DNA of 39,857 nucleotides from a virus. The stretch is from positions 1 through 39,857 of IMG/VR virus record IMGVR_UViG_3300044533_000281. One strand, written 5' to 3'. The translations under genes and the position numbers were made by a program. Positions 1-39,857 of this stretch are shown here, one piece after another; position 1 is the stretch's first letter; the number at the start of each line of letters is the position of its first letter. The notes under the pieces were generated by a model. That model saw nothing but the letters and a program-made list of their open reading frames with translations, was not told the origin of the DNA and did not search any database.

Positions 1-187
1 CCTTGGCCCAAGCCAAGGAGGACGCTAAAGAGCGTTCCTTGACCGCCCTAGGTATTGCTAGGGATGATATTAGTTTTCCACAGTTCTCTGAGATGTTTTT
101 AGACCAAAAAGTCTTTAAGCACCACCAGGACTGGATTGATTTATTAGAGGGCCAGGAGCCTAGTTGGCTCCACGAGTCTATGATTTA
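1..187. repeat. terminal direct repeat, left copy
   Basis: The first 187 bases match 39671-39857 at all but three positions (68, 87 and 88), so the ends overlap and the genome closes into a circle of about 39,670 bp or is circularly permuted. Both copies lie inside the large terminase gene. The differences are conservative: base 68 changes Asp to Glu and bases 87-88 swap the serine codons TCT and AGT. That pattern fits true sequence variants in the phage population better than read errors. Confidence 0.95.
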
Positions 188-1715
188 TGAGAAGGGCGAC
201 CCCCACCGCCTTCTTGTAAACGTGCCACCTGAGCACGCTAAGAGTACGGTGATTACGGTCAACTACTCTACTTACCGCATCGCTCTCAATCCCAACGTTA
301 GAATCATCGTAGTTTCTAAGACGCTTGTCAAAGCACGTGAGTTCGTGTATGCCATCAAACAAAGGCTGAGCCATCCGCGCTGGTTAAAGTTGCAAACAAC
401 ATTTGGGCCAGAAGGGGGTTGGAAGGAAGACTCTGACACTTGGCGCGTTGACACCGTTTACCTTGGGGGCGATGCTCGTAACTCATCTGAGAAGGACCCG
501 ACTATCCAAGCCCTAGGTATGGGTGGACAGATTTACGGTGCCCGTGCTGACCTGATTATTCTAGACGACTGTATAACTACCGCTAACGCTCACGAGTATG
601 AGAAGCAGATTAACTGGCTGCAAAAAGAAGTTATTACCCGTCTAGGCAAAAATGGTAAGTTGCTAGTAGTAGGGACGAGAATTGCGCCAACAGACTTTTA
701 CAAAGAACTCCGTGACCCGAAGCATTGGTCGGGCGGTAAGTCTCCTTTCACTTATATGGGTATGCCTGCGGTTCTTAAGTACGCTGAAAAACCCGAAGAC
801 TGGGAAACGCTTTGGCCTAAAAGTGACGTTCCTTGGGATGGCGATGACGATACGCCAGATGCTGACGGACTCTATCCTAAATGGGATGGAAAAGCATTAT
901 TCAGAAGAAGGGGAGAAGTAACCCCCTCCACCTGGGCGCTGGTCTACCAGCAAGAAGATGTAACAGAAGATTCCATTTTTCCTGCTGAACTTGTTCAGGG
1001 TTCTATAAATGGGATGAGGAAGCGCGGTCCTTTGAGACCTGGCGCTGCAGGACACCCCTCTCAAGTAGAAGGTTATACCGTTGTGGGATTTGACCCTGCT
1101 ATGGGTGCTGGACGTGCTGCCTTTGTTGCTATGACATTTAACAGACACGATGGAAAGATTTATGTTCTGGATGTTCTGGATATGTCAGAACCTACACCGC
1201 AAAAGATTAGGCAGGGCATTGAAGACTTTGTTCAAAGGTTTAAGCCACAGGAACTACGCGTTGAAATTAACGCTCACCAAAAAGCCTACGCCCTTGACAC
1301 AGACTTACAACAATGGCTGGCAATTCACGGTGTTCGCCTCAATGCTCACTTCACTGGCAAAAACAAATGGGACTCTAACTTTGGAGTCGCTGGAATGTCT
1401 ACCTTGTTCGGAACAACTAACAACGGAAGACACCAAAAAAATAACCTCATTGAAATACCAAGCACTGAAGGCTCTGAGGGTCTAAAGGCTTTAGTTCAAC
1501 AACTAATAACTTGGCGACCTAATACCAGAGGCAAGACCGACTGTGTGATGGCTTTGTGGTTTGGTGTGTTGCGTTGTAGAGAATTTATGCAGCAAAACTC
1601 ACACGTGCAAAAGTATGCTCACAACCGTTGGGCAACCAGAGCACAATCACAAAAAAGATATACAGTAAATCTTGACGAGATGATTGCCGAGCAATGGCAA
1701 CAAACTTACGGATAG
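3..1715 (+). CDS. terL: terminase large subunit (5'-truncated by window start)
   Basis: ATP-driven DNA packaging motor and headful or site-specific nuclease that works at the portal. Numbering residues from base 3, an atypical Walker A (VPPEHAKST, about 74-82), Walker B (LIILDD, about 184-189) and coupling motif (LLVVGTR, about 220-226) form the ATPase. The RNase H-like nuclease follows with Asp in GFDPAMG (about 363), Glu in LRVEIN (about 419) and Asp in TDCVMAL (about 513). The TTG at base 3 is not the real start: the frame is open upstream through the junction, and the right end of the window supplies a further 59 or so residues with a helix-turn-helix look. First gene of the late plus-strand operon, 7 bp before the portal gene. 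Confidence 0.95.
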   Translation: MAQAKEDAKERSLTALGIARDDISFPQFSEMFLDQKVFKHHQDWIDLLEGQEPSWLHESMIYEKGDPHRLLVNVPPEHAKSTVITVNYSTYRIALNPNVRIIVVSKTLVKAREFVYAIKQRLSHPRWLKLQTTFGPEGGWKEDSDTWRVDTVYLGGDARNSSEKDPTIQALGMGGQIYGARADLIILDDCITTANAHEYEKQINWLQKEVITRLGKNGKLLVVGTRIAPTDFYKELRDPKHWSGGKSPFTYMGMPAVLKYAEKPEDWETLWPKSDVPWDGDDDTPDADGLYPKWDGKALFRRRGEVTPSTWALVYQQEDVTEDSIFPAELVQGSINGMRKRGPLRPGAAGHPSQVEGYTVVGFDPAMGAGRAAFVAMTFNRHDGKIYVLDVLDMSEPTPQKIRQGIEDFVQRFKPQELRVEINAHQKAYALDTDLQQWLAIHGVRLNAHFTGKNKWDSNFGVAGMSTLFGTTNNGRHQKNNLIEIPSTEGSEGLKALVQQLITWRPNTRGKTDCVMALWFGVLRCREFMQQNSHVQKYAHNRWATRAQSQKRYTVNLDEMIAEQWQQTYG

Positions 1716-1722
1716 GAAATAA

Positions 1723-3453
1723 ATGCTATCAATAGAACAAATCTCAGCACGCGTTGAGAATTTGCGTGAGCGGTCTGCTGACCGTGATGCACGCCAACAA
1801 GACGTGCTTGCTGTCCGTAAAGGTCAGATTGCTACTGTCTACCCAGATTTCTTTCCTGAAGGTGTAGATGCCAATGTCGTTGCCAATTTTATTGATATTG
1901 TTGCGAGAGACCTATCTGAGGTTATGGCGCCTTTGCCTTCGGTCAACTGCTCCGCGGCGAATCAGGCTAATGACCGTGCTCGTAAATTTGCTGATACTCG
2001 CACCCGTATTGCTACTAACTATTTTGCTCATTCAGATTTACAAGTCCAGATGTATACAGGCGCAGACCTATACATCACATTCGGTTTCGTTCCATTCATA
2101 ATTGAGTTGGACGAAGAAGCAGGGCTACCGCGTATCCGTATAGAAAACCCAGTGGGCGCTTACCCAGAGTTTGACCGCTATGGACGCTGTATTGCCTTTG
2201 CAAAACGTTACTATATGGCAGTAGGAGAACTTGCTTCACAGTTCCCTGAGTATGCCAATATCTTGCTTGGTAAGGAAATGTACAAAGCAGATATGAACTC
2301 ACAGATAGAAATCATTCGTTATTATGACGACCAGCAATCTATTTTGTATGTGCCAGAACGTAACAACCTAGTACTATCAGAGGCCAAGAATCCAATTGGT
2401 AAGATGATGGTAGTAGTAGCACGCCGTCCGTCAGTAGATGGTGAGATGCGTGGACAGTTTGATGACGTACTCGGTATTCAGTTGCTTCGCAACAGGTTCG
2501 CATTACTTGCGATGGAAGCAGCGGAAAAATCCGTGCAAGCACCAATTGTTCTACCGCAAGATGTTAATGAACTTGAAATGGGTGGCGATGCGGTTATCCG
2601 TACTGCTAATCCTGCAGGAGTTCGCCGTGTAGACCTAAACATTCCACCTGGAGCATTTACTGAGCAAGCATTGCTTCAGCAGGAATTAAGAACAGGTACA
2701 CGTTATCCAGAGGGACGTACTGGAAATATTGATGCCAGCATCATTACGGGACAAGGTGTGCAGGCACTTATGGGAGGCTTTGACACACAGGTCAAGTCTG
2801 CTCAGGCTATCTTTGCTTCAGCATTACGAGATGTTATTTCTGTCTGCTTTGAGGTAGATGAGAAGTTCTTTAACTATGAGAAGACTATCCGTGGTGTAGA
2901 TGCTGGTAGCCCGTACCAGATTACATATTTACCATCAAAGGATATTAAGAAGGATTACTCAGCCGATGTTCGTTACGGAATGTTGGCAGGGCTTAACCCT
3001 GCACAGGGTTTGATTTTTATGTTGCAAGCACTTGGGGGCGGACTAATCTCAACAGACCTTGCTATGCGTGAACTACCATTTGGTATTAACGTAACGCAGG
3101 AACAAGAGAAGATTGAAATTGAGAATATGCGTAAATCGCTAGTTCAATCTTTACAGGCCTACACCCAAGCAATTCCACAAATGGCAGTTGGCGGACAAGA
3201 CCCGTCAATGGTTATTAAGAAAGTTGCAGATGTAATTAAGGCACGTCAGAAGGGTGTACCTATTGAAGACGCAGTGCAAGAAGTCTTCCCAGAATTACCT
3301 CCTGCTGGTGCTGCCGAACAAATGGTTGAGCAACCGTCCCCTGCTCCCGCAGGTGGCCCAGCAGGAGGCGCTCCTTCATTACAAACTCTTTTATCTAGTT
3401 TAACATCAGGTGGACAAGCAAGCGCTAGCGCCAGAACTGCAATACGGAGGTAG
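1723..3453 (+). CDS. portal protein
   Basis: A 576-residue protein directly after TerL, the standard place for the portal, the dodecameric ring at the capsid vertex through which DNA is packaged and ejected. Size and order fit. The mid region (about residues 60-470) is a mix of alpha and beta with a long amphipathic stretch near RFALLAMEAAEKS, and the tail (about 530-576) is Pro/Gly/Ala-rich and probably disordered. No short diagnostic motif exists for portals, so the call rests on size, position and overall character. The start follows AGGAAATAA, a good ribosome site; the next gene begins 2 bp after the stop. Confidence 0.85.
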   Translation: MLSIEQISARVENLRERSADRDARQQDVLAVRKGQIATVYPDFFPEGVDANVVANFIDIVARDLSEVMAPLPSVNCSAANQANDRARKFADTRTRIATNYFAHSDLQVQMYTGADLYITFGFVPFIIELDEEAGLPRIRIENPVGAYPEFDRYGRCIAFAKRYYMAVGELASQFPEYANILLGKEMYKADMNSQIEIIRYYDDQQSILYVPERNNLVLSEAKNPIGKMMVVVARRPSVDGEMRGQFDDVLGIQLLRNRFALLAMEAAEKSVQAPIVLPQDVNELEMGGDAVIRTANPAGVRRVDLNIPPGAFTEQALLQQELRTGTRYPEGRTGNIDASIITGQGVQALMGGFDTQVKSAQAIFASALRDVISVCFEVDEKFFNYEKTIRGVDAGSPYQITYLPSKDIKKDYSADVRYGMLAGLNPAQGLIFMLQALGGGLISTDLAMRELPFGINVTQEQEKIEIENMRKSLVQSLQAYTQAIPQMAVGGQDPSMVIKKVADVIKARQKGVPIEDAVQEVFPELPPAGAAEQMVEQPSPAPAGGPAGGAPSLQTLLSSLTSGGQASASARTAIRR

Positions 3454-3455
3454 CA

Positions 3456-3716
3456 ATGCCACCACGTAAAAAAGTAAACAAGAAGGCTAAGCCAACACCA
3501 AAGCGTAGAAGAACTACAAAAGAACCAGTATTAGTAAAGATTGATTTCTGGGCTATTGCTGCAAAAGAAGTTTATGATGCTTGTGTCCGTGCAGGATTTG
3601 ATGAAGGTACTGCAATGGCATTTGCTATGGATAGGTCAAGTTATCCTGATTGGATAGTAGACCCTTTAGACCCAATTAAGAATCCGTTGGATGACTTTGA
3701 GGAAGATGAGGACTAA
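3456..3716 (+). CDS. small basic-then-acidic hypothetical protein
   Basis: 86 residues, start preceded by CGGAGGTAGC. The first 25 residues are strongly basic (Lys/Arg-rich with Pro), the middle has a helical segment (about 30-55) and the last 15 are acidic. The basic tail suggests contact with DNA or RNA, but no family is recognised. It overlaps the next gene by one base (TAATG), so the two are probably translationally coupled. Position between portal and the giant internal protein suggests a virion or assembly role. Confidence 0.75.
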   Translation: MPPRKKVNKKAKPTPKRRRTTKEPVLVKIDFWAIAAKEVYDACVRAGFDEGTAMAFAMDRSSYPDWIVDPLDPIKNPLDDFEEDED

Positions 3717-4108
3717 TGGCAGACATTAGAGAAGTTGTTTCTGGTATCGGCAAAGATGCTAGGCGAACAGACCTTAACGTTTCTCAGCAACCACTTAGAT
3801 ATATTTCTGGCTTGCCTTACGGTCAGGGTCAAGAGACTTATAACCGACAAGGCGAAGCGCCTATGTATGTTAACCCATTGGCTGAAGTTCAGTCTGATGT
3901 AACACCTATTACTGCTTTCACTGAACGTAAAGATGAAGCAGTTACTACTGGTATTGATATTGGTGCTGGTGCTGGCTCTGAAGCATTGGCTCCTATGCCT
4001 ACTAAGCCACAGCCATCATTATCAGATACCTTTAATCAACTTATTAAATTTGACCCAAGTGGAGATGCCGAGTTAGTTTATAGACGTCTTGTTGATGAAG
4101 GATACTAA
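3716..4108 (+). CDS. hypothetical virion-module protein
   Basis: 130 residues, low-complexity in places (Gly/Ala stretch near residues 80-90) with Pro-rich loops, no transmembrane segment and no recognised motif. Linked by TAATG overlaps to both neighbours. Its place just before the giant ejection-type gene suggests a structural or chaperone role for that protein, but this is inference from order only. Confidence 0.7.
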   Translation: MADIREVVSGIGKDARRTDLNVSQQPLRYISGLPYGQGQETYNRQGEAPMYVNPLAEVQSDVTPITAFTERKDEAVTTGIDIGAGAGSEALAPMPTKPQPSLSDTFNQLIKFDPSGDAELVYRRLVDEGY

Positions 4109-7100
4109 TGGCACAAACAGTAAATTACATTGTAGCCAAGACAAGTCCTAATTTATACGCAGCGGCTAAGCAGGCTAATCTTTCACAGACTCAAGTAAAT
4201 CAGATTGAGCAGTTTAGTTGGACAGTTGATAAAAACAAAAACTTATTGCGTAAACCAGTTGAGACTGCACGTAAAGAGTTTTTTGGGCTGGACAAAGAAG
4301 TGCAAGATATGTTGCGCTTTCTTTACCCAGATGCTGAGTATGCTAAAGAAGCCCCTGACAGTGGGGATAAAGTATTAGGTTTTGTTAAGGGTGCTGCAAA
4401 ATTAGCAGCCAGCCCGCTTATTGGTCTTTACAGGGCTGCAGGTACTTACGGCAGAGTTATTAACTTGCCATACCTAATGGGTCGTCAGGCTGCACAAGGC
4501 GAAGAATTTTTTAATAAGCAGACACTTACTGATGCGTGGGATGGTCGCAGAGTATTTGATGAAGATGCGCTTGCTGAAGCAACGCGCCAGTTTGGTAGAG
4601 ACAATATAGAAATTGCTAAGGGCTTGCTTATGGGCAAGAAACCTGGTGAGATTATTGAGTCACAAGGACAACTAACAGAAGAATTTCTTAATTCATTTTC
4701 TAAAGCATTTAATGACGAGCCTGAGTTTAAGCAGGTTATGGATGCTGTTAAGTATGCACAAGTATCACCTGGTCGTGACTTAGCCCGTATCCTTAACAAG
4801 CCAACACCAAATAAGGCTGACTACATTAGCGGAACAACTAAAAATGTTTCTGGCTTTGTTGACTTTATGTATCAGATTGCCATTGACCCACTAACGTGGG
4901 TAACTGGCGGTGCTGCAAAGATACCTGGTCTTGCCGCTAAGGTAAATATGGGCGAACAAATGGTTCGCAATGTAAAGCAGTTTGGTACTTTAGGTGTAAA
5001 GAAGTCCTTTGAGGAATCACCAGCATTACGTAATCACTGGGATAATGAGATTGGACCGCTTGTAAAGCGTCTTGCAGAGTCTAAGAATCCTGCTGAAGAA
5101 GCAAAAGTAATGCGTGAGATTGGCACAAGGTTTGCTGGTCACGAAAATACTGAGTGGTTACAACTACTTAAGCGTAATAAAATTTATAATGCTGAAAGAG
5201 CAGTCAAATATTTTGGCGATAACACCGATGCTACTATCAATTTGTTGGCAGGACGTGTAGAAGGTACTCAATATTTCCGCAATGGTGTGGCTACAGCCCG
5301 TAACCAGCGCCGTCTTGACTTTGGTATGGGCCGTTTTATTGATGGAATCTTTAATCCTGCTATGTCAGAACAGGATGTTCTGAAAAAAGGTGAAGATACT
5401 TGGACAAAACTAACCAGACTTGGTGATGAAGGTACTAACTATGTCAGTCCAGAGGTAGCAGACCTACAAAAGTTTGTTAAGAAGATGACCTTTGCTGAAA
5501 AGGTTGGGCAAAAGTTTGCCCGTAACCCACAAGGTCGTGCAATTAAAATTGGCGCAGATGCAATTAAGACAGCAGATAACTTCAGAGATACTGCACGTCA
5601 GATATTGCCACGTGATTTAGCAGATTTCTTGACAGTTAAGTTTATTAATGCAGATGCTAATGACCAAGTTGCTGTATTGCGTAGCCTTTACTTTGCAATT
5701 ATGCAGCGGTTCGGGCTAGATGGACACCCAAAGGGTAAAGAGTTTATTGATGCAGAACTTGCTAGCCATTTTGGCTCTAAAGAAGGTCTGGCTCTAACTG
5801 AAAAACTACAGGTGCCTAAGCACCTTGAGGCTGAAGTCGGTAAGACTGGCGTTAGAGTTACAGATGAAGGCATCATTTATGATTCTGCTGGAATTATCCA
5901 CCCGTTCCAAGAGGCTAAATCAATTGGCAACCTAAACTATGTGCAACTTGCACAACTAGCCTATGAAGTTAATCATAAGAAGAACCTGATTATGGCTGTA
6001 GGTAAGGGTGCTAGCCAGTCTAAGTTTGCTACCGATATGGTAAATGCTTGGACAATCCTTACTTTGTTCCCACGTCTAGGTGTGCGAAGCGCCATTGATG
6101 AAGGTTTTGTTTATTTACTAACTGCTCCAGCCCGAGATGTCTTTAATGCAATTCTGCCACGCTATGCTGCAAAGGGTCGTGATGCAGGCAAGATTGCAAA
6201 TATGGTTACAGGCTCTAACACTGGTGAAGGTTTCCGTGAAACCCTTAAAGGTGCTATGGGTTTTACAACTACCTCTAAGAAGATTGCGCTAAGAGACAGA
6301 TTACTGCTAAAGAAAAACATTGCTGCTAGAAATGACATTAGCGATGAGCGTGTTTCTCAGGGAGAACTACTAGCAGATACCACAGACCTTGCAGTTCGTA
6401 TGTATGGTATCAATCGTCTAGACGACCAAGACTTAGATTTCCTAAAAGACTTACTAGTTCACAACCAACACTCACTTACTGGTGCTGCAGGTTCTTTGGC
6501 AGCCCGTGCTAACGTAACTGGTGGCTATGCACCAGAAGTAGCAGAGCAGTTAGTTGACCTAAATAATTTTGAAAAGTTCTTAAAAGAATCAGACAAGGTT
6601 AGCGGTCTAAAAGGAACCTTAGTAGACACCCGTGACCTAGAGCGTTCTAAAGATTTTGGCGGTAGAGGCGTACAAGCAGTTCATTTTGAGAACTGGACTA
6701 AGCGTTTTTACGGCAATCGCCGCTTCGTCAGAGGCGTTAATGAAGAAACAGGCGCAGAAACTATTTATCAGTTTAACCCTGTTCAGGCTTTCTTTGAAAA
6801 CAATGGCTTAAAAACAGCAGATGACTTTGCTAAAGCAAAGCAGATGCTGCTACAGGATGTAGGTGTTGTAGCCAATAAGAAGATTGTAAGTGAGGTAGGC
6901 GATGACCTTGCTGCTGTATCACCACGCTATGCCTATAAAGTTAAAGACAACAAAGCACTAGACGATTTCTTGTCTATGTCTGCCAGAAGTTCTCAGTTAG
7001 AACAAAAAGGCTTTTCTAAGATTGATGTTGCTGCAGACCAGATTGACCGTATCTTGCTGGATATGTATACAACTTTCCACGGCAATGCTAACAAGTTTAA

Positions 7101-9246
7101 TGATAATCTACTAGCCCGAGTTCGTTCTTCCTTTAATAGTTATGGTGCAGAGGAAGCCCAAAAGGGCGTTGATATTAAGAACAAGTGGAACCTAGCAGCG
7201 CAGTCACTTGAGTTTGATGAGTTTGCAAAACTAACAGACGGCTTTTCACCTAGTGGCAGAATGTATACTATGCTAGATATTGACGGCGTAGTAGATGTTG
7301 AGTCAGCATTTGCTAAATTAGGTAACAATATGATGGAGATTATGGACCGTCAGGTTACTGGTCTACTCCGTCAGCCAGCCGTTATGGCTTCTTACTTCCG
7401 TATTCGTAAGAACTATCTTGAGATACAGAACCAAGAAACCCGTGCTGCTATCAATGCACAACTAAAAGCCCTAAAAGAACAGGGCATTAACATTGATAGT
7501 CGTAAGTTTAAGAATGGTCCTACTTGGCGTGAGGATGTTACAGCCGATGTCAAGGAAATTGTGGCTAAGAAGTATTCTGAGATTGCTGTCCAGCAGGCTG
7601 CAGATACAGTATTAAAGTTTGCGGATAACCCAAATATCCGTACTAACTTTGCTTTATCTGTCAGAAACGTGGGACGTTTCTATCGTGCAACTGAAGATTT
7701 TTGGCGCCGTGTATACCGTCTAAAGGATGCTAGCCCTAGAGTTTTATACCGTATGCGTCTTATGCACACAGGTATTGAAGCCAATGGTGAAGTATTTGAT
7801 GACGCTAATGGCGACCCATACTTAGTTATGCCTATGGATGATGCAATCTTTAAGGCAGTTGAGAATGTAACCAGAACTTTAACTGGTAACACAGCATTTA
7901 AACAGCCACTATTCAATGACATTACATTGAAACTTAAGTTGGCTAACCCGTCTTTCAGCCCTGATGCTGGTATGCCTACCCTGTCAGGACCAATTGCAGC
8001 CCTCGGCATACTAGGTATGAAGAATATCCTTGGTGCTACTGGTACAACTGGTAAGAAAGCAGCAGAAGAACTAGACAACTATGCACTCGGTAGCATAGGT
8101 GAAGGTATGGATTTAGTCCGTGCATTAGTTCCTGCTTCACTACAGCGTTTATACGCAATTCTTCCAGTCAATGAAAAGAGCCGTCAAGAAGCAACAGCGG
8201 CTATGCAGGCTATTGCTTTTAATGCAGCGCAAGGAAACATACCTAAGGCTACAGATACAGCAGAGCAGAAGTACGAATACCTAAAGAATATTCGTCTATC
8301 AGCCCATAACCTAATGGTTATGCGTTCTGTATTAGGTCTTGTATCTCCGATTACCCCAACAATTCAGGAGAGCAAGGGTGTTCCTGACTATCTTAAGAAG
8401 GTAGGCATTACTGGTCTACGCCCAGAGTTTTATGATTTAGTTAATGCTATTACTAAGAAATATGGCGGGGATATTCAAGACCCATATGACCTAGCAGTAG
8501 CAACATTTGTTGGCAAGAACCCAGGCAAGTTAATCTACACGGTATCTCGTGATGAGAAGCAGACAAATGTAGTTATTCAGAAGACCAAAGAAATGAAGAA
8601 CTGGTATATCCAGAACCAAGGTCTTGTTAAAAAGTATGGTGAGGCAGCCTTTATCTTTGCCCCACAGACAGGTGAGTTTGACGCTGCTTCTTATGCTTGG
8701 CTAGAAGGCGCTAACTTTATTAAGAACAAAGACCTAGAAAAGTATTATCTAGATGTAATGCTATCTCAGGATAAGCAGGCTTACTTCAATATTGCTAGAG
8801 AAGAAAACGAAGAACTGTCTAAGACAGTTAGTGTTTCTGCAAGACGTGCAATTATTGATAAGGCTACCGCTCAACGGCAGGCTATGAAGGCTGCTAATCC
8901 GTTCCTTGAGTCAGCAATTACTGGTGGCGGTAATGAGATTGCTTCTGAAACTATTATGTTCCAGAGCATTGAGCAGATACTTACAGATGAAAATGTAAAT
9001 ATTGTTCCTGCTACAAGGTCCAAGTTGTTAGTGATTGCATCACAAATTCGTGACTTCATTAATATTGCACAGGACCCAGAGATTAGAGAAGCCAGAAACT
9101 TTGCAGACATTAAGCGTCAACGCAAAGCAGATATTGAAGCCCTAATAGCACAGATGCTTGAGGGTGACTTAATAGTTAAAGAAGCCAACCGAGCAGTATT
9201 CCAAACTATTTTGGATTACTACTCCAGAGACACGTATAGGGTATAA
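4108..9246 (+). CDS. giant internal virion / DNA ejection-type protein
   Basis: 1712 residues, the largest gene in the genome (13%). Mostly predicted helical, with stretches of moderate hydrophobicity (about residues 85-120, 245-275, 640-680 and 1290-1310) that could enter or touch a membrane. No polymerase, lysozyme or protease signature is visible. Giant helical proteins encoded beside the portal in short-tailed phages (T7 gp16 type) sit inside the head and are ejected with the DNA to build a channel through the cell envelope; that role is inferred from size, composition and lack of a tape-measure gene. It starts in a TAATG overlap. The next gene begins 2 bp after its stop. Confidence 0.6.
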   Translation: MAQTVNYIVAKTSPNLYAAAKQANLSQTQVNQIEQFSWTVDKNKNLLRKPVETARKEFFGLDKEVQDMLRFLYPDAEYAKEAPDSGDKVLGFVKGAAKLAASPLIGLYRAAGTYGRVINLPYLMGRQAAQGEEFFNKQTLTDAWDGRRVFDEDALAEATRQFGRDNIEIAKGLLMGKKPGEIIESQGQLTEEFLNSFSKAFNDEPEFKQVMDAVKYAQVSPGRDLARILNKPTPNKADYISGTTKNVSGFVDFMYQIAIDPLTWVTGGAAKIPGLAAKVNMGEQMVRNVKQFGTLGVKKSFEESPALRNHWDNEIGPLVKRLAESKNPAEEAKVMREIGTRFAGHENTEWLQLLKRNKIYNAERAVKYFGDNTDATINLLAGRVEGTQYFRNGVATARNQRRLDFGMGRFIDGIFNPAMSEQDVLKKGEDTWTKLTRLGDEGTNYVSPEVADLQKFVKKMTFAEKVGQKFARNPQGRAIKIGADAIKTADNFRDTARQILPRDLADFLTVKFINADANDQVAVLRSLYFAIMQRFGLDGHPKGKEFIDAELASHFGSKEGLALTEKLQVPKHLEAEVGKTGVRVTDEGIIYDSAGIIHPFQEAKSIGNLNYVQLAQLAYEVNHKKNLIMAVGKGASQSKFATDMVNAWTILTLFPRLGVRSAIDEGFVYLLTAPARDVFNAILPRYAAKGRDAGKIANMVTGSNTGEGFRETLKGAMGFTTTSKKIALRDRLLLKKNIAARNDISDERVSQGELLADTTDLAVRMYGINRLDDQDLDFLKDLLVHNQHSLTGAAGSLAARANVTGGYAPEVAEQLVDLNNFEKFLKESDKVSGLKGTLVDTRDLERSKDFGGRGVQAVHFENWTKRFYGNRRFVRGVNEETGAETIYQFNPVQAFFENNGLKTADDFAKAKQMLLQDVGVVANKKIVSEVGDDLAAVSPRYAYKVKDNKALDDFLSMSARSSQLEQKGFSKIDVAADQIDRILLDMYTTFHGNANKFNDNLLARVRSSFNSYGAEEAQKGVDIKNKWNLAAQSLEFDEFAKLTDGFSPSGRMYTMLDIDGVVDVESAFAKLGNNMMEIMDRQVTGLLRQPAVMASYFRIRKNYLEIQNQETRAAINAQLKALKEQGINIDSRKFKNGPTWREDVTADVKEIVAKKYSEIAVQQAADTVLKFADNPNIRTNFALSVRNVGRFYRATEDFWRRVYRLKDASPRVLYRMRLMHTGIEANGEVFDDANGDPYLVMPMDDAIFKAVENVTRTLTGNTAFKQPLFNDITLKLKLANPSFSPDAGMPTLSGPIAALGILGMKNILGATGTTGKKAAEELDNYALGSIGEGMDLVRALVPASLQRLYAILPVNEKSRQEATAAMQAIAFNAAQGNIPKATDTAEQKYEYLKNIRLSAHNLMVMRSVLGLVSPITPTIQESKGVPDYLKKVGITGLRPEFYDLVNAITKKYGGDIQDPYDLAVATFVGKNPGKLIYTVSRDEKQTNVVIQKTKEMKNWYIQNQGLVKKYGEAAFIFAPQTGEFDAASYAWLEGANFIKNKDLEKYYLDVMLSQDKQAYFNIAREENEELSKTVSVSARRAIIDKATAQRQAMKAANPFLESAITGGGNEIASETIMFQSIEQILTDENVNIVPATRSKLLVIASQIRDFINIAQDPEIREARNFADIKRQRKADIEALIAQMLEGDLIVKEANRAVFQTILDYYSRDTYRV

Positions 9247-9247
9247 A

Positions 9248-10291
9248 GTGGCAGAACAGACAGTTAAGATACCTAAGCCCAAGAAGGACCAAATCCTTGC
9301 TTGGCAGCGCAGTGGCGTTGGCAACTGGCGTCTAGTCTGGGATAGAGCAGCCCGTGATTGGACTGTCAAGAAAGTAGCAGATGTTCCTGCTGCCAGCATT
9401 ACTTATGAAGAATGGCAAAGCGGACAGAAGTCTTATGCTTTACCTGATACAGCCGCAACCCAAATGCCATCAGATGTTGTTAGGCGTGTCAGGGATACAA
9501 CTGACCCATTGGCGGGAATTGTAGAACAGTATGGCTTACAGTTAACAACTGACCCTCAAACTGGTAGAACAGAACTTAAGGGCTTTGAGATTGACCCTAA
9601 GACTGGTAAAAGAACTACAGTCGGTGTACCTCATTACATATATCTAGATAGCAAAAATCAGATACAGATTTCCTCTGATTATGATTCAATTAAAAGAAAA
9701 GCAATTACTGACCTAAAAGCAACTGGTCAACTTAATGCTTTATTCCAGGACTTTTATAACAAAAAGTTAATTAGTAAAGAAACACTTAACTCACAAGATA
9801 TTACTCGGGCTGATTTTAATGCAGCATTGCTTGGTTCTATTGAAGAATACTCACGTAATGTTATTGGTAGCCGTGAGGCTGGTGCTGCAACACAGGCTCC
9901 TAATTTCCTAAACTATATTAAAGGCCTTGGCGGTAGAGGTGGAGTAGATGAAGCAGACCTACCACGCCGTGAGTTTCAAGATATTAGCAAAGACCAACTT
10001 AATGCTTTTATTGACAATATCTATCTTGAGACTATTGGGCGCAAGCCAACAGATGAACAGCGTAAGGCTAAGTTAAAAGAACTAAACAAGATAGTCAAGA
10101 CTGGAATTGTTTCTACTAAAACAGTTACTGGCGGAGAAGTTCAGTTCAGACAAAAGGGTGGTTTTAATGAAGAACAACAAGCCCTTAGACTACAAGAAGA
10201 ATTAAAGCGAGATAATCCACTTGAGTATCAGCGCCGTCAGGCATTTGATTTTATGGATGAACTCACTAAAGTACTGAGCGGTGGTATGTAA
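9248..10291 (+). CDS. putative internal virion protein
   Basis: 347 residues with a GTG start. Soluble and mainly helical in its C-terminal half (about 200-340). The N-terminal half carries short beta-type segments. No known domain is recognised. It sits between the giant protein and two other mid-size helical proteins that all overlap by one base, a block that resembles the set of internal core proteins in short-tailed phages. Confidence 0.6.
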   Translation: MAEQTVKIPKPKKDQILAWQRSGVGNWRLVWDRAARDWTVKKVADVPAASITYEEWQSGQKSYALPDTAATQMPSDVVRRVRDTTDPLAGIVEQYGLQLTTDPQTGRTELKGFEIDPKTGKRTTVGVPHYIYLDSKNQIQISSDYDSIKRKAITDLKATGQLNALFQDFYNKKLISKETLNSQDITRADFNAALLGSIEEYSRNVIGSREAGAATQAPNFLNYIKGLGGRGGVDEADLPRREFQDISKDQLNAFIDNIYLETIGRKPTDEQRKAKLKELNKIVKTGIVSTKTVTGGEVQFRQKGGFNEEQQALRLQEELKRDNPLEYQRRQAFDFMDELTKVLSGGM

Positions 10292-11208
10292 TGGCTGAAC
10301 CAGGTGCAATGACAGCAGCCCAAATGGCTGCTCAAATGGAAGCAGATAAGAAAAACGCTGGTCTTTCTAACCCAGCCATTGTTGAGCAAATACAAATGCT
10401 ACTTGCCCTTAAGGGTATTGATAGCAAACTAGAAGAAGCGTGGCAGTTCTACCTCAAAGGTGACTTTGACAGTATGAACGCCGCTATTTTAGCAAGCAAT
10501 TTCTATCGTAATAATAATGCCACTGCCCGTACTCGTCTGCAGGCTAAGACAGCCCAGCCTGGTGTTTATGCAGATGGTCTAGATAAGTATCAGTTGCAGA
10601 CCCGTAAGAGTCTAGTTAATTCTGGACTTAAAATGGATAATAAGTTATTTATGGGTCTGGCTACTAAAGCCTATGACTCTGGTATGTCAGAGGACCAACT
10701 GAAAGAACTTATTGTTAATTCAGGTTTGGTAACTGGTTATGGCGGAGAAGTATTAGGTGATACCTCTGCTATGAAGGCTTATGCTAATTCATTCGGTGTA
10801 GGTAAATATCTTGATGAAAAATACTGGGCACAAAAATCACAGGATTTATTCCTTGGTAGAACCACTACAGAAGACATTGAAGATGAAGTCCGCAATCTTG
10901 CAGCCAGCGCATTTCCTGGGTATGCAGACCAAATTAAGGCTGGTATATCTGTAGATTCTTTGGCTTCGGCTTATAAAGGTGCTATTGCTAGCGTTCTTGA
11001 AAAGGATGCAGACTCTATTACATTTGAAAACCCACAACTACGTGCTGCTTTGCAGTATGTAGATAAAGATGGCAAGCCAGCAGTTAAGCCATTATGGCAG
11101 TTTGAGCGTGAATTACGTATGACTCCTGAGTGGGAATTGACTAACAATGCAAGAACTACAGTAGACAATCTTGCTTATAGAGTAATGAGCGATTGGGGTG
11201 TGATTTAA
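10291..11208 (+). CDS. putative internal virion protein
   Basis: 305 residues, helical and without signal peptide or membrane segment. N-terminus is Ala/Met-rich (AMTAAQMAAQMEADKK). No family recognised. Joined by TAATG overlaps to both neighbours, so made in step with them; likely part of the same ejection or core assembly. Confidence 0.6.
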   Translation: MAEPGAMTAAQMAAQMEADKKNAGLSNPAIVEQIQMLLALKGIDSKLEEAWQFYLKGDFDSMNAAILASNFYRNNNATARTRLQAKTAQPGVYADGLDKYQLQTRKSLVNSGLKMDNKLFMGLATKAYDSGMSEDQLKELIVNSGLVTGYGGEVLGDTSAMKAYANSFGVGKYLDEKYWAQKSQDLFLGRTTTEDIEDEVRNLAASAFPGYADQIKAGISVDSLASAYKGAIASVLEKDADSITFENPQLRAALQYVDKDGKPAVKPLWQFERELRMTPEWELTNNARTTVDNLAYRVMSDWGVI

Positions 11209-12626
11209 TGGCTAAAAGAAAAAATGCTGCTACTAAAGTAGCCGTAGAAAAATTTATTGAGCAAAGAACCCCAGCAGATAACCCTTCATTTAATGTTGGT
11301 AGTTGGCGTATGGGTGAGGAAAAAGACAGAACTGTTCCTGTACCTTCAGTTGATTATGATGCACAGGCAGCAGCATCTGCATTAGAAGCAGAGGCTGCAC
11401 TTAAAGAAGCAGAATATCTTGCTCAGTTAGCCCGTGAGGGTGAAGAAAAAGCCAGAGTTCAAGCAGCCCTTGATAAGTCTGAAGCAGATAACGCAGCAGC
11501 CGAAAAAGCAGCAGCAGATGCTAAAGCAGCAGCAGAAAAAGCCGCAGCAGATGCAGCCGCTAAGGCTGCTGCTGAAAAGGCTGCACTTGAAGCAGCATTA
11601 GCACAGGCTAAAAGTGATGCGGAAAAAGCAAGATTACAAGCAGCCCTTAATGCTGCTAATGCAGCATCTGCTGCAGCAGGCAATATAAATACTGGTGGTA
11701 ATGTATTTTTGCCTAATACACCTGCTGCGGGTGGTATGGGTGCTTCTGATATTTTGGCAAAGCAATATGCTGAAGCACAGGCTCAAAAAGAAAAAGAACT
11801 GGCTATGCAACGCCAGTCTATTATGGACGTGCTTACTGACAGATTTACCCGTTATAACCTACAAGGACTTATTCCTACAATTAAACGCCTTGCCCAAGAA
11901 GGCGCAACTGAGTCAACTATCACCTTTGCTTTGCAGGAGACAGAAGACTATAAGCGTAGATTTAGAGGCAATCAAGAGCGTATGAAGAAAGGCTTGCAAG
12001 TATTAAGCCCTGCTGAGTATCTTAATCTTGAAGATGGATACCGCCAGATTCTACGTTCCTATGGTCTTAATCAGTTTGATACCGATGATTATGTTAGCCA
12101 GTTTATTGCTAATGACGTATCTGCTGCAGAACTTTCTAACCGTGTAGTAACTGCGGTTCAGAGAGTACGTAATGCTGACCCAGCCATTGCACAAACACTT
12201 CGTGATTTTTATGGCATTGGTGATACTGACCTTGTTGCTTATGTGCTTGACCCTAATCAACAAATGCCAAAGATTCAGACACAGGTTGCTGCTGCTGAAA
12301 TTGGTGCTGCTGCTAGAACACAAGGCATTAATGCTGGTGTATCTGTTGCAGAACAGTTGGCTAGACAGGGCATTACTCAGGCTGAAGCACAACGTGGTTA
12401 TGCAACTATTGCAAACATCTTGCCTGAAGCAACTAAACTATCTGAAATTTATGGCAATACCCTTGAAGGGTATGGGCTTGCTGAAGCAGAGCAAGAAGTA
12501 TTTAACTCACTTGCTTCGGCACAGCGTAAGCGCCGTGCTTTAACAGAACGTGAAATAGCAGCCTTTGGTGGCAGTAGTGGTACTGGAAGAACATCACTAA
12601 GCAACCAGATGGGCGGACAATTCTAG
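11208..12626 (+). CDS. Ala-rich coiled-coil virion protein
   Basis: 472 residues from ATG 11208 (an upstream TTG at 11193 lies inside the previous gene and is rejected). Residues about 50-160 are a long Ala/Glu/Lys coiled coil built of AEKAAADAKAAAEKAAADA-type repeats, followed by a Gly/Asn-rich linker and a helical C-terminal domain rich in Gln/Ala. A TolA-like rod of this form usually spans distance or makes bundles. Last of the four coupled genes before the scaffold; the C-terminus is Gly/Ser-rich and probably disordered. Function is inferred only from position. Confidence 0.65.
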   Translation: MAKRKNAATKVAVEKFIEQRTPADNPSFNVGSWRMGEEKDRTVPVPSVDYDAQAAASALEAEAALKEAEYLAQLAREGEEKARVQAALDKSEADNAAAEKAAADAKAAAEKAAADAAAKAAAEKAALEAALAQAKSDAEKARLQAALNAANAASAAAGNINTGGNVFLPNTPAAGGMGASDILAKQYAEAQAQKEKELAMQRQSIMDVLTDRFTRYNLQGLIPTIKRLAQEGATESTITFALQETEDYKRRFRGNQERMKKGLQVLSPAEYLNLEDGYRQILRSYGLNQFDTDDYVSQFIANDVSAAELSNRVVTAVQRVRNADPAIAQTLRDFYGIGDTDLVAYVLDPNQQMPKIQTQVAAAEIGAAARTQGINAGVSVAEQLARQGITQAEAQRGYATIANILPEATKLSEIYGNTLEGYGLAEAEQEVFNSLASAQRKRRALTEREIAAFGGSSGTGRTSLSNQMGGQF

Positions 12627-12747
12627 ATTCCTGACGTGGACCCATCGGCCCCACGCAGTGTATTAGACCGATAGTAAGAGCCAGCCTACCCTCCCCTGAG
12701 TAGAACTGTGGCTTACGAACTAACTACAAATAGAAAGGGTGGTTGCT
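12627..12747 (+). other. structured leader before scaffold and capsid genes
   Basis: This 121-bp gap has no gene. It can fold: CGTGG (12635-12639) pairs with CCACG (12651-12655), and GTAAG-AG-CCA (12674-12683) pairs with TGGCTTAC (12709-12716). A gap is rare in this tightly packed operon and stands before the most highly made proteins, so a processing site, an attenuator or a promoter is plausible. No convincing -35/-10 pair is seen. Confidence 0.4.
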
Positions 12748-13218
12748 ATGAGCAACAACTACTGGGATGACGAAGAAGACGAAGACAATGTACCTGACCA
12801 TCAACTGACTGGTGATGACTTAGTTAAGAAACTAAGAAAAGCCAAGCGTGCTGATGAGAAGCGCATTAAGGAACTCTCTGAACAACTTGAAGGATTCCTC
12901 AAGGAGAAGCGAGAGTCTACCGTCAAAGACGTCCTAGCAAAAAAGGGAGTAAATGCTAAGGCTGCACGTCTTATCTTGAAAGATGTAGAGGATGCCACTG
13001 AGGAGTCTATTGACTCTTGGCTCCGTGATAACGGAGATTTAATTGGTTATAACCCACAGGCTAATCAAGAAGAACAGCAGAGCAATCTTGCGGCACTACG
13101 CCAGCAAGATGTGCTAACCCAAGGCGGAATTACTCCAGACAAAATCGTAGACATTGAAGCGCGTATGGAAAACGCGGATTCAATGGATGAGTTAATTAAC
13201 TTACTACGAAACTCCTAA
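12748..13218 (+). CDS. capsid assembly scaffold protein
   Basis: 156 residues from ATG 12748, preceded by GAAAGGGTGG; a GTG at 12739 would add three residues but leaves no room for that site. Very acidic at the N-terminus (WDDEEDEDN), then a charged coiled coil (about 25-70, rich in Lys/Glu/Arg) and a short helical C-terminus. Size, charge pattern and position directly before the capsid gene are those of a phage scaffold, which gathers capsid subunits and is then lost. Confidence 0.75.
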   Translation: MSNNYWDDEEDEDNVPDHQLTGDDLVKKLRKAKRADEKRIKELSEQLEGFLKEKRESTVKDVLAKKGVNAKAARLILKDVEDATEESIDSWLRDNGDLIGYNPQANQEEQQSNLAALRQQDVLTQGGITPDKIVDIEARMENADSMDELINLLRNS

Positions 13219-13250
13219 TCGTTCATAGTCACTGGAGGTGACGCAAAAAA

Positions 13251-14453
13251 ATGGCTAACCAATATACGTCAACCGCGAGTACATCACTCGGCGGTTCCGT
13301 TGGTGGTGCTGGTCTAGTACAGAAGGCATATGACCGCCTTCTAGAGTTTGCGCTACGTTCTGAACCACTCATTCGTTCAGTCGCAGACAAGCGCCCTGCA
13401 AAGCAGGCTTTTCCAGGTTCTACCGTAGTTCTACAAAAGTATGTTGACCTTGACCAGGCAACATCAACCCTAACAGAGACAACTGACCCAGATGCAGTTT
13501 CTCTAACAACCCCAACATCTGTAACCATTACTCTTAACGAGTATGGTAATGCAGTGCTAGTAACCCGTGCTCTTGAGTTGTTCTCATTGGCAGACGTAGA
13601 CCCATCAATTGCAAATATCATTGCATACAACCTTGCTGATTCTATTGATACTGTAGCAATGACAACTCTACGTTCAGGTTCAAACAATATCTTCTCAGGA
13701 GATGCAACTTCTGTCGCTGGCGTAGATGCTACTGACACAATTGATTCTGCTGACATCCGTAAAGTAGTTGCAAAACTACGTGCTAACAAGGCTAAGTACC
13801 GCCGTGGTTCTGACTACTGGTTCGGTATCCACCCAGAAGTTTCACACGACCTTCGTGCTGAGACTGGAAATATGGGCTGGAACTTCGTTCACGCACAGAC
13901 TTCACCTGCCGTAGATAATATCTGGGCTGGAGAAATCGGACGTTACGAAGGTGGATTCTTTGTTGAGTCCCCACGTCTTTACAATGCTAAGACTGGTGCA
14001 GACCAGACTGCATTGGCTACAACCGCTGTAACCGTTGCAGGTACTTCAGCAGGCTTCACCTTTGGTGTTGCTTCAACTGCTGTTATCGCAACCCGTGCAG
14101 AGGTAGGCGACAAGATTGCTGGAACTGGTATTGCATCAGGTTCCAAGATTACTGACATCAGCACAACTGGTTCAACAACAACCATTACTGTTGATACAGC
14201 GTTTACCGCTGCTGTTACCGCTACAACTACTGTAACTGTAACTCCAGTAACCCGTGTATTCAATACAATCGCTTGCGGTCAGCAAGCAATGGCTGAGGCT
14301 GTTGCTGAAGAACCACACATTGTTATCGGTAACGTAACTGATAAGTTGATGCGCTTCCGCCCAATGGGCTGGTACGGCGTACTTGGCTTCGCAGTTTACC
14401 GTGATGAAGCGTTGTATCGCATTACTTCTGGTTCCTCAATCGCTGCTCTCTAG
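13251..14453 (+). CDS. major capsid protein, N4-gp56-like (HK97 fold)
   Basis: 400 residues with a strong AGGTGA-type ribosome site. The run VTITLNEYGNAVLVTRALEL and the later HPEVSHDLRAETGNMGWNF are typical of the N4-gp56 capsid family, which adopts the HK97 fold. Residues about 245-340 form a Thr/Val/Ala-rich beta segment (many TTxTVT strands) lying inside the core domain, which looks like an inserted Ig-like or decoration domain exposed on the capsid surface. Follows the scaffold by 32 bp and ends before a stable hairpin. Confidence 0.88.
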   Translation: MANQYTSTASTSLGGSVGGAGLVQKAYDRLLEFALRSEPLIRSVADKRPAKQAFPGSTVVLQKYVDLDQATSTLTETTDPDAVSLTTPTSVTITLNEYGNAVLVTRALELFSLADVDPSIANIIAYNLADSIDTVAMTTLRSGSNNIFSGDATSVAGVDATDTIDSADIRKVVAKLRANKAKYRRGSDYWFGIHPEVSHDLRAETGNMGWNFVHAQTSPAVDNIWAGEIGRYEGGFFVESPRLYNAKTGADQTALATTAVTVAGTSAGFTFGVASTAVIATRAEVGDKIAGTGIASGSKITDISTTGSTTTITVDTAFTAAVTATTTVTVTPVTRVFNTIACGQQAMAEAVAEEPHIVIGNVTDKLMRFRPMGWYGVLGFAVYRDEALYRITSGSSIAAL

Positions 14454-14468
14454 TTGATTGACTCTGCA

Positions 14469-14490
14469 GGGTAGGCCTTGAAACCTACCC
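14469..14490 (+). other. hairpin after the capsid gene
   Basis: GGGTAGG (14469-14475) pairs with CCTACCC (14484-14490) around an eight-base loop. No run of T follows, so it is a poor rho-independent terminator; it may protect the 3' end of the abundant capsid message or partly reduce read-through to the next gene, whose AAGGAGG site lies downstream. Confidence 0.5.
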
Positions 14491-14518
14491 TTCGGGGTGA
14501 GTTCACTAAGGAGGACTT

Positions 14519-14791
14519 ATGACTGAATGGCTATTTAAGACACCAACAGTACTAGAAGGTCCTGCTGGTGGTGCCCGTTTATTTTACTTTTATAGAATAG
14601 ACCGTGGCATAACTATTGTCAGAGATACAGATGGTGAGTATGCACAGATTAGATACCCACAGGATTCTGATTTGTTGAATTATCCAGAGGTATACCGTGG
14701 TGGTTATGACTACACAGTAGATGATGCTACTAAAGCAGCGTTAATTGCAGGTGATGTAGGAGTTACGGAGGACAACTTTACAGCGCTATGA
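14519..14791 (+). CDS. hypothetical protein after capsid
   Basis: 90 residues with a very good ribosome site (AAGGAGGACTT). Mixed beta sheet with many aromatic residues, acidic, no membrane segment and no recognised domain. The place after the capsid gene suits a head-completion or decoration protein, but only position supports that. Overlaps the next gene by four bases (ATGA). Confidence 0.7.
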   Translation: MTEWLFKTPTVLEGPAGGARLFYFYRIDRGITIVRDTDGEYAQIRYPQDSDLLNYPEVYRGGYDYTVDDATKAALIAGDVGVTEDNFTAL

Positions 14792-15099
14792 AACATTGGG
14801 AGCACCATCCCGAGCCTGTTGAGGATTGCTTTGGTTGCAAAGCATTGACTCTACAGATGAATACAGGGGATGCAAATAGCAAGAAAGCAATGCCTAACAA
14901 GGCATTTAACAAAGAATTGGATGCCTATAAAGAAGCAAGAGCACAAGGTATCCAACCTGCTGGAACTACGATGAGTAAAATCCAGGAGGCTGTTAAGGCT
15001 AGTGAAACATTAGGCAGAGCGTATGACGCTAGCAAAATGCCACCAGCCAAACACATAAATAAAAAATCAGCAGAAGTACTTAAAGAACTAGGAGCATAG
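14788..15099 (+). CDS. hypothetical protein with N-terminal CxxC
   Basis: 103 residues starting in an ATGA overlap. An N-terminal His/Cys patch (HWEHHPEPVEDCFGCK, about residues 3-18) could bind a metal. The rest is basic and helical. I recall similar His/Cys-headed proteins in actinophage virion modules, but no function is known to me. Confidence 0.7.
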   Translation: MKHWEHHPEPVEDCFGCKALTLQMNTGDANSKKAMPNKAFNKELDAYKEARAQGIQPAGTTMSKIQEAVKASETLGRAYDASKMPPAKHINKKSAEVLKELGA

Positions 15100-15101
15100 T
15101 A

Positions 15102-15233
15102 ATGCCAATGGTAAACGGAAAGAAATTCCCATACACAGCCAAGGGTAAAAAGATGGCTAAGATGGAAGAAAAGAAAATGGCTAAGAAGGCACCAGTAAAG
15201 AAGATGGCTGCCAAGAAAATGAAGAAGAAATAA
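15102..15233 (+). CDS. tiny Lys-rich protein (MPMVNGKKFPYT type)
   Basis: 43 residues, about 40% Lys, with a conserved-looking head (MPMVNGKKFPYTAKG) followed by KKMAKK repeats. Short proteins with this head occur in many tailed phages near the capsid genes. Such a polycation may bind packaged DNA or the inner capsid surface; that is inference. First of six small basic genes packed end to end. Confidence 0.7.
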   Translation: MPMVNGKKFPYTAKGKKMAKMEEKKMAKKAPVKKMAAKKMKKK

Positions 15234-15234
15234 T

Positions 15235-15414
15235 ATGGCTGGCAAAACACGTGTAGGTGAAAATAAATCAACCATTGCCCGCTACATCCAAAATGTAGCC
15301 AAAGAATATGCACAGTGGAATGAACAGGGCAGAACACAATCTGATGCTGGACAGTTCTGGGGTGCAGTATTACAGAATCGTCAGTATGACAAAAAAGGCA
15401 GAATTAAAAAGTGA
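15235..15414 (+). CDS. small basic hypothetical protein
   Basis: 59 residues starting one base after the previous stop. Reads as a small helical protein (STIARYIQNVAKEYAQWNEQ) with a basic tail. The stop overlaps the next start (GTGA). No family recognised. Confidence 0.65.
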   Translation: MAGKTRVGENKSTIARYIQNVAKEYAQWNEQGRTQSDAGQFWGAVLQNRQYDKKGRIKK

Positions 15415-15587
15415 AAGCAAAAAAAGGAATGGGCTTCAAAGCAGCCCAATCACAAATTGCCAAAAAGCAGGGTATCTCAAAGGAACGTGCAGGAGCAATC
15501 CTTGCGGCTGGTGCTCGGAAAGCCTCAGCAGCAGCCAAGAAGAAAAACCCAAACCTTAAGAAAGTTAAAGGCAAGGCTAAAAAGTAA
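15411..15587 (+). CDS. small Lys/Ala-rich protein
   Basis: 58 residues from a GTG start overlapping the previous stop (GTGA). Sequence such as GFKAAQSQIAKKQGISKERA followed by AAAKKK reads as a basic, histone-like helical protein. Its stop overlaps the next start (TAATG). Probably nucleic-acid-binding; this is inference from composition. Confidence 0.65.
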   Translation: MKAKKGMGFKAAQSQIAKKQGISKERAGAILAAGARKASAAAKKKNPNLKKVKGKAKK

Positions 15588-15736
15588 TGTCTTCGGGCAA
15601 ATACAAACCGCACCGCAAGTTTAACTCTGTGCAAATCAAAGATGGCTATGTGGTGCGGTTAAACAAAAACGGAACAGTAAGAGCAGTACTAGGAAAGTAT
15701 GGGGAATATGGCAAGCAAAGCGGACCCAAGGCTTAA
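15587..15736 (+). CDS. small basic beta-type protein
   Basis: 49 residues starting in a TAATG overlap. Basic, with alternating short strands (FNSVQIKDGYVVRLNKNGTV). Its last 38 bases overlap the next gene in another frame. No family recognised. Confidence 0.6.
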   Translation: MSSGKYKPHRKFNSVQIKDGYVVRLNKNGTVRAVLGKYGEYGKQSGPKA

Positions 15737-15998
15737 GAGGGCTGGTGTATCTGGTTTTAATAAACCTAAGAGAACACCTAATCATCCAACTAAAAGCCAC
15801 ATTGTAGTTGCTAAGTCAGGCGACCAAGTTAAAACTATTCGCTTTGGCGAACAAGGCGCTAAGACTGCTGGTAAACCAAAGGCTGGAGAGTCTGACAGAA
15901 TGAAGAAGAAGCGTGCATCATTTAAGGCACGCCATAGCAAGAATATTGCCAAAGGTAAAATGAGTGCTGCTTATTGGGCAGACAAGGTGAAATGGTGA
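15699..15998 (+). CDS. conserved small basic phage protein (DUF6321-like)
   Basis: 99 residues. The run SGFNKPKRTPNHPTKSHIVV and the end HSKNIAKGKMSAAYWADKVK match a small basic family that I recall from many environmental phages and believe is listed as DUF6321; the label is from memory. ATG 15699 has AGGAAAG upstream; ATG 15708 three codons later is also possible. Strongly basic, so nucleic-acid contact is likely. Overlaps the next gene by seven bases. Confidence 0.7.
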   Translation: MGNMASKADPRLKRAGVSGFNKPKRTPNHPTKSHIVVAKSGDQVKTIRFGEQGAKTAGKPKAGESDRMKKKRASFKARHSKNIAKGKMSAAYWADKVKW

Positions 15999-16156
15999 AG
16001 AAACAATTTTGGGACAAAAAGAATCCGAAAAAGAAATCTACAAAACTAACTACTGCACAGAAGGCTGCAGCCAAGAAACGTGCAAAGGCTGCGGGCAGAC
16101 CGTATCCGAATTTGGTAGATAACGCTGCAGTATTGCGTAAGAAGAAAGGCAAGTAA
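15992..16156 (+). CDS. small Lys/Ala-rich protein
   Basis: 54 residues from ATG 15992 (site AAGGTGAA); an upstream TTG at 15974 is inside the previous gene and is rejected. Basic helical core (TAQKAAAKKRAKAAGRPYP) and a conserved-looking PYPNLVDN segment. Stop overlaps the next start (TAATG). Last of the run of six small basic proteins. Confidence 0.65.
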   Translation: MVKKQFWDKKNPKKKSTKLTTAQKAAAKKRAKAAGRPYPNLVDNAAVLRKKKGK

Positions 16157-16431
16157 TGGCAACAGGCACAGCAGGTAGTTCATTTACAAGTGAGTTAAAT
16201 CGCTTGGCTAATGGTGGGACATATCCAGCGCTGACGGCATATCAAGCACCAACTGCTGCTGCTAATGATTACGCTGGTACTACAGGATTGGCGCTGATTG
16301 CAGCGCTTAACAAGAAGGCTGATGCTAATAGACAGCCAGATGATTACAAGGCTTTGGGCGGTATCTGCAATGAACTTGCTGGTACTACTGACCTTTCACC
16401 AACTGATGCTTTAAGGAGCATAAACCTATGA
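16156..16431 (+). CDS. hypothetical protein before the neck gene
   Basis: 91 residues, Ala/Gly/Thr-rich, not basic, unlike the six genes before it. No domain recognised. Starts in TAATG and ends in an ATGA overlap, so coupled to both neighbours. Confidence 0.65.
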   Translation: MATGTAGSSFTSELNRLANGGTYPALTAYQAPTAAANDYAGTTGLALIAALNKKADANRQPDDYKALGGICNELAGTTDLSPTDALRSINL

Positions 16432-17351
16432 CATATACCTTGGCTCAGATGATGGATGAAGTCCTGATTAACCTATCGGGATATACCTATCAACAAGACC
16501 GTTCTACTTATTTGGTATCTGCAGTTACTACCACTACTTCCCCTAGTTCATCCCCAACTATTCTTAGCCTAGGTTCTGCTCAAGATTTGGGCAAAGGCGT
16601 AGTAGAAATTGATGATGAACTTATTTGGATAGATAACGTAGACCGTGTTGCTGCTACTGCAACTGTTGCCCCTTATGGGCGAGGTTATCTAGGTACTACT
16701 CCTACTACCCACGCTGTTGATGCAAAGGTAACTATTAGCCCAATTTTTCCTAGAGCCAGTATTCAGAAGGCTATTAATGACACTATTCACGCAGTAGGTA
16801 GTGCTATTTATGCAACTAAACAAACTACCTTTACATATAACGCAGCAGTAACTACTTATGCTTTTGATGATTTAAACATTGAAAACATTCTTTCTATTTC
16901 TTGGCAGGACATTGGACCTACAAAAGAATGGATACGTGTCAAACGTTGGGATTTTGACCCATTTGCTAACGCTACAGATTGGGGCGGTGCTACTCAGACA
17001 GTAACTATTGGTGATGTAATTATTGCAGGCAGAACTGTAAAGGTTATGTATGCAACCAGCCCACAAGTATTTACTTCTTCTAGTCAAGATTTTTCTACAC
17101 AGACTGGACTACCAGAATCTGCTAAAGATGTAGTTATTCTTGGTGCTGCATACCGATTACTACAATACTTAGACCCAGCCCGTGCTGCTCAGTACAGCCC
17201 ACAGGCTGATGAGATTGATGCTAAGCGTCCATTTGGTGCAAGCAACAATGCAGTCCGACAACTATTTGCTTTGTATACCCAGCGTCTTAATGAAGAACGC
17301 AGCAAGCAACAGAATCAATATCCTCCCCGAGTTCACTACAGCGCCCGATAG
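16428..17351 (+). CDS. head-tail connector / adaptor protein (putative)
   Basis: 307 residues. Starts with a helix (LAQMMDEVLINLSGYTYQ), has a beta-rich middle (about 30-110, with EIDDELIWIDNV) and a helical end (about 225-300, with DVVILGAAYRLLQYLDPARA). This arrangement of helical ends and beta middle, and a place between capsid and fibres, resembles the adaptor (T7 gp11-type) that joins the portal to the tail in short-tailed phages. Assignment is by architecture and order, not by a signature motif. Confidence 0.5.
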   Translation: MTYTLAQMMDEVLINLSGYTYQQDRSTYLVSAVTTTTSPSSSPTILSLGSAQDLGKGVVEIDDELIWIDNVDRVAATATVAPYGRGYLGTTPTTHAVDAKVTISPIFPRASIQKAINDTIHAVGSAIYATKQTTFTYNAAVTTYAFDDLNIENILSISWQDIGPTKEWIRVKRWDFDPFANATDWGGATQTVTIGDVIIAGRTVKVMYATSPQVFTSSSQDFSTQTGLPESAKDVVILGAAYRLLQYLDPARAAQYSPQADEIDAKRPFGASNNAVRQLFALYTQRLNEERSKQQNQYPPRVHYSAR

Positions 17352-17359
17352 GAACATAA

Positions 17360-20300
17360 ATGACAACACGGCAATACTCATCCCGCTCTCAGCAAACTAC
17401 GCTGACAGGTGCTATTACTTCTGGAGCCACTTCAATGACAGTGGTTTCAGGTTCAGCATTGCTTGGTGGTGTAAGCATCCCAGCAGGTAGAACATTTACA
17501 TTAGTAATTGATGTTGATACGGCGCTTGAAGAAATTGTAGATGCTACTGCGGTATCTACCAATACATTTACAATTACCCGTGCAATAGATGGTTCTTTAG
17601 CACAAGACCATTCTGCTGGTGCAGTAGTTCGGCATATGGCAATTGGGCGGGATTACAGAGATGCTAATTTACACGCAGAGGCTAGCGCTGCTTATACCGA
17701 TGGTGGTGGTAATAACCACACAATGCACGGTATTGCTACTGGTGAAGGCAGTATAGTTGGTACTGATAAAACACAGACTCTTACTAATAAAACTCTTACT
17801 AGCCCAACAATTTCTAATCCTACTTTTACTGGCACCCCTAGTGCCGAGGCTAGCATTATTTTTGAAGGCTCTACAGCAGATGCTTACGAAACAACCCTAA
17901 CTGTAGTTGACCCAACCCAAGACAACACAATTACCCTGCCTAATACCACAGGTACGGTAGTCATTGCCAATGCTGTCCAGACTCTAACCAACAAGACTAT
18001 GGGCGATGCCCTTAATGCTGGTGGTTTTAGAATCACAAATATTGCTACCCCAGTTGATGCTAATGATGCGGTCAACAAGACCTTCGCCGATGCTCAGGTT
18101 GCCGCTGCTGCTACCTCTGCAGCCTCCGCTGCCACTTCGGCTAGCAGTGCTGCTACAAGTGCCTCTAGCGCCTCTACAAGCGCTTCTAGCGCCCTCACCT
18201 CAGCCAACAGTGCATCTGCCTCAGCCACAGCAGCAGCCACCTCTGCGACCTCTGCAGCGGCTTCTGCGACCAGTGCTGCCAATAGTGCTTCTGCTGCAGC
18301 AACCAGCGCCACAAGCGCTGCTGCCTCTGCTACTGCTGCTGCAACTAGCGCATCTTCGGCTAGCACCTCAGCATCATCTGCCTTGACTTCGGCTAACTCA
18401 GCCTCTACTTCGGCAACTAACGCAGCCAACTCAGCAACTGCTGCATCTACTTCGGCTTCTTCTGCTAGCACATCTGCCTCATCGGCTTTGACTAGCGCTA
18501 ACAGCGCCAGCACCTCTGCTACATCTGCTGCTAACTCAGCAACGGCTTCGGCTACATCAGCCAGCGCAGCAGCAACATCTGCTACTTCGGCTGCTACCAG
18601 CGCATCATCTGCTGCTACATCAGCAACCTCTGCTGCTGCTAGTGCTACCGCTGCTGCAGCATCTGCAGCCAGCGTTGATGCTACCGCTACTCTTGCTGTT
18701 GAGTTCCGTAACTATGCTGCTGAAGGTAGCGTATTAAATAACCTACCTGCCAGAGTTCATCCTGGTGAAACATTATTAAAGCAAGCAGCATACTGGATTG
18801 ACTCTGCACATAGTTCTGCAGCAGGTCAGACTATTACTAACCTTGGCTATGCAGGTAGCGTACTACCTACAACTGTTGGTTCATCTACTTCTGCTGACTC
18901 TAATGACCCTAAGTATCTTGACTGGGATGGTACCAATTATGTGTATACACCTGGCACTACTGGAAACTCTATGACAGTACCTGATAGTACTGAACTTGAC
19001 ATTACAGGTGATATAGATTTACGAGTCAAAGTTGCACTTGATGACTGGACGCCTGCATCAAACAGTATGCTATTAGGGAAATATGGAAGCGGTTCACAGC
19101 AATCATACTATTTACAAGTTCGCACTACTGGAGTCTTGCGACTTGGCTGGACTGAAGATGGTTCAACTGACTTAACTGCAGATTCTACCGTTGCTCCTAC
19201 CGTAGCCGATGGTGCAGAGTTGTGGGTCAGGGCTACTCTAGATGTTGACAATGGAGCAAGTGGTAGAGATATAAAATTCTTTACTTCAACAGATGGTAGT
19301 ACTTGGACCCAATTAGGTACAACAGTTACTCAGGCTGGAGTTACAAGTATTTTTGCTGGTACTGAAGTCCTTAGAATTGGACTTGCTGGTTTGGGTGGAG
19401 ACTTTACTACAGGTAAATTTTACCGCGTTCAAATCTGCAACGGCATTGATGCTGCACCAGTACTAGATGTTGACACCTCTCAGATTACTAGCGGTGCTGC
19501 TACTTCCTTTACTGCCCTTACTGGTCAGACAGTTACTATTACCCGTGCTACCTCTGGTCGCAAGACTGTATGTGTAGTTCACCCAGTATGGCTCTTTGGT
19601 ACTGATGACTATATGGAAGTTCTTAATCGCTGGGTTGATGGTACTGCAAAGAGTTTGTATCTGCCTGGACTTTCAGAAAATAATGCCTCAGTGCCTGACT
19701 CTGCAGCATTAGATATTACAGGTGATATTGACATTAGGGTTAAAGTTGCAATGGATGACTGGACTCCTACTTCTAATCAAGCACTTATGTCAAAGAGAGC
19801 CGCGCTTACTACCAATTATTCTTGGACATTTTTTGTCAGCACTGATGGAAAATTAAACTTCAACGTATCTTCAAATGGAACTGACCCCGCTATATCTACT
19901 GTATCAAGTGTTGCGCCAACAGTTGCAGATGGTGCAACTTTATGGGTAAGGGCTACACTAGATGTAGATAACGGAGCATCGGGTAATGATGTTAAGTTTT
20001 ACACATCTACAGATGGAACTAACTGGACTCAATTAGGAACTACAGTAACCAATGCTGGAACTACAAGCATTTTTAATAGTTCCTCTGCTGTGCGTATTGG
20101 TGGTCAAGGTGGTACTTCTCAGCCAGCCGCTCGTGGTAGATTCTTCCGTGCTCAGGTACTAAATGGTATAGACGGCACAGTAGCCCTTGATGCAAACTTT
20201 GAAACTAGCATAACTGGACTGACTCAAACTTCCTTTACTGAGTCATCCACTAATGCTGCTACTGTTACCATTGCTACCAGTGGTACTTCTTATGTATCAA

Positions 20301-20866
20301 CACCAATAGTACAGTCTGGTTATATCTATCCAACTGGCTTGGCTAACCTAACACCAAGCAGTTATTCATACCTTGACTTTGGCGCAAGTGATTCATTTAC
20401 TGCAGTTGTAATAGTAAGAGGATGGTCCACTTTGCCAAACAGCGCTATCTGGTTATCAAAGCGTGTTTCTTCAACAGCGATTGAAGGTGCTGGTTACAAT
20501 CTAAGAACTGGAAGCAGTGGACAGTATAATCAGGCATTTGTAATATCTGATAATACTACCAGAATTACAGCAGATGGTCCTAGCACTTTAACCGCTGGAA
20601 CTCTTGCTGCTTTTACAGCAGTAAGAGATGTTTCGGCAGATACTATAACTGCTTACAATAACACCACCGCTGGAACAGCAGTAACAGATACAACTACAAG
20701 TGGATTGTCACCATCATTAAGCAATCTAAGAATTGGTAGATTAAGTGGTTCTGCTACTAACTATATTGATATGGAGTTTGTTGCAGCAGCAGTATTCCGC
20801 AGAGCATTAACCTCAGCAGAAATTACTACTATTTACAACTACTACTCAGGAAGGGTGGGAGCCTAA
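17360..20866 (+). CDS. tail fibre / adhesin with Ser/Ala/Thr rod and LamG-like repeats
   Basis: 1168 residues. An N-terminal attachment region (1-150), a triple-stranded-fibre-like beta segment (about 130-245, with TQTLTNKTLTSPTISNP and a second TLTNKT copy), a long Ala/Ser/Thr rod (about 247-443), then two tandem jelly-roll domains beginning NSMTVPDSTELDITGDIDLR (about 535) and NNASVPDSAALDITGDIDIR (about 775) and a third, more diverged one (about 990-1168). The last parts resemble concanavalin/LamG folds that bind sugars. Together it reads as a trimeric host-recognition fibre. Start follows GATAGGAACATAA. Confidence 0.85.
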   Translation: MTTRQYSSRSQQTTLTGAITSGATSMTVVSGSALLGGVSIPAGRTFTLVIDVDTALEEIVDATAVSTNTFTITRAIDGSLAQDHSAGAVVRHMAIGRDYRDANLHAEASAAYTDGGGNNHTMHGIATGEGSIVGTDKTQTLTNKTLTSPTISNPTFTGTPSAEASIIFEGSTADAYETTLTVVDPTQDNTITLPNTTGTVVIANAVQTLTNKTMGDALNAGGFRITNIATPVDANDAVNKTFADAQVAAAATSAASAATSASSAATSASSASTSASSALTSANSASASATAAATSATSAAASATSAANSASAAATSATSAAASATAAATSASSASTSASSALTSANSASTSATNAANSATAASTSASSASTSASSALTSANSASTSATSAANSATASATSASAAATSATSAATSASSAATSATSAAASATAAAASAASVDATATLAVEFRNYAAEGSVLNNLPARVHPGETLLKQAAYWIDSAHSSAAGQTITNLGYAGSVLPTTVGSSTSADSNDPKYLDWDGTNYVYTPGTTGNSMTVPDSTELDITGDIDLRVKVALDDWTPASNSMLLGKYGSGSQQSYYLQVRTTGVLRLGWTEDGSTDLTADSTVAPTVADGAELWVRATLDVDNGASGRDIKFFTSTDGSTWTQLGTTVTQAGVTSIFAGTEVLRIGLAGLGGDFTTGKFYRVQICNGIDAAPVLDVDTSQITSGAATSFTALTGQTVTITRATSGRKTVCVVHPVWLFGTDDYMEVLNRWVDGTAKSLYLPGLSENNASVPDSAALDITGDIDIRVKVAMDDWTPTSNQALMSKRAALTTNYSWTFFVSTDGKLNFNVSSNGTDPAISTVSSVAPTVADGATLWVRATLDVDNGASGNDVKFYTSTDGTNWTQLGTTVTNAGTTSIFNSSSAVRIGGQGGTSQPAARGRFFRAQVLNGIDGTVALDANFETSITGLTQTSFTESSTNAATVTIATSGTSYVSTPIVQSGYIYPTGLANLTPSSYSYLDFGASDSFTAVVIVRGWSTLPNSAIWLSKRVSSTAIEGAGYNLRTGSSGQYNQAFVISDNTTRITADGPSTLTAGTLAAFTAVRDVSADTITAYNNTTAGTAVTDTTTSGLSPSLSNLRIGRLSGSATNYIDMEFVAAAVFRRALTSAEITTIYNYYSGRVGA
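18098..18690 (+). repeat. Ser/Ala/Thr-encoding repeat region of the fibre
   Basis: About 590 bases encode short ATSAAS/ASSAS/ANSAS units in tandem. The amino-acid repeat is regular but the codons are mixed: serine is written TCT, TCA, TCC, TCG, AGC and AGT. The DNA repeat is therefore weak, which limits recombination and polymerase slippage. The rod length could still vary between relatives by gain or loss of units. Confidence 0.8.
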
Positions 20867-20867
20867 T

Positions 20868-21047
20868 ATGGGAACACTATGGTCAACTGACCCAAGCCGT
20901 CAGGGCTTGACGGTCAACGGAGTTCTCTTAGGAGAACCAGCGGAACTAGATGATAACCCGCTTACCTATGAGTGGGACCATCCTGCTTTTCCTAGCGGAG
21001 AAATACTTGCAGACGGTACTATAATTCCAGATGAGGAAGGTAACTAA
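20868..21047 (+). CDS. small acidic tail-module protein
   Basis: 59 residues between the two fibre genes: start one base after the first fibre's stop, stop directly before the second fibre's ATG. Acidic, with Trp and Pro-rich loops (TYEWDHPAFPSGE). Could be a fibre chaperone or connector; no family recognised. Confidence 0.65.
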   Translation: MGTLWSTDPSRQGLTVNGVLLGEPAELDDNPLTYEWDHPAFPSGEILADGTIIPDEEGN

Positions 21048-22415
21048 ATGGGAGCCAAACGCGTAAGTAAACAAGGCGTTACCGTAAGTCAGGGTAATGC
21101 TATTGAGGTAACTAATACCGCAGGCACAGTCCTGTTCTCAGTAGACAATACTGGCAATATTGGTGCACTGCCAAACCTCACAGCAAAGGGAAGCATCCTT
21201 ACTGCCTCTGCTACATCTACCCCTACAACGCTAGCAGTTGGCACTAACGAGCAACGTCTAGTTGCTGACTCTGCTACCACTTCAGGACTTAAGTATGTAG
21301 CCGATACTACTAACTATGCTATCGCAGCCAAGGGAGATTTACTAGTAGGTACTGCTGCAGATACTGTGGCTGCTCTTACTGCTGGCTCAAATGGTGACAC
21401 ACTTGTCGCGGATTCTGCCGCTAGCACAGGATTACGCTGGCAATCCAATGTAAGCCCGTTGAACCCTGTGATTAATGGTGCTTTTGACGTTTGGCAACGC
21501 GGAACCACAATCACTTCTGTTGGCACGTTTGTTTATTCAGCAGATAGGTGGCAAGTCGTTACCGATGGTGTTGGCACTACCGCACAAGTGACAAGACAAA
21601 CCACGAGCGATTCAACCAATTTACCTTTTATTCAATATTGTGCACGAATTGCTAGAACAACAACTGGAACCAATGACATATATTTTGCACAATCTTTTGA
21701 AACGATAAATGCAATTCCGTATGCTGGCAAAACCATCACCTTATCTTTTTATGCTAGAAAAGGTTCAGGTTATTCCGCTGCATCTAGTCAGTTAATTGTT
21801 AAAATAGACTCAGGCACAGGAACAGACCAAAATGTTTTGACTGGTTACACAGGTGGCGCATCTCCAATTAATTCATCCGCAACCTTAACAACAACTTGGC
21901 AGCGTTTTACTTTTACTGGAACCGTGAGTGCAACTGCCAACGAGTTTGGCATTTATTTTAAGAACACCCCTGTTGGTTCAACTACGACCAACGATTATTA
22001 TGAAGTAACAGGCGTTCAGATAGACGTTGGAAACGTAGCCCTGCCCTTCCGCAGAGCGGGCGGCACAATCCAAGGCGAGTTTGCTGCCTGTTCATATTAT
22101 TACTACCGCTTGTCTGGAACTAACACACAAATCGGCGGTTTTGGAACTGCAACAACCACAACCAATGCTCGCATTACTGTGAAACTTGGTGCTGGTAAAA
22201 TGCGAGTTTCGCCGACTGCTATTGATTATTCCAACCTAGCCGTAGGCGATGGAAACAATGCCAGAATAAACGTCACCTCGGCCACTATCGGCTCAACAGG
22301 TGCAGAGGAAGTAGCCATAGATTTAGCGGCAACTGGTCTAACACAATATAGACCGTATGCCCTAAATATTCAGCCTAGCGTTTCAGGTTATCTCGGACTA
22401 AGTGCGGAGTTGTAA
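21048..22415 (+). CDS. second tail fibre / receptor-binding protein
   Basis: 455 residues, Thr/Ala/Ser-rich beta protein. N-terminal part (1-140) has short repeats (LVADSATTSGLKYVADT and LVADSAASTGLRW) typical of fibre shafts. From about 140, NPVINGAFDVWQRGT with YSADRW further on marks a carbohydrate-binding-module-like jelly roll common at the ends of phage fibres, with the typical exit strand GVQIDVGNVALPFRR (about 323-337), then a last beta domain. Likely binds host-surface sugars together with the upstream fibre. Confidence 0.8.
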   Translation: MGAKRVSKQGVTVSQGNAIEVTNTAGTVLFSVDNTGNIGALPNLTAKGSILTASATSTPTTLAVGTNEQRLVADSATTSGLKYVADTTNYAIAAKGDLLVGTAADTVAALTAGSNGDTLVADSAASTGLRWQSNVSPLNPVINGAFDVWQRGTTITSVGTFVYSADRWQVVTDGVGTTAQVTRQTTSDSTNLPFIQYCARIARTTTGTNDIYFAQSFETINAIPYAGKTITLSFYARKGSGYSAASSQLIVKIDSGTGTDQNVLTGYTGGASPINSSATLTTTWQRFTFTGTVSATANEFGIYFKNTPVGSTTTNDYYEVTGVQIDVGNVALPFRRAGGTIQGEFAACSYYYYRLSGTNTQIGGFGTATTTTNARITVKLGAGKMRVSPTAIDYSNLAVGDGNNARINVTSATIGSTGAEEVAIDLAATGLTQYRPYALNIQPSVSGYLGLSAEL

Positions 22416-22416
22416 A

Positions 22417-22566
22417 ATGGAAAACATTGAAATCGTTGAAGTAGAAACAATGGGAGAAGTCACCCAGCACGTCATTATTGATAATGGCGATGGGTCTTTT
22501 ACCTCTATGACCAAAGCCCATTATGACGAACTAGAAGCCGCCAAAGAAAACGGCACAATCTCGTAG
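22417..22566 (+). CDS. small acidic protein after fibre
   Basis: 49 residues starting one base after the fibre stop. Acidic, with a compact beta-type run (HVIIDNGDGSFTSMTKAHYD) that I recall as common in small proteins next to fibre genes. Possible fibre assembly helper; function unknown. Confidence 0.65.
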   Translation: MENIEIVEVETMGEVTQHVIIDNGDGSFTSMTKAHYDELEAAKENGTIS

Positions 22567-22571
22567 GTATG

Positions 22572-22580
22572 TGATATAGT
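22572..22580 (+). promoter_or_regulatory. extended -10 promoter of the integrase
   Basis: TGATATAGT is an extended -10 element (TGnTATAAT with one mismatch). The expected transcription start, 7 bases after the hexamer, falls on or next to the ATG at 22587, so the integrase message would be leaderless, a common arrangement in actinobacteria. No ribosome site lies upstream of the ATG, which fits. The -35 position (about 22552-22557, GGCACA) is weak. Confidence 0.5.
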
Positions 22581-22586
22581 CCTGGT

Positions 22587-23378
22587 ATGGAACAAATACC
22601 AATGGACATCATAGAAGCAAAACTACGGGATAGATACGAGACCCAAGGGTTCTCGCAAGCCTTATTCCGAAACGACTGGAATCTTATGATTCGTATGGGA
22701 GTCCACCCTCAGGTGGCTACTGTAGAGGACTTGCAAAGAACCATTATGGCAGTCAAAGCAGCCTCAACTAAAGGCACATATGCTGCTCGCTTACGCAGTA
22801 TGTTCAAGGCTTTGAACAAGATGAAGGTAATAGACAACAGGGTCATTGAGGACCTGCCTAATGTCCGTAAGGGCAGAGGTCTGCCTCATCCCATTACCCC
22901 GTCTGAAGCCAAGATGCTTATGACTGAAGCCAGAGAGCCTATGCGTGACTGGTTCATAATAGGCTGCTGTGCGGGCCTGCGGGCTATGGAAGTGGCTAAC
23001 CTGCGAGGGGTAGACTTAGAGAAGCAAGAGGACGGATACGTCCTTAGAATCGCTGGTAAAGGCGGTACAGACCTATCTGTGCCTGTGGCTAAGATAGTCG
23101 CAGATACCATTCTGAAGTACAACACTAGTCAAAGGTTATGGGAAGTAACTCCTAACCGCCTGACTAAGAAGACCTCGTTAGAGATGAAGCGACTAGGCAT
23201 ACCAAAGAAAACCTTCCACGCCTGTCGCCATTACTTTGCCACTACAATGCTTGAGAAGTCTGGTGGAGATTTACTAGCAGTAAGAGATTTAATGCGCCAC
23301 TCAAGTGTGGCTACAACACAGGTATACACTCAGTTGGCTAGTGGTAGAACTAGAACCCTAGTTAACTTATTGAACTAG
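22587..23378 (+). CDS. int: tyrosine recombinase / integrase
   Basis: 263 residues. An N-terminal SAM-like core-binding domain (about 1-95) is followed by the catalytic domain with the full set of active-site residues: Arg132 (AGLRAMEV), Lys158 (AGKGGTDL), His211 and Arg214 (HACRHYF), His238 (LMRHSS) and nucleophile Tyr247 (TQVYTQL). It lacks the extra arm-binding domain of lambda integrase, so it resembles simple XerC/D-like enzymes. It lies in the tail module with the same direction as the late genes, far from the early genes. An integrase implies lysogeny, but no immunity repressor or attP is recognised; dimer resolution is another possible role. Confidence 0.9.
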   Translation: MEQIPMDIIEAKLRDRYETQGFSQALFRNDWNLMIRMGVHPQVATVEDLQRTIMAVKAASTKGTYAARLRSMFKALNKMKVIDNRVIEDLPNVRKGRGLPHPITPSEAKMLMTEAREPMRDWFIIGCCAGLRAMEVANLRGVDLEKQEDGYVLRIAGKGGTDLSVPVAKIVADTILKYNTSQRLWEVTPNRLTKKTSLEMKRLGIPKKTFHACRHYFATTMLEKSGGDLLAVRDLMRHSSVATTQVYTQLASGRTRTLVNLLN

Positions 23379-23386
23379 GGGACATA

Positions 23387-24118
23387 ATGATACAGAAACA
23401 AGAAACTGTAGCCCTCGGTTGGTGCGATAACGGCACCACCGATGGCAAGTTTACTGAAGGACTAGCCACAGCACTAGTTGCTGGTGGCCCTAATGGTATG
23501 CCAATACATACCACAATCCGAGTTCAAGGTAATCAGATTGGCAGACAACGCCAGGTACTGTTTGACCATTGGGCTGATAACATTAAAACAGACTGGCTAC
23601 TCTGGGTTGATTCAGACATTGTGCTGAACCTAGACAGTATGAAGAAACTATGGCAGACAGCAGACAAGATTAACCGTCCTGTTGTCAGCGGTGTTTACTT
23701 CATCTCTAAGGAGAATGAGGGCAGCCTAATGCGCCCATTCCCTTGCCTATTCAATGACGTATCTGAGTATCAGATTCAGTATCTACATCCACTACCTGAC
23801 AATGAGGTAGTCAAGATTGATAATGCTGGCTTTGGGTTTGTGCTAATGCACAAGTCAATCATACCTAAGATTCGTGAGGCTAACCCTGGCAAAGGATTAT
23901 TCTTTGAGACAGGTGATGGCAATGATGACCATTTTGTAGGCGAAGATATTATCTTCTTCCGCAGAATGAGAGCAGCAGGTATTCCATTGCACGCCCATAC
24001 TGGGGCGCTAGTAAAACATATGAAGCGGTTTTCCGTGGACTATGACTACTACGCACTGTATTGGTCTAATGAACATTTAAAGCAAAAACTTAAGGAACAA
24101 CAACAGCAAGGAGAGTAA
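23387..24118 (+). CDS. GT-A-fold glycosyltransferase
   Basis: 243 residues. The GT-A signs are visible: a Rossmann-like start, DxD motif in LLWVDSDIVL (Asp75, Asp77) for metal and nucleotide-sugar binding, and GEDIIFFRRM (about 189-198) as the likely acceptor/catalytic loop. It probably adds a sugar to a virion protein (capsid insert or fibre), to DNA, or to host-surface glycan. It sits between integrase and a large tail protein, starts 8 bp after the integrase and has a GGGGACATA site. Ends with Gln/Lys-rich residues. Confidence 0.8.
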   Translation: MIQKQETVALGWCDNGTTDGKFTEGLATALVAGGPNGMPIHTTIRVQGNQIGRQRQVLFDHWADNIKTDWLLWVDSDIVLNLDSMKKLWQTADKINRPVVSGVYFISKENEGSLMRPFPCLFNDVSEYQIQYLHPLPDNEVVKIDNAGFGFVLMHKSIIPKIREANPGKGLFFETGDGNDDHFVGEDIIFFRRMRAAGIPLHAHTGALVKHMKRFSVDYDYYALYWSNEHLKQKLKEQQQQGE

Positions 24119-26101
24119 GTGGCTGGGAGAGATATTACCGAAGGTCGCTCTAGTAGAGCGATTGCCGTTGATGTTGGTGTAGTTGCTACTGATAACATCT
24201 GGCAAAACACTGATATTGCCTATGACACAGCCCTTGGCGGTATGCCATTTATCTACGCTATCTCTGACCAAAGACCTTTTATCCGACAGACAGCGCCGTA
24301 TCGTAAGGAACAGTTTGATAATCAGACTGAACCTGGTGAGCAATCACTAACTGGGTGGTGGTTGAGAAGCCAGTCTTCGTTTCACAACGGGACTGGCATT
24401 ACTTTTTATGACCCTGCTTTAATCCCAGGTGAGGGTACATTTCAATATGCAGACAGCAAAGGTGTCAATGTCTGGGAAGAAGGTGAAGTAACCTTACTTA
24501 AAGCCAGCACACAAGGACACAATACCACTGGCACTATTGCATCTAATGGTCGTGCACAACAGCATATACGTTCTATTAAGTGGGGAACTACTGAAGGTAT
24601 CTTAGTACTAGATGAGTTTGATGTAGATAAGATTGATACCGCTGGAACTGTTACTCATTTTATTGACTATAATACTGGCACTGATGACAAGGTATATGCC
24701 ATTTGTGATGATGGTATTACTGCATACTGGGTGACTAATGATACTGGCCCTTCAGGTAAGTTAGAAGTAAATAAGAAAGCCTTGACAGGTGACGCATCTA
24801 CCTCTGCAACAGTTATGTTTACAGCCAATGGTATAACAGTAACCAACGCAGTAATGGAGTTTGTTAAAGAGCGTATTATTATGTGCGCTAACAACGGTGT
24901 CTATGAGTTTACATCAGCAGCATCGTCCCTTCCTTCAGCAGTTTATACACATCCTGACGTTAACCATATATATACCAGCATTACAGCATCAGGACCTGCC
25001 ATTTACGTAGCAGGATATAATGGCATCCAATCTACAATTCAGAAGTTTACATTAACTACAACAGGGGCTATGCCTACTTTAAATGGTGGGGCAGTAGTAG
25101 CAGCAGAACTACCAGTCGGTGAGATAGTCCAAGATATTTATTACTACCTAGGGTATATGGCTATTGGCACTAGCAAAGGTATTCGTATTGCTACAGTCAG
25201 CGACCAAGATGGTTCTATTACATATGGCCCACTTATTGTGGAGACTACCCAGCCTTGCTATGACTTTGCTGCTAGACAGAATTATATCTGGTGTGCTACT
25301 GGGGTTGATGGCAACCCTGGAGTAATCCGTATTGACTTGTCTGTTGAACTATCACCACTACGTTTTGCCTATGCTAATGACGTATATTTTTCAGGAGTAA
25401 CTGGGCATTTAACTACTGCTTGTGGCTTTCTTGGCACAACAGACCGCTTGGCATATGCAACAGCAAAAGTTTCTACAACAGATGGTTACATCTATTCAGA
25501 GTCAGCCAGCACTCTTATAACAAATGGTTATCTAACTACAGGTTATATCCGCTACAACACGCTTGAGCCTAAAAACTTTAAGCGTTTGCTAGGCCGCGGT
25601 GACTTTACCTTTGGCTCTATGACGTTAGAAACTGTAGATGAAAACGGTACTGAGTATGACTTGGTTACCTATGATGCTGCAGTTCCACCAGTAGAAGTAA
25701 CTACTAGCCAGCCGTCAGGCTCGCAAGAGTATCTTGCTTACAAATTTATTTTATACAGAGATGGCACAGATAGCACTAAAGGTCCTATCTTTAAGGGCTA
25801 TCAGGCAAAGGCTACTATCGCTACCCCGCGCCAGCGGGTAATCAGATTTCCTGTCTTCTGTTATGACGTTGAGACAGATAAGTACAATGTAATGCTGGGC
25901 TATGAAGGACGCGCTAAAGAGCGCATCCAAGAACTAGAAAACATTGAACAGAATGGTGACGTTGTAACTTGGCAGGACCTACAGACAGGCGAAAGCCGTC
26001 AGGTAGTAATAGAACAAATCACATTCACTAGACAAACTCCACCAGACAGAGGCTTCTCTGGCTACGGTGGCATCATTGACATACTAATAAGGACAGTATA
26101 A
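24119..26101 (+). CDS. large tail protein, possible nozzle / beta-propeller
   Basis: 660 residues with a GTG start (site GGAGAGTAA). All-beta, with repeated segments carrying hydrophobic strands and small loops (for example ILVLDEFDVD, AIYVAGYNGIQ, MAIGTSKGIRIATVSDQDGS) over about 130-420, which read like propeller blades. The C-terminal third is a mixed beta domain. The T7 tail nozzle (gp12) and analogues contain such a propeller, so with the adaptor candidate at 16428 it may form the short tail. Not proved by a motif. Confidence 0.5.
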   Translation: MAGRDITEGRSSRAIAVDVGVVATDNIWQNTDIAYDTALGGMPFIYAISDQRPFIRQTAPYRKEQFDNQTEPGEQSLTGWWLRSQSSFHNGTGITFYDPALIPGEGTFQYADSKGVNVWEEGEVTLLKASTQGHNTTGTIASNGRAQQHIRSIKWGTTEGILVLDEFDVDKIDTAGTVTHFIDYNTGTDDKVYAICDDGITAYWVTNDTGPSGKLEVNKKALTGDASTSATVMFTANGITVTNAVMEFVKERIIMCANNGVYEFTSAASSLPSAVYTHPDVNHIYTSITASGPAIYVAGYNGIQSTIQKFTLTTTGAMPTLNGGAVVAAELPVGEIVQDIYYYLGYMAIGTSKGIRIATVSDQDGSITYGPLIVETTQPCYDFAARQNYIWCATGVDGNPGVIRIDLSVELSPLRFAYANDVYFSGVTGHLTTACGFLGTTDRLAYATAKVSTTDGYIYSESASTLITNGYLTTGYIRYNTLEPKNFKRLLGRGDFTFGSMTLETVDENGTEYDLVTYDAAVPPVEVTTSQPSGSQEYLAYKFILYRDGTDSTKGPIFKGYQAKATIATPRQRVIRFPVFCYDVETDKYNVMLGYEGRAKERIQELENIEQNGDVVTWQDLQTGESRQVVIEQITFTRQTPPDRGFSGYGGIIDILIRTV

Positions 26102-26326
26102 ATGACACCTGAAGACTGGGCTAAGTTAGCCGTTGCACTTATAACTATCTTTGGCGCACACGCTGGGCTAGTTAAATTTCTAACTAAACATTACCTATCA
26201 GAACTTAAGCCCAACGGTGGCAATAGTATTAAAGATGAAGTAAAACAAATAAAACAAGAACTTGCATATCAAAAAGAACAAATGACTTTACTAACCGACC
26301 TAGTAAAAGAAGCATTGAGGAAATGA
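26102..26326 (+). CDS. small membrane protein with coiled-coil tail (lysis-associated)
   Basis: 74 residues. One N-terminal membrane segment (about 7-26, KLAVALITIFGAHAGLVKFL) and a charged coiled-coil C-terminus (about 44-74). It stops directly before the endolysin ATG. This build fits a holin regulator, antiholin or spanin-like part of the lysis cassette, of which the 26848 gene is the other membrane protein. Confidence 0.6.
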   Translation: MTPEDWAKLAVALITIFGAHAGLVKFLTKHYLSELKPNGGNSIKDEVKQIKQELAYQKEQMTLLTDLVKEALRK

Positions 26327-26848
26327 ATGAAACTGGCCAAGAAGCCAAGCCCTGCTGCCGTCGCCCTGTTGCGACAGGCGACTGCCATTGCTCCGAAGCG
26401 TATGAAGGCCAGCGATGGACTGCTACCTTCTGCTGCTCATCTGAAAGCAAGCCCGACTTCGGACCACAATACTGGGCTAGCAGTAGACTTGACACACGAC
26501 CCGAAGAATGCAATTGATTGCAATGTCATCTTTGAAAAACTTAAAGAGGATGAGCGCGTTGCGTACCTTATCTTCAACAAAAAAATCTGGTCACGTCAAA
26601 GGCGTAAAGAAGGTAACAGAAAGTATTCTGGTAGTAATCCTCACACTAAGCACCTTCACGTTTCTCTTAATGATGATAGTGGTAATGACACTAGCCCTTG
26701 GTTCTGGTGGCTAAATCAACCTAAGATTGTGAATCAGGTAAAGGCTAGATTACAGCCAGCACCTAAGAAGAAGGTGGCAGAAGGTGCCATAGTGGCACCC
26801 GTCTGCACCTGCTGTAAGGTTCACAATACAACAAGAAAGGCAAGATAA
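26327..26848 (+). CDS. endolysin, M15-type peptidase
   Basis: 173 residues. SDHNTGLAVDLTHD (about 45-58) and HTKHLHVSL (about 106-114) are the zinc-binding and catalytic motifs of the M15/VanY-like peptidases that cut peptidoglycan cross-links: ligands His47, Asp54 and His111. The N-terminus carries basic residues and no signal peptide, so export depends on the holin. A Pro/Lys-rich tail with CTCC near 160 could bind the wall or metal. Stop and next ATG overlap by one base. Confidence 0.88.
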   Translation: MKLAKKPSPAAVALLRQATAIAPKRMKASDGLLPSAAHLKASPTSDHNTGLAVDLTHDPKNAIDCNVIFEKLKEDERVAYLIFNKKIWSRQRRKEGNRKYSGSNPHTKHLHVSLNDDSGNDTSPWFWWLNQPKIVNQVKARLQPAPKKKVAEGAIVAPVCTCCKVHNTTRKAR

Positions 26849-27033
26849 TGGAAACACTAAAGCAAGTATCGCTTACCTGGTTCCGTGCCGCAGCAGCCGC
26901 TGCTATCGCACTATACCTAGCAGGAGAGACTGACCTTAAAGTACTAGGCACAGCAGCCCTAGCGGGCTTCCTAGGCCCTGTTCTTAAGTGGCTAGACCCA
27001 TCTGCTACAGAGTTTGGCAGAGGCGCTAAGTAG
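26848..27033 (+). CDS. holin
   Basis: 61 residues, with two hydrophobic segments (about 11-28 and 30-48, ALYLAGETDLKVLGTAALAG region) and a short polar tail (LDPSATEFGRG) that is typical of small holins in actinophages. It makes the membrane hole that lets the M15 endolysin out. Last gene of the late operon, 15 bp before the terminator. Confidence 0.8.
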   Translation: METLKQVSLTWFRAAAAAAIALYLAGETDLKVLGTAALAGFLGPVLKWLDPSATEFGRGAK

Positions 27034-27048
27034 TCCGTTAAATAGATT

Positions 27049-27093
27049 AGACCCCCTTACCTGGTCCGATAAGACAGGTAGGGGGGTCTTTTC
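27049..27093 (+). terminator. bidirectional rho-independent terminator
   Basis: AGACCCCCTTACCTG (27049-27063) pairs with CAGGTAGGGGGGTCT (27075-27089), 15 base pairs with one G-T wobble, and TTTT follows. It ends the plus-strand late operon and, by its symmetry, can also stop minus-strand transcription after the 27127 gene, where the two operons meet tail to tail; the minus-side T run is weaker. Confidence 0.88.
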
Positions 27094-27126
27094 TGCTTTC
27101 TGCTGGCTTCCCCTTCCAACAGAAAT

Positions 27127-27588
27127 CTATTCGTTTATTATGAGGTTATGCCAATACTCTGGTCTACTTCTAGCATCGTAAAAGACTACTAGGTCACGCT
27201 CTTGCGTGTCCCATCTGGTATGAAAGACTGGTTCTAGATGTGCTAGTTCTCTGGCTGGCACCATTGCTATGCCATCTGAAAATCTAAAACAGATACGGTG
27301 GTATGAGTGTTCATTATCTGTATATGGTGGTGCTATTAACATCTGCTGTAGTTTGTTAAACGGAAAGATGGCTGGCTTGCTACTGTCTGTCTTTAGCCAT
27401 TTGATTTCTAAATCGCCAATGTAGTTCTCTCTGCCGTTGCCCCATTGTAGGCAAATATGAAAGTCAGTAAAGTAAAAGCGGGGAGTGCCATAAAACTTCC
27501 AGCCTTGAAAGTATTCTGCCAAGGCTGTGGCTGCAATCTTTTCTCTCTTGCCGTCATTGTTTACCTGACGTATAGGTTCAAGCGCCAC
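27127..27588 (-). CDS. putative PD-(D/E)XK-type nuclease
   Basis: 153 residues with a GTG start, overlapping the WhiB gene by 11 bases. A helix with Glu near residue 16 (REKIAATALAEYF), then YIGDLEIKWLK (about 56-66) gives the D-x-E-x-K core of the PD-(D/E)XK nuclease fold. No other family feature is clear and the call is moderate. Last gene of the minus operon. Confidence 0.45.
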   Translation of the reverse strand: MALEPIRQVNNDGKREKIAATALAEYFQGWKFYGTPRFYFTDFHICLQWGNGRENYIGDLEIKWLKTDSSKPAIFPFNKLQQMLIAPPYTDNEHSYHRICFRFSDGIAMVPARELAHLEPVFHTRWDTQERDLVVFYDARSRPEYWHNLIINE

Positions 27589-27856
27589 GGACTCTTTGCT
27601 CCCATTCTGGTATCATTGATTTGGCTGTTATGCCTCTGACTCTGCGGATAGCCCTACGCTGAGGTGGCAAAGTGCCAGCCCAAAATCCATCTACATCATA
27701 CTCAAGTGCATACTCTAAACATTCTTGTCTGGCTGGGCAGCCATTACAAATTCTAGTTAGTAGTTCTTTTTCTGGATAGTTATTGCCTTCTTCAGAAAAC
27801 CATAGCCGTGTATCTGTGCCTTCACAGGCTGGTCTGTTCTTAAATCTAGGAATCAA
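27578..27856 (-). CDS. whiB: WhiB-family transcription regulator
   Basis: 92 residues. Four cysteines (Cys11, Cys37, Cys40, Cys46) in the C-x(25)-C-x2-C-x5-C order bind a [4Fe-4S] cluster, and GFWAGT (about 57-62) is the family's turn motif before a basic tail (QRRAIRR). WhiB proteins are restricted to actinobacteria and their phages, and act by binding region 4 of the host housekeeping sigma factor. The gene starts with TTG and its start overlaps the upstream stop by four bases (TTGA), so it is translationally coupled. It likely redirects host transcription or shuts host genes down. Confidence 0.93.
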   Translation of the reverse strand: MIPRFKNRPACEGTDTRLWFSEEGNNYPEKELLTRICNGCPARQECLEYALEYDVDGFWAGTLPPQRRAIRRVRGITAKSMIPEWEQRVRGA

Positions 27857-28002
27857 AACTCTACTCCTATCCAGATTACACCTAACTCAAGGTCTATAAA
27901 ATTTCTATGCAGACTAATACCTAAAGCAAATCTAGTAAAACTAAAACCAATACTTAAATATACTTTACCTATCTTACGATAAGTACTACCTCTTAATCTC
28001 AT
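27853..28002 (-). CDS. small Leu/Ile/Phe-rich protein
   Basis: 49 residues. ATG at 28002 follows AGGAGGCTAA, a very strong ribosome site formed by the end of the FmdB gene. Rich in hydrophobic and basic residues (YRKIGKVYLSIGFSFTRFAL), alternating strands; could be membrane-associated. Stop overlaps the WhiB TTG by four bases. No family recognised. Confidence 0.6.
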   Translation of the reverse strand: MRLRGSTYRKIGKVYLSIGFSFTRFALGISLHRNFIDLELGVIWIGVEF

Positions 28003-28176
28003 TTAGCCTCCTGTTTTGTAGAAGCCTGTGCCCTTGAAGTGCACTGGCGTTGCTGAAAACTTTTTATCCATCTGCACACCACAATCACCACAATTAATTA
28101 TGTGGTCTGAGTCTATTGTAAAGTACTGTTCAATTACAACATTGCATATGGGACAACTAAACTCATACGTTGGCAT
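28003..28176 (-). CDS. FmdB-family zinc-ribbon protein
   Basis: 57 residues from MPTYEFSC (an ATG four codons earlier, 28188, is possible). Two CxxC pairs (CPIC near residue 8 and CGDC near 29) form a zinc ribbon, and VHFKGTGFYKTGG at the end matches the FmdB/putative regulatory family signature. The family is widespread but its role is not known. Overlaps the upstream gene by 14 bases; stop directly next to the following ATG. Confidence 0.8.
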   Translation of the reverse strand: MPTYEFSCPICNVVIEQYFTIDSDHIINCGDCGVQMDKKFSATPVHFKGTGFYKTGG

Positions 28177-28372
28177 TAACAATTCCATCTATGATAGTTG
28201 GGTTGCGGTAGGCATTATCTGCACGGATATATCTTTTTTGTGCTTTAAGCCCTGACCGAATTGCCCACTTTTTAGTGGGTCGCCAGCGAGCAGAGTTGAC
28301 AACCCCAATAAGTGAGTAGTAGTAGCCAAATCTATCTTCAACAATTTGTACTTTAAGAGAGTTCTGTCCCAT
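28163..28372 (-). CDS. hypothetical basic protein
   Basis: 69 residues from ATG 28372, chosen because AAGGAGATTAATA lies directly upstream; the longer frame from 28426 has no such site. Beta-type start (LKVQIVEDRFGYYYSLIGVV) and a basic middle (RWRPTKKWAIRSGLKAQKRY). No family recognised. Overlaps the FmdB gene by 14 bases. Confidence 0.6.
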   Translation of the reverse strand: MGQNSLKVQIVEDRFGYYYSLIGVVNSARWRPTKKWAIRSGLKAQKRYIRADNAYRNPTIIDGIVNANV

Positions 28373-28374
28373 TA

Positions 28375-28593
28375 TTAATCTCCTTCTGGTGTAGGTAATG
28401 TGACCATACTGCCACATCCTGCACACTCTGCATCTGTAAAGTAGAAGGCTATCTCTCCATCTACAAATCCACCTAACATAACAAAGACATCACAGCCACA
28501 TACACATACTTCTGTCGGCTCACCACGCAAGTCCATTGACTTGGTGTAATCAATCCGTTTAAGTAAGTCTCGTATGTCTTTACTCTGACTCAT
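28375..28593 (-). CDS. small zinc-ribbon protein
   Basis: 72 residues from ATG 28593, which overlaps the end of the sigma-like gene. Cysteines at CVCGC (about 30-34) and CAGC (about 57-60) can form a zinc ribbon. Start codon is favoured over the longer frame because of the overlap pattern seen all along this operon. Function unknown. Confidence 0.6.
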   Translation of the reverse strand: MSQSKDIRDLLKRIDYTKSMDLRGEPTEVCVCGCDVFVMLGGFVDGEIAFYFTDAECAGCGSMVTLPTPEGD

Positions 28594-29233
28594 CGTCCTG
28601 CTCTGCCTGTGATACATCTTCATCTGTGTATGGCCTCCAGCCACCTAGGTTTCTGATGAGAGAGTTGATAGCACGCTGTACTTTCATACGGGCACCATCT
28701 GGTGTTGTCTTTAGGTCCTTGGCTATCAGGCTCCATTCCGCAGAGTCCGTGCTGAACCTAATTCGTAGAACATTTTGTTTAGCCTCTGTTAGTTTGAAGA
28801 AAGCGTTGGCTATATCTGACCTTAAAACTAGCCAGTTGTTACCATCACTGCTGCCTTCTGACTTACTAAATTTATAGTTTAAATCTTTAATCTTGCTTGG
28901 TATCTCATATGACTCAGCAATAATGCTAGGTAGGAAAGCCTCAATAACTGTTGCGTCATAGTAATATAAGTCAAGCAACTCGTAGCCCACCGTGCGGGCT
29001 TTCTCCCGCTCACAATACTTTATGGCTGCATTGCGGAGAGATTTTGCTATTAACTTCTCACGGTCTTTTATATCTAGTGCTGACCACTCAGTCATTTTTA
29101 CTGGATGGGTAACGAACCAAAGCCAGAGCACCTGCTGTATGTCAGGTGTCTCCACCATAGGGTACTTCCTATGGTATTCAACTGATAACGATGCTACTAG
29201 GTAGTCGTATTCAGTTATGAACTCTTGGCTCAC
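28580..29233 (-). CDS. sigma-factor-like transcription regulator
   Basis: 217 residues, GTG start with GGAAGGATTGA upstream. The N-terminal half has a basic helix (about 62-84, AKSLRNAAIKYCEREKARTV) in the position of a region 2-like domain, and the C-terminal part (about 140-198) reads FFKLTEAKQNVLRIRF then LIAKDLKTTPDGARMKVQRA, a sigma-70 region 4 helix-turn-helix. Such proteins would recruit host RNA polymerase to phage promoters. It may act together with the WhiB protein, which binds region 4 of the host sigma. Overlaps both neighbours. Confidence 0.65.
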   Translation of the reverse strand: MSQEFITEYDYLVASLSVEYHRKYPMVETPDIQQVLWLWFVTHPVKMTEWSALDIKDREKLIAKSLRNAAIKYCEREKARTVGYELLDLYYYDATVIEAFLPSIIAESYEIPSKIKDLNYKFSKSEGSSDGNNWLVLRSDIANAFFKLTEAKQNVLRIRFSTDSAEWSLIAKDLKTTPDGARMKVQRAINSLIRNLGGWRPYTDEDVSQAEQDDESE

Positions 29234-29516
29234 TCAATCCTTCCCACTGACCTCTTTGTACCATTAGTCCTATTATGGCATAGTTTGCCAAATCTTTTAG
29301 GGTATCCTCAATGGATTCGTAGTTCGGCGTGTTGGATTTATTGTTGAAGGTTAGATGTTCTAGCCGTGCCATCTTGTCGTGCATCCTGACAATCAGCCCG
29401 TTCATTGCACCGCCTGGTGCACGGGCAATATTGTTGGGGCCGTAGTCCTGATGCTTACGTACCATAATTACTTTCAGTTCCATCAGGATGTCATCAAAGT
29501 ATTTAGTGTCCTTCAT
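29211..29516 (-). CDS. nucleotide-modification-associated / MazG-like protein (DUF1599 type)
   Basis: 101 residues. KHQDYGPNNIARAPGGAMNG (about 21-40) then GLIVRMHDKMARLEHL and ESIEDTLKDLANYAII match the all-alpha domain first described as associated with nucleotide modification (Nmad/DUF1599), related to MazG-like pyrophosphohydrolases. It may bind or hydrolyse modified or non-canonical nucleotides. Starts after AAGAAGGTGCTAA. Overlaps both neighbours by 14-23 bases. Confidence 0.7.
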   Translation of the reverse strand: MKDTKYFDDILMELKVIMVRKHQDYGPNNIARAPGGAMNGLIVRMHDKMARLEHLTFNNKSNTPNYESIEDTLKDLANYAIIGLMVQRGQWEGLSEPRVHN

Positions 29517-29811
29517 TTAGCACCTTCTTTATTTCTTTGTCTATACCAATCATAGCCTCTGAGACTATGACTTCTTCTACCATTGCTTCGCCATCACCGT
29601 TAACTACACCAGCCAGCAGGGTACCTAGTAGGGTAAGCATAGTGTCACCCATCTCTAGGTCTTTTCTATAGGCCTCTCGTACATCTCTTAATGCAGAGAG
29701 CAGGTCAAGTCCTTTGTGTTCTGATACTGGTATCCCAACTATCCTTGGGTTTTCTTTAACGTAATTCCAAAACTCATCATTGTTCTGATATACACTTCCT
29801 GATTCGTTCAT
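29503..29811 (-). CDS. hypothetical acidic helical protein
   Basis: 102 residues from ATG 29811 (a TTG one codon earlier is also open). Helical and acidic, with a hydrophobic helix (TMLTLLGTLLAGVVNGDGEA, about 58-77). No family recognised. Overlaps the TOPRIM gene by 35 bases and the Nmad-like gene by 14. Confidence 0.55.
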   Translation of the reverse strand: MNESGSVYQNNDEFWNYVKENPRIVGIPVSEHKGLDLLSALRDVREAYRKDLEMGDTMLTLLGTLLAGVVNGDGEAMVEEVIVSEAMIGIDKEIKKVLNEGH

Positions 29812-30409
29812 CAAGCCACCCTATCCCTTCTTGTAGGACGATGCTATTTACATCGTGACCATCTGGCATTTGGACTATATTTACATTGCCTAACTCACGG
29901 CTGACCTTTTTGCCGAACTCTAATCCTGGATTGTCACCATCTGCTAGGACAATAACAGTATCAAAGTCGTCAAGTATTTTGCTGTAATAAGGCTTCCAAT
30001 TATTAGCACCTGGTATACCTACTGCAGGATGCCCTGTCTTAACTACTGTTGTAATTGTATCTATCTCACCTTCGGTGACGCAGATGTAGCCATCTGCTGT
30101 TAGCACCGACTGTGCGTTGAACATAGTGGTTTTAGCCCCTGGCAGACCAATATACTTGGGGTCCTCCCCACGGATAGACCTAAAGCGTAGGTCTACCACG
30201 CCTGAAGGCGTGATGTAGGGGATTACCAACTTACCCTTGTAGCCTTCGTGACCTGGTAATGGATTGTCCACTACTCCTAAATGAAACTTCTTTGCTTCTT
30301 CTACCGACAGACCCCGTGTTGCTAGATAATCTGTTGCCTGATGTATGTGCTGGGCGTACTCTGTCGCTGCCTGTAGGAGAAATTGTCTCTGCGAATTTGA
30401 CAGCCTCAC
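29777..30409 (-). CDS. primase TOPRIM-domain protein
   Basis: 210 residues. The N-terminal third (ATEYAQHIHQATDYLATRGL then EEAKKFHLGVV) is like the TOPRIM-N segment of DnaG, followed by the TOPRIM fold: Glu113 in VTEGEIDT and Asp157/Asp159 in VLADGDN, the metal-binding residues for RNA primer synthesis. It starts with GTG 30409, which has AAGGAGG eight bases upstream. The zinc-finger half lies in another frame upstream and overlaps by 179 bases, so the primase is made as two pieces or by a +1 shift. Works with the helicase at 31116-31934. Confidence 0.85.
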   Translation of the reverse strand: MRLSNSQRQFLLQAATEYAQHIHQATDYLATRGLSVEEAKKFHLGVVDNPLPGHEGYKGKLVIPYITPSGVVDLRFRSIRGEDPKYIGLPGAKTTMFNAQSVLTADGYICVTEGEIDTITTVVKTGHPAVGIPGANNWKPYYSKILDDFDTVIVLADGDNPGLEFGKKVSRELGNVNIVQMPDGHDVNSIVLQEGIGWLDERIRKCISEQ

Positions 30410-30623
30410 GATAATTACCTCCTTCTCTCTGCATAATTAAGTCGTATATATCTCCGCCAACGCCACAAGCGTGGCATTTAAATCTATTCTCATCAAAGTT
30501 AACACCAGCGGAAGCGTGTTTATCTGGGTGGAACGGGCATTTTATTTTGCGCCAGCCGTGTCCCCGTGCTGGCACGGCGGCGCCGACATACTCTAGGTAT
30601 GCGGCAATACTATGTTTGTCCAT
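30231..30623 (-). CDS. primase CHC2 zinc-finger protein
   Basis: 130 residues. CPFHPDKHASAGV (Cys29, His32) and CHACG (Cys50, Cys53) are the CHC2-type zinc finger of DnaG primases that reads the template. Family-like sequence ends near residue 81 (NYREAVKFAETIS); the last 50 residues are Ser/Arg-rich and unlike any primase, because from here the good sequence continues in the +1 frame (TOPRIM gene). The two together make a normal DnaG N-terminal two thirds. Overlaps the resolvase gene by 14 bases. Confidence 0.85.
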   Translation of the reverse strand: MDKHSIAAYLEYVGAAVPARGHGWRKIKCPFHPDKHASAGVNFDENRFKCHACGVGGDIYDLIMQREGGNYREAVKFAETISPTGSDRVRPAHTSGNRLSSNTGSVGRRSKEVSFRSSGQSITRSRRLQG

Positions 30624-30954
30624 CTGCTTTCTTTAGGAGGGCAAGCCATACCTTTGCAGGCATAGTTGCATACCATTCTCCTACGTCTCCTTTGCCTTTG
30701 CGTTTGTGTATTACTGTTCCTGTCCAAGCATCATCGTTCTTCATTTCTGTTTCTAATTCTGCTACCCAACCAGCCAAGTCTAACTTGGCGTGGTTCTTAA
30801 TCTCAATGGTAACTCCTGGCACACCGCTTATATCGCCTTTGTCTAAGGTTGCTCCTGCGAGTCTGCGGTCTGCATACTTGTAACCATTGGCTTTAAGCCA
30901 AGCCACGACTGCTCGTTCTGCTTGGCTGCCTTTTGCTTTGGCTGCACTACCCAT
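30610..30954 (-). CDS. Holliday-junction-resolvase-like nuclease
   Basis: 114 residues. SQAERAVVAWLKANGY then LDKGDISGVPGVTIEIKNH carry the PD-(D/E)XK catalytic set of small resolvases: Glu13, Asp41, Glu51 and Lys53. It probably cuts branched or concatemeric replication intermediates before packaging. Basic, single domain, no membrane segment. Overlaps both neighbours by a few bases, in a strict replication block. Confidence 0.8.
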   Translation of the reverse strand: MGSAAKAKGSQAERAVVAWLKANGYKYADRRLAGATLDKGDISGVPGVTIEIKNHAKLDLAGWVAELETEMKNDDAWTGTVIHKRKGKGDVGEWYATMPAKVWLALLKKADGQT

Positions 30955-31126
30955 TCAATACGTTCTCAACTACCTGTAATACATACTTAGTTGTCTCATC
31001 ATATAGCCCATCATTGTTGTATAACTCATCAACAATAATGTTCCACTCACCATCACTTAATGGCTTGCCAAGCAGGCTTTCTATATCCTCTTTGGCAAAT
31101 GAGTATTCCCATACTTTAGTTTCCAT
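30947..31126 (-). CDS. hypothetical acidic protein
   Basis: 59 residues from ATG 31126, chosen because AGGAGG lies 8 bases upstream, inside the end of the helicase gene; the longer frame from 31162 lacks a site. Acidic and helical (KEDIESLLGKPLSDGEWNII). Overlaps helicase and resolvase genes. Possibly a small partner of one of them. Confidence 0.6.
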   Translation of the reverse strand: METKVWEYSFAKEDIESLLGKPLSDGEWNIIVDELYNNDGLYDETTKYVLQVVENVLNG

Positions 31127-31934
31127 ACATAGCCTCCTGTGCATACTTAATCTGAACATCATCTAGATACATACTGTCAGGGTTGAAGGCTAGGCTGACA
31201 TAGTTATTACCTGTCTGGTCTGCTCGCCCATATCTGTTCTTGACTGGGGCTACGCAGAGATAGGTGTCATCACCCTGCTTCATCTGACCTATGGTTAATA
31301 CCATTGCTGGTATCTGATTGACAAGACCCTGGATTGCTGACCTGCCTTGGCAGGGATAGCCCTCAGAACCTTCTTTAGTATGGTGTAAGACAAGGACAGC
31401 AGCATTGGTATCTCTTGCAAGATACTTCAATTCCTTCATTGCCGAACGCATACCTTGAAATTCTTCGTGACCATCCATTGCAATATCCATTAGATTGTCA
31501 ACCACAATTAGTGTTGGACTCCTACCCCACACAGTTTCAAATGCTGATACCTCGTCGTCTAAATCTTTTAGAGTGGGTGTTGACTCAAAGGACCAGAACA
31601 AATGATTGTTCAGGGTAAGTATTTCTTCTGCTTGCTCAGGCTTTTGCTTAAGCATCTGCTCTGCTGCTGTCTGTGTAATACGACTAGACATAGCAAGTAA
31701 ACGCATAGCCATAGTATGAGCATTTGTATCTGCACTGAAGTACAGCGTAGGTACCTTTGCTCTGGCTGCAATAGCCAGTGCAACTGATGACTTGCCTGCA
31801 CCTGGAGTGCCAGCAATCATCGTTATCTCTGCACGGCGCAGGATAATTCCTGCCCGTTCAAAAGCCGCAAAGGCGGGCGGTAATGGTTCTCCGCCCACCT
31901 CTGCTTTGCTAATGCTACGTTTGAGTGTACGCAT
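31116..31934 (-). CDS. RecA-fold helicase, DnaB-like
   Basis: 272 residues. Walker A GTPGAGKS (about 42-49), Walker B LIVVDNL (about 142-148) and VLVLHHTKEG (about 184-193) in the order of the RecA/DnaB-type hexameric ATPases. It has no N-terminal domain, so it is a short helicase or loader like those paired with DnaG-type primases in actinophages. Starts in a TAATG overlap with the upstream gene. Likely unwinds the phage fork and recruits the split primase. Confidence 0.8.
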   Translation of the reverse strand: MRTLKRSISKAEVGGEPLPPAFAAFERAGIILRRAEITMIAGTPGAGKSSVALAIAARAKVPTLYFSADTNAHTMAMRLLAMSSRITQTAAEQMLKQKPEQAEEILTLNNHLFWSFESTPTLKDLDDEVSAFETVWGRSPTLIVVDNLMDIAMDGHEEFQGMRSAMKELKYLARDTNAAVLVLHHTKEGSEGYPCQGRSAIQGLVNQIPAMVLTIGQMKQGDDTYLCVAPVKNRYGRADQTGNNYVSLAFNPDSMYLDDVQIKYAQEAMYGN

Positions 31935-32401
31935 TACTTCACTTGTTCAGCGACAAATGTATTCCACTCAGCGGAACCTGCACGAACATATACGTTCTTG
32001 CACTTATCAAATGCACCCTTAGGTGCTGGGCAGAAGTAACCACGATAAGTTTTACCGTCTTTACCTGTGCCTTGAATAGCGGTCATCTTGCCGTGAGGAC
32101 AATTCTTTCCGCCCAATGATGGAGTTTGTGTTGACCAACCACCGTTATCAATAGGTGCGTTGTCAATGATTGATGCACCAAGTGCTGCTGCAACTTGTGC
32201 TGGCGCCATTGCTGGCGCAGATGTAGCAACTGGTGCTACGCCTTTGACTGCTGCTTCTAGTTCAGATACTGCTGAACTAATAGCATTTAATGATTGTGCT
32301 ACAAGTAGGTCTAGTTCATCTCCGTGATTTGCACGAACTGTAACTAATGAACCTGCTGCTGTTTTTACTGTGATACTGATTGGTGCTTCAGTGCTAGCCA
32401 C
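31934..32401 (-). CDS. hypothetical protein with C-terminal Cys/His cluster, replication module
   Basis: 155 residues from GTG 32401, which has AAGGAG 7-8 bases upstream; the longer frame from 32431 has none. A helical N-terminal part, an Ala/Pro-rich linker (about 55-80) and a C-terminal zinc-binding-like cluster (KNCPHGKM, GYFCPAPKG, KCKN). Nucleic-acid binding beside the helicase is likely but unproved. It overlaps the Cas4-like gene by eight bases (GTGGCTAG) and the helicase gene by one. Confidence 0.6.
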   Translation of the reverse strand: MASTEAPISITVKTAAGSLVTVRANHGDELDLLVAQSLNAISSAVSELEAAVKGVAPVATSAPAMAPAQVAAALGASIIDNAPIDNGGWSTQTPSLGGKNCPHGKMTAIQGTGKDGKTYRGYFCPAPKGAFDKCKNVYVRAGSAEWNTFVAEQVK

Positions 32402-33179
32402 TGATTTCTCCTTCTGTGAATGGAGTAGCAAGTCCTTTTTTGTCCCGCCACTCTCTGACTTTCATTGCAAATTGTACACCTCTCCAACCTTCTGCAATAT
32501 TAATCCATACTAATTCGCATAGACCAGTACCTGCAGGTAGATGGATAATGATGGCTTTATCTTTATTGATGTCACCCCATTTGCCACGGGTTGCCGTGGC
32601 TGGGTCATACGGCAAGCCGTTGGCATAGATTGCCAACTGCATTGCAATATTATTTGGATGGTCAATACGTCCCGTCTTTATATCTGCAATATATTTCTCA
32701 CCGTTCAGTTCAACAACTCTGTCTGGTGTACCAGCAATCTTAAACTTGTCTAAGACTGTGAACTGTTCAATGTGTAGGTTATTAAGTTGTTTTGTTGTCT
32801 GCTCATAGGCACGCAATGTAGGTACCCACTCGCTTGGAACTGGACCTAAATCCTGTCCCAAATCCATACGTTCAGTAAATGAATGTAGTGCTGTGCCGAT
32901 AGTTGCTGCACGACTAGCACCTGCTACTTCCATTGCATCTTCAATGTACTTGTTAATCGCCATCTTGTCATCTTGTGCTGCGTTAATTGCTAGTAGCAAA
33001 TCACTACGCACTGACAGACCAATGGCTGCCATCCGCATTTTCCAAGCGGTCAATGCTGACGGGTCATCAAGACTGTTAGCAATAGTTGTAGCCCTTGTAT
33101 AAGCGACTGGTTTGCCGCCTTTCGGTGGCACTATTAACGGGCGACCATAACGGTCGCGTTGTATTTCTACTCTTGCCAT
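32394..33179 (-). CDS. Cas4/RecB-like PD-(D/E)XK exonuclease
   Basis: 261 residues. The family set is complete: His99 with ALHSFTER, Asp153 in IAGTPDRVV, the core IADIKTG (Asp166, Lys168) and QLAIYA (Gln181, Tyr185). Phage proteins of this type process DNA ends for recombination or replication. No iron-sulfur cysteines are visible, so it is the RecB-like rather than the clustered Cas4 form. Start has AAGGAGACAAAGAGTT and is preceded by a hairpin leader. Confidence 0.85.
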   Translation of the reverse strand: MARVEIQRDRYGRPLIVPPKGGKPVAYTRATTIANSLDDPSALTAWKMRMAAIGLSVRSDLLLAINAAQDDKMAINKYIEDAMEVAGASRAATIGTALHSFTERMDLGQDLGPVPSEWVPTLRAYEQTTKQLNNLHIEQFTVLDKFKIAGTPDRVVELNGEKYIADIKTGRIDHPNNIAMQLAIYANGLPYDPATATRGKWGDINKDKAIIIHLPAGTGLCELVWINIAEGWRGVQFAMKVREWRDKKGLATPFTEGEISG

Positions 33180-33187
33180 AACTCTTT

Positions 33188-33243
33188 GTCTCCTTATAAG
33201 TAGAGCGGGCTAGAAAGGAGACTAATCAAAACCAGCCCGCTCT
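33188..33243 (-). promoter_or_regulatory. hairpin leader of the Cas4-like gene
   Basis: On the minus strand AGAGCGGGCT (33243-33234) pairs with AGCCCGCTCT (33211-33202), 10 bp, with a 22-base loop; then TTATAAGGAGAC leads to the start codon. The loop contains GTCTCCTT (33222-33215), an exact complement of AAGGAGAC in the ribosome site (33195-33188). Pairing of the two would hide the site, so this may be a translational switch. Confidence 0.6.
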
Positions 33244-33282
33244 CTCGGATGAATAGTACCAGAACGGTGGCACTATTCAAGG

Positions 33283-33699
33283 CTATTGTTGGGCGAGTTC
33301 AACAACTTCTACATCCCAGTCATCTAGTGAACCATCTGATTCATAGTGCAAGACAAAGCCTTGCTCTACTATCTCACGGGCATCATCTTCTGATTCTGCC
33401 TCAACATCTGAGACTGTAAAGTTGATAGTTCCACTGACTGTAAATAGAGCCTTTAGTTTTTCTGAACCAATAGACTCAAGCAAGTCATTGACATCATCAA
33501 CTGTCACTGTGATGTCCTCATCACCTGCAGTATAGCGGTCCTTAAAGAACTGATAAACGGCTTCACGGTTGCGGTTTACTTTGCTGACATAATCGTGATA
33601 CTTACCCTGATAGTAATCTCTATCAGTGATAGCGTTCTTAATCATATCTTCGGTATACTTGACAGTACTACCGTCTGCTAGTGTGTGTATGTATTCCAT
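33283..33699 (-). CDS. hypothetical acidic protein
   Basis: 138 residues with an AAGGAGACTACA site. Begins MEYIHTLADGSTVKYT, has a basic helical middle and a very acidic C-terminal half (EDDAREIVEQ). The C-terminal TVSGTINFTVSDVEAESEDD segment reads like a small ferredoxin-like strand-helix unit. No family known to me; acidic phage proteins sometimes mimic DNA, which is only a possibility here. Confidence 0.65.
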   Translation of the reverse strand: MEYIHTLADGSTVKYTEDMIKNAITDRDYYQGKYHDYVSKVNRNREAVYQFFKDRYTAGDEDITVTVDDVNDLLESIGSEKLKALFTVSGTINFTVSDVEAESEDDAREIVEQGFVLHYESDGSLDDWDVEVVELAQQ

Positions 33700-33709
33700 T
33701 GTAGTCTCC

Positions 33710-34708
33710 TTAGTTTGTTAGTAGTTCTAATGCACGTAACTTAAGATTATCTGAGCCACCTGACATAGCACGCACACCTGTGGTCGTACCCTTGTCTGAC
33801 TTCCAGTGGTCAGCATACTCAACTACTGCCTGCCATAAACCAAACTGTGTGCCACGGATATTCTCCTGTGTCTCACTGGCTGAGTAGATGTGCATAGCAG
33901 TATGCCGTGCTGTATTGGCACGGGTCAACTGGTTCTTCTCCCCGACTGAGAGCAGGCTGGCTGGCTTACCCTCAATGGTAGATGGCAGAGGAAATACTTT
34001 CTTGAAGTAATTTACTGCGTGCTCACGGTCAACTTCTTGCTGCAATAGATGGTTAGCAATATCTGAGTATGCCTCAATGTTCTGATAAGACAATTTTAAG
34101 ATATGGCTAATCTCTGATATTTGCAACTTGCTGTTGGCTGTGTGCTTAAGAGTATAGGTGAACTTGTTGTTCACTCTAAATATCTTATTGATTTGGTTGT
34201 GGCACCATAGCCTCTCAATGATTGGCTTAATGATGACTGAACTGCTGCCATCGTGGCTGGTTCTAGCCAAGATAAATGCAGCGTGCGGGTCATTGGCTAC
34301 GCTGATTTGCTGGGGTAATTCCAGCAACATCCACACCTTTGCACCCTGGTCATACTCACCTGCTGCTGCATACCGCGCTTCGCCTGAGTCAATCAAAGTA
34401 TCCAATGCTGAGAAAATCTCACCGTTCTGAAATACCTGATAACGATTACCGACTACGCCGATATTAGTGACATCGCCAAAGGGCGTTGTCTTAATAACTG
34501 CCTGCTTGTTAACGACTGGTACTGAGATTGACTGCTCACTACCTGGAATTAAATAAGAGGCTGTCATTGAATGCAATGACACTGTCCAGTCAAGACCTGC
34601 CTGTCTGGCTACATCACTGGCTGAAGTTGCTGTTACTCCTGTGCCTGACTTGAGCCAGTTGGCTCTGTTCTTGGCAGGGATAACTGGTGAGATAGTATCT
34701 GTGCTCAC
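33710..34708 (-). CDS. DUF932-family protein
   Basis: 332 residues, GTG start overlapping the upstream stop by four bases (GTGA). The run NIGVVGNRYQVFQNGEIFSA (about 81-100) and LARTSHDGSSSVIIKPIIER fit the DUF932/phage-plasmid-like family that occurs on plasmids and phages. Its role is not known; a link to DNA recombination or anti-host defence has been suggested from gene context, not shown. Longest gene of the middle early block, upstream of the Cas4-like nuclease. Confidence 0.8.
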   Translation of the reverse strand: MSTDTISPVIPAKNRANWLKSGTGVTATSASDVARQAGLDWTVSLHSMTASYLIPGSEQSISVPVVNKQAVIKTTPFGDVTNIGVVGNRYQVFQNGEIFSALDTLIDSGEARYAAAGEYDQGAKVWMLLELPQQISVANDPHAAFILARTSHDGSSSVIIKPIIERLWCHNQINKIFRVNNKFTYTLKHTANSKLQISEISHILKLSYQNIEAYSDIANHLLQQEVDREHAVNYFKKVFPLPSTIEGKPASLLSVGEKNQLTRANTARHTAMHIYSASETQENIRGTQFGLWQAVVEYADHWKSDKGTTTGVRAMSGGSDNLKLRALELLTN

Positions 34709-34908
34709 TTGGCTACCCGCAATTCTGCGAAGGACATACCTTCGTTGATGCCAACTTTATCAAAGCACTCTTGAACAACACCTGCACCTAACATATTAAG
34801 AAATGCAGTGCGTTCTTTATCTGACATAGCAATTAATGCTAGTGCTGATGGGTCATTAGAGTCATCATTAATGATGGTCTCTAGTTCTACTATATGCTTG
34901 TATATCAC
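34705..34908 (-). CDS. small acidic hypothetical protein
   Basis: 67 residues from GTG 34908, which has AAAGGAGACAGCA upstream; the longer frame from ATG 34959 has no site. Acidic helices (IVELETIINDDSNDPSALAL). First gene after the 340-bp noncoding region, so its start is likely the head of the next transcription unit. Coupled to DUF932 through GTGA. Confidence 0.6.
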   Translation of the reverse strand: MIYKHIVELETIINDDSNDPSALALIAMSDKERTAFLNMLGAGVVQECFDKVGINEGMSFAELRVAK

Positions 34909-35246
34909 TTGCTGTCTCCTTTGTTTGTTTGTTTGGTGAGCAGTTTTTTCTACCGTCATACTCAGGACGAAGCGAGGTCTTATTTATAGTCATACCTCTT
35001 ACAGACTGTTAGGCGTTAACGCTTGATAGAACGTTAACATTGGCAGCCATTACTATCACTATGCGACCTAACTCTATGCCCCGTGTTCGCTGGTAGCGGA
35101 ACCACCCACCATCACAAATCGCTTAGGTTGCAGAGCAATACCAATTGCTCAGGCTACAAAGCGGTGCGTTGTCAGATTACGCTGGCTAGGCCTGCATCTC
35201 TCTGACTATTCCCGTATACCCCCGCGTAGGGGAGCGTGTGGGAAAT
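34909..35246 (-). other. noncoding region with palindromes and hairpin
   Basis: About 340 bp with no plausible gene on either strand. GCGTTAACGC (35013-35022) is a perfect 10-bp palindrome and a second GTTAAC lies at 35033-35038, 18 bp from the first. At about 35134-35151, GAGCAAT and ATTGCTC pair around ACCA, enclosed by GGTAGC (from 35092) and GGCTAC (to about 35157). TATAAA on the minus strand (34987-34982) could be a -10 box before the 34908 gene. Possible promoter/operator region or small RNA; no tRNA could be fitted. Confidence 0.5.
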
Positions 35247-35678
35247 CTAATACCATCCGTGCTTACGCCAATGCGCCCAGGCTACTGATGGTTTGCCATA
35301 TCGGTGCTGGATATACTCCAGCCCCCGTGCAATTTGTTCGGGGGCTGGGGTATTAGGATTCATACCAAGTATCTGCGGGATACCAAATGCAGATGACTTA
35401 GGATTATCTGCTGTATGGTCCCAAGCAGATTCCTTACCCCATAGTTTTTTGAGAGCACGGAATTCTGATGCTCCCCAAGTTTCATACTGTGCTGAGATTA
35501 GCGCCTTCGCATAAGATTTGCTCAAGGATTTCGTCCAACGAATTACTTTGCGCTCGTTGGTTAAGTTGTCTGTGTCCTTGTGTCTGTCTGCTACTGCTAT
35601 TGCATATGACTGACTGGGAAAGACTACGCTGGATAGCGTTAATGCCCAACTGAATAGCGCGGCTAACTTGGTCTTCAT
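35247..35678 (-). CDS. secreted lytic transglycosylase
   Basis: 143 residues. A Sec signal peptide (about 1-26, cleaved after SYA) is followed by a lysozyme-like fold: catalytic Glu83 in LWGKESAWD, then NPKSSAFGIPQILGMNP and the C-terminal GLEYIQHRYGKPSVAWAHWRKHGWY-type end common in actinobacterial transglycosylases. It cuts peptidoglycan from outside, and since it is exported without the holin it could act in entry, superinfection control or lysis. It begins in an ATGA overlap with a small membrane protein. Confidence 0.85.
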   Translation of the reverse strand: MKTKLAALFSWALTLSSVVFPSQSYAIAVADRHKDTDNLTNERKVIRWTKSLSKSYAKALISAQYETWGASEFRALKKLWGKESAWDHTADNPKSSAFGIPQILGMNPNTPAPEQIARGLEYIQHRYGKPSVAWAHWRKHGWY

Positions 35679-35770
35679 CTAGTACTCCATCTGTATATGC
35701 AATACCCAATGCCAATGAGGTACAACCAGGTGATTGCTGTTGGGATGTGTGGAAAGATAACTTCATTCAT
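35675..35770 (-). CDS. tiny single-pass membrane protein
   Basis: 31 residues from ATG 35770, with one hydrophobic segment (PTAITWLYLIGIGYCIYRW) and a basic end. AAGGA lies 6 bases upstream, and its stop overlaps the transglycosylase ATG (ATGA). An alternative frame (ATG 35766, 94 residues, to 35482) uses the same site and overlaps the transglycosylase in another frame; only one is likely real. The coupling and membrane profile favour this short one, which may help the enzyme act at the membrane. Confidence 0.5.
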   Translation of the reverse strand: MNEVIFPHIPTAITWLYLIGIGYCIYRWSTR

Positions 35771-35779
35771 ACTCCGTCC

Positions 35780-36253
35780 TTACCAAGAACTCTGATAGTA
35801 GAATCTGATGTCATCAGGATAGGATAGCACTCGGTCTAGGATTTCAACAGTATCTTGCAGGTCTCCCCAATACCAGTCATCTACCTCATTAGAGCCAAAG
35901 AAAAATCCAGAAACTCTGGGCAATATGTCTGGGTCTTGGGTAGCAATGGCTTGCTTGCATAGGTCTCGCAAGTTGCTGAGGTCTACACGGCTAACTGGAT
36001 ATTCTCTGCAGTCATCTTGACCGTCTTGCACATTGTCTACAAACCAGCCGTGTATCTGGTTGGCTTTGCGCCAGTAACCTACTGATACATCAACGTATAG
36101 TCCTGCATCATCGGTTGCTATTTCCTCAAGTTCAGCAGCCTTAATTATATTTTCATATACAGGGGATTTAGCAAAGGCATTGTCTGTTCTTTCTTTGCTC
36201 CAGTCAATACCGCTTATATACTTTTTGCCAAACAAATACATATCTAGTCCCAC
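35780..36253 (-). CDS. conserved phage hypothetical (MGLDMYL type)
   Basis: 157 residues, GTG start with AAGGAGACTAAC upstream. Begins MGLDMYLFGKKY, with SVGYWRKANQIHGWFVDNV (about 57-75), QDDCREYPV and a C-terminal DRVLSYPDD segment. Proteins with this head and the YWRKxNxIH run are common in phages and some bacteria; no function is known to me. Nine bases separate it from the small membrane gene. Confidence 0.75.
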   Translation of the reverse strand: MGLDMYLFGKKYISGIDWSKERTDNAFAKSPVYENIIKAAELEEIATDDAGLYVDVSVGYWRKANQIHGWFVDNVQDGQDDCREYPVSRVDLSNLRDLCKQAIATQDPDILPRVSGFFFGSNEVDDWYWGDLQDTVEILDRVLSYPDDIRFYYQSSW

Positions 36254-36254
36254 G

Positions 36255-36398
36255 TTAGTCTCCTTTTTGTAGTATTTCTTTTAGTCTTGTGTTGTCATTG
36301 GGGCAGAACCACGCTCTGTCATTAAGCGTGGAGAAGCCACAGGTCGGGCATACAAAAGCAAAGCCGTGTATCTTGCCGTCTTCTGTTATAAGAAACAT
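36255..36398 (-). CDS. tiny zinc-ribbon protein
   Basis: 47 residues. Two zinc-type pairs: CPTC (about 17-20) and a later FCPND. Starts in a TGATG overlap with the upstream stop; its stop sits just before the next gene's GTG, whose ribosome site lies inside its end. Part of a run of small zinc proteins. Confidence 0.6.
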   Translation of the reverse strand: MFLITEDGKIHGFAFVCPTCGFSTLNDRAWFCPNDNTRLKEILQKGD

Positions 36399-36508
36399 CA
36401 GCGCACTGGTGCTTCTGCTATAAGGTCTTCAATAACTTCGTTAAGACGGTTGACTTCTACTATCAAACTATCTAACCAAGTTATAATTTCTTGTAAATCT
36501 TTAGGCAT
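36398..36508 (-). CDS. tiny coiled-coil protein
   Basis: 36 residues, acidic amphipathic helix throughout (DLQEIITWLDSLIVEVNRLN). ATG 36508 has AAGGAGACTATAG upstream. Probably a small oligomeric partner. Start overlaps the end of the 36501 gene and stop overlaps the next ATG. Confidence 0.55.
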   Translation of the reverse strand: MPKDLQEIITWLDSLIVEVNRLNEVIEDLIAEAPVR

Positions 36509-36617
36509 CTATAGTCTCCTTCTCGTAGCAATCTACGCATTGTTCTTTATCATCAGTCCAGATAATGTCCGTCTCATCTGTTGGGACGTGACATTTATGA
36601 CAGATAATATCCATCAT
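36501..36617 (-). CDS. tiny zinc-ribbon protein
   Basis: 38 residues: CHKCH (about 6-10) and CVDC (about 27-30) around a short acidic loop. Starts in an ATGA overlap with the upstream stop. GAAGGAGACTATAG near its end is the ribosome site for the next gene. Confidence 0.6.
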   Translation of the reverse strand: MMDIICHKCHVPTDETDIIWTDDKEQCVDCYEKETIDA

Positions 36618-36760
36618 TCATCTCCTGGTATAGCACCAACATAACTCATAGCACACGGTGTGCAAAAGTTATTCTCACTAGGAGACCAGTCATATACGGG
36701 TATGACTATTGGCATATCACATTTCTTACAGTTAGTTTCTTTGTATTTACTCTGTGACAT
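36614..36760 (-). CDS. small zinc-ribbon protein
   Basis: 48 residues from MSQSKYKETNCKKCD, ATG 36760, with AGGAGGACTACTCAG upstream; the longer frame from 36877 is not supported. CKKC (about 11-14) and CTPC (about 33-36) form a zinc ribbon. Overlaps both neighbours by 4-14 bases. Confidence 0.65.
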   Translation of the reverse strand: MSQSKYKETNCKKCDMPIVIPVYDWSPSENNFCTPCAMSYVGAIPGDE

Positions 36761-36986
36761 CTGAGTAGTCCTCCTCATAACTGACTTCTTCTTCTCCGAA
36801 CATTTGTTTCCAGCAGTCTGGATGAGTGCCACTAATAATCTGCTCACGCAATGGCGCTCCCATACCTGGAAAAGCACGGGCTACATACTCACCTCTGAGA
36901 TAAGTAAGCAACTCTTTTTCATCTACCATTAGGCTGCCAACTTTGTGGCAGACTGGACATCTCTTGGTCATATATAAAGTCATCAT
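36747..36986 (-). CDS. zinc-finger protein with acidic tail
   Basis: 79 residues. CPVCHK (about 10-15) and THPDCW (about 54-59) suggest a metal site; the C-terminus is strongly acidic (EEEVSYEEDYSD). ATG 36986 overlaps the upstream stop (ATGA); two further ATGs follow and leave the exact start open. Confidence 0.65.
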   Translation of the reverse strand: MMTLYMTKRCPVCHKVGSLMVDEKELLTYLRGEYVARAFPGMGAPLREQIISGTHPDCWKQMFGEEEVSYEEDYSDVTE

Positions 36987-37138
36987 CGTCTTGCAGCCCT
37001 CTCTGTCTTGAGTAATCTAACTACTTGGTGATAGCGCTCCTCCCATAGATAGGCTGAGCGAACTGATAGCACTGATACAACTACTGCTGAAATCAATGCT
37101 AATGCGATAGCGATTAAGGTGCCTACATCTATATACAT
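36983..37138 (-). CDS. small membrane protein
   Basis: 51 residues with one N-terminal membrane segment (DVGTLIAIALALISAVVVSV, about 4-23) and a basic, coiled C-terminus (VRLLKTERAARR). ATG 37138 follows TAGGAGACTAAA. It has its own hairpin leader at 37160-37191. Its stop overlaps the next start by four bases (ATGA). Confidence 0.65.
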   Translation of the reverse strand: MYIDVGTLIAIALALISAVVVSVLSVRSAYLWEERYHQVVRLLKTERAARR

Positions 37139-37140
37139 TT

Positions 37141-37191
37141 TAGTCTCCTATTTATAAGTAGCGGGGCTGGGCAGGTAGTTCCAGCCCCGCT
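37141..37191 (-). promoter_or_regulatory. hairpin leader of the membrane protein gene
   Basis: AGCGGGGCTGG (minus, 37191-37181) pairs with CCAGCCCCGCT (37170-37160), 11 perfect base pairs around a 10-base loop. TTATAAATAGGAGACTAAA follows up to the ATG. Same layout as at 33188, 37513 and 38022. Confidence 0.6.
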
Positions 37192-37199
37192 AACAGTTA

Positions 37200-37508
37200 T
37201 TAATTTACAGATACAACTTCAATCTGTGTATAAGGTGCACGACGTTCAGCATTATCAATACCTGGTCGGCGGTCAAAGCGTGTCACTAACTTACCAGTTA
37301 GATTAACAACTTCTGATACTCCATCATACCAATTAAGATTACCCAATACAATCTTGGCCTCACTTGTAGTGAACACCAATGGCATAGTAAATGTGCACTT
37401 GCCATCAGCATCACGCTGAGTTAGATTTGCAGTGATAACCTTATAGTTACCTGAGCCACGCTCCTGAACATTCTTTATATATCCAGACGCATTAACTGTG
37501 TTATTCAT
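37200..37508 (-). CDS. SSB-like OB-fold protein
   Basis: 102 residues from ATG 37508 (site AAGGAGACAGAA); a longer frame to 37601 would run through the hairpin and is rejected. Strands such as VNASGYIKNVQERGSGNYKV and PLVFTTSEAKIVL form a small OB-like barrel, with a second barrel-type strand pair later (VNLTGKLVTRF). Likely single-stranded-DNA binding. A second OB-fold gene lies at 38268. Confidence 0.6.
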   Translation of the reverse strand: MNNTVNASGYIKNVQERGSGNYKVITANLTQRDADGKCTFTMPLVFTTSEAKIVLGNLNWYDGVSEVVNLTGKLVTRFDRRPGIDNAERRAPYTQIEVVSVN

Positions 37509-37512
37509 TTCT

Positions 37513-37570
37513 GTCTCCTTTTTATTTATATTGGAGCGGTGTCCCGCCTCGCCCGTCGGGCGGGCACCGC
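37513..37570 (-). promoter_or_regulatory. hairpin leader of the SSB-like gene
   Basis: GCGGTG-CCCGCC and GGCGGG-CACCGC (arms 37536-37548 and 37559-37570, one bulged base) form a 12-bp stem. TATAAATAAAAAGGAGACAGAA follows on the minus strand up to the ATG. Confidence 0.6.
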
Positions 37571-37582
37571 GTCTAAACAATC

Positions 37583-38020
37583 TCATTTGCACTCTTGGCA
37601 TCCAGTTCTTTTTGGATATACAAGATTACAAGTTGGGCAAACCATCTCATAGAAATTGATTACCGACCTAGCCTCATCTTCATCTAAGTCAAACAAATGC
37701 TGACCTAGAAAGTATGTGCTAGGACATCTATCGGCTAGGTTATAAGTGCCAGGAGAAAATTCTTCTCTGACTCTACCGTCAGCCATACGGGTATGAATAC
37801 CAATCCAATCAGAAGCGACTGGTACTACGCTCAAGTCGGTAATGACATCGCCTTCTGCAAGGCGCTCATCAGCCCTATGACTCCAGGCTAGGTCATCTAC
37901 CTTAGCCTCATTGGACTCGTCACAAACTCTGCATTTAACATCATAATCTGCGATGCTCATACAGTCATAGCACTCAGTCATAACTGAGATGCCATTGGAT
38001 ACAACAATTACTTCAGTCAT
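37583..38020 (-). CDS. multi-zinc-ribbon protein
   Basis: 145 residues. Cysteine pairs at CYDC (about 17-20), CRVC (about 30-33), CPTC (about 128-131) and CQEC (about 141-144) make two zinc ribbons at the two ends of an acidic body. Such ends often bind nucleic acids or RNA polymerase. ATG 38020 has AAGGAGACTATA upstream; the start overlaps the small ORF at 38013. Confidence 0.7.
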   Translation of the reverse strand: MTEVIVVSNGISVMTECYDCMSIADYDVKCRVCDESNEAKVDDLAWSHRADERLAEGDVITDLSVVPVASDWIGIHTRMADGRVREEFSPGTYNLADRCPSTYFLGQHLFDLDEDEARSVINFYEMVCPTCNLVYPKRTGCQECK

Positions 38021-38171
38021 TATAGTCTCCTTTGTTTATATTCTGAAGCACTGCCCTGTCGCCCCGTCGCAGGGCAGTGCGCCCCAGACTCCTACGAAAC
38101 TCAAGACATCTTTGAACTTCCTTTACATCAAAAGGATAGCCCAGAATATCTTGGACATCAAGCATATTCAT
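38013..38171 (-). CDS. possible small protein overlapping a leader
   Basis: 52 residues from ATG 38171 with AAAGGAAGCCT upstream. Starts NMLDVQDILGYPFDVKEV, then a basic part (RTALRRGDRAVLQ) encoded by the hairpin at 38048-38080. Its stop overlaps the next ATG (ATGACTGA). The good ribosome site and coupling speak for it; that the second half is hairpin and ribosome site speaks against. Moderate confidence. Confidence 0.45.
   Translation of the reverse strand: MNMLDVQDILGYPFDVKEVQRCLEFRRSLGRTALRRGDRAVLQNINKGDYND
38022..38080 (-). promoter_or_regulatory. hairpin leader of the multi-zinc gene
   Basis: GCACTGCCCTG (minus, 38080-38070) pairs with CAGGGCAGTGC (38058-38048), 11 perfect base pairs around an 11-base loop. 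TATAAACAAAGGAGACTATA follows to the ATG. Confidence 0.6.
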
Positions 38172-38217
38172 AGGCTTCCTTTCTAAGAGCGCACTGGGCA
38201 GACATAGTTATCTGCCC
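38172..38217 (-). other. hairpin upstream of the 38171 start
   Basis: GGGCAGA (minus, 38217-38211) pairs with TCTGCCC (38202-38196) around eight bases, and AGAAAGGAAGCC follows before ATG 38171. A weaker relative of the four leaders downstream; it has no TATAAA. Confidence 0.5.
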
Positions 38218-38227
38218 TTGTGGAGAT

Positions 38228-38263
38228 AGTAAAAAAGGGCTGGCTATTGCTAACCAGCCCTTT
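38228..38263 (-). terminator. rho-independent terminator after the OB-fold gene
   Basis: On the minus strand AAAGGGCTGG (38263-38254) pairs with CCAGCCCTTT (38043-type arm at 38243-38234) and is followed by TTTACTATC, with six T in a row counting the stem end. It closes the unit holding the 38268 gene, so the genes below need their own promoter or read-through. Confidence 0.8.
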
Positions 38264-38267
38264 GATA

Positions 38268-38621
38268 CTAGAGCGATGAGTCCTCTGCGGGCTCTACGAT
38301 TTCATCTACAGATTCCAATCTGAAGATGGTGCTCCAAGCGTCGCCACGCTTGTCAGTCTTGAACCAGCCAGACACGCTAGCAACTGGGCGCTCTGGCTTG
38401 CCGCTTTCGCCAGTGAGTTCAGCGGAGTGCTCCTGCTGCTCAAGCGCACGGAGCGCTCCAACAGCCTTGCTGAAGCAAACAAACGGCAGCGACGATTGAA
38501 AACCGCCGTTCTCATTGCGGAGAATTAATACGCCTGATGCGTATTGATTGCCGTTCTTAGCGGTCTTGATAGCCAAACCTGCTAGTTCGGCGTCTGCGAA
38601 GGAAACGGTGTGCTTTGACAT
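38268..38621 (-). CDS. SSB-like OB-fold protein
   Basis: 117 residues. The run IKTAKNGNQYASGVLILRN (about 18-36) then SLPFVCFSKAVGAL and VASVSGWFKTDKRGDAWSTI fit the small OB barrel of a single-strand DNA binding protein, with an acidic C-terminal tail (VEPAEDSSL) typical of SSB partner docking. First minus-strand gene next to the structured noncoding region; start ATG 38621 has GCAGGTAGAAA upstream. Higher GC than its neighbours. Confidence 0.65.
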   Translation of the reverse strand: MSKHTVSFADAELAGLAIKTAKNGNQYASGVLILRNENGGFQSSLPFVCFSKAVGALRALEQQEHSAELTGESGKPERPVASVSGWFKTDKRGDAWSTIFRLESVDEIVEPAEDSSL

Positions 38622-38644
38622 TTTCTACCTGCTTTCTCTGTGGA

Positions 38645-39191
38645 GTTTGCTGCCGCTCTTGTGAGCGGCTGGAGCGTTTTTAGCAGGGTGCGGGTTCCCT
38701 TCCGTCATAAAACACGCCCGCTTGCGGGGCGTGGTGTTGACGGAAAGGGTGCCCCTGCTATGCTCCGTATAGCCGCTCACGGCAGCATACCCACAGGAAA
38801 CAGGTGCTCTAGAAATGTCAGCACCGTTTCTGTAGCGCCGAACCAAGGTTTGCTAGACCGCTGGCAATCTGCATCAGACGGTCTCCGCAATGGCGGTTTG
38901 TCGCTGCTTGCTTCAGCGCTGTTGCTCCGTTGAGCAGCAACTCCGCTACTGGCTGGCAAGCCACCAGTTGCTGTCTGGCAGGTAGACTGACGGCGACGAT
39001 TACCATCAAGGATGGAAGCGGAAATCGTCCGCAGTCATCGCTGGCAAAGGCTGGTTATTGCCAGCAATCAGACTATCGTAACTGTATAGCCCGCGCCCCT
39101 ATAAGCGGGCTGGAGATAGTCTGCCCAGACAGCGCTCTACAGACAGCACTGTCCACGCTATCAGCAAACAGGATGGGGTCTAAATGACCCC
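38645..39191 (-). ncRNA. candidate large structured noncoding RNA or origin
   Basis: About 550 bp without a convincing gene, made of consecutive and nested inverted repeats. A 146-nt hairpin (38645-38790) has arms 38661-38670/38771-38780 (10 bp), 38671-38675/38762-38766 and 38700-38707/38738-38745. Others: 38803-38808/38820-38825, 38855-38860/38879-38884, 38994-39000/39023-39029 with CCATC-AAG-GATGG inside, 39040-39046/39059-39065, 39069-39077/39115-39123 (9 bp) with 39088-39094/39105-39111 inside, and 39175-39180/39186-39191. The first 60 bases from 38641 hold 36 G/C against 24 in a sample from the ejection gene. Strand is unsure; minus would make it the leader of the OB-fold gene. Confidence 0.6.
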
Positions 39192-39373
39192 AGACTGTTT
39201 AATTCTGGCTGAAAGTTATATAGTACACTACCAAAAAGATTTTCCCGTACAAGTAAATAGCCTATGCCCCTGTCCTATTATGTCCTATTTTGTATATATG
39301 TTTTCTGTGAGTTACCTCACACTTTGCAAGCAAAGCGTTCGTTTAGGCTGTTTGAACGGATTAATACTATATA
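39192..39373. promoter_or_regulatory. AT-rich divergent control region
   Basis: No gene. GTGAG-TTAC-CTCAC (about 39308-39321) is an operator-like inverted repeat; TGTCCTATT is repeated in tandem near 39272-39291; TATATA on both strands (near 39220 and 39295) and TAATACTATATAGGGG (39362-39377) are promoter-like. It lies between the early minus and late plus operons, where divergent promoters must be. No -35/-10 pair is strong enough to call. Confidence 0.4.
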
Positions 39374-39471
39374 GGGGCGCAAAGCGCCCACTGATAGTAG
39401 CAAGGTCTTTCGGACCTTGCGTACAGAACTGTATTACAGTCTGTTTCTAACTGTCTGTACTAACTATCAGT
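39374..39471 (+). ncRNA. three-way-junction-like element upstream of terL
   Basis: GGGCGC-AAA-GCGCCC (39375-39389), then ACTGATAGT (39390-39398) pairs with ACTATCAGT (39463-39471), enclosing a GCAAGGTC/GACCTTGC hairpin (39400-39420, 8 bp, five-base loop) and an ACAG-ACTGT/ACAGT-CTGT hairpin (39423-39444). It ends 24 bases before GTG 39496, so it may be the leader of the late operon or a terminator shared with the early side. Confidence 0.5.
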
Positions 39472-39495
39472 ATAGTATGTAGATGGGACAGGTCT

Positions 39496-39857
39496 GTGAC
39501 TTTTCAGAAGGGAAATAACAACCCTAGGACAGAGGCTATGGCAGCCGCAAAGGCTAAAGTAATAGCCCTTGTCTCTGAGGGTTGGACACCGCATAAGGCA
39601 ATGGCTGAGGTTGGCAAGCAACCTGACACCATCCGCATTTGGTGTATGAGAGACCCTAAGTTTGCTACAGCCTTGGCCCAAGCCAAGGAGGACGCTAAAG
39701 AGCGTTCCTTGACCGCCCTAGGTATTGCTAGGGATGAAATTAGTTTTCCACAGTTCAGTGAGATGTTTTTAGACCAAAAAGTCTTTAAGCACCACCAGGA
39801 CTGGATTGATTTATTAGAGGGCCAGGAGCCTAGTTGGCTCCACGAGTCTATGATTTA
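39496..39857 (+). CDS. terL: terminase large subunit, N-terminal part (3'-truncated by window end)
   Basis: An open frame from GTG 39496 (or ATG 39538) runs off the window and is in frame with the terminase at the left end. The first 60 residues are absent from that left copy. Residues such as VIALVSEGWTPHKAMAEVG followed by PDTIRIWCMRDPKF read like a small helix-turn-helix domain of the type used by small terminases and transposases to recognise DNA. GTG 39496 has a purine-rich GGGACAGG about 5 bp upstream; ATG 39538 has a weaker site. Either gives a protein of roughly 615-630 residues. The domain may give TerL its own DNA recognition, since no separate small terminase gene is recognisable next to it. 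Confidence 0.85.
   Translation, partial: MTFQKGNNNPRTEAMAAAKAKVIALVSEGWTPHKAMAEVGKQPDTIRIWCMRDPKFATALAQAKEDAKERSLTALGIARDEISFPQFSEMFLDQKVFKHHQDWIDLLEGQEPSWLHESMI
39671..39857. repeat. terminal direct repeat, right copy
   Basis: Right copy of the 187-bp end overlap, differing from bases 1-187 at 39738, 39757 and 39758. It lies within the 5' part of the terminase gene that begins at about 39496, so that gene is split across the ends of the window. Confidence 0.95.

What the first reader, a model, noticed from the sequence alone, without database searches (positions are those of the whole stretch)
38645..39191. About 550-bp GC-rich region of nested inverted repeats: candidate large structured RNA
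Perfect or near-perfect inverted repeats follow one another over most of the region, several nested, while no frame encodes a plausible protein. Large ornate RNAs (GOLLD, ROOL, HEARO) are known from phages and aquatic metagenomes, and this has similar size and density of helices. I cannot match it to any of them by eye, so it may be new. A replication origin with many cruciforms is the main alternative.
Basis: partly seen in the sequence, partly recalled or inferred. Interest (0 to 1): 0.88.

Follow-up and report, generated by a model that had tools for sequence, protein, structure and literature searches.

The report
Giant hairpin spanning phage SSB-gene start
In a group of uncultured viruses that probably infect actinobacteria, about 330 bases can fold into one huge hairpin that engulfs the start of a DNA-binding-protein gene, and the two halves of the hairpin have changed together through evolution, which points to an undescribed control element rather than to a known large RNA.

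Summary
Most of the signal is ONE imperfect hairpin of about 330 nt (38541-38869, z -13). Its left arm starts outside the reported interval, inside a leftward gene (38268-38621), and contains that gene's ribosome-binding site, start codon and first 27 codons. The gene encodes an SSB-type OB-fold protein (AlphaFold plus Foldseek). The middle of the reported region (38816-39016) is unremarkable. Homologues from public viral contigs show strong compensatory change: 27 of 62 apical pairs, 0 of 500 shuffles. Each coding arm fits its own non-coding arm best in 11 of 13 phages. Start-site pairing occurs only in the three lineages whose first gene is this SSB. No Rfam family matches, so it is not GOLLD, ROOL or HEARO. 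G-U outnumber A-C mismatches 81:34 on the + strand, favouring a + strand RNA or ssDNA. Best guess: a hairpin controlling ssb expression. Strand, transcription and function are unproven.

The parts
38541..38719 (+). Left (5') arm of the giant hairpin; includes codons 1-27 of the minus-strand SSB-type gene
   Evidence: MFE fold of 38540-38900; arm alignment with 116 Watson-Crick positions of 127 ungapped
38720..38726 (+). Apical loop of the giant hairpin
   Evidence: fold; sequence
38727..38869 (+). Right (3', non-coding) arm of the giant hairpin, complementary to the left arm
38627..38805 (+). Apical domain (domain I), the part with the best covariation statistics; model R1
   Evidence: 27 of 62 pairs with changes on both sides, 0/500 shuffles; R1 finds it in 10 contigs at 124-207 bits
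38805..38809 (+). Bulge GCTCT in the non-coding arm opposite the ribosome-binding site; same bulge in the distant cluster-4 phages
   Evidence: arm alignments (window and L169)
38268..38621 (-). 117-aa SSB-type OB-fold protein, first gene of the leftward early operon
   Evidence: AlphaFold model pLDDT 82.7; 93 PDB matches at E<=0.001, best ones listed all SSBs or relatives; no Pfam or PHROG match
38619..38636 (-). Start codon (38619-38621) and ribosome-binding-site region (38627-38636, GAAAGCAGGT on the minus strand), buried in the hairpin stem
   Evidence: sequence; pairing z -4.3 (-) and -3.9 (+) against shuffles
39016..39205 (.). Right module: smaller hairpins, including 39166-39200; sequence-related in cluster 4 phages
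   Evidence: z -6.3/-6.2; 26 strand-shared pairs, few covarying
39216..39251 (-). Conserved promoter-like element, minus strand TGTACGGGAAAATCTTT-N-TAC; candidate early leftward promoter
   Evidence: conserved in nearly all 21 clusters; function inferred
39272..39289 (.). Direct repeat GTCCTATTAT/GTCCTATTTT, candidate regulator site
39346..39376 (+). Conserved promoter-like element GGCTGTTTGAACGGATTAATACTATATAG; candidate late rightward promoter
   Evidence: near-invariant across clusters; function inferred

Best explanation
The core of the region is a cis-acting regulatory hairpin attached to an SSB gene at the head of the phage's leftward early operon. About 120 base pairs bring together the ribosome-binding site, start codon and first 27 codons of ssb with a non-coding arm in the intergenic spacer. 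Shown by computation: the hairpin exists, its arms co-evolve, and it is tied to this gene rather than to the position. Inferred: RNA carrying this stretch folds into the hairpin and hides or antagonises the ssb translation start, so that SSB is made only from transcripts lacking the non-coding arm, after cleavage, or when a ligand (SSB itself is the obvious candidate) opens it. Wobble polarity suggests that the + strand (rightward, antisense to ssb) is the folded strand under selection, which would make it an antisense-type hairpin RNA over the ssb start. A simple minus-strand mRNA leader is the second form of the same idea.
For: One hairpin 38541-38869, -197.6 kcal/mol, z -13.2. Apical domain: 93.3% of cells paired, 27/62 pairs changed on both sides, 0/500 shuffles, sliding the partners halves the pairing. 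Coding arms that differ between phages are mirrored by the non-coding arm: 127 WC-to-WC replacements against 18 WC-GU, 5 WC-AC and 16 other, over 11 overlapping comparisons. Each coding arm scores best with its own non-coding arm in 11 of 13 phages, e.g. L095 85 against at most 46 with any foreign arm. Start-site pairing z -1.5 to -10 in clusters 2, 4 and 18 (SSB gene first) and near background in clusters whose first gene is another. Polarity: 81 G-U against 34 A-C with transitions scored equally, L095 12:2. The protein is an SSB-type OB fold; SSB autogenous translational control is known for T4 gp32 (PMC535899).
Against: No transcript, promoter or terminator is proven on either strand. Shuffle-normalised folding is equal on both strands, whereas RNase P, tmRNA and 16S RNA fold better on the true strand by about 0.4-2.4 z. 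The polarity counts are not independent, and cluster 4 shows little bias. The + strand would need a promoter inside ssb; only a weak match (TTGAAA-18-GAGAAT) was seen, explicable by coding conservation. A -180 kcal/mol hairpin over a start site would silence ssb outright unless something opens it. The right module prefers the minus strand in the consensus fold.
Confidence: 0.48

Rival explanations
1. DNA-level element: the repeat works as a hairpin or cruciform in DNA, for instance a replication origin or ssDNA priming site between the early and late operons, or as part of a packaging site.
For: Normalised folding equally strong on both strands. The spacer lies between the divergent arms, near the GC-skew turning point, beside an SSB gene. 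ACAG/CTGT enriched about 3-4-fold in 39040-39495 and direct repeats GTCCTAT resemble protein-binding arrays. G-T wobble is also tolerated in ssDNA, so polarity does not separate RNA from ssDNA.
Against: Asymmetric bulges such as GCTCT kept between distant phages are not what a dsDNA palindrome needs. Start-site pairing follows the ssb gene, not the position. A dsDNA cruciform predicts no G-U/A-C polarity.
Confidence: 0.22
2. A free-standing structured ncRNA on the + strand with its own function (GOLLD/ROOL-like in habit), overlapping ssb only because of genome compactness.
For: Wobble polarity +; strong covariation; related phages have a strongly folded non-coding spacer at this place, z -3 to -18. 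GOLLD also has a conserved 3' and a variable 5' part (PMC12286853).
Against: No Rfam match, no tRNA nearby, middle of the region unremarkable, start-site pairing specific to ssb, no conserved + promoter to the left.
Confidence: 0.15
3. A mutational product: inverted duplication of the ssb start followed by template-switch (quasipalindrome) correction keeps the arms complementary without selection.
For: Inverted near-copy of the gene start; arm homogenisation would also give own-arm matching.
Against: Bulge positions conserved between clusters 2 and 4, which homogenisation would erase; wobble polarity; persistence in three lineages with SSB proteins only about 55-63% identical.
Confidence: 0.1

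Closest known systems
Autogenous translational control of phage SSB (T4 gp32, gene 32 mRNA; PMC535899)
   Same: Phage SSB gene with a cis element at its translation start; a nucleic-acid-binding product that could read its own mRNA
   Different: gp32 uses an operator in its mRNA leader (from my own knowledge, a pseudoknot followed by an unstructured stretch); here a 330-nt hairpin includes 27 codons, and polarity favours the opposite strand. Autoregulation is untested here
Start-site-sequestering leader hairpins that silence read-through transcripts (as in insertion sequences such as IS10; from my own knowledge)
   Same: Ribosome-binding site and AUG locked by an upstream complementary arm
   Different: Far longer arms (about 120 bp), deep into the coding sequence, in a phage SSB gene
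GOLLD and ROOL RNAs (PMC12286853)
   Same: Large structured elements of phages; GOLLD has a conserved 3' and a variable 5' part
   Different: No covariance-model match; a single hairpin rather than a multi-branched cage-forming RNA; no tRNA island
CBASS-activating phage RNA (cabRNA, PMC10686824)
   Same: Structured phage RNA linked to the terminase region
   Different: cabRNA is transcribed from the terminase genes; this hairpin lies upstream, over ssb. Only a loose parallel

Membership tests
GOLLD / ROOL / HEARO (Rfam) | Match to the family covariance model | tested here: not met
   0 matches at gathering score in the window and 18 relatives; nothing meaningful up to E=5 in 38500-39500
GOLLD / ROOL | Often near tRNA islands | tested here: not met
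   No tRNA in the window
GOLLD / ROOL | Expressed, abundant RNA | not testable with these tools
   No transcript data
Structured functional nucleic acid | Compensatory base-pair changes among homologues | tested here: met
Structured RNA on a defined strand | G-U preferred over A-C; true strand folds better than its complement | tested here: inconclusive
   81:34 for + in the hairpin, but normalised folding equal on both strands; the strand-neutral pair test has no power on RNase P or tmRNA
Autogenous SSB regulation (T4 gp32 type) | Gene product is an SSB | tested here: met
   OB-fold model, best listed PDB matches are SSBs or relatives; weak by sequence (no Pfam hit)
Autogenous SSB regulation (T4 gp32 type) | Pseudoknot operator bound by the protein | not tested
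   Pseudoknots were not modelled; binding needs an experiment
Start-site-sequestering hairpin | Ribosome-binding site and start codon inside a strong helix | tested here: met
Replication origin | Initiator-binding repeats, AT-rich unwinding region and demonstrated firing | tested here: inconclusive
   Short direct repeats and ACAG/CTGT enrichment only

The most novel reading that the evidence does not exclude
A previously undescribed class of element: a rightward RNA (or ssDNA) hairpin of about 330 nt, antisense to the ssb start, whose left arm doubles as coding sequence of the gene on the other strand and whose right arm tracks changes in those codons. One stretch would then carry protein code on one strand and a co-evolving giant hairpin on the other.
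Probability: 0.3. Interest if true: 0.8.

Novelty: new variant of a known kind. Interest (0 to 1): 0.6.

Why it matters
If confirmed, it would be a phage SSB gene whose first 27 codons are locked in compensatory co-evolution with a non-coding arm, a clear case of overlapping protein and secondary-structure constraints. It would also give a tractable system for asking how phages of uncultured actinobacteria time the production of a replication protein. Methodologically, it shows that a 'large ornate RNA' call from a single sequence can be a gene-anchored hairpin.

Tried and rejected
(1) Rfam at gathering score and E<=5: nothing. (2) Phage records by blastn with the region: none. (3) Exact motif scan GCGRGGCGTGGYGTTGAC in viral contigs: only the same cluster plus four chance coding hits. 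(4) Strand-neutral G-U against A-C tests across the family gave about 1:1 (167:171; 81:88). I first took this as evidence against RNA, but RNase P and tmRNA gave about 1:1 as well, so the test has no power and the inference was dropped. (5) Compensatory counts against random re-pairing looked strong but were inflated by local rate variation; replaced. (6) Self-BLAST inverted-repeat counting missed the long stem. (7) Terminal hairpin 39166-39200 as a family-wide terminator: rejected, since the palindrome is lost in several clusters while the sequence GACCCCAGACT stays. (8) Host through GTDB: no close terminase relative; only 41-50% relatives in four Streptomyces genomes and one metagenome-assembled bin labelled beta proteobacterium. 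(9) Model R1 in other clusters: no matches outside cluster 2.

Full report
WHAT THE WINDOW IS. The window is a 39.9-kb viral contig whose two ends share 187 bp at 98% identity. Late genes run rightward from a large terminase subunit that is split between 39496-end and the window start; early genes run leftward. WhiB-like and sigma-like proteins and Streptomyces-phage terminase relatives point to an actinobacterial host; the host itself is inferred.

OBSERVATION. The region folds far better than shuffles on both strands. Extending the fold leftward showed that the main feature is a single hairpin, 38541-38869, at -197.6 kcal/mol on the + strand (z -13.2) and -181.9 on the minus strand (z -13.6) for the stretch 38540-38900. 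In 200-bp pieces only the left and right thirds of the reported region stand out; the middle is ordinary.

HOMOLOGUES. Searching public viral contigs with the terminase and with the 117-aa protein gave 83 distinct upstream regions in 21 sequence clusters. In a first set of 42 representatives the spacer folded strongly, z -2.9 to -18.4, from 12 shuffles each. Sequences diverge quickly, while a block of about 300 bp next to the terminase is conserved and contains two promoter-like elements in opposite directions.

COVARIATION. In the window's cluster (10 sequences) the apical 177 nt have 62 consensus pairs; 27 show changes on both sides, 93.3% of cells pair, and no shuffle of 500 reaches any of the five measures; sliding the partners by 1-3 columns drops pairing to 41-48%. 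The covariance model built from it finds only this cluster. Arm-to-arm alignment then showed that the repeat continues through the ribosome-binding site and start codon into about 80 nt of the leftward gene, and that equally long hairpins exist at the same gene in cluster 4 and in the distant L095. Where coding arms differ between phages, the non-coding arm usually carries the compensating base; the arms were aligned per sequence there, which favours pairing somewhat. Cross-pairing is the cleanest test: each coding arm matches its own non-coding arm best in 11 of 13 cases, the other two preferring a close relative, and L095 scores 85 with its own arm against at most 46 with any other.

LINK TO THE GENE. 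The start site of the first leftward gene pairs with the spacer only where that gene is the 117-aa protein (clusters 2, 4, 18). With other first genes the pairing is at or near background. The gene was chosen by a simple rule there, so single rows may be wrong. The protein has no Pfam or PHROG match, but its AlphaFold model (pLDDT 82.7) has the strand and helix order of an OB fold and its best PDB matches are bacterial and mitochondrial SSBs.

STRAND. This is the main open point. In the hairpin, with transitions scored equally, + strand G-U exceed A-C 81 to 34 over 17 sequences; most of the excess comes from the window's cluster and L095, little from cluster 4. In the apical domain it is 13 pairs to 3. 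This favours the + strand, as RNA or ssDNA. Against that, shuffle-normalised folding shows no strand preference, while known RNAs do; the right module folds better on the minus strand; and a family-wide pair test is uninformative because RNase P and tmRNA fail it too. The conserved block at 39216-39251 reads as a minus-strand promoter that would place the spacer in the early mRNA leader; this is inference.

MECHANISM. A structure that swallows the ssb ribosome-binding site and co-evolves with its codons is most simply a control element of ssb. Either the early mRNA leader hides its own start, or a rightward RNA over the same stretch does so as an antisense hairpin; the polarity leans to the second. 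Phage SSBs can regulate their own translation (T4 gp32, PMC535899), so SSB is a natural ligand, but nothing here tests that.

COMPARISON AND VERDICT. It is not a GOLLD, ROOL or HEARO member. It resembles known start-site-sequestering leaders in layout, but differs in arm length, in depth into the coding sequence and possibly in strand. I rate it a new variant of a known kind, with a 0.3 chance of something stranger.

Noticed in passing
39346-39420: Near-invariant GGCTGTTTGAACGGATTAATACTATATAG followed by short covarying hairpins (GGGGCGCAAAGCGCCC, AAGGTCTTTCGGACCTT): looks like the late promoter and the 5' end of the late transcript.
   Followed up: partly
39216-39251: Conserved minus-strand block TGTACGGGAAAATCTTT-N-TAC in nearly all relatives; candidate promoter, possibly for the phage's own sigma-like factor (28580-29233, PHROG 354).
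   Followed up: partly
39040-39495: ACAG/CTGT tetramers enriched about 3-4-fold over the rest of the window; possible binding-site array.
   Followed up: partly
L045, L168, L175, L184, L232 (upstream of terminase): In several AT-rich relatives a short hairpin with a conserved ARATA-type loop (e.g. GTTATAG-AAAGTAT-CTATAAC) sits directly before the ribosome-binding site of the first leftward gene, with stem changes on both sides.
   Followed up: no
37200-37601: A second small early protein (133 aa) that looks like an OB-fold or SSB relative by eye.
   Followed up: no
1-187 and 39671-39857: Imperfect 187-bp end overlap (98%), splitting the terminase gene; differences suggest strain mixture or assembly error.
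   Followed up: partly
22587-23378: Tyrosine recombinase (Phage_integrase, Pfam) amid the late genes, suggesting a temperate phage.
   Followed up: no
L123 1-658 (Streptomyces phage Kumquat): The annotated relative also has 658 bp without annotated genes before its terminase, with weak excess folding (z -3.7).
   Followed up: partly
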